Translations under genes and position numbers: made by a program
Assembly (NCBI GenBank): GCA_030248295.1
Contig: JASANH010001409.1
Coordinates: 431,883 to 495,882, forward strand
From: Mesodorylaimus sp. YZB2_4
Lineage: Eukaryota; Nematoda; Enoplea; Dorylaimida; Dorylaimidae
Direction of reading: 5' to 3'
Length of the DNA: 64,000 nt
Notes under the pieces: generated by a model
Seen by the model: only the letters and a program-made list of their open reading frames with translations
What the model was told of the DNA's origin: nothing
Databases searched by the model: none
In this document: positions 1 through 64,000 of the stretch, piece by piece
How the letters are laid out: every line of letters starts with the position of its first letter
Position numbering within the stretch: the first letter of the stretch is position 1

Positions 1-3000
1 TCCGCTATGATACGACAGCTTCAAATGAAACACAAAAACGAACACAGTTTGTCCTTTTAATCGCAAACATTCTCGCCACTTTACTTATTCTCTTTTCCCA
101 ACCCCATGGGAACTGTATCCATACGATGAGATGGCTCTCCTCTTCATCACCTCGTCACGTCACTCTCACGAGGGTATCTCGCCAGTAGGTACATGTGCAA
201 ATGGTTCGCACTTGTGCTGGAGAGTTTCACTGCGACGAATGACACAAGATGGTAATGTCACAGTAGAGTTTGTACAGTATCTCCCGCGTAGATATCATGT
301 AGTGTAGTGTGCGCCATTGTAAAAACATAAATTTACTAAATATCAATGAATATTCCGAAAAGCATTGTCCCTTCTCTAATCTAATCTTATTAATTAGTGT
401 GAAAGGTGGTCCCTTTGCAGTTTAGGGGGGGGGGGGGGTATTGGCTTCTACCACGTCGTAAAGGCCCCTTTCGGCAGACTCACGATCAGTTCATTCAGCC
501 GCGGCTTATTAGCGTCGCCCCTTAACAGACGACAATTTTGTGCCTGCGCATCATCTCTTGGCCCCCACCCCGGCGTGTATCCGTCCGATCACCCGTTTTG
601 CAGGAGTGACTGGTGAAACCATGGCTATAGGTGAAACACCCGTCGGACGGACGGATCCGTTAACGGAGACGTGATGAAACAGGGCCAGGGCTACGGCCAG
701 AGCAGGCGACCGGTGTAGAGAATGGAGGACCGTAATATAATTCTCGTCTAGTGTGGTTGGTCTCGAGCTTGCTCTTCTCCACACGCGGTCACGTCGGACA
801 GCCACGTGACAGTAAGGCAGCGAGAATCCGTATGCTCAAGTTCAACAGTTTCACTATAGCTGCTTTGGACTCCTGACAAAGTGCATGATCAGGTGTTGCA
901 TTCGAGCATCAGAATTGGTGCAATCGATCCTGAATGGTTGACCATGAGTCAGCGTGAATGAACTGAATTGAGGCGCAAAAACTCGTCTGGGCAAGCAGTC
1001 GTAGCTGGGGCATACCCGTCAAGATGTTCCAGCCCTAGATCTGAAGACTTGTTCAGATGGTCAGATATGTTTTCTTGCTGCGGAAACTGCCGACGGCGAA
1101 GTACATCAGAGTGAATCTGGCAATATGATACTCTCCTAGTCTACATACATTTTGCAGATGACATATATTCAGTAATATGTACCTTGGGAGCATCTGGCCA
1201 TAAGAAAATTAGTGATGCAGCAAAACTCGGGCAAACAATTTGTCTTATTGTTAGCGTATTCGACTTCCATAAAAGGCCATTTGACTTAGGTTCTTCAGTT
1301 CTTTTGGGCCGAAGCTCGTTTTGCCTGAGCCGGTAAGCAGTCACACCTTCTGAGCAAGACTGTGCAGACAGCAGGAGCGCCTCCACACGGCGGCATCCTG
1401 GACTGGACGCACCTGTGAACCTTGTCGAGACGAGTCTACTCGTTTGGCTTCCGTGTCTTCATTCGGAGCACTCCGACGGTACCGGGTGAATCACTCACAG
1501 CCTGGCGTGCGAGGTCAGCGAGGATTTATGGTTCGCGAGCCAACCTCCGCCACCAGGGATTGAAACCGGGACGAGTCCAGCCGCTCCCTACCAAGTATAC
1601 GGGGAGACGAATGCCAAGCCGCTGCACCACCGCTGCATCCAGCTTGAGTTTTGTATGCCTTCGGGCCTTAGTTTTTCCAATGGGACTTCCATGAGCGCCA
1701 GTTATCACGGAGCATCACCGTGACCGATCGCGCGTGATACACGACAAGTTCATGCTGCTGTTTTCATTTGGAGCACCTCCACTTACAGCAGCCAGTGCCT
1801 TCACCAGGGCCCAAGTATGGTAGGGCGAAAAGGGGGTCATTCTCGCATGGTGTTTGAGGACCTGGTTTCTGATTCACTGCTCGTCTGACATCCGCACTCG
1901 ACGGAACTGGGTGGGTGTCACCACCCCCCCCCCCCCCCAGAGGGGACTCACGTCCCTGGTCACTTCGGCACGCGCCCATACCGCACTGTACTGTACTGTA
2001 GATTCCTCACGTAAACGCTTCAACGCACTATGATCGTGGGACAGGCAGGAAACATATCGACATACACATATTACAAGGCGACTCTCGAAAAACACTGTCT
2101 GAAACCATCAGTGCTTGTGCATGTCCTTGTATAACTGCTGTTTACAACCTGTTTTCTTTTGGGATGGAAAACAGACATATGTGCAATGTTGAGGGATATT
2201 CAACGCTGAATCGTCGGAATTCACTTGCGCCATTCCGTTGTTGCGAATGTGCCATTCCGGTACAGTAAGCTCATCTTCCCGCCCGTTTGCGATTCGAATC
2301 TGGCGAAAACAAGCGGATTAGGAGACGGATTTGACAGCCCGGACGATCAAAACGAGGTCATAAATTTGGAAGGTGGACAATGGTCAGGGAAGGACCAGGT
2401 CGATGGCAGCACCGTCTAGCGGCGATTGCGAGGTCGAGGCCGAAGCGAAAGGCACGTGCGGTGCTCATGCCGAGTTTGGTGAGCCTGGACGGGGCACGTG
2501 CTGCCGTCGGGACATACTCGCCGCCTCAGCATTGGGCCTCGCCACGACCTCGAGCCCAGCGGGTGGCGTTCGCGTGCGCCAGACGTCGACCAGCGACCAC
2601 CTCGGAGAAGAGCAAGACCAGTGGCTAGGGGCAGTGGCTCGCGGACGAACCAGAGGGCGCTCGTTACTGGTGAAGACCCTGTAAGATGTGATGTGATTGG
2701 AGGATTAAGGATGAGGATGACCCGCCTTTTGGTGCGCTGTGCCTGATTTTGTACAGTTTAGTCAGTTCAGTAAGAAGATCAGTAAGAGATTCAGTCGTTT
2801 CGAGTTCGTCTTATCTTATTGGTTTATTCGCCTTATCAGCGAGGCGAGTGAGGCGACGAGGCGACAAGGCGGTGCAGCGAGGCGAACGACTGGACTGGAC
2901 TGGACTCAAGTGTGTGGCGTTGACGTTGAGCGGGGACGTGACGGATCGGGACAAGGGCTCTTTCGAGCATAGCCCCTTACTCGTCTCAGCGTCTTGGGTG

Positions 3001-4106
3001 CGCGTCGGATCGGCAACTACCGAGGCGGCGCGGTAAGCGTGATAGGTGTGTAAAGGGATCAGGACAGCAAACGGGCGCTTAGATTACCCTTCTAATCTAA
3101 CGATAAGTGGTGGCACCGGGTTGCGGTCGGTTAGGCAAGATCAGGTTGGGTTGCTGTTGTGGTAACACACGACGGTAACACCGTCAGCAAATCGAGACAG
3201 ACAGAAAAGCAGAACTTTTTCGCTGCCCCAATACTTTTCAGCTTTTCAGACACGATATCAATGGCTGTCGTAATTTGCCCGACGCATCGAGAAGTCTTTG
3301 GGGCTCATTTGCTGCTATGCGAGAGAAAACGTAGTATTCGAGTACTTTGGACAGTAGAGTCGCTTGAATTTTGAATTTTGAACTTTGAGTTTTATATTTG
3401 CGTTCGAGTAATATGGAGGGAAATCGTTGAAGGAATATTTTGATTTGTCACAGCTCGAAGAAAATCCTTTTTGCCTCCGTGCACAATTGGATCTTGCAGC
3501 CTTGTGACTCACAAAGTTATAGGCGCTCGCTCAAGTGACTCGGATTACGTACACTACAGCGATTCCCACGGGACGCATCCCCCTAAAGCGTCTACCAAGC
3601 GATCGTGAATTGTGCCACCGCGACTCTCTGACTGTGAGTTCAAGCGCACTACTGCAGTATCCTGCTGATCTGAGCTGTCACTCTGCTGAAGGTCTACGCG
3701 AAGATGACCTTATCTGGACAACAAGACAACATTTCTCAAATTCATTATCAATCTACATATAAATGAAAATGAAAGATGAAACGAGATGTGAGAATAGAAT
3801 TCGTTAGTACTGTGTCCTATATAGCTCGGGCTAGATCACCATCTCCTCAGCACAAATCCCTCATTAGACTCGGGCAGGTACCAGTTTTCCCCGGGGGGCC
3901 TAACAGAGCACGTGGAAATGAACAATAAAGTTTAGACAGCGTGGGATTGCGTGACAAGCTCACTGATAGGATGGATTGCGAAAAAGAGAAAAACAGCCCT
4001 GGGCAAGTATACGCGGATGCATAATAATGTGCTTGCTATAGATTGCATGTTGAAAAAATGGAATAATATTTATCGCCCGAGTACTTCACACTTGCATCCA
4101 AAACGC
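1..4106. other. Intergenic region, no supported gene
   Basis: No open frame here has protein-like composition, splice-compatible neighbours or a recognisable domain. The region holds a 14-base G run near 425-438, a 15-base C run near 1924-1938, a tRNA-like SINE remnant on the minus strand near 1515-1645, and a GAGGCGA-rich simple repeat followed by a short GGACT tandem near 2835-2908. The GC-rich stretch 2370-3040 has open frames in several phases at once, which is typical of composition bias rather than coding. Confidence 0.6.
1515..1645 (-). repeat. tRNA-derived SINE remnant
   Basis: Read on the minus strand, the segment starts with a box-A-like TGGTGCAGCGG and about 50 bases later has a box-B-like GGTTTCAATCC. 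That is the spacing of an internal RNA polymerase III promoter. No clean cloverleaf can be drawn, so a SINE head or decayed tRNA is more likely than a working tRNA. Boundaries are approximate. Confidence 0.4.
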
Positions 4107-5201
4107 CTACTCCGAGTTCCGACCTTTCACAGCCACATTGGCGATATAGGAGCTTTTGATGGCGTTGCTGGTCACGGGGGCCACTCTCGAACCGATAGCC
4201 GTCGTCCCGCCGATCGTAGGGCGCATCATGGTGATGGTTGCGGGCCCGTTCTTTTGCACGATTTGTGGTTTACGACATCGCAGAGCCAGGAACACTCTTC
4301 GCCGTAGGCTGTTGTTGAATTTGAGATAAATAGCGCAATTGTTGCCGCAGCAGGCCAGCCAGATCATAGTGGAGGCTGTGGTGGCCCAGGTGCCATTGTC
4401 GATTTCGGGAACGGCGAAGAATCCGATCAGGGTCAGACCGATCATGGCGCAGATTAGCATGGCTTGGATTAATAGCTTCCTTTCTTTACGATTTTCGTTG
4501 ATTTGAGCCGCGCTAATTTGACCAGCCGTTTTTCGAATCGCTGCGAAGGAAAATGCGTACCAAATGACGCTCATGAAAAAATGGAACGTGTCTTGTATGA
4601 GCTCGACCAGCCAACATATTCTGGATGGATGCACCTGGTCATAATCCCAATTTCGATAATAGACATTGAAAATAAGATTGACATCGGGACACATGTATGC
4701 GATCAACCAAGCGAATCCATAGATCCAACAAATGTACATCATCCATTTAGTTTTTTGAGATGAGAAAAAATAATTTTTGTATTGCGGTTTGCAGATGCAT
4801 ATATATCTGTTGAAGGCTAGCACGTGCGCCAGTGCCGTGTATACGACCCAGCCAATGTTCATAAAGCCTCCGATGACCTTGTTGACGGTGAAACCCCAGG
4901 TGGTACCGGCGAATGTGTACAGTCCGCCGCACATACCATTGAGGACCAGTTGGAGCACGTCGGCTATGCCCACGTGCAGCACAATTATGTAGGTGGGCTT
5001 GTTCCTCAAGTTCTTGTCGCGGAGGATGCACCAGAGACAAGTGATGTAGGGGGTTATGCAGAACATGGAGAATACGATGTATATTGTGCCCATGATTCGA
5101 TTTTCCAACGGTACGTGGTGGAGTGTCTCGTTGTTGGGGAATCGCTCCTCGCCCAACAACACCTTCTCCATGTCCACATCCGGGTTGATATCGTAGAGCA
5201 T
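4107..5201 (-). CDS. Srt-like nematode chemoreceptor-type 7TM GPCR, copy 1
   Basis: Single-exon gene of 364 aa. The first ATG in the frame is used (5201); the frame can be read 13 codons further up only from a TTG. Seven hydrophobic segments are visible at roughly residues 35-57, 70-92, 105-130, 146-167, 190-215, 245-268 and 278-300. AFNRYICI at the end of TM3 stands where the DRY motif normally sits. After TM7 come WLACCGNNCAIYLKFNN and an arginine run, which recalls the TM7-tail pattern of Srt receptors. Family knowledge: nematode Srt/Srx proteins are mostly chemosensory neuron receptors at the plasma membrane. Ligand and cell type cannot be read from sequence. The copy at 9604-10659 is a clear paralog on the same strand. 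The absence of introns is odd beside the intron-rich neighbours and could mean a retrocopy or intron loss. The exact serpentine subfamily is uncertain. Confidence 0.8.
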   Translation of the reverse strand: MLYDINPDVDMEKVLLGEERFPNNETLHHVPLENRIMGTIYIVFSMFCITPYITCLWCILRDKNLRNKPTYIIVLHVGIADVLQLVLNGMCGGLYTFAGTTWGFTVNKVIGGFMNIGWVVYTALAHVLAFNRYICICKPQYKNYFFSSQKTKWMMYICWIYGFAWLIAYMCPDVNLIFNVYYRNWDYDQVHPSRICWLVELIQDTFHFFMSVIWYAFSFAAIRKTAGQISAAQINENRKERKLLIQAMLICAMIGLTLIGFFAVPEIDNGTWATTASTMIWLACCGNNCAIYLKFNNSLRRRVFLALRCRKPQIVQKNGPATITMMRPTIGGTTAIGSRVAPVTSNAIKSSYIANVAVKGRNSE

Positions 5202-6189
5202 CTTGACACGACTACTTCTCGGGAACTGACTTTGTGACAATGAATGTTGCCGACTAGCTCGAGCCCGTCGACGTGCGATGAGAGAGAATCAGTGCCAAAG
5301 TTAGATATAATGAATGGGGGTAAATTACGTATTCAGTCGAGACATGCTGACCGATTCCGGGATCGAGGAATGACAGAAGGTGATACAACACCGATGGCCA
5401 GCCACAGTCCCTCTCTTGAGCACTCGCCTTCGCGTGATGACTAGTGATGGAAAGGGATATGTATTTTTGTGTGGTAGCTGTCCCGACCGCGCGCGATGCG
5501 GTACCCAGTCTGCCGTTGAGAGGAGAAGGGAGACGCCTTTTATGTCACGCCCCATCGAGACACTCCACCCGTCGAGGTTGTCTTTTCATTATCTTTACTC
5601 CAGTCGAAAAGGTGACAGGTGCTAGGTTTCAAACAAAATGAAAGAGGCATTGTTGATCGTGTAAAGATAAGGTTAGCCGTGTGATAACAAAGAATGGTAC
5701 CATCTGGGACAAAGTCGAAACAATTCATTTCGTACAAAACTTTTTCCAGAAATCTGCAAATATTCGCAGGGTTTCAATGTATTTTTTCACAAGTTGGATA
5801 GTCAAATCAAAAGATTCGAAAGTACGCGAAGGCACACTGGCCAATCGTAGCAAGTATCGGTACGTGACATTATGGCACACGAGCACGAACCGTGATCAGA
5901 GGTCTGCCTGTCCGTGGAAAGGCCTCAGACAATGACTGGCCTGCTCTTGCAAAGTGAAAAAAAGCGGAATATGGCTTTTTTAAACTTGATATCCGATTTT
6001 CAGTTTCTTGAACAAGGTGTCTTACATGTTGACACCGTGATAGCCCTGAAATGAATAAGACTCGCAACATAGCATCCAAATCAGACTTCGCCAGTCAACA
6101 AAATTGCGTGTCTGACTTTGTACAGAGAATTCAAAGCTTCTTTCGCTTTTCGACAAAATGATGCCTTAGGTTCCCCACCCAAGACACCC

Positions 6190-6345
6190 TACGCTGCAGC
6201 AGCTGGGAGCGTCAGCCGTCAGGGTGATGCTTCAGCCATGGACTAGGTCGGACTACTTGGTTGGCATGGCAGCCCTGAGTGTTTGGCGTGGTGTCAAATC
6301 TCCGCTGGTCTCTCCCTCGAGCAATACGGGCCCAGTCGTAATACA
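6190..6345 (+). repeat. Dispersed repeat family D, copy 1
   Basis: About 155 bases that align, with substitutions, to the reverse complement of 39425-39595. Shared blocks include GCAGCAGCTGGGA, AGGGTGATG and CATGGACTAGGTCG. A shorter partial match lies near 37165-37240 on the minus strand. Termini and coding capacity are not visible, so the element class is unknown; a SINE or MITE fragment is possible. Confidence 0.55.
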
Positions 6346-7900
6346 CATTGTTATCTCAATAATTAAAAACTTTTGGTTTTGCTTGAAAAAAGCTGAAAGC
6401 AAATCAGGATCACATTGACCCACAAGTACACATTTCGTGATAAAGACAGGCTAATTGTAAGTGAATTAAACCATATGGCAGCATTTCACATCATACAGAC
6501 CAGTGGCAGTGTGTGCTGCGACCAGGTGCATAAAGCTGTGTGAAAGTACATTGAAATCAGCCATAAGACACGTCAGAGACAGGTGTTCGCTCAGACGATG
6601 TAATTGTTTGCACATAGGTGTGCTGGCAATCCATCATGATTGAAAAATGTTTTTCAACTTTTATGAAAGCATTTTTGCAGACATCTGATACTTATAGTAA
6701 GTCTTCCCTGAGAGTGTCATACCTTTGGTTATGAATGCTGTATGATTCGTCTAGAACTAGAAGGTACTAGAACTTACGCAGCCGGTGCAATATTTTCAGT
6801 GATATCTGCGGAACTTGTCACGAACAAGCCTATGCTCCATGATGGATGCGCCAGCCCTGTTAATTTTTGATGAGCTTTGGAGCAGGCCTATGAGTTGGGA
6901 ATAATTTGAATTTTCTGCTTTGCTAATGGTACTGTGCTTTCAATGAAGTCACATGACTGACAGAGCGGCATTTTGCCAACAGTTGGTCACACGACAAAGG
7001 TACCCTGGAATTTTATTTTGGACTGCACTCGAGATTTAAAATTTAAACCCGACTGACTTTTGAAACAGACTTTGAAAGAAAAACGTTTTTTTTCGGCTCA
7101 AATGAATGGGACAGTTATTTTGAGCCCCACACGTCTGCACCAGCAGAGAACGCCCGTAGCTGCTTCAATCCACTTCATTAGCTACATAGCTAATTCTTAG
7201 TTCAGAAATAATGAAGCTAATAACACAAAAAAGGGTCAAATCAGTGCTGCTAGCTTATTTTTGTTTTTGTCTTTATCTGTCCCAGGAAAAGGTAGCAATC
7301 CATCAAGCGCAGGTCAAGCCTGTATGTAAGACGGCACTGCAGATGGGCTGGGGGCAATCTCCACATTGCTCACGCCAACGATGGAAGGTGAAATTCTGTT
7401 TGCACCAAAATAGGATACCAGTTGGATACCAAAATGTACCCAGCGTCACGTGACTTTTGGGATTCGACGCGAAACAGGCATCTGCTAATTGTAAGCCAGG
7501 TGACATATATCGCATGCGTAGATGCCAAAACGTGCCAGGTGTTGACCCGGACAATGGAGTGCTTGTATTAATAGGTTCTTGCAATGAGGTCTAGCTGGCG
7601 TAAACAACTGTGGGACAAACTGCTGCATCAGAACAGCTTTTTCGGATAAAGTTTCCTGTTAGCTGTACAGCCCACAAATCCTGATTCTCTTTGCTGTTAT
7701 GCAGTCCTATTCAAAAGAATGGAACGCAGGGCTGATGGGAAAACAACAGCCAAAAAAGCATGCCAGATTCATGACCCGATTCAGTCAGTCAGCTAGCCTC
7801 CAGTTAATCAGTTTTGACGTGGTTCAAAGATTACGCCTTCAGGGAGCGCTAAACGGGTTTGGGAAAAGACTAGCAGTTACGAAAATTCAAGTAAAGCCCA

Positions 7901-8028
7901 AAGTATAGTTCGATGCGATGTGTCAAATAAGCGTGCGATGCGACATTTTTGGGTCAACTGACAATGTGAAAAGGTGCCTAAAACGTCGCATCGCAAGCTT
8001 ATCTGACGCATCTTATCGAACTATACTT
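7901..8028. mobile_element. MITE with long terminal inverted repeats
   Basis: The 128-bp element begins AAGTATAGTTCGAT and ends ATCGAACTATACTT. The outer 49 bases on each side (7901-7949 and 7980-8028) are inverted repeats that differ at about eight positions, leaving a 30-base loop. It has no coding capacity. The form is that of a non-autonomous DNA transposon. TA dinucleotides just inside each end would suit a Tc1/mariner-type target duplication, but the exact end is not settled. Confidence 0.75.
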
Positions 8029-8339
8029 CCAGCTTAAGTGAATAATTCGGCTTTGTCAGTCTTTTCGACATTGGCAGGTTTCAACCACGCAGGCAGGTAA
8101 GGAAAGAGGAAAGATTTGCGGAGATGACAGCACTAATAAGTTTTCGTAGAGCTTGCCAAGATTATACAAAACCTGCAAAAGTGGCATTTTCCCAGTACCT
8201 CTTGTCGAAGGTACTGATGCTTTTTTCTGCGATAAATTCATAAGGAGACCTTTCCACTGTTATCATTAGCCAATTCAGAATAACAAATGAGGAGCTATGC
8301 TAAACGCGAGAGAATGAGGGTCGTCCAGTGGGGCGGGGT

Positions 8340-8440
8340 GGTTGGGGCACCATGAGGTCCCAACGCGGTATGATTGGTAGCGCGTTAACCCGATACAGAA
8401 ATGAGGGGTTCGATCCTCGCCAGGGGCAACTGATTTGCGC
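8340..8440 (+). repeat. tRNA-derived SINE or tRNA pseudogene
   Basis: Contains a box-A-like TGGTAGCGCG and, about 40 bases later, an exact GGTTCGATCC box B. No matching 5' acceptor strand is found for the 3' side GCCAGGGGC, so a functional tRNA is unlikely. The downstream non-tRNA body to about 8620 may belong to the same SINE. Confidence 0.5.
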
Positions 8441-9603
8441 AGTCCCATGGAGGCTCGATAAAACTCATTAATGACTCTTCGTAACTTCTCTTCGTTGAGC
8501 CCGTTGCCAAAAGGTGGCTTCAAAGAGTGACAGATGTTCTGATGACCCAGTCGGGATGGTGGCTTCTGCCCATCCCTTGAGGGCTTGTGGAAAGCGTAAG
8601 TAGTTCAAGTTCAAATCAATATGTGTCCTCCTAGGGGCTTTGTTTCGGCCGCAGTCACAGCTTGAATGTGCGAATGCGATGTTTACATTGAAAGCTACAC
8701 ACGTGGAAAAAAATGATATCTGCTCTCATGGTCACGCAAACATGTTTTCAAATTTCTGCACCCCGTATTTGTTTTATCAGGTCATGATCAAATCAACTTC
8801 TTTCCGTTTTTTTAAGGTGTCTCCTTGCATAGAAACCCGTAAATTCAAAAGGACCAGATTGCAGTAGTTTTTATTTTAATTTTCTCTGAATTCCAGAATA
8901 GGAATTTTATGGCATTGTTATTTTATGGTTGATTACGTATTCAACAATTCAATATTATCCGCAACAAAGAAACGAAATACCCGCCTACAGAGTCGGAGGA
9001 CTAATTTGGTGTCATTGTTCCAAACCGTAACAGCTCGTTATACAATAGTTTTAGGAAGACCTGAAAAACAACGTCTCATGCGAAGCACGAACAAAGTAGA
9101 AGGGGCAAAGGGCATTTTTTACGAGTCAAACTCGGATTATCAGTGTCCTATGTCTTCAGGAAAAAAAGAAGCCTTTGTGCGAATGCAATAATTGACAGCC
9201 AGATGCCTCTTTGCGGGACACCATGCAGGGAGTAGTTCGTGTGTGGATTATGCGCTATAATTTTATTTCATTTTCTGCTTTCTGTTGTTACTGTATCAGG
9301 GCTCAGTGCACTTGTTTTGGCATACTGTATGTAAAAAGGATAGGGGGAGCGACTGACATCTCGGATGGACAGGGAAGCGGCATAGTTTCATTATTGGGAA
9401 TAAAATGGTCTATAGTCATGTCTTGGTCACCTTTCGTCAGGCCGGACATATTTATTCGTATCAGCTTAGGTTAGAGCGCAGAATGCATTCGCAAGGGGCT
9501 AACATAATGAGGCATAATAGGTGCAGTGTTTGCAACATGGTGGTGGCTGTTACGCCTATTATATTGCGTGGTCTGTCATTGTAAGGACAGGCCACTTTGT
9601 ATA

Positions 9604-10659
9604 TCACGTACCCATAACATCCCTGGATGCCACTGTAGGCATAGGGGTCGAATCCTGCTTTGCATTCACTCGCACGTGCCTGACGGCAGTTTGTGCGATG
9701 GCGGAAGTGTGTGTTGTGGGAGTGGATGAGCAACGTAGCATAGTGACCACCCTTCGTCGGACACCGTTGTTGAATATCAGATAGATAGCGCAGTTATTGC
9801 CACAACAGGCCAGCCATATGATATTGGACGAAGTAGTCGTCCATTTCTCTTCTGCAAATAAGGCGGGCACCGCGAAAAAGCCAATCAGTGTCAATCCAAT
9901 CATGAGGCAAATTAGGGTGGCTTGGATCAATAATTTGAGCTCTTTCCTATTCTCATTGATTTGTTGAGCAGAAATTTGACCAGTCTTTTTTCTAACTACG
10001 TTGAAAGCGAAGCCGTACCAGACGATGCTCATAAGAAAATGAAAAGTATCTTGAATCAGTTCGACCAACCAACAGGCCCTTGAGGCGGGTACTTCATCGT
10101 AGTCCCAATTGCGATAGTACACGTAAAAGATTAGACTGATATCGGGAAACATATAAGCTATGAGCCAGGCCAGACCGTACACCCAACACGCGCCCATCAT
10201 GCAGTTGGTCTTGTGTTTCGAAAACCAAGTTTCTTTTAAATGTGGCTTGCATATGAAAATGTATCTGTTGAATGAGAGCACGTGAGCCAATGCAGTGTAC
10301 ACGATCCAACCAATGTTCATTATCCCACCCACTATCTTATTGGTCATCCAACCCCAAGTGGTGCCGAAAAATGTGAACACTCCTCCAAATAAGCCATCGA
10401 AAATCAACTGGATAGCATCAGCTATGCCAATGTGCAGGACAATGATGTAGGTGGGTTTCTTGCGAAGTGTTTCGTCCCGAATAATGCACCATAAAATACA
10501 CGTATAGGGAATGAGGCAGAAAAAGGAGAAGGAAAAGTACAAAAATCCGATGATACGATTCTCCAATGGCACAACTGCCAGTGACTCGTTCGGGTGAAAG
10601 TGCGGCATTCGTGGATCGGTCCAATTACTCCACTGTCGCCATTCGAAGATAGATGGCAT
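9604..10659 (-). CDS. Srt-like nematode chemoreceptor-type 7TM GPCR, copy 2
   Basis: Intronless 351-aa receptor starting at an ATG at 10659. It is collinear with the receptor at 4107-5201. Shared landmarks include PLENRI before TM1, RNKPTYIIVLH versus RKKPTYIIVLH before TM2, a conserved NRY at the end of TM3 (FNRYI), WLVELIQDTFHF around TM5, QINENRKE before TM6 and a nearly identical TM7 end. The N-terminal region is short and polar, with an Asn-rich glycosylation-type stretch and no obvious cleaved signal. The C-terminal 40 residues differ completely from the paralog, as usual for fast-evolving chemoreceptors. The two genes are about 4.4 kb apart on the same strand, consistent with tandem duplication. 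Role by family: plasma-membrane chemosensation. Ligand and subfamily are inference. Confidence 0.8.
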   Translation of the reverse strand: MPSIFEWRQWSNWTDPRMPHFHPNESLAVVPLENRIIGFLYFSFSFFCLIPYTCILWCIIRDETLRKKPTYIIVLHIGIADAIQLIFDGLFGGVFTFFGTTWGWMTNKIVGGIMNIGWIVYTALAHVLSFNRYIFICKPHLKETWFSKHKTNCMMGACWVYGLAWLIAYMFPDISLIFYVYYRNWDYDEVPASRACWLVELIQDTFHFLMSIVWYGFAFNVVRKKTGQISAQQINENRKELKLLIQATLICLMIGLTLIGFFAVPALFAEEKWTTTSSNIIWLACCGNNCAIYLIFNNGVRRRVVTMLRCSSTPTTHTSAIAQTAVRHVRVNAKQDSTPMPTVASRDVMGT

Positions 10660-13528
10660 GAAAGAATATCTTTCTCAAGTCGATGACTCTTGGGCCGATT
10701 GCGGACTCGCCTTGAGGGAGATTAGCTTAAATATCATCATCATCATCATTTCTGTGAGGGTCATTCTTTATGGCGCACCCGATAATTATTTTTCAAACGG
10801 CCGTAGGATTAATGACACAAAAGACAGTAGCAGCTGCATCCGAAGAACTGGGCAGAGAATACAAACACGATTTGTTTGAAAAATCGAATTTAGCAACTCA
10901 CGCGAGAAAAGCGTCAAGCCATTTTTGTGGAGGACAGCTGGAGTTTATCTGCGAAGAGTGAATCCTTAACTAGTCCCAAAAAATGTGTTGACCACTGCTG
11001 GAAATGAGCATAGGTCTCATGCAGGTCAAAAAATTCATATAACCTTTGGATGGGAAATGGCATTTACTTCTTACATGCGTCATTAATTGACAGGCAGGTG
11101 AGATTGAGTTGACTCGATAATGACATACTAGCTGCTACAAATCGCGCTCTGGTTAGTCCACCAGCAAACATCTATTTTTCATCTCCCGCTTGATTGCAAG
11201 TCTTTTACGCGACATTTAAGGAGCAACTGTTATCAGTAGAAACAAACTAGATGCAACTTGTCTTGAGACAATGCCTGAAATCCACCCATACAGTTTTTGT
11301 GCGCGCCTAATCTACAATCAACCGCGATTGAAGTTTTGCCCGAAGCAAAGATTCAAATTGGCGCGTCAGCTTCTTATAACACATTGGAATAGACATGCCC
11401 ATTCTTGCTTTATCAGAACGACACTCCTGCCGCACCTCAAAAAGTAATATACTGCATCTCATATAAGCCAAAAATTTGAATTGGCGCGCTACTCTTATAT
11501 CAAATTGACATGAGGAAGACGGCGCGCGGGAACGTGCGCGCACTCTCTGATTAGCGACATTTTCATTTTAGAGCGAGCAGACAGGTCGCCTTTTTTGAGC
11601 GACCAAGTTAGGAACTCTGGCTGGTCTTCTTTGAGAGTCATGACCCGACGAGCAAACACGCTAATTTACAGGCAAAAACGGCTAAAACTCGGGGACATGA
11701 AACTTTTTTCGCCAGCTCAGAAAATCTGATCAATCCAGAAAGTGACGAAAGAAAATCAAAAACTACCTCTCGCACTTGTTGGCTTAAACATTTTTATTTT
11801 TTTCTGCGAGTAGCTATCTCATGATCATTCTTATAAGAAGCCCCCATCACTCTTGCTCGACCTAAGTACATGTAATGCTTACGCGGAAAAGAGCAACAGG
11901 TTTTCACAGCGAGAAACAACAAACTAACGAAGAAACCGTGTTTTTACATTCGTATATCTTCGGTAAACGTGCCTGATTCGAAAAATTCTCGTCCTGTTAT
12001 AGTCGGAAATCCCTGTTCAAATTTTTACGAGTTTTTGACCCTGTACCAGGAAAAAAATTAAAAATATCGCAAATTCAAAAAACAGTGGCCCCTCGACAAC
12101 TTTTTTCTTTGGTAAAACAGCTCAACGTAGGACAGGGTTTCAAGTCTTATAATGAGCTGAAAGATAGGATATCTGCGCCTATCAAAACTTTGAGACTGTA
12201 CTTACAATTCCTTTTCTCATCAGAAGAATAAACCTTCGCTCCTGGCGCATGGGGATACAACGTCCGAAGAGTCCATGAGACTAAACCCGCCCCTGGTCAT
12301 GATCCCGTCTAGTGTGTATAAATTAGCATATAAACTGTTGCCATAATTGGACAGGAGAACGCTCGCCCGGGAAAAGAGCCGCTGCGACTGGGAATTCGAT
12401 TCGAGGTCGGAAATAAAGATCGCCAAAAATATTGTCTCAACATGTTGCACTCGTGCCTGTATATAAACTGAATTCTGACTTAGTTATGGCATCTGAGTGC
12501 ACACTTTTGACCAAGTTAGCCCGGGAAGGGTCGTTATCTGGGTGGGAGTGGGAGTGGGAGTGAGGGGGGAAGGCTCTTGCGGAAAAGGTCAAGAAAGCAA
12601 TGTTGTAAAAATTTATGGACTGCGAATTCGGAAATGGCACGTTTTCATGCAGAATGACCTGACATTTATTGCAGCTTATGAATATAGACTCTGGGAGTCC
12701 AGTATGGGTATCTGAGGCTGATCTAATTGGCTCTGAGATTGTTGGAGATAATTGGGTCGAGTCTTGAAGAGCGAGAAGAATGATTGCGTGCGTGTTCAGT
12801 TGATGTAAACATCGTTTGCCCCTTCATTTATTTTTATAAACCTGTTTGTGAAATGTGGGTTATTACGTCATATGATACATTCAGCGCCCACTCTTTGATT
12901 TTCTTTGCACAATTTTGCCCTCCTTTATCATTCCTATTGCTATCACTAACACAATTGCCATTCATGCCTAGATATGCCAGTGCAGAGGCCTAATAAAGGC
13001 GCTTTTGCACAGGCCTGTTCATAATCTCACTTACAGCTCCAGGTCGGACCCTTCGAAATCCTATAGCCCTGAGGTAATAAATAGGAATTTACTATGCACG
13101 CCACTCTATCAGGCAGCTATGATCATTTGATCAAACCATCATGATTTTTAATGAATCCTCAGTTCAAGCCAAATTGCAGTATCTCGTTCAAAAAATGAAC
13201 AACAGCAGGCAAATCAGCGAGCTAAGGAGTCCTTTTAAAAAGTCACTAGCTCGGTGTTTCGTTCCACTTATGTCTGCCCTAATAATCGGTTGATGTTATT
13301 GCCCCAGACAGGCCTCCTGGGGGTTTCATGAATTCAGTTTTTGTGCTATTACACAGTAAAATTGAGTTTCGTCGTCTTGATCTGCGTGTAGAAGAAAAAA
13401 GTGAAGTACAGGCGCAGTAGGCTGCAGATGGCCTTCACAAAGCTGAACACTAGCAACACACGCACGATTGGTCGCATAAACATTCATGAACGGCGCCATG
13501 ACTAATTACAGCATTCCTGTGCAGGTGT
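10660..13528. other. Intergenic region, nothing recognised
   Basis: AT-rich sequence with no protein-like open frame. It has a short GGGAGT tandem near 12541-12570 and several A/T homopolymers. I see no RNA gene or transposon ends. Confidence 0.5.
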
Positions 13529-14823
13529 ACATGAATGTACACACCTATCACAGACCTGTTAAAATCTATGAGCCCCCAGCACCTTTCAAACCTAGCAGGG
13601 ACATTAGGCAGGGTTGCCCCTGTCTGCACTGCTCTACGTGCTGGTGTCTGATACGGTAACGCATTGCATAAGGAGGGACATGGCTGTGACTGAAATTGAC
13701 TTGGTTGGGGAGCATCTCAAATTGAGCAACTATGCAGACGACACAAATTTTTTGCTTGCTGACTCAGAGTCTGTAAAACGTGTGTTTGAAGTCTATGATT
13801 TGTATAAACGAGCATCAGGGGCGACTCTGAAACATGCTAAAACCAGAATCCTGTTGCTGGGCAAGATGGGGAAGTATTCCTTACAAGCCAGCTTGCAGGA
13901 CTCTGTTGTGAGTCAGATTAAAGTCTACGGTCTTCTAATAGAAAGAGAAGGGATGGAGATAGCTGTAAACTGGGATGGTGTCCGAATCACATAGGCACGC
14001 TGGGAAACAAGACACCACACAATGACATGTCCTATTTCGGTAGGGTATACGTGGCCAATATTTATTTCCTGTCCAAACTCTGGTATTTAGCATCAGTGAT
14101 TGCTTGCGCCAGAAGATGATTTGCAAAGGTTTGCTGAGACACAGATGGATTCATATCTGAGGCATCCGGCTAAGCAGAATGGGAAAAATAAGCTCATATT
14201 GGAAAGGACCAAAGAGCAAGGAGGCAAGGGTACCCTGACATTGGCTTTAAAGTGCTCATGACTATATTGATAATGTGACTCATGTCCGCACTCTTTGATG
14301 AGGTGGTTTTAAACGTATATGGAAACTGATCTGGGTTGCAGTTCAACTTAATATGATGAGCAGGTGGTTGAAAACAAGGTAAAACTGAACCTATGCTCTC
14401 TCTGAAAATCCATGTTTTCTACATAAAAATTTCGCGGAAGGAAATTTTCGCGGTCCAGGCCATCCGCGAAAACCGCGAAATTAAAGTGATTTATGTGCCG
14501 TATATCATGTTGTTGTCGAGTGTCACAGAGTTCAGGTTTTTGGGACAGAGTAAACGTACTCATTCAGGCATTTGACCCGACCGTCACTCTGAACGATGAA
14601 AGCAGGATTTTTGGAGTGACTGGCGGAAAATCCTCACATCTGAAGGTGATTGTAAACTTGGTCTTGCAATCAGCGCAGAGATGCATCTGGTTTGCTAGAA
14701 TGGATTTTGAGGAAAAGAATTCAAACACTGAGCTTTGGGTCTCACTTTTAAAGCGCATTCGACTTTTGGTTAAAAGAGCTAGGTGCACCTCGACACCTCA
14801 TCTTTCAACGAGATCTTTGTAAA
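13529..14823 (+). mobile_element. Decayed L1/Tx1-like LINE, copy A (RT to C-terminal region)
   Basis: Fragment of a non-LTR retrotransposon ORF2. In order: a stretch ending SRDIRQGCP just before a one-base deletion at about 13616; LSALLYVLVSDTV; the catalytic palm motif LSNYADDTNFLLA near 13723-13760; RASGATLKHAKTRILLLG; and, in another frame, FLSKLWYLASV near 14065-14095, typical of the thumb and connection region of L1/Tx1-type elements. The tail at about 14540-14820 contains NLVLQSAQRCIWFARMDFEE, which recurs at 42210-42280 and, reversed, near 63200-63270. Several frameshifts and stops make it inactive. A-rich sequence follows at 14850-14920 and may be the 3' tail. Only the 3' half is recognisable. 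Confidence 0.8.
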
Positions 14824-17800
14824 GTCTTCTTTAGTGTGAAGAATAAGAGACAGATGAAAAAGATTTTAAAAAAAACAATAACTCAATAAAGATAAAAACA
14901 CAAAAAAAGAAGAAATTTCTCAAAGGGGGAATAGTAGATTAATAGGGAAAAGGGAACATACATAGTATTGAAGAATTTATTGATAGGCACTCGTTTTCTT
15001 CTCATACGAGGTTGCTTTCGTCTCGTGACATTTACGATCAGTGGTCCTTGCTCATCGAATTCAGTCAGTACTTGATGTGATGAATTGCAGTGATAATTGT
15101 GATACTCACATCTAACGACTGAACTCTGTTAGTCAACTGGCTTTGGCATGTATAACGGTGCAAGTAAAAAAATGACACTAATAAAAAAAACAGAAAACGA
15201 TTTCACACCCCCACACCACTTCCCCAAATAATCTTTTAAAAGTTGGCGCTCTAATAGCCTGAGCATCATTTCTGAATCCTCACACCAATTTAACTTGGTT
15301 TTGTGCGGGCTACCGTAATCCATCTTTCGAGCACGGATGAATCGCCCCGTATTCGCTCATCGTTGGCATTTTCGGATTTCGGTTAGTCGGCTTGATGAAT
15401 TTGGAAAATGAATTTATTTACGTTCAATAGCACTCGATCATTAGTGCACGGATTGTAAAATAGGCATTCCGATTTCGAGCTTCATTCGGCGGGAGCAGTC
15501 TGTCTGTTCGGCGGCCGCGCTAATATTTGATTGGAAACAATGACGGAAAGGTAAGTGATGTCTGCTGTCACTCTTTGGACGATGCAAAGGTTTTTGTTGG
15601 ATTTGTGATAATTTTGTTGGACTGGTTTGTATTAGAGGAAAATTTGGACCGTAGGAGGAATGGGTGGCTGACACTTGACGATGCTACATAAGCCTTTTCT
15701 GTAAACGCATGCGTTGCGTTCATGGATTTTGCTAATTGCGGCTTCGCTGAAGTATGGGTGTTCTTCGAAATCTTCAAAGTTACTAGGATGTACGCGTCTG
15801 TCGCTGGCTTGAGAAACACAAGGAAGGTTATTGGCCTTGGTGTAGGCCGCGGCTTGCTGGCTGGTTGTAGTATGTTAGCACTAGCGTACATAATCTGCTC
15901 TGGTCAGCTGTCCATTATACGAGAGGCAGGTTCGTCGAGAACGCATTTGTATTGAACGTTCGGGCCGAATGATGCCGCTTTTTGACGGGCGGGTCTCGCC
16001 AGCAGCCCTGCTTCTCGTATTCAATCTGTGCACTGACCAGCCATTCGTTCTGACTAGAGCGAAAAGCTTCTGCTCGCTCGCTCAATTTCTCTCTTTTGTA
16101 TTCTTTCGAGAACGTTCCAAAATGGTAGAATCTATCCCTGTATTATACAAGGCACTTTCAATTTGCACCTTTTTCAATTTGACTAGCAATTAGTCAGTCC
16201 ACTATGGGCCCTCATTCGGGCTTTATGTCATTTAAGTTGAATGTTTGAGGAGTAGCGGATGCTGAACTAACAATTAGCAAAGCTAGGATTGAAAACAAGT
16301 TGGGTAAATTATTCATTAGTCACACAAAAGTGCATAGAATCCAGAATATCGACTTACTTTGCAAATCTTTGTTTCCGTCTTTTGTGTATTGCTCATTTGG
16401 TCAACTATTTTCGATTAGGAATGCAGTGGAGAGCGGACTGTTTTTGTGCATTTGATAGGTCGTGCCAGCATTGTGCGGATGCTAACGCCAGTAGCCTTTA
16501 CTGACGCTTGCACAGTCTGTCGCCATCCTTTTTCCTGCTCTTGGCATTAGCATGACATTTATCATCGTGCCTTCCTTTAACGCGACAACTTTTTGTCTAT
16601 TCAAACTTCTTTGTGTCTGGCTGGGATCGGCTTACACCGATGTGATGTGGTGTAGTGTGCATTGGACACTGGTTCGGTCGTTGATCGGAACTTTGAGGCA
16701 CCTTAGCGAAAGGGTTGTGACAAGAGGTTTGGTCGTGGATTTACGTGATCCAATAATTTTCTAACCCTTCTTTTCTGCTGCATAATTCTAGCCTGTGTGT
16801 GCACTACACATTGTTTCGACATCTCGTTTTCGAAAATGATGGTTTCTTCAGTGTTTCAACTTTTACATCTAACTTTTACTCGTCTCTTGGCTGAATTGTA
16901 CGTTTTTAGTGGCGAGTATGTTTGGACGATTAGTACGTAGTCTTCTGGCTTCGTTGCCCGAGTGATTGATAATGCTATTGGGAAATAAATGTAGCTGGCC
17001 ATAGCGAGTACAAGTAACCTGCTGCGAGGCATTATGGTGATCAGTTGTGATAATATGGTTATGCCCATCTCGTCGAGGCCATTGACGAATGCGGCTGCGA
17101 GAATGGCCTTTTCTCCTACTAGCTAAGGCCTGACTAAAACAGTTTTCCTAATTTGTGTGCGTAGGAAGAGGCAGTGGCCTGTGAATCATGTCTGGCGTGT
17201 TGACTGATTGGTCGTGCAGGTTTGCTGCGCAAGACAATACGTGTCTGGAATGTAAGCCGGTAAAGTCGGATGGGGATGGCAGAATCGGATTAGCTTTCAT
17301 TGTTGGACACGTGGCATAGACTGGTCATCGAGTTGTAATTTGTAAAGCGTCTTAGGAAAGAATATAAGTGCAGTGGCTTTTGGAGAGGAGACTGGTTGCT
17401 TGGAAACTGAACTGTGTGTTGATTGTTGGGGAGGCTATGTGGAACCTAGAATTTGTAGGCTGGACGTTGGCCGAGTGTCCGCACGGTCGATGGACGGCTT
17501 TTTGCGGTAGTCAACTTATTGAATGTCGTGCTCGAAACGAAAATAGCATTTGGTCAGTATGAAAGGAGTATTGGTTGTTCATTAGGGGAAGTGTTGCTGG
17601 CAGCATGCAGTCAACGAGTAGCGCGCCTGGCGGCTCTTTTACGTTGGTTGATGGTTTCGTGGCTTGAAATGTGCGGAATTTCAGCTCGTCTCCTTTTCGT
17701 CGTGGTTCAAGTTCAACTCGTGTTTTAAAAAGTGAAAATTTTCTGCAGTTCTCTTTTGCTAGGCGCGACTTGAGCTTGAAGTAGAGAAGGGGACGGAAGG

Positions 17801-20252
17801 AAGGAAGGAAATGGAGGAAAGAAAGCTGAGACTTATTTTCAAAAAGTGGTTTCTTGGCGTAAGAACAAGACTAGGGACACGATTGACGCGGGTACTTTGG
17901 TTGTGAGAAGATTTGAAAAGCGGTTTTCTACTGTGAAAACTGGTTGTGTATTTTTGGTGAGACTTTTCAGTGAATTTTAGTTTTTAGGTTGTCGTTGATG
18001 TTGAACTACAACGACCGCAGTTTAGGACTGGATTTTTTGTGCTTGAGAAGGGTCCATTAGCGCAGCTCGTGAAGTGGGATCGAATGGGAGAGAACGTGTG
18101 TGGGAGTAATTTGGAGTCGTGTTCAATGGACATTGGTCAGTTTTTTGAGGAACTGTAATGTGTTTAGAGCAAATAGCTGTCCTCTGATTTCAGTGGATTT
18201 TCGATAGATCTAAAAGCTGTCTTAGTATGTTGGGGGGGTCGATGTAAGTCCCTTCGTCCTTTATGTTTCCGCCAGCACTAGAAGATGGCTAGGGTGTGCA
18301 TTAGTGGCCTTACTAGCAATAGTTGCATTCGTGGGCATGTCGTATCTCGTTGCGCATGACTAGCAGCGTTTCCTCGAGCCTTTAAGAAGCTCTTGTTGGC
18401 GCGGTGGAGGAAAGGATAAATGAGTCGAAGGAATGCGATTTGGAGGGAGTGATGTTAGCGACGGAGAATACGGCTCGTAGTTGCGGTAGTTTGTGTTAGC
18501 ATAAAAGGGAGGGAGGGGAGGAAGGGACGCTTCCTCGGCACTTCCTTCGGACTGACGTCCAAATGGGTGGTTGAGCGAGTGCGCGAGGGGAAATGGGTGG
18601 TTAGGAATCGAATCGAGGTCGAATTCGGTTCGATTTTGGTTTTTTTTTTGGCGTGCGTGGAAAGATAAGCTCGATGAAAGTGGGCGGCATGGTGAAAAAA
18701 ATTGACGGGGCGGGGTCGGGTAAAAAATAAGATAAGATTTCAATTGTTAATTTTAGAAAAAAGATGATTAGGGATTGTCGATTGCTGGAGGGATGGTCAG
18801 CTAGATTGCTTGAATTGATAGGGTGTGGGAGCTGGAGCGTTAATTATGTGCGGGGATGCTTGCGTAATGGTTGGTGCATGTCCTGGGTCAAGATTGGCAG
18901 CGGATAGCTTCCGGGTTCGAATGTGCTTTGATAGTTTTTTGAGATGTCCCGCCCTCGAGCTAGTGGGAAGGAGCAGTGTTTGACCATCTTAGGGAATATT
19001 GTTGGAATGGTGCCAGGCAGGATTCCGCGGCAGTGTTGGGGTGTGGAAATCTTGGCAAGGACGTGTCCGGCCTAATTAGCCGCATGGAAGGATAACTGGT
19101 AAATTGCACGTGTTTTGTCGATGGATAAGTCAGTCGGGGTTTCGTGTAATCGAGGAATTGTGTTCAAAAACAGGCCGCGTTTCGGTTTAATGGCGAGGGT
19201 GGAAAAGACGGTCGATTTCTTTTTTCTTCTTTGGAGTACTCGGATGTTGCGTGTGCGGTTGGCAGTTGGCGAAAGAAGGGAGTTGAAGTAGTCGAAAACA
19301 TTCGGAAAAGAAAATCAAATATTTGCTCTGGTTTTCCTCGTGCAATTTTGGGTTCGCAGTTGGCCGAATATGGATGTGGGGGAGGGGAGGAGCCGACTGG
19401 CCTCGGGTAGTGGCGTCAGTGCAGAGACGACTGGACGGGGGCATAATCGGTCAGGGATGCCTAGTTGGTGGGGAGGTCGTCGGGCGTGAGTCGAGTCGCC
19501 AATCAACGCCGTCTCTTCTGGCCGAAATTGTGTATTGGAGAGTGAGGCAGGGGCTGAATCATCGGCCATGCGACATTTGACTGCCACTAACCGCATCTGG
19601 GCTAGGAGGCAGCCACCTGCATCGGGTACCTAAAACAGTTTATATTATTGTTGGGGGGCGGCGGAGAGGTTCGATTTCCGTCTAGGGCGACCACCCGCCG
19701 CCATTGGCCTCATTGGTCAGACGAGGCGATGGCTCGTCTGGTGGCGCCATGTTTCTTTGGAAAGTGACTTTGCCAATGCGACAATGGATTATTTCGTTTT
19801 AGCCTTGGATTTTGAAAGGGAAGGAAGGAGGTGGTCGAGACACTCGGGGGGACATTTTCTTGAAGTCGACTACGAGTCTACGTAGTTAGCCGAAATTTTG
19901 TTGTACTACTTTGAAGCGTCGTTTCGGCCGAAATTTCGTGTCTGATTTTGTTTGGTGAGCCGACGTGGTCGAGACGAGAATCGAGTGTGCAATTTGAGAG
20001 AGGACTGTTTTTGTCAGCAATTTTTATTTTCCTGGGTGGTCGAGCCGAAGATTGGATTTATACTTTTTTATGGTGGTATCAGAGGCAAGACTGTGGGCGT
20101 GTCTTTGATTCGACTGGCGGTTGGACGTGTCGGGTTTTGGAATTGATGTGTTTGTAATGGTAGACTTGATGATGGATGGACGGGCGGCACCTGGAACCAT
20201 TGTCGAAAGAGCATTGAATAATTGAGCGAGGTGTTAATTTCGAGTAAAAATC
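14824..20252. other. Long region upstream of the Vilse-like gene
   Basis: No supported coding exon. The stretch is G/T-rich on the plus strand from about 15.4 kb, much like the introns of the downstream gene, so it may hold its promoter and untranslated leader. One possible leader exon ends at about 15551, where ATGACGGAAAG is followed by the donor GTAAGTGATG. It does not extend the downstream frame, so it would be a 5' UTR or upstream-ORF exon. This is inference. Confidence 0.4.
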
Positions 20253-29253
<9,001 letters not shown>

Positions 29254-30063
29254 GTGGTAATGTGAATGAGATTGGGTTGGGAGTGATGTTTGTAAATATG
29301 GACACTACTGCCCTTTAGCATAGGTTTGCCTAGCTCGATCTAGTCTGCTAAGGCTTCGACAAGGTTTTTTGTTTAAGTTAGCATTTTTTTGAAAGAACAA
29401 ACCATTTTTTGAGGGTAATGACAAAACTTAGATAACGGATATTTTTTGGTATTGACTTTCTTTAGTAACGAAGCATAACCAGTATTAGAAACATTTTTGA
29501 ATTTTTGCGAATTAAGTTTACAAGAAAGTTTTTTTCAGTGTGTGGTATATGAAGACTCAATCTGACGTGTTTGGCGGTGATCTAGGCTTGTTTTGCGCAT
29601 GGATTTGAGGGCTGCGTTGTAAATGGCAGTTTTGAAATTTTGATGCCTTGTACTTGTCTATGTATTTATTTGTGGTGCACATTTTTGTGCATTGAGCCAG
29701 TTTTGAAGTTTTTCAGTGTTTTCGTTCGTGTTCTCGGCATAAGTCGTTTGTGGAACGTAAAGAAATGCATGCATGAATGGGTGGGCAGGGGATGAGATTG
29801 GGTGGAGCTGAAGGGCAGAGTGCTCCGTTTTGGTAGCATGGATCTGCCGACTTAGCAGTTCGAGTGCTTGGAAGAAAGTGTAGACGACTGGGGGCCACTT
29901 TAGTGGGGAGCTTGGACAGCCTTGACACAGTTGGAGGGGCTTGGACAAGTGCAAAAGTACATAGCTAGCAGGGTCGAGGTAGAGGGTGCGTACGACATTG
30001 TTGATAATCCGTAGCCATTGGCAGCATCAAGAAATATATTCTAGCTACCGTGACAAGGCTTGC
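29254..30063. other. Convergent intergenic region (3' flanks of Vilse-like and GH31 genes)
   Basis: T-rich sequence on the plus strand after the Vilse-like stop. It presumably carries the 3' UTRs of the two convergent genes. No domain, repeat or RNA gene is visible. Confidence 0.5.
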
Positions 30064-33000
30064 TCAAACTTGCCAAGCTATTTCGTGTCCCCGTTCCAAA
30101 TTAATCATCAGTGAGTGCAAATTGAGTGTCCTGGTTTGTGGATTGTAGGCGACTGATTGCGAGGAGATGGGCACCCCGTCGAGTGTGACCGTGCTCGGCT
30201 GCGATGGCAGGCCGTAGACGAGAGTTGTGTTCAAGTGGGGTTGGATGGGTGCATTGTCTGCGAGTATGGTGATGTGCACTCCGCCCCGATCGCCCGATGT
30301 CCAGGCCTCGAATTGGACGTAGCTGTGCTGGGCGTCGAGCGAGTCACCGTCGTCCCAGTAAAGGCCGCCGCAAGCCCGTCCGTGCGTGTCCAAGGCCACG
30401 AGTAGACCCAGGGCGTTCTTCCTGGCCAAGTAGGTGTTGACGGCGGGCAGCTGGGTGGGCACGATGGCACCACCTCGGATGTACACGCCGGTCTGGTTGA
30501 GTGGCATGGCTACGCTCAGGGCGCGTCCGACGTCGGCTCGGGCCACTTCGATGTGGCTGAGCAGATCGTACCAGCGACCGCGGGGGAAGTAGACTGTGCG
30601 TGCGTTGGTGTTGGCATCCGTGACGGGGGCTATCATCAGGCCCGATCCCCACAGGAATTGGTCATCGATCGTGCGAGTGTTCGAGTCGTTGGCGTAGTCG
30701 AAGAAGAGGGGGCGGGCGACTGGTGTGCCGTTGGTGTGCGACTGGTAGAGGAGGGTGTACAGGTAGGGCAAGAGGCTGTAGCGGACGTTGAGCCAGTTGC
30801 GGATGGTCGCAGTGGCAGGGGGCGACCAAGCGGCCGGGTCCTGTTCCTGTTTACTGCCCAGGTCGTTGTGGTTTCGAGAGAATGGATAGAACGCGCCAGT
30901 CTGACTCCATCGCACGCACAGTTCTTCGGTGGCATCGCCGATGAAGCCGCAGATGTCAGCGCCGACCAGGGGAATACCGAAGAGATTGAATTCGAGCATG
31001 CCCACGATGGACTGCTTCAATTGTTTCCATACACTTTGGTTGTCTCCCAGCCAGTGATTGGTGTACTTGCCCGAACCAGCGAATGTGGACCGACTGAGCA
31101 CGAATGGCCGCTTGCCTGGGAAGACTGTCTGAAATGGGACGAGAGCTGTCAGGGTTTGGAGGTCGTGGTGGGCTTCGTTGCGCCCTCACAAGCACGACGT
31201 GGCCTTATCGATTGGTAGCCAGCGACCAGCTCCATCCTCCACCCCAGCCAGACCTGAATAAGCCTCCATCGCTGGGGTATTGACCCTGGTTGAGGTTGGT
31301 TTGGAAAACCCTAGACCAGCTGGTTTTGTTGTTGGTACCATGCCGGGGAATGGATCTGGAAGGGGTCCAGAATGTCCCAAGGGGTCTGCCCAAGAGGTCT
31401 GCCTGCCCTACAGTAGGTCCTAAAATCTGATTTTTTGGTTGGCTAAAGACCAGAGGGTTTCATTAAAAAAGTTGAGAGACCAGTTGATGTGCAAGAGTCG
31501 CTTTGATAACACGGTGACGCTGATCAATTTTCAATCGTGGATTCCAGGATGGATAAGAGTGTCAAATCCCAAAGCCCATGAGGATTGTCGTTTAGCATGG
31601 AGCCCGTGTGGAGCGCAATATTGAGTCAACTTTTCAGAAATCTAGGTTTCATCGATGGATCGATCAACCCCAGTCTCATCTCCTTGCAGCTCACTAATGC
31701 ACTGTTTTTGACACATTGCGTCTCACCTGCAGTGCCTTGTATGTGGCCTGGGCTTCACCATACCCGTACAGGTTATGGTACTCGTAGTGCTTGCCAGCGA
31801 ACTGATCGGCGTCCATGCACAGCGTCTTCTCGTTGATGTTGGTGTAGATCAGGGGCACGTAGGGAGGCGTGTTGTACTTGTTGTTAACACACCCGTCCGT
31901 AGATCCGCCCACAAAATTGGATGGTTCGTTCATATCGATCCACAAGCCATCGAATTTGGCGCCCTGTTTATCATGGAAGTCTGTGATGACCGATGTCCAC
32001 CACGGGGTCGTAGCCGGGTTTGTAAAGTCTGGGAAATAAGTGAAGCCTGGCCACACAATGCCCTCCAATGGTTTACCAGTTCGATTGTCACGGATGAACA
32101 CCTGTGATTGAAGACCTTTGGCCAGCGGATCGTAGGTGATGTTAGGACGGCTGGCGATGCCTGAAATAGACAGGACGCTTGGAACTGGGGAGAGGACTCG
32201 TCAGTTCACCAGCCAGCCAGACAGGCGCCAGAGGACCAGGCTAACACTTGAAACGGATGGTCCTACTGTGCCTCAGACTGAATGAGCGCTGCGTATTTCC
32301 GCAGTACGCCTTAGACCCACAGGTTTCCTTGCCTGGGTCCACAATGAGCACCAGCTTCATATTGTACTGGTCGTGCAATGAGGTGACGAATCCAGAGAAG
32401 TTGGCGAAGGCTACGGGGTCGGAGGTGAAGTCCAAATACTGGTACATGTAATCGATGTCGACGACCTGAGTGTCCTGCGGGATGTTGGCCCGACGATTGC
32501 GTTGGAAGATGGAATTGAGGAAGGTCAAATTCTTGTATCCGTATCGGCTTAGTTGGAATCCCAGGGCCCAGTAAGGCGGCAGTTGGGGTCGGCCGATCAG
32601 ACTGGTGTATTGACGGATTACATCGTCCGCAGTGGGACCCGACAGGACGAAGAATTCGATGACACCACCGATGGCTCGCCACGTGATGATGCCTCCTTGA
32701 GGGTTCGACGGGTCTGGTTGAAGGGCCACATTGATGGCGTGCGTGTTCAGGAAGAAGATCCCGTGCGAATTCCCATTCTGGTCATCGATGCACAGGTAAA
32801 AGGGGTGCACGCCTGGAAGTAGGAGAGGAGTAAGGCATGGAGGCTGGACCATCAAGGCATAGCTACAGAAGAGATATGACCAACTGCACTCGTACTCGTA
32901 TGTACTTTCCCCGTGTCGTGACCCAGCGGTATGCGTTTGCCCCTCACGCTAGGTGCGCCCTTATAGGGGAGGGTTCGACTCCCGCCTGGGTGAAAAAATA

Positions 33001-34019
33001 TATGTTCCTTTAAACCCAGTACCCTAACCCGTTGCGTCACTACAGCTCATACCTGGGCGGACATACAGACAGCACAAGTAGCACTGGAGTTTTATGTATG
33101 GTCTCGCATATTCTGCTGAAGGTATGCGCCCAGTATTGGGATCTGGCCTGATAATGGCGCGCAGAGTGTCTCAACCCATCGAATCTATACGTACGCTCCG
33201 GCATTTGTAGGGTTATCACTAGGACCCAGCATATATTTGTTGGAAACAGGGTCTGCATGTCTGGCCACCTGCCAGCATCCATGTCCACTCACCGTACAGG
33301 TTGATATCGCTCTGACCGGGTCCGTTATCCCTGGTGAATAATCCCCACTGCTTGTAATTGAAATCGTGTTTCAGATGATCGTGCGTGGTCTCTCCGATGC
33401 CATAGACGTACTGTGTGGGCACTCGCGTCGACACTTGCAAGTACTGTTCGGCGAATGTGAGGCCAGGGATCGCACGCGTGTCGATCAAGGGCACACCGGT
33501 CGATCGACGATACACAGCGAATCCAAAAGGCGCGTCATCCACCTTCACCTCCAGGGCGGGGGTGCCGTCACTCGGGGCATTCGTGCTAGAGTATAGATTC
33601 TGTTTCCATTCGGGGTACTTGGCCCGTTTGGCCGTGTCCTGTTGATCAGTGATCGTTACGTGGACAATCTGATCGCTGAGCTGCTCGATTTTGACTGCCG
33701 CTCTTTGAAAATCGCCTCCGAACAGCGATGGGGTGGGCCTTCGTCGTAGTTTGGCCATGTAGATATCACTGGCGTCCAAACTACGAATACTGGCTCCACT
33801 ACTCGCATCGTAGCCAGCCATTTTCGCTTGGTCGTCCGAATCACTGAATTCGCACCAAGGAGCATTGTATATTGTTTTCGGGGCCCAAATGCACCCGCGA
33901 GCCTTACATCTTTGCTCGGTGGCATCCGCGTCAGGATGGCAATCGATCCATAAGGTTGAGCCGAGGCAGTCCAAAATCAATGCTGACAAAATGAGGAAAA
34001 ACAAAGTCGATGCAGCCAT
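30064..34019 (-). CDS. Secreted glycoside hydrolase family 31 alpha-glucosidase
   Basis: Four exons (minus): 34019-33293, 32812-32321, 32160-31727, 31128-30064; phases agree and give 905 aa. Residues 1-21 form a signal peptide. A trefoil (P-type) domain follows at about 24-62 with paired cysteines and a GCIWAP core, as in maltase-glucoamylase and lysosomal GAA. The GH31 N-terminal beta domain and (beta/alpha)8 barrel follow. The nucleophile lies in GLWIDMNEPSN (D482) and the acid/base in HWLGDN (D580). Their spacing, 98 residues, equals that known for human GAA. RHGHP-like substrate residues appear as SRNHND. The enzyme should release glucose from alpha-1,4 or 1,6 ends of maltose, starch or glycogen, either secreted in the gut or in lysosomes. 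There is no C-terminal membrane anchor. Intron 1 hosts a tRNA-like insertion. The exon-2 donor (GTGGGT at 32320) is weaker than the others but keeps phase. Confidence 0.9.
32922..32996 (+). repeat. tRNA-like sequence (SINE or tRNA pseudogene) in GH31 intron 1
   Basis: About 71 bases run from ACCCAG to a complementary CTGGGT, with a strong T-arm and box B (GGTTCGACTCC). The D- and anticodon arms do not fold normally, so it is probably a SINE head or pseudo-tRNA. It is opposite in strand to the host gene. Confidence 0.5.
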
Positions 34020-34269
34020 GTTCAGACTCTGAGGGAAACAAACTGACGATGCGTCTGGCCCGACCTCACTTGGGACTCAGGCGAGACTAGCCTCGAATGG
34101 GGGCTTGCTTGTTCTCGAGATATTTATGCGAGCAGTTGGCCCCGTTTGTTTGCCTATAGACCAAGTAGACTGATAAAAGGCCCAACTCGATCCATCTTTT
34201 GGCACAAACATGAGAAAAAGCATTTAAAATATCAACTCGCCTGTTGTAGTTGGAGAAACGCTAGCGTCA

Positions 34270-34750
34270 GAGCAGGCCTGCCAAAGGTCACAAGTAGCCG
34301 AGAATATGATCGAAAAAACTAAAAATACCACCCGTGCATGTATACAAAGAGATAAGATAAAAATGGTATTTCTAAATGCATCAGAAAGTTGTATCAAGAG
34401 CACGCGACTTGGATTATAAAAAGAGGATTGGGTGACGTTAGTGGCACGATATTCTTGGATGACAGGATCAGCCATTAGCGTTCGTTATTCACAAGAATGT
34501 GATGATGTAATCTGATTGAATTGATAAATGGTTTGCCTAAATCAGGTGATTCGCTTGCCTGCTCGAAATGTTTGTATGCTTTGCCAGTGCATTGTAGTGC
34601 ACACAGAAGCCATCGCGCGTCCCAGATGGCAGGGGCAGAAAAACTGCTTCGCGGGCTTATATAACGAGAAGCCAAGTGGGAGTAGCCAGTTTGGTAGATG
34701 GAAAAGGACGAAAAAGGATTGGCTACAGGGACATTACAAAGATGGGGCCA
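34270..34750 (+). repeat. Segmental duplication, copy A
   Basis: Aligns with about 38190-38830. Shared blocks in the same order include GAGATAAGATAAAAATGGTA, GGCACGATATTCTTG, GACTTGGATTATA and CCAGATGGCAG. Both copies lie upstream of a member of the K-tail gene family, so the duplicated unit probably contained flank plus gene. Confidence 0.7.
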
Positions 34751-34789
34751 GAAAATTGCTTGCATCGAGCGCAATTGGACGTGTAACCA

Positions 34790-35310
34790 AGCCTGGTGTA
34801 GCAAGTGTGTTTGGCCTGTGGAGAAGGTAGTGCATCTGGTTGCCTTAACTGGCCGCCTTATGCACGGAGCAGTATGCGGTTGCCTTGACTGGCCGCCGCA
34901 TACAGCGTATCAGCTGCCTTCGTTGGCCGCACGGAGCAGTATGCGGTTGCCTTGACTGGCGGTTGCCTTGACTGGCCGCCGCATACAGCGTATCAGTTGC
35001 CTTCGTTGGCCGTCGATACGCTCCTCCAGACGAGGCTGAACCCCGTCGGTTTGATGTCTCAGGCACCTACGACCAGGTGACCTGTCTGGAGGGTTTTCTG
35101 AGTCCATCCGCTTCTTGCGGTATCTTCTCCAATGTAGCTATTCCGCCTATTACACTGGGAGGCGCCGGAGAATCGGCGACAAAAACTCCGACTGGAGCAA
35201 GGCTAGTCTTGCGACTGTACCTGCGGCCTGCGGCTGAAACATCAACCAGCCAGGGGGATCGATTACTCTCTCCTGGCCTACCAGGCACGAGGGTCACAAC
35301 AGTGTAAAGT
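34790..35310 (+). repeat. Dispersed repeat with internal tandem units
   Basis: From GTTTGGCCTGTGGAGAAGG onward the sequence matches, with gaps, the stretch 48485-48690. Within 34870-35015 a unit of about 67-84 bp carrying GGTTGCCTTGACTGGC and TGCCTTCGTTGGCC is present twice, with an extra partial copy. The internal units are missing from the 48 kb copy. Class unknown. Confidence 0.55.
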
Positions 35311-35407
35311 TCCACTAGGCACTGCATGCTGCATGTCATTTTTGCTCTCGCTGTGGGACGGCTGAAAGGCTATTGCGAGATCGCCAATCGGGAGAGCGAG
35401 CGAGGCG

Positions 35408-35908
35408 ATGACTTGTCGGAGCAGAAATATTGGGGTGGCGTCAGTCCTGTGGTTGGTTGCAACAAGTTTCAGCTTGTTCACTTGCAATGCGAGCCCAGTT
35501 TGGTTAGACGGCGGCGGTCTCGAATTAGTGACGCGTGATCAAAGAGTGGATGATCGCAGTGCAACACAGACCATGCAGCAAGAATTCGATAGTACAGTGG
35601 CGCGGAATGATTCGGTGGATGGGTTTCCAGCGAAAGAGGTAGGAAGAAAAAACACTGACGCTCCAGAAATCTTGCCAACTTGGGCAATCGTCGTGATCTC
35701 AATTGCTGGCAGTATCGTTGTGCTGGCGATTCTTATTTGGTGCCTTCGTGTGTTTTTTCGTGAAAGGCGCGCTCGGAAAGCTTATCGCGACTTGAACAAA
35801 TCCAGACGGGCGGGACGCAAAGAAAAGAAAAAATCGAAGTCAAAGTTTAATAAGAGCAAGGTCAAAGCAACAGCAAAGGCGAAAAGCAAAGAAAAGCGAA
35901 AGAAATGA
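35408..35908 (+). CDS. Small type I membrane protein with Lys-rich tail, copy 1
   Basis: I do not recognise the family. The 166-aa frame has an N-terminal hydrophobic signal at about residues 8-28 ending before ASPVW, and a short polar ectodomain of about 60 residues. One transmembrane helix lies at about 92-115 (TWAIVVISIAGSIVVLAILI), then a basic cytosolic tail of about 50 residues ends in KSKEKRKK. The paralog at 37424-38020 keeps the same order: signal, SPVW, LPTW before the TM, GSxV in the TM, and a K-rich end. It is a single-exon gene with its ATG at 35408; an in-frame upstream exon cannot be excluded. A membrane-anchored protein with a polybasic tail could bind acidic lipids or nucleic acid, but that is speculation. 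Confidence 0.65.
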   Translation: MTCRSRNIGVASVLWLVATSFSLFTCNASPVWLDGGGLELVTRDQRVDDRSATQTMQQEFDSTVARNDSVDGFPAKEVGRKNTDAPEILPTWAIVVISIAGSIVVLAILIWCLRVFFRERRARKAYRDLNKSRRAGRKEKKKSKSKFNKSKVKATAKAKSKEKRKK

Positions 35909-37423
35909 GAACATGTGACACGAGCTATGGCATTTGTCTGGCCACTGTGTTGGCGATGCCGTTATTTGTATGTCAGAGTATTTGGATTTGTAGCTGCCTT
36001 GCGAGCGCGATGTGATGCCGTATACACACCTTGTGACGGGAGTAAAGCTTGGATGGTATTTTTCCCAGGAGCCAAATTGGGTGCTCTCAGAAATCAGTGA
36101 CCTCTTATCTACTTGTACCCGCATGAACTAGCGTTCAAACGAGCAATACAGAGGTGCTTAGGTCGAATAGAATCAGGTGCTGGGCTCGAACCCAGTGACA
36201 GGATTAGACGGATAGACAGATTACGTAGTCATATCGGGGAGCCACGCATACATGTGGCAGTGGCCAATGTGCGTCATTTTCTCAAAGGTCTATGAGTACA
36301 AGGTGCAAAGCCACGCCAGGTTAAGGGGTGCTCTGGGCAAGAAGTCACCAAAGGTCACTTCTGTGGGCACATCCTGTTCCTTGATGGACCACATGTTCCG
36401 CATCCTGCACGCGCGATCAGAAAGTGACTGATCACTGCAACATCGAGGTTTGATTACATGGACTCTAGCAAGTGGTCGCCTTGGTTTTTTGGCAGTGCGC
36501 TACTTCATCGCACGGAATAACCACGATGCGTGGGCACTGGCACTTGACTTATTCATGGAAATAGCTCAAAGGTCTGACAATAACACTTGACACCTACAGT
36601 TCTTGCTGGTGGAGCGCGTGGCCTTGATGTGGGCCCGCGTAATCGTGTCATGCGAGGCGGAGAAGTGAGCCGTGGTTCCAGCAGCTCACAGCAGCCTTAA
36701 AATAGTGCTTTTTATTGTTTTCTGAGGTGGTTTCATTTCACAGGCGACAACGAAACCATCATGACACCATTTCTGCCTCAATCTACTGTATGCCATATTC
36801 GCTCCGAGAAAAACGGAGAGATAAAAGTGAAGGATTAGGTGATGAGTTGTGCAGCCGTGAGTCGAATCCTGCGTCTAACTACGCTCAAAGTGTGAAAAGC
36901 AGACATACATCACTTTTTCACAGGTCATACCTACGCGCATTATCTGACCTGTCAAGTTTCAACTGGATAGTTTCGAAAATACGAGACCAGGCAGTGAGTG
37001 AATCATCGTCAGTCCCGGTAAACGATGACAGGCGAAGATAAAACCTTCGCTCCTGATCTGCTCACAGGCGTACTCGCAGATTTTTTTGGCCAACGGAGCT
37101 CCGACGAAGCTCATCGCAGGCGAAGAATGACAATTGTGCAACTTCTGCACCGCGAAAAGACCAATTAAATTTTTCTATCTAGTCCGCGACTGGGACATCA
37201 CAGATCTAGCGAAAGACGAATTAGCCGCTAGTCAGGGCCTTTACATCACTGTGTGTGACTTATGGACTGAAATACAGAGGAAACTGCGCGCAGGACTGGG
37301 AGGGTAGTGCAAAGCTACAAGAAGTTGGCTTCAATATGCTTCTCCTCGACTCCAGCTTCATTTTCACCACGCTGCTGCGGCGAGGCGGCGTTGCAAGTGA
37401 TTTCGGCTTCTTGGATCGAAAAT
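35909..37423. other. Intergenic region between K-tail genes 1 and 2
   Basis: Contains a box-B-like tRNA fragment on the minus strand (about 36165-36235) and, near 37165-37240, a partial match to dispersed repeat family D on the minus strand. No other gene is supported. Confidence 0.45.
36165..36235 (-). repeat. tRNA-like box-B fragment
   Basis: Read on the minus strand there is a perfect T-arm (CTGGGTTCGAGCCCAG), which is a stem plus box B. The rest of a tRNA is not visible, so this is probably a SINE piece. Confidence 0.4.
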
Positions 37424-38020
37424 ATGGAAGCATTGGTAGTCCCGTGGTTGGTGGCATCAGGTCTCTGTATGTTCCCTTGCGACTCGAGTCCAGTTTGGAA
37501 AGTCGACGGCAGTCTCGATTTCGTGACGCGATATCGCAATGCAGCACCGGCCGTTAGAGAGCAAGATCTTATTGGAATGGTGGCGTGGAACAAGTCGATG
37601 AATCCAAATCGTGGCGCCCGAATCAGAAATAGAAGACGGCCCCCGACGAAACCGCCTAGACCGACCACCCTCCCAACTTGGAAAATCGCCTTGATCGCCA
37701 GCGGTTCAGTTGTCGGTGGTATCTGGGTGCTACTGCTATTCTATTTTATAATTCGTCAGTTGGTTCGACAAATAATAGCTCGAAAAGCCAAGAGCAAATC
37801 AAAAGGCAAAAGCAAAGGCAAGGCAAATAAATCGAAAGTCAAGTCGACGTCGAAGGAACCAGACAAAGTTAAGAAATCCAAGACCAAGGCAAAAGAGAAA
37901 ACCAAAGTCAAGGCAGAAGAGAAAACCAAAGTCAAGGCAAAAGAGAAAACCAAAGTCAAGGCAAAAGAGAAAACCAAAGTCAAGGCAAAAGAGAAAACTA
38001 AAGAAAAGCGAAAGAAATGA
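37424..38020 (+). CDS. Small type I membrane protein with KVKAKEKT repeats, copy 2
   Basis: Unrecognised family. The start is the ATG at 37424 (A at -3), giving 198 aa; the frame is open further upstream but has no other ATG. A signal peptide lies at about residues 1-20 (VVPWLVASGLCMFPC), followed by SPVWKVDG and an Arg/Pro-rich ectodomain. One TM helix lies at about 86-109 after LPTWK. The cytosolic tail of about 85 residues is roughly half lysine and includes four near-perfect KVKAKEKT octapeptides encoded by a 24-bp tandem repeat (37884-38003). The C-terminus KEKRKK is identical to copy 1. The gene lies 1.5 kb from copy 1 on the same strand. The difference in tail length between copies (about 35 residues) comes from the tandem repeat. 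Confidence 0.68.
   Translation: MEALVVPWLVASGLCMFPCDSSPVWKVDGSLDFVTRYRNAAPAVREQDLIGMVAWNKSMNPNRGARIRNRRRPPTKPPRPTTLPTWKIALIASGSVVGGIWVLLLFYFIIRQLVRQIIARKAKSKSKGKSKGKANKSKVKSTSKEPDKVKKSKTKAKEKTKVKAEEKTKVKAKEKTKVKAKEKTKVKAKEKTKEKRKK
37884..38003 (+). repeat. In-frame 24-bp minisatellite (KVKAKEKT)
   Basis: About four to five head-to-tail units of a 24-bp sequence built on AAAGTCAAGGCAAAAGAG, nearly identical to each other and in frame with the host gene. One unit has GCAGAAGAG (KAEEKT). The near identity points to recent expansion. Confidence 0.85.
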
Positions 38021-38189
38021 AACAAATTGGCGTGAGCTAGAAATATGTTTTAGTCGATACCATGTTTCTAGTGCCATATTTGCGTGCCAAATGATGTACG
38101 TGCTTTTTTCTCTGCACTGCCATAATCCATTTATGACGCTATTTGTATGTCGCGGAAACAAATGGCTGGGGCTCGGCGTAACCATCAAC

Positions 38190-38830
38190 TGCAGGCTTGC
38201 CAGGTCACAGTAGCCGAGCAAATGACGATGGTAAAAATACCACTCGAGTGTGTCTATGAATAATTTAGGAGATAAGATAAAAATGGTACCTACATTATTT
38301 CTAGATAGCATCAGAAAGCATCGAGCATTTGAAGAGCATCAAGCGCGCGAGACTTGGATTATAGGAGGATTGGGTGAGTCTAATGGCACGATATTCTTGA
38401 ATGAAAGGATCAGCACTGGGCGTTCGTTGTTTGCAAGAATGTGATGGCGATCTGATCTGACTGATAGGTAGGTTTTACATCTGCAGGTGACCTGCCTTTG
38501 ACCTAATTACCTAGTCGGTCCGAACCAAGACCAACATTTGGAGCCAAGCCGACCAACCTGCTCGCATTTCGGTCTTAGGTAGGTAGAATAAGCACCGGGT
38601 CAGATTCGGGTCCTTGTTCAGCTGGAAAAGCCGCTAGAGTCAACCCCTGACCTGTCTAGTGCTCGAAGTTATTTGTCTGCTCTGCACGTGCATCGCAGTG
38701 CGGGTCGAAGACAAATGACAAGTGCGGGTCGAAGGCATGTCCCCAGATGGCAGAAAAGCTGCTTCGTGCTTTGTGGAAAGGCCGAGTGATAGGGCAGCCA
38801 GTTTAGGGAGATTGAAATACATGAGAAAGG
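38190..38830 (+). repeat. Segmental duplication, copy B
   Basis: Counterpart of 34270-34750, lying directly upstream of the dead third K-tail gene. It is somewhat longer because of an extra stretch around 38480-38650 (AGGTAGGTAG-type simple sequence and spacer). Confidence 0.65.
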
Positions 38831-38961
38831 TTAGGTCACCAGGGCAAAAATGAGATCTAAAAATCGCTGCAATAAGCAATACACCCTAGAATATGGAATG
38901 ATGGGAATGGTGGGTATGCAAAGTTTCCAGTGGCACTTCAATCTTCTATAAAGGTCTCTCG

Positions 38962-39325
38962 ATGGCAGCGGACTGCAAGGCGATTGCAAAATTCGCCGTC
39001 AGTTCTGTTTGACCTCATCCGATTTCTGCATGTTCGAATCCAGTGTGGATAGTCGACATGGGCCTCCATTTCTTGACTACACGCATGACCACAATGTAAA
39101 ACTGGCCAGCAAGGCTGTAGCGTGGAATAAGTCAAAAAATCAAAAGGCGGCGCCATCAGAGATAGAGTAGAAGACTGCCACCAATGAAGCTACCTCAGTA
39201 GGATCAGTAGCTCCAAAACTTGGCAAATTGTCTCTGATCGTCTGGGTTTTAGTTGTCGGTAGTATCGTGGCGCTGATATTTACCTTTTTTGGTCGTCATT
39301 GGATTTGACGAAGACGAGCTCGAGG
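38962..39325 (+). pseudogene. Broken third copy of the K-tail membrane protein gene
   Basis: Aligns at the DNA level with the genes at 35408 and 37424. The segment around 39030-39080 matches the SPVWxVDG...DFVTR region (CGAATCCAGTGTGGATAGTCG), and 39210-39290 matches the TM segment (CAAAACTTGGCAAATTG, GTTGTCGGTAGTATCGTGG). The frame from ATG 38962 stops after 16 codons, further stops follow, and the lysine-rich end is missing. Confidence 0.65.
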
Positions 39326-40409
39326 AGGTAACGTGTCAAAAGGTCGAGACATGTGTCAAAATGTATTGTGGTATGTAAGGAGAAAAGAGGACTTACTGTA
39401 GGAAGTGCCGTCCCAACGAAGTACGACTGATGAGTCCGTATCACTGGAAGGAGTGACCCGGGGGAGCTTTTGCACCACACCAAAACCCCAGGGCATCCAA
39501 TTAAGTCTTTCGACCTAGTCCATGACTGAAACATCACCCTGGCGAGTCACGGTCCCAGCTGCTGGGTCCGCAAGGTGTGCTAGCCGAGCCTCTAAAGATC
39601 AGAGCAACTGACGAATTTTAATTTCAGGGAGCAATCCAGCCCACCTGAGGATCGGCATGAAGCTTGCATATGTGATGCTGAATCATGCAGTCTGAAGTTC
39701 AAATTGGAGCCAACAGAGCAGGCTCACTCAAGTATGACGCCTTTGATTATTGGATATTAGACACCAGATGACTGCTATAGTTTTCTTGTTTTCTGGGATC
39801 CGTATTATTTACTAAGGATCCATCAAGGCCTGAGCCAAGAGGAAATTTCCTTGATCTATCTGGATTTATTGATACGACCTCTTTATTGTTTCTGGTTCTT
39901 GCTGGTCTAGTTTTTCGACTATACCCCCCCCCCCCCCGTGATTTAGAAAGAGTATCTTCTGATGTTTTGACAGTTGCCATTATCATTCACCGTGTTGCGT
40001 GCACGCTCATCGTCAGTACAGATTATTTGGCCCGTTTTCCTCGTCGAGCGATAGTCTTAATATTCTCCCTCGGTCGCTTGGTAAGCCGTTCTAAATGTGG
40101 TGTAGTTTGAGTCTCCGCATCAGACGTCATTTGGTTCGGTTGCTGCATCTCACATATACCGATATCCATGTAGTATGCGTACGTCATCATGTAATGCGAG
40201 AATAATTTTTTGCTTTGCAAGATTTGCTTTTGACAAGCAAATTACTGCGTTAATTTGTGCGCACCATATTGGCATAAAATTATGTGGTAAAGTAAACAAA
40301 AAATAAAAATGTGTTCTCATTGACAATAATTCTGTCAATTTCAGGCATTATTAAAGTCTGAATCCGCAGTTGTCTGAGTGATAGAATCGTCGACACGGTT
40401 GGGACATTA
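39326..40409. other. Intergenic region with repeat and poly-C tract
   Basis: Carries dispersed repeat family D copy 2 and a 14-base C run near 39925-39938. No other feature is supported. Confidence 0.5.
39425..39595 (-). repeat. Dispersed repeat family D, copy 2
   Basis: The reverse complement matches 6190-6345 across its length, including CAGCAGCTGGGA, CAGGGTGATG and CATGGACTAGGTCG. About three quarters of positions agree by eye. Confidence 0.55.
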
Positions 40410-40994
40410 ATGGAGCGAATCCGCGACGGGACTGCAATCAACCATCACCAACGGGTGATCGACGCCGATCATGAGAGTCAATTATCCGAAAATATCGAGG
40501 AAACGTCGATGGATGCTGGTTGGGAGAGTTCGGGTGATGACACAGAAACAGACCAGGATCAAGACGACCATGGCCGATGGACATTCGAGAAGAAGAAGGC
40601 CATGGTCGAGTATCACAAAGCGGGCCAAGGACGCGATGGAGTGACAGCGAAACTTGGACGACCACGAAAAGGCTGTCGTCGGAGGACGGTGGATGCGGTG
40701 GCCAGGCGTTATGGAGTATCGACGAGCCAATTCGTCCGATTCAAGAAACAAGTCGAGAATGGCGGGACAAAGCGCGATAAGTGGCGCCGAGTCGATGCAG
40801 CCGTCATGGAAAAATACGAAAAAGCCAAACGCGACATGCTCCCCGCCCACGACAGTGACATTCGTCGATGGGCATTGGACGCGGTGTCGACCATTGGCTT
40901 ATCGGGGCCGATCGTGATCAGCCAGAAATGGATCTTCCAGTGGCGAAAAAGGCATAACATCGCCTCGAAGATATCGTTATGCCGATTGGAATAA
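40410..40994 (+). CDS. CENP-B/Tc5-type HTH DNA-binding protein, transposase-derived
   Basis: A 194-aa frame from an ATG at 40410. Residues 1-50 are acidic. A first helix-turn-helix (psq-like) covers about 85-110 (TVDAVARRYGVSTSQFVRFKKQ). A second, CENP-B-type module covers about 135-188, with HDSDIRRWAL, IVISQKWIFQWRKRHNIAS. This pair normally forms the N-terminal DNA-binding half of pogo/Tc5-type transposases and CENP-B. The DDE nuclease half is absent: a stop follows at 40992 and no further frame is recognisable downstream. It is therefore either a truncated transposon remnant or a freestanding DNA-binding protein. The uninterrupted frame favours recent or selected sequence. A 13-base motif GAAGATATCGTTA occurs at about 40968 and again at about 41238. 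Confidence 0.65.
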   Translation: MERIRDGTAINHHQRVIDADHESQLSENIEETSMDAGWESSGDDTETDQDQDDHGRWTFEKKKAMVEYHKAGQGRDGVTAKLGRPRKGCRRRTVDAVARRYGVSTSQFVRFKKQVENGGTKRDKWRRVDAAVMEKYEKAKRDMLPAHDSDIRRWALDAVSTIGLSGPIVISQKWIFQWRKRHNIASKISLCRLE

Positions 40995-41588
40995 TTTATC
41001 TCTGGTAGTCATGCAGAGTAGTGGTTATAAAAACATGAAGTTTGGTTATCCAATTCTATTGTTGGGTCTGCACAGATCGATAGTTAGCTAACCGCTCACG
41101 GCAAAGAAAAAAACTTCATTCATTCAAACGCAGACATGGTGGATTTGCAGGCGAGATACACGCACCGAGGTTCATAGCCACCCCACCCCACCCCACACCA
41201 CACCAAGGTTCCAAATGCTGCTCATAGCGTCCAGCCTGAAGATATCGTTAGTAAGCTTACGTTAGAATCAGTACTCATAGTGCATTATAAGTGCTAACAG
41301 CCAGTTTTCTGTTCCAAACAAATCTTTTAGTCAGTGCCTTCATGATATCCTCATGCATCTGATCAGTGTTGTGACGTGGGGGTATTCTTCGCTCACGTGA
41401 CGGCGGGTTTGGGCTGACCTTACAAGCGAGTGGCCCAAGATCTTCTGAAGCCCTGAGCCCGCTAGCAGGACGTATCACTCAGGGCAGAGTTTCGATCACG
41501 GACACTCCGATTCTTAAAAAATCCCCTCAGATGCTTATGGCCCCTGTGCAATGATGCTCTGTGCAATGATAACGTGAAATGATCTGCA
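40995..41588. other. Intergenic spacer
   Basis: Contains a CCCCA/CCACA microsatellite near 41179-41205 and a second GAAGATATCGTTA near 41238. No gene is supported. Confidence 0.5.
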
Positions 41589-42440
41589 ATGATGTGGTCT
41601 GAATGCCATGCGAAATGTTTCGACTACTTTTTTGACCGAGCTAGGCATGCAAAGTTATGTCACGTAGGAGAAATTAAGACACCTCGTCTGTACCAGGATA
41701 TAAGAAGGGCAGAGCTTACAATGAATTTCAAGATGCTTGACCAGCGCAGCGTCGGACTGGACACGAAAAGATACCCGATGTCAAAACGAAAGTGCTCTGT
41801 AAACACCTGATGGAGAAGAAGACAGGGAGGGCCACAGCTGCCATGCAAAGTTACTGGTGTGAAAAGTTGACTACAGCTAATCTGGACTTCAGGGCCTACT
41901 GGAGACTAAACACGAGCAAACATGTGGACGGTCTGACCAGGTCAACACTAGTCTCCTGTACAAGGCACTGTACACTAGGAGTACGATCGCCATTGTCGCA
42001 GATGTAGATCGAGTCGTGCAAGTACTGTGGACAGTAGCGGGGTAGAGTATCCGGGAGGACGGATACCACGTTTTCAAGAGTGCCAAAGAGTGCTTGGGTT
42101 CTGGAAGAAAGTGGAAAGCCTTCTCCAAAGAATGCATCCTTCCGTCAAGATCGGTGATGAGAACAAGATCTTCGGTCTGGCTGGCATAAAAAGCAAAGCC
42201 ATGCTCGTGACTGCGAACGTAGTTTTGCAGTCAGCCCAGAGATGTGTTTGGTTCGCCAGAATGGATTTTGAGGAAAAAGGAGAACTGGTAGATTTATGGG
42301 AATCACGGAGGAGGAGACTCTGGGTCTCGACAAACAGGGCTCAATTCATTTTGGACAGGCATCGGTTTGAGGATACTTTCCTGAAGTCCATCTTCATGCA
42401 AGAATTGAAAAACATGAAACAAAAAACAGGAAAAAAATGA
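41589..42440 (+). mobile_element. Decayed L1/Tx1-like LINE 3' end, copy B
   Basis: The C-terminal part of a LINE ORF2. 41589-41800 encodes a fragment in one frame. A CKYCGQ zinc-knuckle-like piece lies near 42015-42035. 42027-42440 encodes FWKKVESLLQRMHPSVKIGDE followed by NVVLQSAQRCVWFARMDFEE and a lysine-rich end at 42440. It is collinear with 14540-14820 (copy A) and, reversed, with 63030-63415 (copy C). Stops and frameshifts separate the pieces. The RT core is absent. It lies directly upstream of the R1 unit, in the same orientation. Confidence 0.72.
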
Positions 42441-43149
42441 ATGTCATGTCAGGATGTCAGGATCTGGTGTATTGTGCTAGAGTGCAGTACTGGCTTTGTT
42501 AGGGCGGGATGACGCGACTGCCCGTGTTATTTGCCTGCTAAGACTTTTCTTTCTTGCATGGGTTGATGCACAGTACATGGCGAGAAAGATTTAGTGCATT
42601 CCATGTCAAAGAGTTTACATATTTACTTAGATGGTCGTAGGCGGATAATATTTCGCTATTAATTTCGGTATTCTAAAAAAAGGGGGTGAAAGGGGTAGGA
42701 TGAGTGAGGGATTAAAGTGATACATGGCAGGGCTTTCTCATCACAGCTTTTTAATCCCGGCCTTGTTATTTGTCAGTGTCAAAAGGTGGGTTGTGTGCTT
42801 GGTGGGACCATCGATTTTTAAATGCTGCTGCCACTTGTGATGCTCAGTTGGCCATTGGTTATTCGCGGTGGGACTAGTTGTTAGCTGCTTATACCAACCT
42901 GGGGACTTTACACTCGGCCTTTTCAGCTCCCTGATAGTGCGTTGTCATACTAAGGACTGACCGTGGCTACACGTGTGGCGTTTGGCTGCTTTGATTTTCG
43001 ATCAGGCGTCTGGCGTTTTTAATCGATTCACGCGCGTATGTTGGTTTTTCCACCTCTATCAATCGTTGGTGTGTGTTTGGTTTCGTATTTCTTTGTTGTT
43101 TTGCGATCCGTCTATTTAATTTCTCGCTTTTTAGATTTATCTTTCCGCA
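42441..43149 (+). repeat. R-family leader, R1 copy
   Basis: This stretch is repeated, reversed, at 62281-63030 (R4). Its right part is also at 59171-59445 (R3), and its last 200 bases at 58350-58560 (R2). Common blocks are GTCAAAAGGTGGGTTGTG, TAGCTGCTTATACCAACC, ACTTTACACTCGGCC, a TG/CA microsatellite and the acceptor CTCGCTTTTTAG. The conservation across copies suggests a shared promoter and 5' UTR. Confidence 0.7.
43123..43134 (+). promoter_or_regulatory. Conserved splice acceptor just upstream of the R1 ATG
   Basis: CTCGCTTTTTAG ends 15 bases before the ATG at 43150. Equivalent TCGCTTTTTAG sites precede the ATG in R2 (58365), R3 and R4. In nematodes such a site can accept a trans-spliced leader or end a 5' UTR intron. 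Which of these applies cannot be told here. Confidence 0.5.
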
Positions 43150-44129
43150 ATGAGTTCGACTGCTCCCGGCACGAATTCGAATGAAGTCCAAAAATTGGTA
43201 AGTATGCATACGCGCTCGAGATACGTTTAAATTTTGGATCTAGTATTAGTCTTCCGTTTTAGCCAACCGATACGGCGGGTTATAATTTTCTTGGAGGACG
43301 CAAGGTGTTACCGAGCGTTGGGGTAAAAGAATCGGACGCAGGTCAGACGGTTTTTTCGTTGCGTCTTTCGTGCCAAATAATTCAATGCGTCTTTATTGCA
43401 GAGTGGAATGGCTTCATACTCTTCGACGGAAGGCGAGAAGACGAGGAGGCGAGGAGAAGTTGTGGGATTTGGTATTCGAGCAGAAGGTAAGCAATGGTTT
43501 CTAAACTCTTCTAGCGCTCTGAAAGTCTTCTTTTAGGTCGACGCGATCGTGGGGTCGTCGATTGATGCACCATTCACGTCGAGCTTGACCTCTAAAATCG
43601 GCTGCGATCGTGAAGTTGGCAAATACAGCGTTAACGCCGCCGCGGAAAGTGAGAGTTTTACTGCGATGATTGCCGTTATTAAACTTGGCGACTCGCGTTC
43701 AGAGGTAATTGCGGTGTTTCCATAATTCCGAATTCACAATTTGCTCCTTTTTAGGTTCGGCTTTTGATTCCGAGGTCGCAGAAAGTCGAGGATCGTAAGA
43801 AACTGGGAATTCGAATAGTTGCCAGCGTGAGGAAGTTATGATCGAAGGACACAAAATTTACGGCGGAAGTATGGCGACCATGATTCGTGGATTTCAAGTA
43901 ATACACCAGGACGAGGTGGACCCGACGAAATTTCCCGGCATGTTCCGAAGTCAATCAATGGCTTCTAAAAAGCTATATTTCCGACGTTATGATCATCTTT
44001 GGCGACATGATCAAAGAAAACGATAGTGGGTTTGCAACCGTTTATTTCTGGCCGCTTCTGATGTCATGCGTACTCTTTTCAGAGACGATCATTGGAATTC
44101 AATACGACCATGTGCAAGTATCGGAGGTA
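43150..44129 (+). pseudogene. R1: frameshifted multi-exon member of the R gene family
   Basis: Exons follow the family pattern: 43150-43197 (MSSTAPGTNSN start), 43263-43341, 43402-43486, 43537-43704, 43755 onward, and 44085-44129. Exon 3, compared with R4, has an 8-base insertion that breaks phase. The frame after 43755 reaches a stop at 43838, after which coding sequence resumes one base out (MIEGHKIYGG, later DVMIIFGDMIKENDSG). The family has no domain I recognise. Acceptors and donors are otherwise intact, so the gene was functional until fairly recently. R4 is its closest relative. Confidence 0.65.
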
Positions 44130-44148
44130 AGCTCCGAGTCAGATAAAA

Positions 44149-44201
44149 GCCCCTTCGGTCTCGATACTGCCATGGCATGGCAGTATCGAGACCGAAGGGG
44201 C
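44149..44201. repeat. Perfect 53-bp palindrome (26-bp arms, 1-bp centre)
   Basis: The left arm 44149-44174 starts GCCCCTTCGGTCTCGATA and is the exact reverse complement of 44176-44201, with a single G at 44175. Preceding AAAA extends a motif AAAAGCCCCTTCGG that recurs in the palindrome inside R2 at 58124-58161. The sequence immediately before it is TCAGAT here and TCGGAT (read on the minus strand) in R2. Confidence 0.95.
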
Positions 44202-44239
44202 CACGTAGGCGACCGAACCACCACGTAGGCGGTGGTTCG
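44201..44239. repeat. Direct repeat plus second hairpin next to the R1 palindrome
   Basis: CCACGTAGGCG occurs at 44201-44211 and 44221-44231. CGAACCACC at 44214-44222 is complementary to GGTGGTTCG at 44231-44239, with an 8-base loop. It abuts the 53-bp palindrome and probably belongs to the same unusual insertion. Confidence 0.85.
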
Positions 44240-45933
44240 ATGGAGAGAAGATTAAAATGACAAGTGATTTATAGTGATATGATGAACCTGGTGGTTATTA
44301 TGTTGTGTTGATTGGCTCTTTTTCGTTCATTCTATAAAAATATACTGTATATTGTGAAAAAAAATAAATCTTATATTCGAAAAAAAGAATAGTCTGGCTG
44401 CTGATCGAGTGCACCTGGTCCTAGGATGTCCACGCTGGCGACCAGTTCCACTGCCGATTGATAGCCGACAGTACTGGATTTTGCCCATGGACAAATCGGC
44501 AGATAAACCAAGTCTCTGTCCCGGAGTCAACTCCTGGACTCCACCAGTATGAGCCAAAGGGAACAGCGACTGTGGAGGCCCCTTGAGGGTGCACTAACCC
44601 AAGTCCCTGGTTGGCGCTTGCACCACGCCACAGGTCTGCCAAACGGGCTGGACAGATACGAAGGGTGGCCCAACAACAACAGCGAGCTAGAGTGTAATCG
44701 AGCGAGGGAAAGCATAATATCACTCAGGGACCTGTTCTTATACCCCTGGCTCCTCCCAGTGAGCCCTGCCTTAGCCACACTTCCAGTACTTACAGACGTC
44801 TTCAAGAGGCAGAAGTCACAACATCGGAGAGGCCCTCCTAATCATCTGCCTCGTATTCGTCAGGATGTCGTTCTCCTTCATGTGCCCATGGCCTGATGAC
44901 ATGACGTGGACGTGGACTTGTGAGACCGCCTGCAGTTGCTGCGGCCTCTCTAGTGTGAGTGCGTGTGAGTGCACACTGCTCTCGGCTTCAAATAACCTTG
45001 GTCGTTCTTGACTTAATATGACCTCAACAAGGTCCATGTGCCGTCGCAAGCCAGGAATCACCATCAACGTAACATTTGTAGATCGAGCTAAGAACTAAAG
45101 TTTTGCTCCTCCTTAACTCAATCATAAAATATAGCATCCCTTTCATCTTGTTCAGGTGGGCGGTCAATAGCCGACATTCCTCGAGGCCTTCTCTCTCCTA
45201 CCCTCTTTTGGATACTCAATTGGACTAGCGCATCTTCCGGGATTTTTCATGGGGCCTTTAGACACTAGGACTAGAGTTTCTGAGGTGCCTTTTGATTGCT
45301 GATTCTGCTCTCTGTTAAATCTGCAACAAGTCCTGGGAGGGGCACGGGACACGGGATGGTTGTGATGTGCAGAGAAGGCTGCGCAATTCCAAGCGCGTAG
45401 GTTCGATCCCCAATCAAGTCGTGGATCATCCATTCGAAAAGAACCTCGCCGAAATAGGTATGGGCTCGAAATGGCTGGTTTGACACTTTGTGAAGGCAGT
45501 TCGAGCAGTCGGTGCACTGGCTGCGCCACCACAGACTAGTGGGTAACCCGTATCTTACATCCGTCCCCAGCCAGCTGGGGGAATTTCCTATCACATGCTT
45601 TTTGCACTCCATGCCTGCACCTTATTCAGCTTGCATGCGCATGCGCACGCCACCCTCGCCACGAGCCAAATATAGTACGTTTAGATGCGTCTTGCGAGCA
45701 AAAAATGGAATCTTGTTTGGCCGAGGCAAGTGAGCCGTCAACTTCTTTTCAAATGACAACAACAAACCGGGGGCGGGGGGAGAGAGGGGATCCTGGAGCG
45801 TATCTATCGTCATCAAAAGTGTGTGTACAGCGAATGAATCGAGTCTATTCCTGTTCATACTCCTATTCCAAGTTGAAGGTAGACGGGAGAAGGCTCCAAG
45901 AAGTGTGTCAAGTCTACGCCGTCTTCGAGAAAA
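44240..45933. other. Intergenic region upstream of the PAN genes
   Basis: No gene is supported. A tRNA-like box-B sequence lies near 45365-45425. The promoter of the PAN gene at 45934 should be at the right end, but no clear motif is visible. Confidence 0.45.
45365..45425 (+). repeat. tRNA-like SINE head
   Basis: A box-A-like segment near TGATGTGCAGAG is followed by TAGGTTCGATCCCC (box B). No closed acceptor stem is found, so a SINE-like origin is favoured. Confidence 0.4.
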
Positions 45934-48143
45934 ATGTTCAAGTAAGTGGCAGTTTCGGATAGAATCTTTAGGAGCCCATAATTTTTTGACTTTCACGCTT
46001 GAACTCGAGCTTTTTTGGGGAAGGTGACCGGATTTCGACTTTAGGCGAACTTTAAGCGGAGCAGCAGTTTTACTTACTGCGCTCATCGTACTCACTGTGG
46101 CTTATGAAGATAAGGACTTGGGCTGTCCTGGTTCGGAGCATATTACGAGTTTTATTCGGAAAGTTGAAGATGGAAAGAAAAGCATAAATGGAAAATGTTC
46201 TCCCTATTCGCCCGGGCTGACTGAGGTGAGAAGCGAGCACTGTACCAGTTTAGTTTGGTAGGCAGAGCAAAACTCGTGGGTCCTTGGCGTGAATGAGCTG
46301 TTGGGTCCCTGCTGACTCTTTCAACGAAGCAGCTACACTGCACTCGGACATTGAAAGACATGGAGGTTATGAGGATATGAGCTGGTCAGGAGATCCCCCC
46401 ACCCGCACTGTGCGGGAGTGCACGCGCAGGAGGTCTGACTACAGTGCAGTGTCTGAGGTGTCAAGCCACAGGGTTAGGCATCTGCCACACAGCAGGTGCG
46501 CAGCGAGTATTCGAGTCGTGGCTCAATAAATCTCGTCTTGTGTAATGGCCTTTCACCCTCGAGTGCGCATACCCGCGTTTGGTGATGTGATAGAACATGA
46601 ATATGAACCCTACTGACTCGGACCCACGCACTCAATAAGTAACACCATGATGTCCAAAGTCCTTCCCTTTCAGTTCCCCAGCACCTGATCTGTAAGTGTT
46701 TTCAACGAGGCCCTAGCGTATTGCATTTCAGGACGCGGCTTGCTTCCTTGGTATTGCATTCAGGTGCAGTGACGATTGGGAAGGTTGTGACGTTCCAGGC
46801 TCTTGGATTGGCGGGTTCCAAGTGTTTGACGTGGATCCAAACGCGGAAATGTAAGTGTTACGAGTTGTGCTGCTGCAGTGGTGACCAGGCGGCCCGTTTG
46901 CAATCTATCGCTAAGAACCGATGAACCCATTCCTTGGTCCTCTGCTAAGCATTAGAAATGCCCTGTTTTCGATGAAAGGTCAATGTCATGCTGAAGCCAT
47001 GCGAGGATTTGATTTCCCATGGGTTCCGTTTTTCCTAGTGCGCCCGTTGATCGCTAGAGTACTACTCTATGGCCATCACGTAAGCCACAGTTGCCTACTC
47101 GATTATCATACGCTTCTAATTTCAGCTACGTTCCTTATTGCTGCCTCTCGAAAGAGGTCAAAATCGATCAGTCCAAATGTCGTGAAGTAAAGTTGGTCGA
47201 TAAGGCCAAACAGAGCCTGGAATATGTGTCCTCCAATAACAGGATATTCTCCCATTTTCGATGCAAGTATTTCAAGAATGAAGACCAGAAGTAAGGTCTG
47301 ATATGTTCTGTATGCTCAGTCAGTGAACTGTGTTTTGGTGTAGGACGGTCAATTACATGACCCTGGCGCTGAAGGAATGCAATTATAATGTCACGTCGGC
47401 TCTGAATGAACCGCAGACAACGGACAAGACGACAACTACGACGACGACTGTCAGCACGACTACGAGGAAGGTTGATGCGAGTAAGTCGAGTTGTGGGGGC
47501 TAGGAACGAAGAGTCGGGAGAGACAGTTTGATTGAGTGCTGGCATGATCTTTGCACTGCGTGTATGTTTGAGGGTGTTTGATTCTTCTGGTCAGGTGGTG
47601 ACCATAATGGTGGTTCGGACTGTCTGGACAGGTGCTATAAGCAAGCATCACATCAGTCTTTGTTTCCAGCCATTCATTCGATCCGACCTCCACCTCGGCC
47701 TCATTATCCCTCAGGTTGTTCCTTCCCTCCTGGACCAGATTGCCCCAACATCACTCCCCTCCTCGGACCCAATCACACCTCAGTCTTGCTCATCATCTCT
47801 CCATCTCTCCCTCGTTCCAGGCATCTGCTTCGCCCGTCGTATAACCAAGAACCAACGATTAGACTTGTTGGAACAGAATGTGCGAGTGATCGATTCATCG
47901 CCCGTTTCGAGCTTGGAAGAATGCGCCAGTCGATGCCTTCACTCGGATACTCAATTCAGTACCAGATGCAACTCTTTCCGATACCAGGACAACAATAACG
48001 ACCCATCGCCATCGTGCACACTGAGAAGTAATTACTTGCCGTCCGAACCGCTCGATGTGAAATGGGTCGATAAGGCTCAAAATGTGACCTATGGCAACCG
48101 AACTGAGTCTTGCGAGGTGCTAAAACGGTCTCTGGCATTGTGA
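45934..48143 (+). CDS. Secreted cysteine-rich protein with C-terminal PAN/apple domain
   Basis: Six exons: 45934-45941, 46045-46225, 46732-46850, 47126-47290, 47344-47480, 47821-48143. Phases match and give 310 aa. The first exon holds only the first two codons and two bases of the third; exon 2 supplies a signal peptide (LSGAAVLLTALIVLTVA, then YEDKD). Residues about 25-165 are a cysteine-rich region with no family I recognise. A Thr-rich linker follows (TTTTTTTVSTTT). About residues 205-305 form a PAN/apple-like domain with six cysteines (ICFARR, EECASRC, TRCNSFRY, PSCTLR, ESC). PAN domains bind proteins or carbohydrates outside the cell, so a secreted or matrix role fits. The gene at 49466-50107 is a reduced paralog carrying signal plus PAN only. 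The acceptor of exon 6 (47820) is one of two candidates, chosen because it keeps the domain in frame. Confidence 0.75.
46470..46533 (+). repeat. tRNA-like sequence in intron 2 of the PAN gene
   Basis: AAGCCAC and GTGGCTC can pair as an acceptor stem, CTGC...GCAG can form an anticodon-like stem, and TTCGAGTC resembles a T-loop. The D-arm is poor, so it is probably a pseudo-tRNA or SINE piece. Confidence 0.4.
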
Positions 48144-49465
48144 TGGCTCTGATTTGTACAGAGTGGACACAACTACGATGTGTACATAATGCAGTGTTCT
48201 ATGATGGACAGTAGAAGAATTCACTGATTGTGAGTGAATCATACATCCCTGGCTGGAGATCCGGCAATGCTTAGATCTTGAAAAGACTCATAGTCCCCAA
48301 GGAGATAGTATTAGGCGCATAATAGCCAAACCAATCAATGATGGAGATGCATCTATCTCTGCATTGATGGGACATAGGCCTGGAGGCAACCAGCTGCGAC
48401 AGGACAGTCCCATTCATTTGGGGCAGGGCTTTTCCCCTGAGGAGAATCCACCTACCATAGCTACAGCGGGCAGACCATTTGTAATAGGTGCGTTTGGCAA
48501 GTGGAGAAGGTAGTGTATTTAGTTGCCATACCCAGTCGCCAGTATGGGGTTGCCTTGACTGATCGCCGCATGTTTCTGCCTCCTACGACACGGAGGCCTG
48601 ACTGGAGGGGTTTGAGACCATCGGCTCACCGCGGCATCTTATCCAATGCTTATTACACATAGAAAGGGACGGGTGTAACAGTGTGTTATAACTACACCAA
48701 CTATCCAAAGGTGGGTTGAAGCCAAGATCATGCTAATATACGTCACGTCTTGCAGACAAAGTCATTTGCAGTGCACTCCAGACTTTGCACTGCTACCCAT
48801 TGCAGGTAAGTCTCATCAACAGGATGTGCCCGCAGATACCGTGACATGCTGCACATACAGTAGATCTACCTCCGTCAGGCACTCCTCCTACAGGCGCACG
48901 CGACTTACAATTAGCTGCACTTCACACCTAACTGTACCCACAGCCCAGACATGTTGACTATACACTGTGTAATAACATCAATATGTGATTCACTGGTTTC
49001 CACACTTTTCACTCTTCCTGTCCCTTCATCCCGATCAAAACACAATAATTTTAGCCTGCAATGTGTTTGGGGGCAGAGCAACCCCTTCGTCACGCACTGC
49101 CTTATTTAGGTAGAAACTTCTGGCCCCCGACTTATTGTTAGTAACACCCGCCAATTTGTAAACTTTCAAATTCTGCCTCAGGCAATCTTACGTGCCAAAT
49201 GACACCTTTGCGTGGTGTCCAAACGCATTTTCGACTCGGGGCCCACTCTGCGTTGTGACACTTTTGTCATGTTTTCCAAAACAGACTCCATAAAAGGCGT
49301 TGGCGAGGAGCGGATTTAGTTCACTTTCCATTTTCGCAAACATTCGAATCGGCTACTCTCATTTGCATTGTTGTTTGGAGATTGTGCTGAAGAAGGTAGG
49401 CGCTACGAAGGCATGTCCTAATATGGTATTACGAAAAGATGACTATTTTAGGTTGACAAAACAAA
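48144..49465. other. Spacer between the two PAN genes
   Basis: About 48485-48690 is a second copy of the repeat at 34790-35310 (shared GTGGAGAAGGTAGTG, GGTTGCCTTGACTG and the CTGGAGGG block), lacking the internal tandem units. Nothing else is supported. Confidence 0.5.
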
Positions 49466-50107
49466 ATGCAATCTTTCGTTGTATCAATTCTGCTTATCAT
49501 GCTGGCTGCACAATCCGCAATGGGCATGGAATTGAGACGGGTCAGGCGGGCGAAGGATTCGAGTGAGTGGCTTGATTTCGGCTTTGGGGACTGCTGGCCA
49601 GTTCCTCGGTACTGATTGGGTCAGCATGTAAGAAGGTGGCTGTGCTGTACTCTTCGTCAGTCGATTGGGACTACAATGTTATGATATCGCAGGGCGAGTC
49701 CGACTGAAATCTACACACTGAAGCCGCAGTGGCACAATACTGTAGTCAATACCCACAGAGCTATCTATTGCAATGTGGTGCACCTCCTTGCTGTCCCCAC
49801 CTGACACCGCTTGCTTTTAGGATTCTGCTTCAATCGTGCCGCCGTCGTCAACAAGGCACTGGACTATCTCGAGGACAACCCGGAGATCATTGCGCAGCCA
49901 GCCGTCTCCAGCGAGATCGACTGCGCCCAAAAATGTCTCGACGCCGCCAGCCAGCTGGGTCGGCCGTGCCTATCGTACAGGTACGACACCACCAGCGGAT
50001 CGAGCACCTGCGCCCTCAGGGCATCCCACGCTCAAAGTTCTAAAGTGCAATGGTTAAGATCGCCCATTTTCGTCATTTACGGTGACTACAGAGACAAAAA
50101 TTGTTAA
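49466..50107 (+). CDS. Small secreted PAN/apple-domain protein
   Basis: Two exons, 49466-49562 and 49821-50107, joined in phase 1, give 127 aa. Exon 1 encodes a signal peptide (VVSILLIMLAAQSAMG) followed by a dibasic-rich MELRRVRRAKDS, which could be a propeptide cleavage region. Exon 2 encodes one PAN/apple-like domain with six cysteines in the same order as the upstream gene: FCFNRA, DCAQKC, PCLSYRY, TCALR and a terminal NC. It shows C...C...C.SYRY...C.LR spacing. Being downstream of and co-oriented with the larger PAN gene, it is likely a tandem duplicate that lost, or never had, the N-terminal cysteine-rich part. Secreted binding protein by inference; the partner is unknown. Confidence 0.75.
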
Positions 50108-50364
50108 TATGCAGACTCCTATAGTGTGTACAAAACAGTATGCCATGTCATATGCATCTATTAACTTTAGTGACAAGGAACTTTTCATAGTCCAACATCC
50201 GCATGGACTCGGAAATCCAATGTACAGTAATGTACGAAACCCTGCGTGTACAGAAGCGCAAGCACACAGAAACTACAGTATACCGACACCCCAATCAAAA
50301 TATCGCATCCTAGCCTTACCATATATCCGTACTGTACATAAAACAGATTCGCACCAATCACATC

Positions 50365-53300
50365 TCACTTCCAAACCTTGACGACCCCATCTCGAGACGC
50401 CGTTGCCAAAAGCCAACTGGCGGACCCTGTTCTACATACGACCATATCGCTAACGATGTCGTGATGCGACGTAGTCACCTGAACATCGAGTGACGAGCTC
50501 TTCGATACCTCGCCTGAAGCACTGCTCAACCCCGTCGAGCTGCCCCCTCTGGCCATCGACGAATGCCTCGTCGACCAACTCCTCGGACTCGAAGTCACCA
50601 CACTTGCCATGTATTCCTCGAAATACACTTGAACACCGTCCACAACTTGACGCCTATACGGAAGCAGACTCAATTGAGAGGCCATCATAAGACATAAGAC
50701 AGCCTGCTCAGGACGTCTCTGGTCACTCAAATCATCCCCTCAATTGGAGTAAATACTAGCGCCAATTCCTGGTGGCTGCCCGCGGGGTTTTCCGACATGC
50801 GCCAGCTGGAGCATAGCATCGACCGATTCCCGATCGGGAGTATGATCCAGGCCTGAGATCGGCCTAGCTGATGCTGGGTCACTAGTGTCCCAGTGGTCCA
50901 ACATTACCTAGTATCGACACGACCGTTTTGCATCTTACGAATAATTTAACACAGCCTTTTGTATACAGCGACCCTAACATTGAGACCAGAATGGCAAACC
51001 CCAAGCACGCCTATATTAGCACACAAGTATGTGCAGTAGCTTACTTGTATGACAACGCTTTCATCTGTTGCGGACCAGCGAGATTCTTCGCCTGATTTTC
51101 CTCATCGACCGACGACAATACGCACGAATTCTTCACATCGTTCAGATCCCAATATCGAATTCCACCCTCGCTATCCCCAGTTATAACATTCGCAGCACGG
51201 CTCTCCGATCCAGGATACGCGAAGATACTCGTTGTGCAATAGTTCGGCACGACAGCTGTCTCTTCATCCGCCTACAAGAATCAAGATTTCAAAACCCGCT
51301 CCCCCAAACCAAACACAAGAGAGATGAACACTCACCGCAGGATACGACAGCAGCGGGGTGCCAACACACGGCCAAATGGTCGCTTGACGCGTGCCCGTTT
51401 CCAAATCCCACTCGCTCAACTCACCACGACCGCCACCCACCGACACCAGCACTCTGGAATGTTCCACCGGATGCGTCCATAATCGATTTATCGGCTTCTC
51501 TGAAATCGATTATTTAATCAGCATAGCACACCAATCTCATCCAAAGGACTCTTACCCGCCGGATGCTGGCAGACGTTGATGGACAACTGAAATCTCAAAT
51601 CCCACAACATCAACCGTCCAGCCGCCGTTCCCAGACAAGCCCATTGAAATTGATCAGCATCGACTGCCAACGAGGTCACCAAGCCGAGTCTACTCGGATT
51701 CCGAAACCGCCATACCGCATTCGGCTGTCGTTGATCCCAGCATATCACGTGGCCGTGATGACTAGCTCCCGCGATCACGTTCGTACTTCCTGCAGAAAAT
51801 CACGCCTTTGCCTTCCCCCTCCGTCGACACATGGCCAGACTTACCATCGAAATAGGCGACCATATCAACAAGCGGCCCTTCATTTTCCACCTCGGTCTGA
51901 TACTGACGAAGTACCGTGGGTTTCGACCAGCTCGAGTCGAATCTTAGGACTTGAACGAGCCCATTGTCGGACGCGCAGACAACTTGATCAGTCAGGCAGG
52001 TCACGCATTTCACCTTTCCTCCTAGAAAAGTGTCCTTTTTGTAAGCAGTAAAACAACAAAAAAACAGTTGTCTCACCCAGTTTGCTATAAGTGTATTTAC
52101 TCCGGTTGGCCATACTTTTCCCTTCCATCTTCTGGCAGTCCCACAACTTCAGCGTTCCATCGGAACTTGCACTAACCAAGAAGCGACCGTTTGGATGGCA
52201 CGAAAGTCTACAATCAAAAAACTAAGTTACCATTCGACCCTGCCCCAAAATTTCTGTGCTCTCACCTGTTTACGGCAGCCCGATGCTCATGCGCGTGCGC
52301 CAACATGACGCCACTGGGTTTCCAAGACGATGCGGGCCACGTGGGCGTTGCGGCAGTGCCGGCGACCCTCGCTGATGATGATCTCGCCGTACGACGCCAC
52401 TCTTCTCGCTTCAGTTCCACAAACTTAGTTAATGCCACTCGACAATCGGACATTCGAACATTGGTATCGGCCGCCGAGGACGTATCGACCAAAACGTCGT
52501 TGTTGCCATTCACACTCAGGTTACCACTGCTGTTCGCCCCGTTGGCGACCTCTGATCTAAAATACAATTTCTTTTAACACGATCCATCCAAAAGGAATCA
52601 GAGCACTCACGTTTTGCGCTTTCCCTCGGTCACCGTTTCCCCAGGACCAACGATATCCATTTCGGACGACATGGTCGACGATGTTGTCGTGGCCAGACTC
52701 AATCGATCCAAGGACATGGCTCCTGAAGGCGGATGCGTATCGCCGCCCGCCGCCATCTGAGTCGATTTCGTGTTCGCGCTCGGTTCGGCCGTGAACGCGG
52801 TTCCATGGCCGCCTTCGTGCGGTACGCCCAATTCGGCATGCGTCGCAGTCGTAACGATCAACGTTTGCTCACTGCTCACCGTCGAGACGGCGTCCGGTTC
52901 AGGCAGCGGATCGTCCAAACCCGCCGCGCCGCCGAACATGTGTTGCCACTCCTCGTTCTGAAACACAAGCACTAAAACACCCCAAAACCTGTTGTCTCCT
53001 CTTTCTTACCATCACAACATCGACCATATGACCTGCTCCGAATCTCCGATCGTGACTGTACATCCTCCGTCCCCTATCAACGGTCAAGTCGGCGTATTTG
53101 GTCACAATCGTCATCATCGTCAAATCTAACACGCCTGCTTTTCTGATGGCCGATGTCTCAGCCCCAGACGAGAATTGGTGTCCCGACGGCTGCTGATTGA
53201 ATCCGCTCTTCATCTTCCTCATTTTCGATAAGATATCGGAAAACGCGACCAGTCGATCCTCTTGTTCATCCGTTAACCCTTGAATCAGAAGCTTTTGATA

Positions 53301-56300
53301 GAATGCGGACAAATAGGGGTCATCGGGATACGTGGTAGTCGAGATTGCTGGTCCCGCAGGCAAGACTCCACCCAACTGCCATCGTTTCTCTTTCAGAAAT
53401 TCCAGCAATTCGGATAACTGCTGCGTCCGCATTACCAAATCCCAAACTTGTCTCGAGATAGGATCCTGAAATGACCCCACATTACACTGTCCTAAAGCCT
53501 GATTATCGGTCGACTCACCTTCAATGCCTTGTAGACAACGTGCTCTCGATCCAACTTGATCAACGCCTGTTTCAGAAACGGGGCGATCATCGGCATCACT
53601 TTGCAATGAACGTCGGCCAAATTCAAGAACTTTGCCGCCGAGCAGAACAAGGAAACGCATCCGATTCGAATCGCCGCATTCGGATGGGCCAGAAATGGGA
53701 CGGCGTCTTGCAACAATTCGTAAATTGCTGGTTTCTGTATCAAACCCGCCCTGGTCAACGTGGCCAGACTGGACAATGTCTTGAACACGACCACTTCTTC
53801 CGTGTCTCGAAGTCCTTGCTGCAAAAGCGGTTTCAAAATAATCGTACCGCTTTGCCAGCCGATAAAAGCAGCCAAAGCGGGGCAGCAATCGTAGAACGTA
53901 GCCCGAAGACGCCAATCGTTTTTGTCGTTCAAAAACGTAATCATATGCGAAAGTAGAACGTCGCTCGATTTTTGCTTTCCAAAAAACACGCATAATTTGG
54001 CCAATCCATTATGGACTAGTCCTCGTCGGACCGAATTCTCCGAGTCGCACAATAATGTCACCAGCATTTCTTGAAACGACTCTTGCACCAGGCGAGCTTC
54101 TCGACCATAGTCCAATTTCGGCGATCCGCTAGACTCGGCGCCCAATTGCACGTGCGGATCATCCTCGTTGTGCGTACTCGCGTATTCCAAATATCGGCTC
54201 GCCGTCTCGGTTAAACGGGACATTTGCTCGGCCAATGCCAATCGGACCAATGAGCACGAATCGTTGACCACTTGTTGCAAAGCGGGCAGTACGTACTCGG
54301 AGAAGATTCTCAGGTCACTGAAAAACGAAAAAAGTTTAAAAAAATATGACAGAAAAGCCGAGAGCCCTGGGAATAAAAAACCCGCCAGTTCTGTGAATGC
54401 ACGCACCTCTTTGGCAAAGCGTCGACTATGGACAAAACGTGCGCCACAGTGTGCACCGCCTGCGCCCTGACTCGGCCGTACGGATCGTGGAGGAAGTAAA
54501 GCTGAATGAAAAAAGTACGAAAACTTCAGCAACAGGGGGGGGGGGGGGAATCGAACTGAGATGACCGATCCCAATAAGGGACCCAAATTGGCACTTCAAT
54601 GGCAAACTTACCAAATATGGCAAAATCCGATCCAAAACCACACTGGCTTCGCTGTAGATGGCCAAAGCCTTCAATAATCTCAGCGCTTTCAACTTGTTCT
54701 CACAATATTTGATACTGCGAGACAGAGAGGTCACGAAAGCTACCACCACGAGATAACTAGGGTGTAGTTTCGTCGACGAGTCGCCTTTATCATTCGCCGA
54801 TTTCAATTGCTCCAAAATCACATCCAGCTCCTTTTCCAATCTAGAAAACAAATACTCAAATTTAAGAGCAATCTTTGATAAATCGAAATCTGATCGAGTT
54901 ACTTTTGTATTTTACAATCAGCTGACAAAAGTGGCCTTTGAGCCGCGAAAGAATAGGCGTATGGCCATAGAAAAGTGTAAAAAATCTCGGGAAATACAAC
55001 GGCTCGATACTTGTCCAAATATTGCGACGCCGACAGCCGCTTCGACGGTTCCAACGCGATCATACTAGCCACCATATCCCGAATCGATTTATCGCCGATG
55101 GCCGCCAGCGTTTTTTCTGGATAATATCGTTTTTCTCGAAACGCCAAAAGCTGACTGAAATCGAAGGGCGCGGGTGCGGTACCATCCGTAAATAGCTCGG
55201 CCAGAACGCATCTGAAATAAACGATAATAACAAATGAAAAACAAAGGATAAGATTTCTTACCCGGCCGAAAAGATATCCACAGCATGCGTGAGCTGGTTC
55301 ACTGCACCGATTCGATCCTCGCCCAACAGGAAATTCGACGAGGGCGCATCCTGGGCCGACCTGAATCGTTCCGGTGCAATATAACACGTTCGACGGCGAC
55401 TGGAATCGAAATAATAGGAAAAATCTGCAGGATTGTCGTAGGGCAGTGTGCTGGGTTTAAAAGTGGCAAAATCAGTCAGTAATAGCCAATTCCAAGAGCT
55501 GACCAAGACATTTTGACTTTTGATATCACCGTGGCACACCTGAAAAAAACGAAACATCTTGTTTTTAATTGGGAAGTGACAAAAAATCAACAATACTTTG
55601 GCCAGTTGACATTGCTCTAAAGCTTTCAATAACTGGAAGGCGAGCCATCGTTTTTCCACGTCCGACAGGAACGGCCGCGTGCTCAGTCGATCATACAGAT
55701 TGTCCTTGCCAAATTGTCGCACCAAAACGGCCGCTTTTTCGGACAGCTGCAGAAAAGAGGCATAAGATATTTGAAATTTCTTTTTAAAATCCTCACGATT
55801 GTCCTTTCATACGGCAGACAATTCGGGGCATCGTAGAGACGTGATCTGACATCTGAAAAAAAGGATTTTATTAGGAAGAGGATTTGGAAGACGATAGATA
55901 ACTTACCCTCGACTTGTTCGATGTACGGCTTCAGCGGCAAACTGGGATCATTGATAATAAATACTTTTAAAACACACGGTCCTTCGCTAAAACGAACCAT
56001 ATCCGAAAACCGATCTGGTCTGGTTGTGACTAGTCATAATAGAAACCCAAAAACTAACCGTACCTGTGTAAGACTTTGACCACTTTCAGAAACCGGGTAC
56101 TTCCGAGGCTAAACAAGGAAAAAACTGAAAAATTACAAATTGAATGGTTCCCGACAGGTTTAGGGTTCACAATGGACATTTGCCAATTCAGCAAACAAAC
56201 GAGCCTGACGTACAGCAAACATGACAAAGAACCAACTTACATACCTGCTTTGGAAATGAAATTCGTGCAAATCGCTCAAATACGTTTCGATTGGCAAAAT

Positions 56301-56336
56301 CAAAGATGGAACAGCGGCTGAGAGAAGGTTGCCCAT
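50365..56336 (-). CDS. vps-15: VPS15 / PIK3R4, regulatory subunit of class III PI3-kinase
   Basis: Nineteen exons (minus): 56336-56245, 56108-56064, 55986-55907, 55852-55797, 55746-55597, 55539-55262, 55211-54903, 54840-54612, 54501-54407, 54317-53519, 53465-53010, 52957-52611, 52556-52266, 52207-52077, 52021-51845, 51789-51556, 51499-51336, 51271-51045, 50653-50365. Phases agree; 1482 aa. The start MGNLLS fits N-myristoylation. The protein kinase-like domain (about 40-325) has VLKVF with K53, HGDIKSQNV in place of HRDLK, and DFA in place of DFG, as in all Vps15. HEAT repeats span about 345-720 ([13 protein letters not shown] is near-identical to the human protein). A low-complexity linker covers about 865-1050, then WD40 repeats run to the end ([13 protein letters not shown]). 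It anchors Vps34 with Beclin 1 on endosomes and autophagosomes to make PI3P. Slightly longer than human PIK3R4 (1358 aa). Intron 8 carries a G run near 54536-54548. Confidence 0.95.
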
Positions 56337-56870
56337 TTCAAAGCTCCATTTGCGCTTCAAATCGCAGAAATTCGAAAATTTTTCACATCGACCAAACGAA
56401 AACCGATGATGGCTGCCGAGGCGCACTGCCCAGCTGATGCGCAGGTACAGAGCGGCTTATAACAATTTTTGAAAGCGTTGAGTGGAGACTGGTCATTGAA
56501 CAAGTCCACATTGTATGTCCAGCGCATCCAAACAGAGCAGGCTTAAATTTGAGTATATTCTGTATGTTCCTGTATATATAACATTTTGTTTTATACTAGC
56601 AATTTTACTTGAGAGAAGGAAGGGTCGGAATCGTCAATTCAACAAACACCAAATTCAAGCGCCAAATATGAACCTGCCACCTGTTTTGTAGTCGAAACCA
56701 ACAAGTCCAGGCGCTTCTTTTGCTTTTCGAAACTTTCTTCTGACTTACACAAGCATAAACACCCATGATCCTAAAACACTCCCATGTAGCAGGCCTACCA
56801 TTTTATCATTTATAAAACGCGTATTAAAGAATTAGACTTTGCTTTAAATCAATACAATACGAAAATGTCT
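56337..56870. other. Short spacer between VPS15 and the R2 gene
   Basis: About 530 bases contain the VPS15 5' flank and the 3' UTR of R2. No other feature is visible. Confidence 0.5.
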
Positions 56871-58349
56871 TCAAAACTCGGCAGGAGCGCCCATCTTGTC
56901 GTCGATCGGAAACAATTCGCGCAGCTTCAGCTCCACCACTTTGACGCTGCCTTTAGTCGAACATACAATCACTCGCTTGACCTGGAACCGAAAAAAAGGT
57001 CACAAATCTGAGTCACAAGTGGAAGCGGAGCTTACTTTGCGAGCATTCGAACCCGTCACAAGCCATGTTCGCAGGGACTTCAGACACCTTTCAATCGACA
57101 CATGGTCACTCCATGGCACGCCACGAATCGGGAGTGCCAAGACCTGAAAAAGGAATGGAACAATTTTCTGGGCAGCGAAGAGGAAATCATGTAGCTTACC
57201 ACAGTTTTGGCGTCTTTTTCGGACATGCATTTCTCAAAAGCAACTCGCAATCGTTCTTCAGTGTCTATCGCCGTGGCCACCTTGATGCGTACATAGCCTA
57301 CAAAAGATGCTGCTAGCCATGGGAAGGGCCGGAAGGTCACGCCCAGACCAGCCTTACATTTAAACGGTTTACCACCTTCAGCCTTATCGACTCGAATTTT
57401 CGCCTCCGCCTCGGCACTTTCAGTTGTTGGTACTTGAAAAAGAAACATCTTGGAGTCGTTGAAGAATGATTTACGAAATCGCTTACCAAATTCGAACACC
57501 GCATCCGCGGAAATGCCGTCGTAATTGCCAGGAAAGAAGGTAATTTTTCCGACTAAACTTTGACCTTAAAACGTTCACGTTAATTTTTCTCAGCGCTTAA
57601 GAAAGCAACATGAAAGCTTACCATTCGTCGAGTCCTCTTTTAGCGGCCATATTGGCAGTTCGTCTAACGTCAAGTATTGGCTTTCCCTGCGAACGCTCTG
57701 GCACAAGGTCATATTTTTCTGACTCGTCCAATTAATCGAAAGCTAAACAAAATGTTATATTTTTGGTGCTTCATAGAAAACGCATGGCGCTTACCAAAGT
57801 ACCGTTTCCCGTATTATGTTTAAGCAGGCGATCGCCTTCACCCTTCGCAGCGTTGTTCCATTGCGCCATCTCGCGCATCTCCGCAAAAAAACCTTCGGCT
57901 CTGAAACACATGCGAATTAATTGGGAATGGGGGTGAAAAAAGAAGAAAAGAGACTCACATCGCCCGTTCCTTAATCATTTTTAAAGTACTAGGGGAGCCA
58001 ATCAGACGAAGCACGAGAACGATTTGATTGATGTAACGATCCCGATCCGTAGTGTTCGACATGTTGACCAGATCCTCCTTAAAAGCAGATAAGTTATTAT
58101 ATCGAGACCGAAGGGCTTTTAACGGCGTAAAAGCCCCTTCGCCCGAAGGGGCTTTTACGCCATCCGATTTTTTCTCGCCAACGCTCGGTAACACCTCGCG
58201 TTCTCCCAGAAAATTATAACCCGCCGTATCGGTTGGCTAAAACGAAGGACTAATACTAGATTCAAAATTTTAACGTATCTCGGACGCGTATGCACACTTA
58301 CCAAACCATCCATTCCATTCGAATTCGTGCCGGGTGCAGTCGAACTCAT
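56871..58349 (-). CDS. R2: intact chimeric member of the R family, function unknown
   Basis: Eight exons (minus): 58349-58302, 58236-57959, 57900-57795, 57742-57622, 57564-57487, 57432-57200, 57143-57036, 56981-56871. Phases agree; 360 aa. Exon 1 (MSSTAPGTNSNGMDGL) and the start of exon 2 (PTDTAGYNFLG...VLPSVGEKKSDG) are shared with R1 and R4. From about residue 42 the sequence departs: residues 42-62 are encoded by a palindrome, and the remainder has no counterpart in the other copies that I can align. I recognise no domain. There is no signal peptide or TM segment; it looks like a soluble alpha/beta protein. The C-terminal third (KTVVLALPIRG, later VKRVIVCSTKGSVKVVEL) has alternating strands and helices vaguely like a macro or Rossmann half-fold, too weak to call. 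Exon 5 may instead start 12 bases later (acceptor TTTAG); both keep frame. The 5' flank has the family acceptor at 58365. Confidence 0.75.
58124..58161. repeat. Perfect 38-bp palindrome inside R2 exon 2
   Basis: Arms 58124-58141 (GGCGTAAAAGCCCCTTCG) and 58144-58161 are exact reverse complements with a 2-base centre. The adjacent 58100-58122 carries a further half-copy (TATCGAGACCGAAGGG), which is also the right-arm motif of the palindrome at 44149-44201. All of it is translated in R2. Confidence 0.95.
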
Positions 58350-58560
58350 TGCAAAAACATCAATCTAAAAAGCGAACGACGACATTAGACAAACGCATCG
58401 CAAAACAACAAAGAAATACGAAACCAAACACACACACACCAAGGATTGCCAGAAGCGTGATAAACGAATACCGTATACGATAAGAAACGCCAGACGCGTG
58501 ATCAAGAATCACAGCAGCCAAACGCCACAAGTAGCGAACCACGGTTCACTTCTTGGTATC
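58350..58560 (-). repeat. R-family leader, R2 copy (short)
   Basis: Matches the last about 210 bases of the R1 and R4 leaders: acceptor CGCTTTTTAG, the GTTTGGTTTCGTATTTC block, a TG microsatellite and GTGGCGTTTGGCTGCT. Homology stops near 58560. Confidence 0.7.
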
Positions 58561-58702
58561 TCAATTTCTTCTCAATTTCGATTGGTTCTTCAGACGTTGC
58601 CATTTCTCGATTGTCGTATTCTCCCAACGGGAGTCGATTGCACAACTCGCAAATGGAAGAAATAAATTCAATACAGATATATATATAATTCAATATTAAT
58701 AA

Positions 58703-59170
58703 TCACCAACCGATTGTCTCCTTATCAGTTTGTGTACACGTTGTATACACTGCGTAAAGGGCGTAAACGAGAGCAAAGTAAACAGACGACCGCTCTGCGC
58801 GGCTGCTGAGCGCATCATCGAGTCCCCACGAGTCCCCACGTCCAATATCGGCCTTCATCGCAGTGAAACTCTCATTTTCAGCCGCGGCTTTTCGCAGTTT
58901 GACGATGTATTTTCCGACTTTACGATCGCTACCAATTTGCGAGACTAAGACGACGTACATGGTACATTCATCGGCGATCCCACGATCGCGTCGATCTAAA
59001 ACGAGACTCGCCAGAGTGCAAGAACAGCTTCAAAAAACACTGCTCTAAAACGAAACGGCTAGATGCCGAATCAACCGTTCTAAAATGCGCATGTGTATAC
59101 TTACAACTACTTTTTCTTCCACGCCGTCGCTCGGGGCAGTCGATTTTGCGCCAGTGCCAGCCAAGTCCAT
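58703..59170 (-). pseudogene. R3: truncated member of the R family
   Basis: Exon 1 (59170-59105) encodes MDLAGTGAKSTAPSDG and ends at a GTAAGT donor. The next recognisable block (58995 downward, after TTTTAG) matches exon 4 of R1: IDAIVGSP, then KVGKY and ENESFTAM. Exons 2 and 3 are missing. An in-frame TAG occurs 16 codons into exon 4, although the frame is otherwise open to 58703. The leader (59171-59445) is well preserved. Confidence 0.65.
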
Positions 59171-59445
59171 TGCGAAAAAATGAATCTAAAAAGCGAGCTA
59201 CGAAATTTTACAACCGAAATCTCAGCAGCCAAACGCAACACGTGTAACCAGATACGGTTCCGTCCTTGGTATGACAGCGCGTTGTCAGGGAGCTAAGAAG
59301 GCCGAGTGTAAAGTCACCCGGTTGGTATAAGCAGCTAACAACTAGTCCCACCGCGAATAACCACTGGACACCTGAGCATCACGAGTGGCACGAAAATTTA
59401 AAAATTGACGGCCCCACCAATCACACAATCCGCCTTTTGACGTCG
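59171..59445 (-). repeat. R-family leader, R3 copy, with sharp outer end
   Basis: Matches the R1 leader from GTCAAAAGGCGGATTGTG to the pre-ATG acceptor. Homology with R1 and R4 stops abruptly at about 59445, while R1 and R4 continue into the LINE tail, so this may be the true outer end of the unit. Confidence 0.65.
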
Positions 59446-59673
59446 CCAGCGGGGATTCCTGACACGCGCCCACCTAGAAGAGTGCCATTGGTACCCCGAT
59501 TGCCTGGACTGTTGACCACCTACTACTTGGATCGCCCGATCGATGTCAAAACCAAGCTGAACACCACTGTGGCCAGGCAGAAAATCATGCGAAACAAACA
59601 ATACAGAACGGTATGTGGATGTAAAACGATCAGTCTTTCTTTTATTCTACAGTCAGATCCGAACTCGTGCTAA
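59446..59673 (+). other. Possible coding fragment abutting R3
   Basis: An open frame with protein-like composition (PGLLTTYYLDRPIDVKTKLN, then TTVARQKIMRNKQYRT) reaches a plausible donor at 59611 (GTATGT). A 42-base intron-like segment ends in TTCTACAG, and the frame closes SDPNSC-stop at 59673. It begins right at the R3 boundary with no ATG start nearby, so it could be the 3' end of a gene cut by R3. No family is recognised. Confidence 0.35.
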
Positions 59674-61722
59674 AGACGTACTTGCTACATCGATAACATG
59701 TGCTCAATCAATCGGGCAGTTATCCACTTATGAAATTGTCTGAAGTGTTTATCTGTGGTCCTAAAATTCCCTGACCTCCTTACTTTCATTGGAAACCTGA
59801 AAAAATCCTCCCTCGCATTGACCGCCATATCTCTGCTCTGCCATTGGGTCAACTCACGGCAAAACTCTACTGTTTATATTGGGTAATAGCTCGCTGGAAA
59901 ACAGTTTCAGGCGATCGAGAGCACCTGAAGATTTTTCTCAGCCACCGTCGATAGTTCACTGGACTTTCCAAGCGACAAAGTTTTACGGAATCGCTTTTTA
60001 GGTATTTTTTGCGCAGTGACTGTGTTATCGGGCTCAGTGACTGGAACTACGCGACTGTAATTGTTTCTGTAATAGCAAACGCAGCCATCTCACTAGAATC
60101 CAGTCACCTCACTGGAAAATCTCGCTGGAAAACGCTTCTGGAATACGGCGAGCGACAAAAACACTGACAGAAGAACTAAAATACATAGTTTTATCCGCCT
60201 CAGAGAAAAAAGAAGCCAAAGGATGAAAAGTGTTTTGAAAAACTGGAATATAATCGATCTGAGTCATCTGACGAGGACTCTTTGGATCGCCATTTGATGA
60301 TTCGAATATTAGTAATTTTATAACGTTATCTTGTATTTAGTTAACGCCAATTTTTTTAGATATCTCCACGAATTATGTTAAGTGGACGTCCACTCGGCGT
60401 CATCCCCCTCTTCCCCATCCACTTCCGTCCACTTTCCGCTGACCCCCACCCACCCCCCTTGGGTGGACGTCCTTTATGGATGGCCTCTGGGCTAAAAGGC
60501 TCTCACAAAGATGTTAGGTGTACCCGAATAAATTTGCCGATAATAAATTGAGAATATGTGAACGAATATAAATGATGTGGAAAGAGTTTCCATGGTCAGA
60601 ACATGTTCTATTTGATGTGGAGTTATATTGCTGAGAAATATTCGTGGAAATAATAACTTGATAAGATTTGAGGATCCTTAGTTTTCCGTTTTGGCTTTGG
60701 CGGGTGCTATGGGAAAATAAAAGTTCAGGGTCTGTTGCATTAACCCGTAGTTGGTCGAACTCTTGGGTCCACAGACCCAACGCATGTTATAACACAGGGC
60801 GAAACGGTTTTATCTGCATATCTCGACAACCAGCCATTATTTTGCAAAACCGTTCGGTAGTATCATAGGTTGATAGGTAGGACATGCTAGTACCAAAAAT
60901 TATCGAAATCGATCAAGCGGTTCTCGAACGGCGGCCCGAAAACCCCAAAAAAGTGCCCAAAAACAATAATAACTTCAATTGAAACATGAATCGTACGAAA
61001 GGAAGAACTATCTTCTAGCACAGGCATCGTACAGTTGCTACTTGATGCTGCAAACAGTGAGACCAACTAGGGGTTAAACTCTCCTAGGTCCTATAGGAGT
61101 CAGGAGTCTCCTATTACGAGATATTGCGTTGCATAAAACAAAATTTCGAGTCGAGTCGCCAAGGAGAAAATCGCTCATACCAGGGGCGAAAAAGGTGATC
61201 TTCTAGGAGCAAGCGTTGCATAGAGCCTACTGTAGGTCTTTTCAGGCCCAAGTCTCTCCTTATAGGAGTGCGTTTCTAGGATGGTCGAGACCTTGCACAG
61301 AGTACAGGCTTTAAGGCTTTGATGCTGACCTCTCAATGAAACGCATGTAGGATATGTGCGAGTGATTCTACACTGTGCGCAGTGCGCAGCATGTTGGGTC
61401 ACCTCTCCTCTCCTTGTGGCCGAGTAGACCAGCCATGCTAAGCCATGGTTCCACTGTGTGCATTGGCTGGTCTAAAAGTTTGGAGTCTGTGATAACTGAC
61501 TTTTTTGCAAATAATGACATAACCGCTGCATTAGCTGCGGCCAGGCGGTGCGTCGAACAATAAATGACGCCACCGAAGGTACAGGACCCGTTTTTAAGTT
61601 GCACTTTATTGCTTCACTTTTGTTCTCACTTTGAATGTAGGAGGGGGCGCTTGCGCTTTTATCGTTATAGGTTGGGGGAATTTGAACTATCACGCCATGG
61701 CAGACAAAAGGGTTAGGGTTAG
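59674..61722. other. Intergenic region between R3 and R4
   Basis: No supported gene. It contains CTCGCTGGAAAAC repeated at 59889 and about 60120, a GTGGACGTC palindromic cluster near 60380-60475, and CCTATAGGAGTC-type short inverted motifs near 61085-61110. Confidence 0.45.
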
Positions 61723-62280
61723 CAGAGGAGCACGAGATCACGGCGTCATCACATTGCGATCACTCTTTATACTTGAGGGCCATGTTCTTGCGGCGGGCGA
61801 TGGAATGTACTTCTTGGGAGCATCGCCCGAGAAATCGGTCCATTCGATGGTCGATTCCGACACCGATGGTGCATTCATCGGGATCCAATGATCGCGTCGA
61901 TCTACATAGAAGAAGACTAGATCAGTGCGCTGGAAGAGCTTCAGAAAAGATTTTTCACCTTCTGTTCAAATACCGCACCCCATAACTTCTCATCGCCCTC
62001 TCGCATTTCATCGAAGAGTATAAACTCATTCCACTCTCCTGCAATAAAGACACATTGAATTATTTGGCACGATGGTCGCAATGAAAAAACATCTGACCTG
62101 AGCGGGATTCTTTGTCGCCAATGCTCGGTAACACCTCCCGTCCTCCCATCATATAACCCACCGTATCGGTTGGCTGAAACGGAAGACTAGATCCAAAATT
62201 AAAACCTTTCACGAATGCATATGCATACTCACCAATTCATCAATTCCATTAAAATTCGCGCTGGAAGCAGTCGGATCCAT
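61723..62280 (-). pseudogene. R4: frameshifted member of the R family
   Basis: Exons (minus): 62280-62233 (MDPTASSANFNGIDEL), 62173-62098 (PTDTVGYMMGGREVLPSIGD), 62038-61959 (EWNEFILFDEMREGDEKLW), 61901 onward (IDAIIGS, then a one-base loss). Exons 1-3 join in phase and give the cleanest view of ancestral exon 3. A frameshift near 61870 ends the original frame, and readable protein continues to a stop near 61723. The leader upstream is nearly complete. Confidence 0.65.
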
Positions 62281-63029
62281 CGGGAAAAGATCTAAAAAGC
62301 GAGCGACGAAATTGAACAGACAGATCTCGATGGCAAAACAACAAAGAAATACGAAACCAAACACACACACACACACACCAAGGATTGCCAGAAGCGTAAC
62401 AAACGAATATACGCGTTGGACTCGATGGAAAACTGAGAAACAATGTCTGATCAAAAATCACAGCAGCAAACCGCCACACGTCGAGCCAGCCACGGTTCCG
62501 TCCTTGGTGTGAGAATGACCACGCACTATCATAGAGCTAAGAAGGCCGAGTGTAAAGTCACCCGGCTGGTATAAGCAGCTCACCACTAGTTCAACCACGA
62601 ATAACCAATGGCCACCTGAGCATCACAAGCGGCAGCAGACTTTGAAAATCGATGGTCCCACCAAGCACACAACCCACCTTTTGACACTGACAAATAACGA
62701 GGCTGGGATTGAATGAGCTGTGATGTGAAAGCCCTGCCATGTATCACTTTAATCCCTCACTCATCCTACCCCGCTCACCCCTTTTTTTACAATACCGAGT
62801 TGAATAGCGAAATATCATCCGCCTACGACCATCTAAGGATATATGTAAACTCTATGAGTGCACTACACTAACTAGTGTAACTCTCCCTCGCCAGTACTGT
62901 GTATCAACCCATGCAAGAAAGAAGTCTTAGCAGGCAAATAACACGGGTAGTCGCGTCATCCCGCCCTAACAAAGCCAGTACTGCACTCTAGCACAATACA
63001 CCAGATCCTGACATCCTAACATGACATTC
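62281..63029 (-). repeat. R-family leader, R4 copy
   Basis: Near-complete reverse-complement match to 42441-43149, including the extended TG/CA microsatellite (62358-62378), the TAAAGTCACCCGGCTGGTATA region and the CCCGTGTTATTTGCCTGC block. Confidence 0.75.
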
Positions 63030-63415
63030 ATTTTTTCCTGTTTTTTGTTTCATGTTTTTCAATTCTTGCATGAATATGGACTTCAGGAAAGTATCCTCAA
63101 ACCGATGCCTGTCCAAAATGAATTGAACAGACCGATGCCCTGTTTGTCGAGACCCAGAGTCTCCTCAGTGATTCCAATAAATCTACCATTTTTCCTTTTT
63201 CCTCAAAATCCATTCTGGCGGACCAAACACATCGCTGGGCTGACTGCAAAACTATGTTCCCTGCCACGAAAGTAGATTTGCTTTTTATGCCAGCCACACC
63301 GGAGATCTTGGTGAATCCGGTTCTCATCTCTGATCTTGATGAAAGGGTCCATTCTTTGGAGAAGGCCTTCCACTTTCTTCCAGAACTCTTTGGAACTCTA
63401 CGAAAACATGTCTAC
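63030..63415 (-). mobile_element. L1/Tx1-like LINE 3' end, copy C
   Basis: The reverse complement encodes FTKISGVAGIKSKSTFVAGN, IVLQSAQRCVWSARMDFEEK and LRRLWVSTNRA, matching 42055-42440. It continues without a break into the R4 leader just as copy B continues into R1. Short indels break the frame. Confidence 0.75.
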
Positions 63416-63674
63416 ATTTGCACCTCGTGTAATGGTTCATGGTTCATGCAATGCTCATGAACATCTAAAACAATGCTTCGAGTGGTTTGGTCAAAGGTGG
63501 ACAGCAACTTATAGCCAAGCTGGAAGTGATGGTGAGGAAGTGCTTGAGGAGCAAGCGCTATTATTTGCAGTGCAACAAAAAGCTGTTGAAGAATTCCGCG
63601 TTTTTGAGTATCGCATGCAGTTAAGAAATAAGAAATTTGAGCCTGACTGGCGCTGCCTTGAATGTGCCGAGTGA
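63408..63674 (+). other. Hypothetical 88-aa open frame
   Basis: From an ATG at 63408 the frame runs 88 codons, with a helical, Glu/Gln-rich middle (EEVLEEQALLFAVQQKAVEE) and a terminal CLECAE. Composition is protein-like, but no homology or splice partner is seen. It could be an exon of an unseen gene or a transposon piece. Confidence 0.3.
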
Positions 63675-63937
63675 CATGCCATGTTTGATGGAAACTCTGA
63701 ATGCAATTGCTCAGCTTTGAACGCTTTTTTCTGCACTCGATGAATTAAATTGATTGATGAGGTGAATTTGATCACTTTTCAAGCTGATGCAGCCGTATGC
63801 ATGCAAACTTCCAGCCAATACTGTAGAATTCAAACGCCTCTGTGTTCGTCAACTTGTTGGTTTTCAGAATTCTAAACAAAACCCCTCCGAATGATCATGC
63901 AACTTAAATTTATGCATATCATGCAACTTCAGCCCAC

Positions 63938-64000
63938 CTTCTGGATGATGGATATTGGTTCGATTTCACGCAGCACTGTCAGGGCGTAGGGCAGCGTTTG
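63938..64000 (-). CDS. Possible internal exon at the right edge
   Basis: Read on the minus strand, the last 63 bases give TLPYALTVLREIEPISIIQK ending at a GTGGGC donor. The codon pattern is protein-like and the frame closes soon after the donor. The remainder of the gene would lie beyond the window. Product unknown. Confidence 0.3.

Follow-up and report, generated by a model that had tools for sequence, protein, structure and literature searches.

The question raised by this locus is how one gene copy, R2, came to carry a palindrome within an open coding exon, between a leader found in its neighbors and a body not found in them. The initial annotation of the window (the whole stretch of 64,000 nucleotides analyzed here) had read R2 as a chimera in which a palindromic element captured or fused coding sequence. 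The locus is instead a real and informative rearrangement scar and not a gene-capturing palindromic element. The features on which this conclusion rests are collected in Table 1.

Table 1. Positions of the R copies, the R2 exon parts, and the two rearrangement ends in the window (exon/intron boundaries are marked by a slash).
Feature	Position	Strand	Content	Basis
R1	43150..44126	+	leader and middle exons, frame broken in places, without body	sequence comparison
R1 intron remnant	44127..44166	+	5'-most 40 nt of the ancestral intron, with the 22-mer AAAAGCCCCTTCGGTCTCGATA at the end	C58 intron alignment
R1 palindrome	44149..44201	+	26-bp arms, 1-nt center, where R1 homology stops	inverted-repeat scan, folding
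Nested repeats at R1 break	44202..44239	+	CACGTAGGCG twice and a 9-bp inverted repeat	sequence inspection
R2 exon 7	56871..56981	-	includes stop codon	gene model
R2 exon 6	57036..57143	-		gene model, C58 comparison
R2 exon 5	57200..57564	-	longest; acceptor choice uncertain	gene model, C58 comparison
R2 exon 4	57622..57742	-		gene model, C58 comparison
R2 exon 3	57795..57900	-		gene model, C58 comparison
R2 exon 2, read-through	57959..58236	-	old exon 2, palindrome, intron tail, and first body exon	open frame
First body exon	57959..58077	-	EDLVNMSNTTD...KERA	65% identity with C58 over 37 positions, tblastx
R2 intron tail	58078..58122	-	remnant of ancestral intron 3' end ("half-copy" plus end CTGCTTTTAAG), in open frame	C58 intron alignment
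R2 palindrome	58124..58161	-	18-bp arms, 2-nt center; start of intron segment in both orientations	inverted-repeat scan, folding
Old R exon 2 part	58162..58236	-	PTDTAGYNFLG...KSD	resembles exon 2 of R1, R4, and C58
R2 exon 1	58302..58349	-	start codon to donor TTG/GTAAGT	start codon to donor TTG/GTAAGT
R3	58829..59272	-	leader-like part, then R1-type middle exon, broken	sequence comparison
R4	61866..62508	-	leader, exons 1 to 3, start of exon 4, then broken	sequence comparison

As first described, R1, R2, and R4 have a 5' region in common that extends from the leader through exon 1 and intron 1 into the first part of exon 2, with matches in this region of 82% over 403 bp between R1 and R2 and of 75% over 416 bp between R2 and R4. 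A GTCAG donor closes exon 2 in R1 and R4 (CAG/GTCAGACG and CAG/GTCAGATG, respectively) and is indeed missing from R2. A genome search with the R leader (E up to 0.001) found none beyond these three copies. R1 and R2 are convergent, R1 facing right and R2 facing left. R3 apparently lacks exons 2 and 3, its intron 1 acceptor closely preceding an R1-type exon 4. R1 and R4 lie within an inverted duplication (42067-43573 and 61866-63410; 81% over 1585 bp) that includes their upstream flank, and an open reading frame at 40362-40994 gave a weak match to a Tc5 transposase DNA-binding domain, at 20.9 bits versus a Pfam cut-off of 22.2. Matches to Srt chemoreceptors make it likely that the DNA comes from a nematode.

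The interval singled out initially proved to be exactly R2 exon 2, 278 nt long and free of stop codons throughout. Five further body exons (exons 3 to 7) were modeled in place of the six that had been counted, and the sequence between the old exon 2 part and the body, palindrome included, comes to 84 nt, or 28 codons, instead of about 21 residues. Intron 4 of R2 (57565-57621) has an apparent end of TTTTAAG, or of TTTAG 12 nt further on, and AAG acceptors may thus serve this gene family. A search for SL1 gave no match, and 14 controls were equally silent.

The palindrome had been called perfect over 38 bp; its 18-bp arms are perfect, and with the 2-nt center 36 of the 38 positions fit that description. 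In 20 Markov-1 sequences of 64 kb each, the longest perfect arm reached 9 to 12 bp (loop up to 20), so the R2 palindrome is not due to chance. With the same loop limit and arms of at least 10 bp, the window holds three perfect inverted repeats, namely, that of R2, an 11-bp one at 51479, and the one with 26-bp arms at the end of R1; with arms of at least 12 bp and a loop of up to 10, the R1 and R2 palindromes stand alone. Across 12 other genome loci (67,926 bases, including the C58 and C15 loci described below), arms reached at most 13 bp (loop up to 20). As RNA, a 71-nt stretch covering the R2 palindrome has a folding energy of -39.5 kcal/mol (z = -5.5). Past the R1 break, the segment at 44390-44680 is a dispersed repeat, present in at least 39 other places (40 of 354 candidates scored).

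The origin of the R2 body was addressed by a genome search with 128 residues beginning at R2 exon 2, which returned R2, exon 2 of R1, and two weaker body relatives, one on contig C58 and one on C15. C58 carries, on one strand, an exon resembling R exon 2, followed by counterparts of the R1 middle exons and then of the R2 body exons. The body had been described as not alignable to the other copies, and this held for the R1 middle (z = -1.2); it did not hold for C58, with which the body aligned at z = 68.7 (0 of 300 shuffles; Smith-Waterman). Moreover, an R1-type gene elsewhere with the exons of the R2 body had been named as the observation that would speak against capture, and C58 is such a gene, at the distance of an old paralogue. 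Since this colinear gene has all three parts, the body is native to the family and it is R2 that is without the middle exons; capture of a foreign body was thereby ruled out. By these alignments, the R2 body is the normal 3' half of the family, and R2 seems to have lost its middle exons through a DNA rearrangement.

The link between the middle exons and C58 is old and was seen in Smith-Waterman shuffle tests. Exons 2 to 5 taken together scored z = 23.6 (0 of 300 shuffles), exon 4 scored z = 11.0, and exon 5b scored z = 6.9 (0 of 1,000 shuffles each); the pieces came from R1 and R4, in different frames, and were picked with C58 in view and then combined. For exon 2 against C58 exon 2, the score was reached by 0, 16, and 143 of 1,000 shuffles for R1, R2, and R4, respectively, and besides this R4 exon, exon 3 (79 of 1,000) and exon 5a (33 of 1,000) were weak singly. 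Where no match was expected, none was seen, either between the R1 middle and the R2 body (the z value given above) or between the R2 body and the C58 middle (z = -0.6). C58 was not among the matches of a genome search with the R1 protein, a search with the C58 middle matched C58 alone and not R1, and tblastx of R1 against C58 gave only E = 0.64. The R1-C58 middle link thus appears to be old and to have been missed by simpler searches; it rests on the combined shuffle test. The C58 model was made by hand and contains one apparent frame change in exon 5.

Over four gap-free body exons (137 codons), R2 and C58 differ at 56, 49, and 84 sites by codon position, with a dN of 0.53 and a dS of 3.15, the latter saturated. 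These four exons thus show purifying selection over a long history, which says little about the time after the event. Because Pfam searches with R2, the C58 middle, and the C58 body gave no match above any family cut-off and a PDB search by sequence (E up to 1) gave 0 matches for the R2 body and the C58 middle, the function of the R2 protein is left unnamed. C15 is a damaged fragment of a C58-type gene; its copy (locus L013, about 4770-4930) is interrupted by a G/T-rich low-complexity run, perhaps an assembly fault. Two further relatives, C62 (three places) and C699, have only the last exons in common with C58 (E up to 0.01), and since this sharing lies inside longer repeats they are uninformative on R exon order. 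Of the four long repeats carrying the last exons of the C58 gene (loci L036, L037, L038, and L039), three match one another at about 97% over 3.7 kb; the set was read as a gene tail spread with a larger repeat.

The intron preceding the body in C58 is 62 nt long, and its two ends were recovered at separate sites in the window. The R1 copy stops within this intron, where it has a 53-bp palindrome. The intron remnant of R1 aligns with the C58 intron at a score that 0 of 2,000 shuffles reached, and the donor of the pre-body intron, GTAAGCTC, is identical in R1 and C58. The R2 intron tail starts at the 22-mer AAAAGCCCCTTCGGTCTCGATA, here lacking one C, and continues through the old acceptor into the body; its score against the C58 intron was reached by 7 of 2,000 shuffles alone and by 0 of 1,000 with the following exon. 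The half-copy noted beside the palindrome is therefore present, but by its alignment with C58 it is the end of the intron that precedes the body. The two intron pieces overlap by 22 nt, and R2 contributes 22 nt outside the overlap, so that 40 + 22 = 62 nt, the C58 length, or 61 nt if the extra A of R2 (TTTTAAG) was a later gain. Neither sum calls for a palindrome in the ancestral intron. The two copies of the 22-mer, at 44145 (plus strand) and 58100 (minus strand, one C shorter), are inverted relative to each other, and the palindrome arms are perfect reverse-complement copies of the intron segment retained alongside. To judge from C58 alone, the older acceptor was TTTTAG.

We regard as the best explanation, and as a fairly probable one, that the middle exons of R2 were lost when an inversion of about 14 kb broke the intron ahead of the body and the ends were repaired by fold-back synthesis. 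In this reading, the intron was cut just ahead of the body, and exon 2 of an R copy became connected to the 3' end of that intron. As a single event, an inversion from 44.15 to 58.1 kb would account for this most economically: the present R1 gene would have been cut in its intron, with ends staggered by 22 nt, and the R2 copy, which faces the other way, would have been cut within exon 2. The 5' half would then have stayed at R1, the 3' half would have come to lie behind the R2 leader, and the 22 nt would be found at both ends. Fold-back (template-switch) synthesis may have copied the intron end of about 20 nt back and forth, giving the palindromes at R1 and R2. Later, one base would have been lost and one gained in the intron tail; three in-frame stops would thereby have disappeared, the former splice acceptor would probably have become weaker (TAG to AAG), and the scar now reads as 28 exon codons.

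Two features expected of a staggered-break inversion are present. A single-copy 22-mer is inverted at both ends of the segment and occurs nowhere else with up to 3 mismatches, and the halves of one 62-nt intron lie apart in opposite orientation, in the convergent R1 and R2. A further feature of an inversion, R-like sequence right after 44201, was not found when 42001-46000 was compared with the window by blastn; because nothing R-like in the window matches the sequence that starts at 44202, the inversion requires an extra loss or filler. We infer an inversion, rather than a deletion, from the rearranged order itself and not from gene order in an unrearranged relative. The nested direct and inverted repeats at 44202-44239, as well as the palindromes, look like template switching at the ends. 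All 44 paired positions in the palindrome arms (26 in R1 and 18 in R2) are identical, and intron 1 of R1 and R2 is identical at 58 of 65 positions (7 differences). If the arms were as old as the R1/R2 split, zero mismatches in 44 positions would have a P value of about 0.007. Because such identity is improbable at the divergence of intron 1, the event probably postdates the R1/R2 duplication, provided that the arms have not been kept identical by later template switching. If the inversion is correct, the name of gene chimera may stand, for a chimera of two R copies and with no capture by a palindromic element.

Compared with R1 and C58, the intron tail of R2 is missing one base and carries one extra. 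Restoring both original lengths puts three stops into the R2 frame, and either of the changes by itself leaves the body out of frame; only the two compensating indels (-1/+1) together keep the frame open through the scar. Such indels fit exonization under selection, although they could be due to chance or be part of the same repair. Translation of the palindrome and the intron tail is plausible from the frame. It is possible, if somewhat short of probable, that a repair-made palindrome and a stranded intron are now translated in a working gene that at first could be read only by splicing, the indels having removed three stops, weakened the acceptor, and added 28 residues between the protein parts.

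We considered, as a weaker but still substantial possibility, that the palindrome is untranslated and removed as an in-frame intron. Such an intron would end at TTTTAAG/GAG and begin either at GGC/GTAAAAG by the palindrome (length 81 nt) or, 36 nt farther upstream, at GAG/GTGTTACC (length 117 nt); this possibility concerns expression and is compatible with either origin of the scar. Splice sites were scored against a small set of 26 hand-modeled family introns, from which R2 intron 4, with its ambiguous acceptor, was left out. All three candidate sites are in phase 0, the acceptor region is that of the old acceptor, a GTAAAA donor was modeled once in C58, and R2 intron 4 may likewise end in TTTTAAG. 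Moreover, before the indels the three stops in the unspliced frame would have made splicing necessary. The acceptor score of 3.7 is low yet inside the modeled range of 0.7 to 13.8, and 47 of 396 arbitrary AG sites scored at least as well. The donors, however, scored -1.0 (nearer) and 2.0 (farther), below all 26 modeled donors (2.3 to 11.0, leave-one-out), and 221 of 483 arbitrary GT sites scored at least -1.0. Both introns would also exceed the 50 to 73 nt of the modeled set, the nearer donor sits in the base of a very stable hairpin, and it was the compensating indels that opened the frame.

As to the origin of the scar, two separate events are a less probable but appreciable alternative. R2 would have lost the stretch from exon 2 to the pre-body intron in place, with a fold-back insert, and R1 would have been truncated independently in that same intron. 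No large inversion would be required, R3 and R4 have breaks of their own elsewhere in the gene, which indicates that the array loses parts often, and template switching is known to make reverse-complement copies of nearby sequence (PMC8794818). Against this, both breaks would have had to fall within 22 nt in the about 2,100 nt that lie downstream of exon 2 in C58, and both would need palindromes. The intron pieces overlap instead of leaving a gap, and both breaks carry copies of the same segment. The retained segment, moreover, has 0 substitutions in 21 aligned bases, compared with 7 in 65 for intron 1 (P value of about 0.09).

The preferred reading, a single inversion with fold-back repair, also has to be set against an assembly or library artefact, such as a fold-back chimera. 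Small palindromes can arise in amplified libraries. Such an origin is nevertheless very improbable here, since both palindromes lie at real homology breaks within one ancestral intron and the R1 palindrome continues into 44202-44389, a stretch for which no other match was listed. Weakest of all is the in-frame insertion of a mobile element, resembling a MITE or a Rickettsia palindromic element, that fused foreign coding sequence to the R leader: a perfect inverted repeat within a coding frame and a related palindrome 14 kb away would suit it, but many dispersed copies would be expected, the 22-mer that builds the palindrome has just two occurrences in 145 Mb when up to 3 mismatches are allowed, so that the palindrome is not a mobile family, the flanking half-copy is old intron, and the body is native, and we regard the reading as already refuted in this genome unless many diverged copies evaded the 3-mismatch search. 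An exact 14-mer was found at four genome places, with about one match expected by chance in 145 Mb by simple arithmetic, and the two places outside the locus had no inverted repeat (arms of at least 10) within the surrounding 3 kb. Accordingly, the proposal that a palindromic element captured coding sequence was abandoned, the body being native to the family and the palindrome not being repeated across the genome.

Because the two halves of the broken intron, now 14 kb apart, can both be recognized, this compact and recent case allows breakage, repair synthesis, and reading-frame rescue to be traced at the sequence level. Should the palindrome be present in the transcript, the locus would give a stepwise view of how a repair scar and an intron end become coding. 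Rickettsia palindromic elements are palindromes inserted in genes and read in frame. The R2 palindrome is like them in lying in frame inside a protein gene and differs in being unrepeated in its genome and derived from the gene's own intron. In the limited collection of papers searched, none was found that combined an inversion breakpoint, a chimeric gene, a palindrome, and template switching. In Drosophila mojavensis, staggered-break inversions were recognized by inverted duplications at both ends (PMC3355041). As in the inversions described there, a sequence that was originally single-copy is found at either end of the segment, one copy inverted relative to the other, and genes at the breakpoints are altered; the duplicated piece is 22 nt here and about 1 to 7 kb there. 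Unlike those inversions, the present case has palindromes at both ends as well, and the proposed inversion is read from the rearranged order itself. Template switching creates perfect hairpins in one step and has also been reported to alter coding DNA in yeast (PMC8794818, PMC8604942). The R1 and R2 palindromes resemble such mutations in being reverse-complement copies of neighboring sequence with a perfect stem. Those mutations are local substitution clusters, whereas the R1 and R2 copies mark the ends of a gene-splitting rearrangement.
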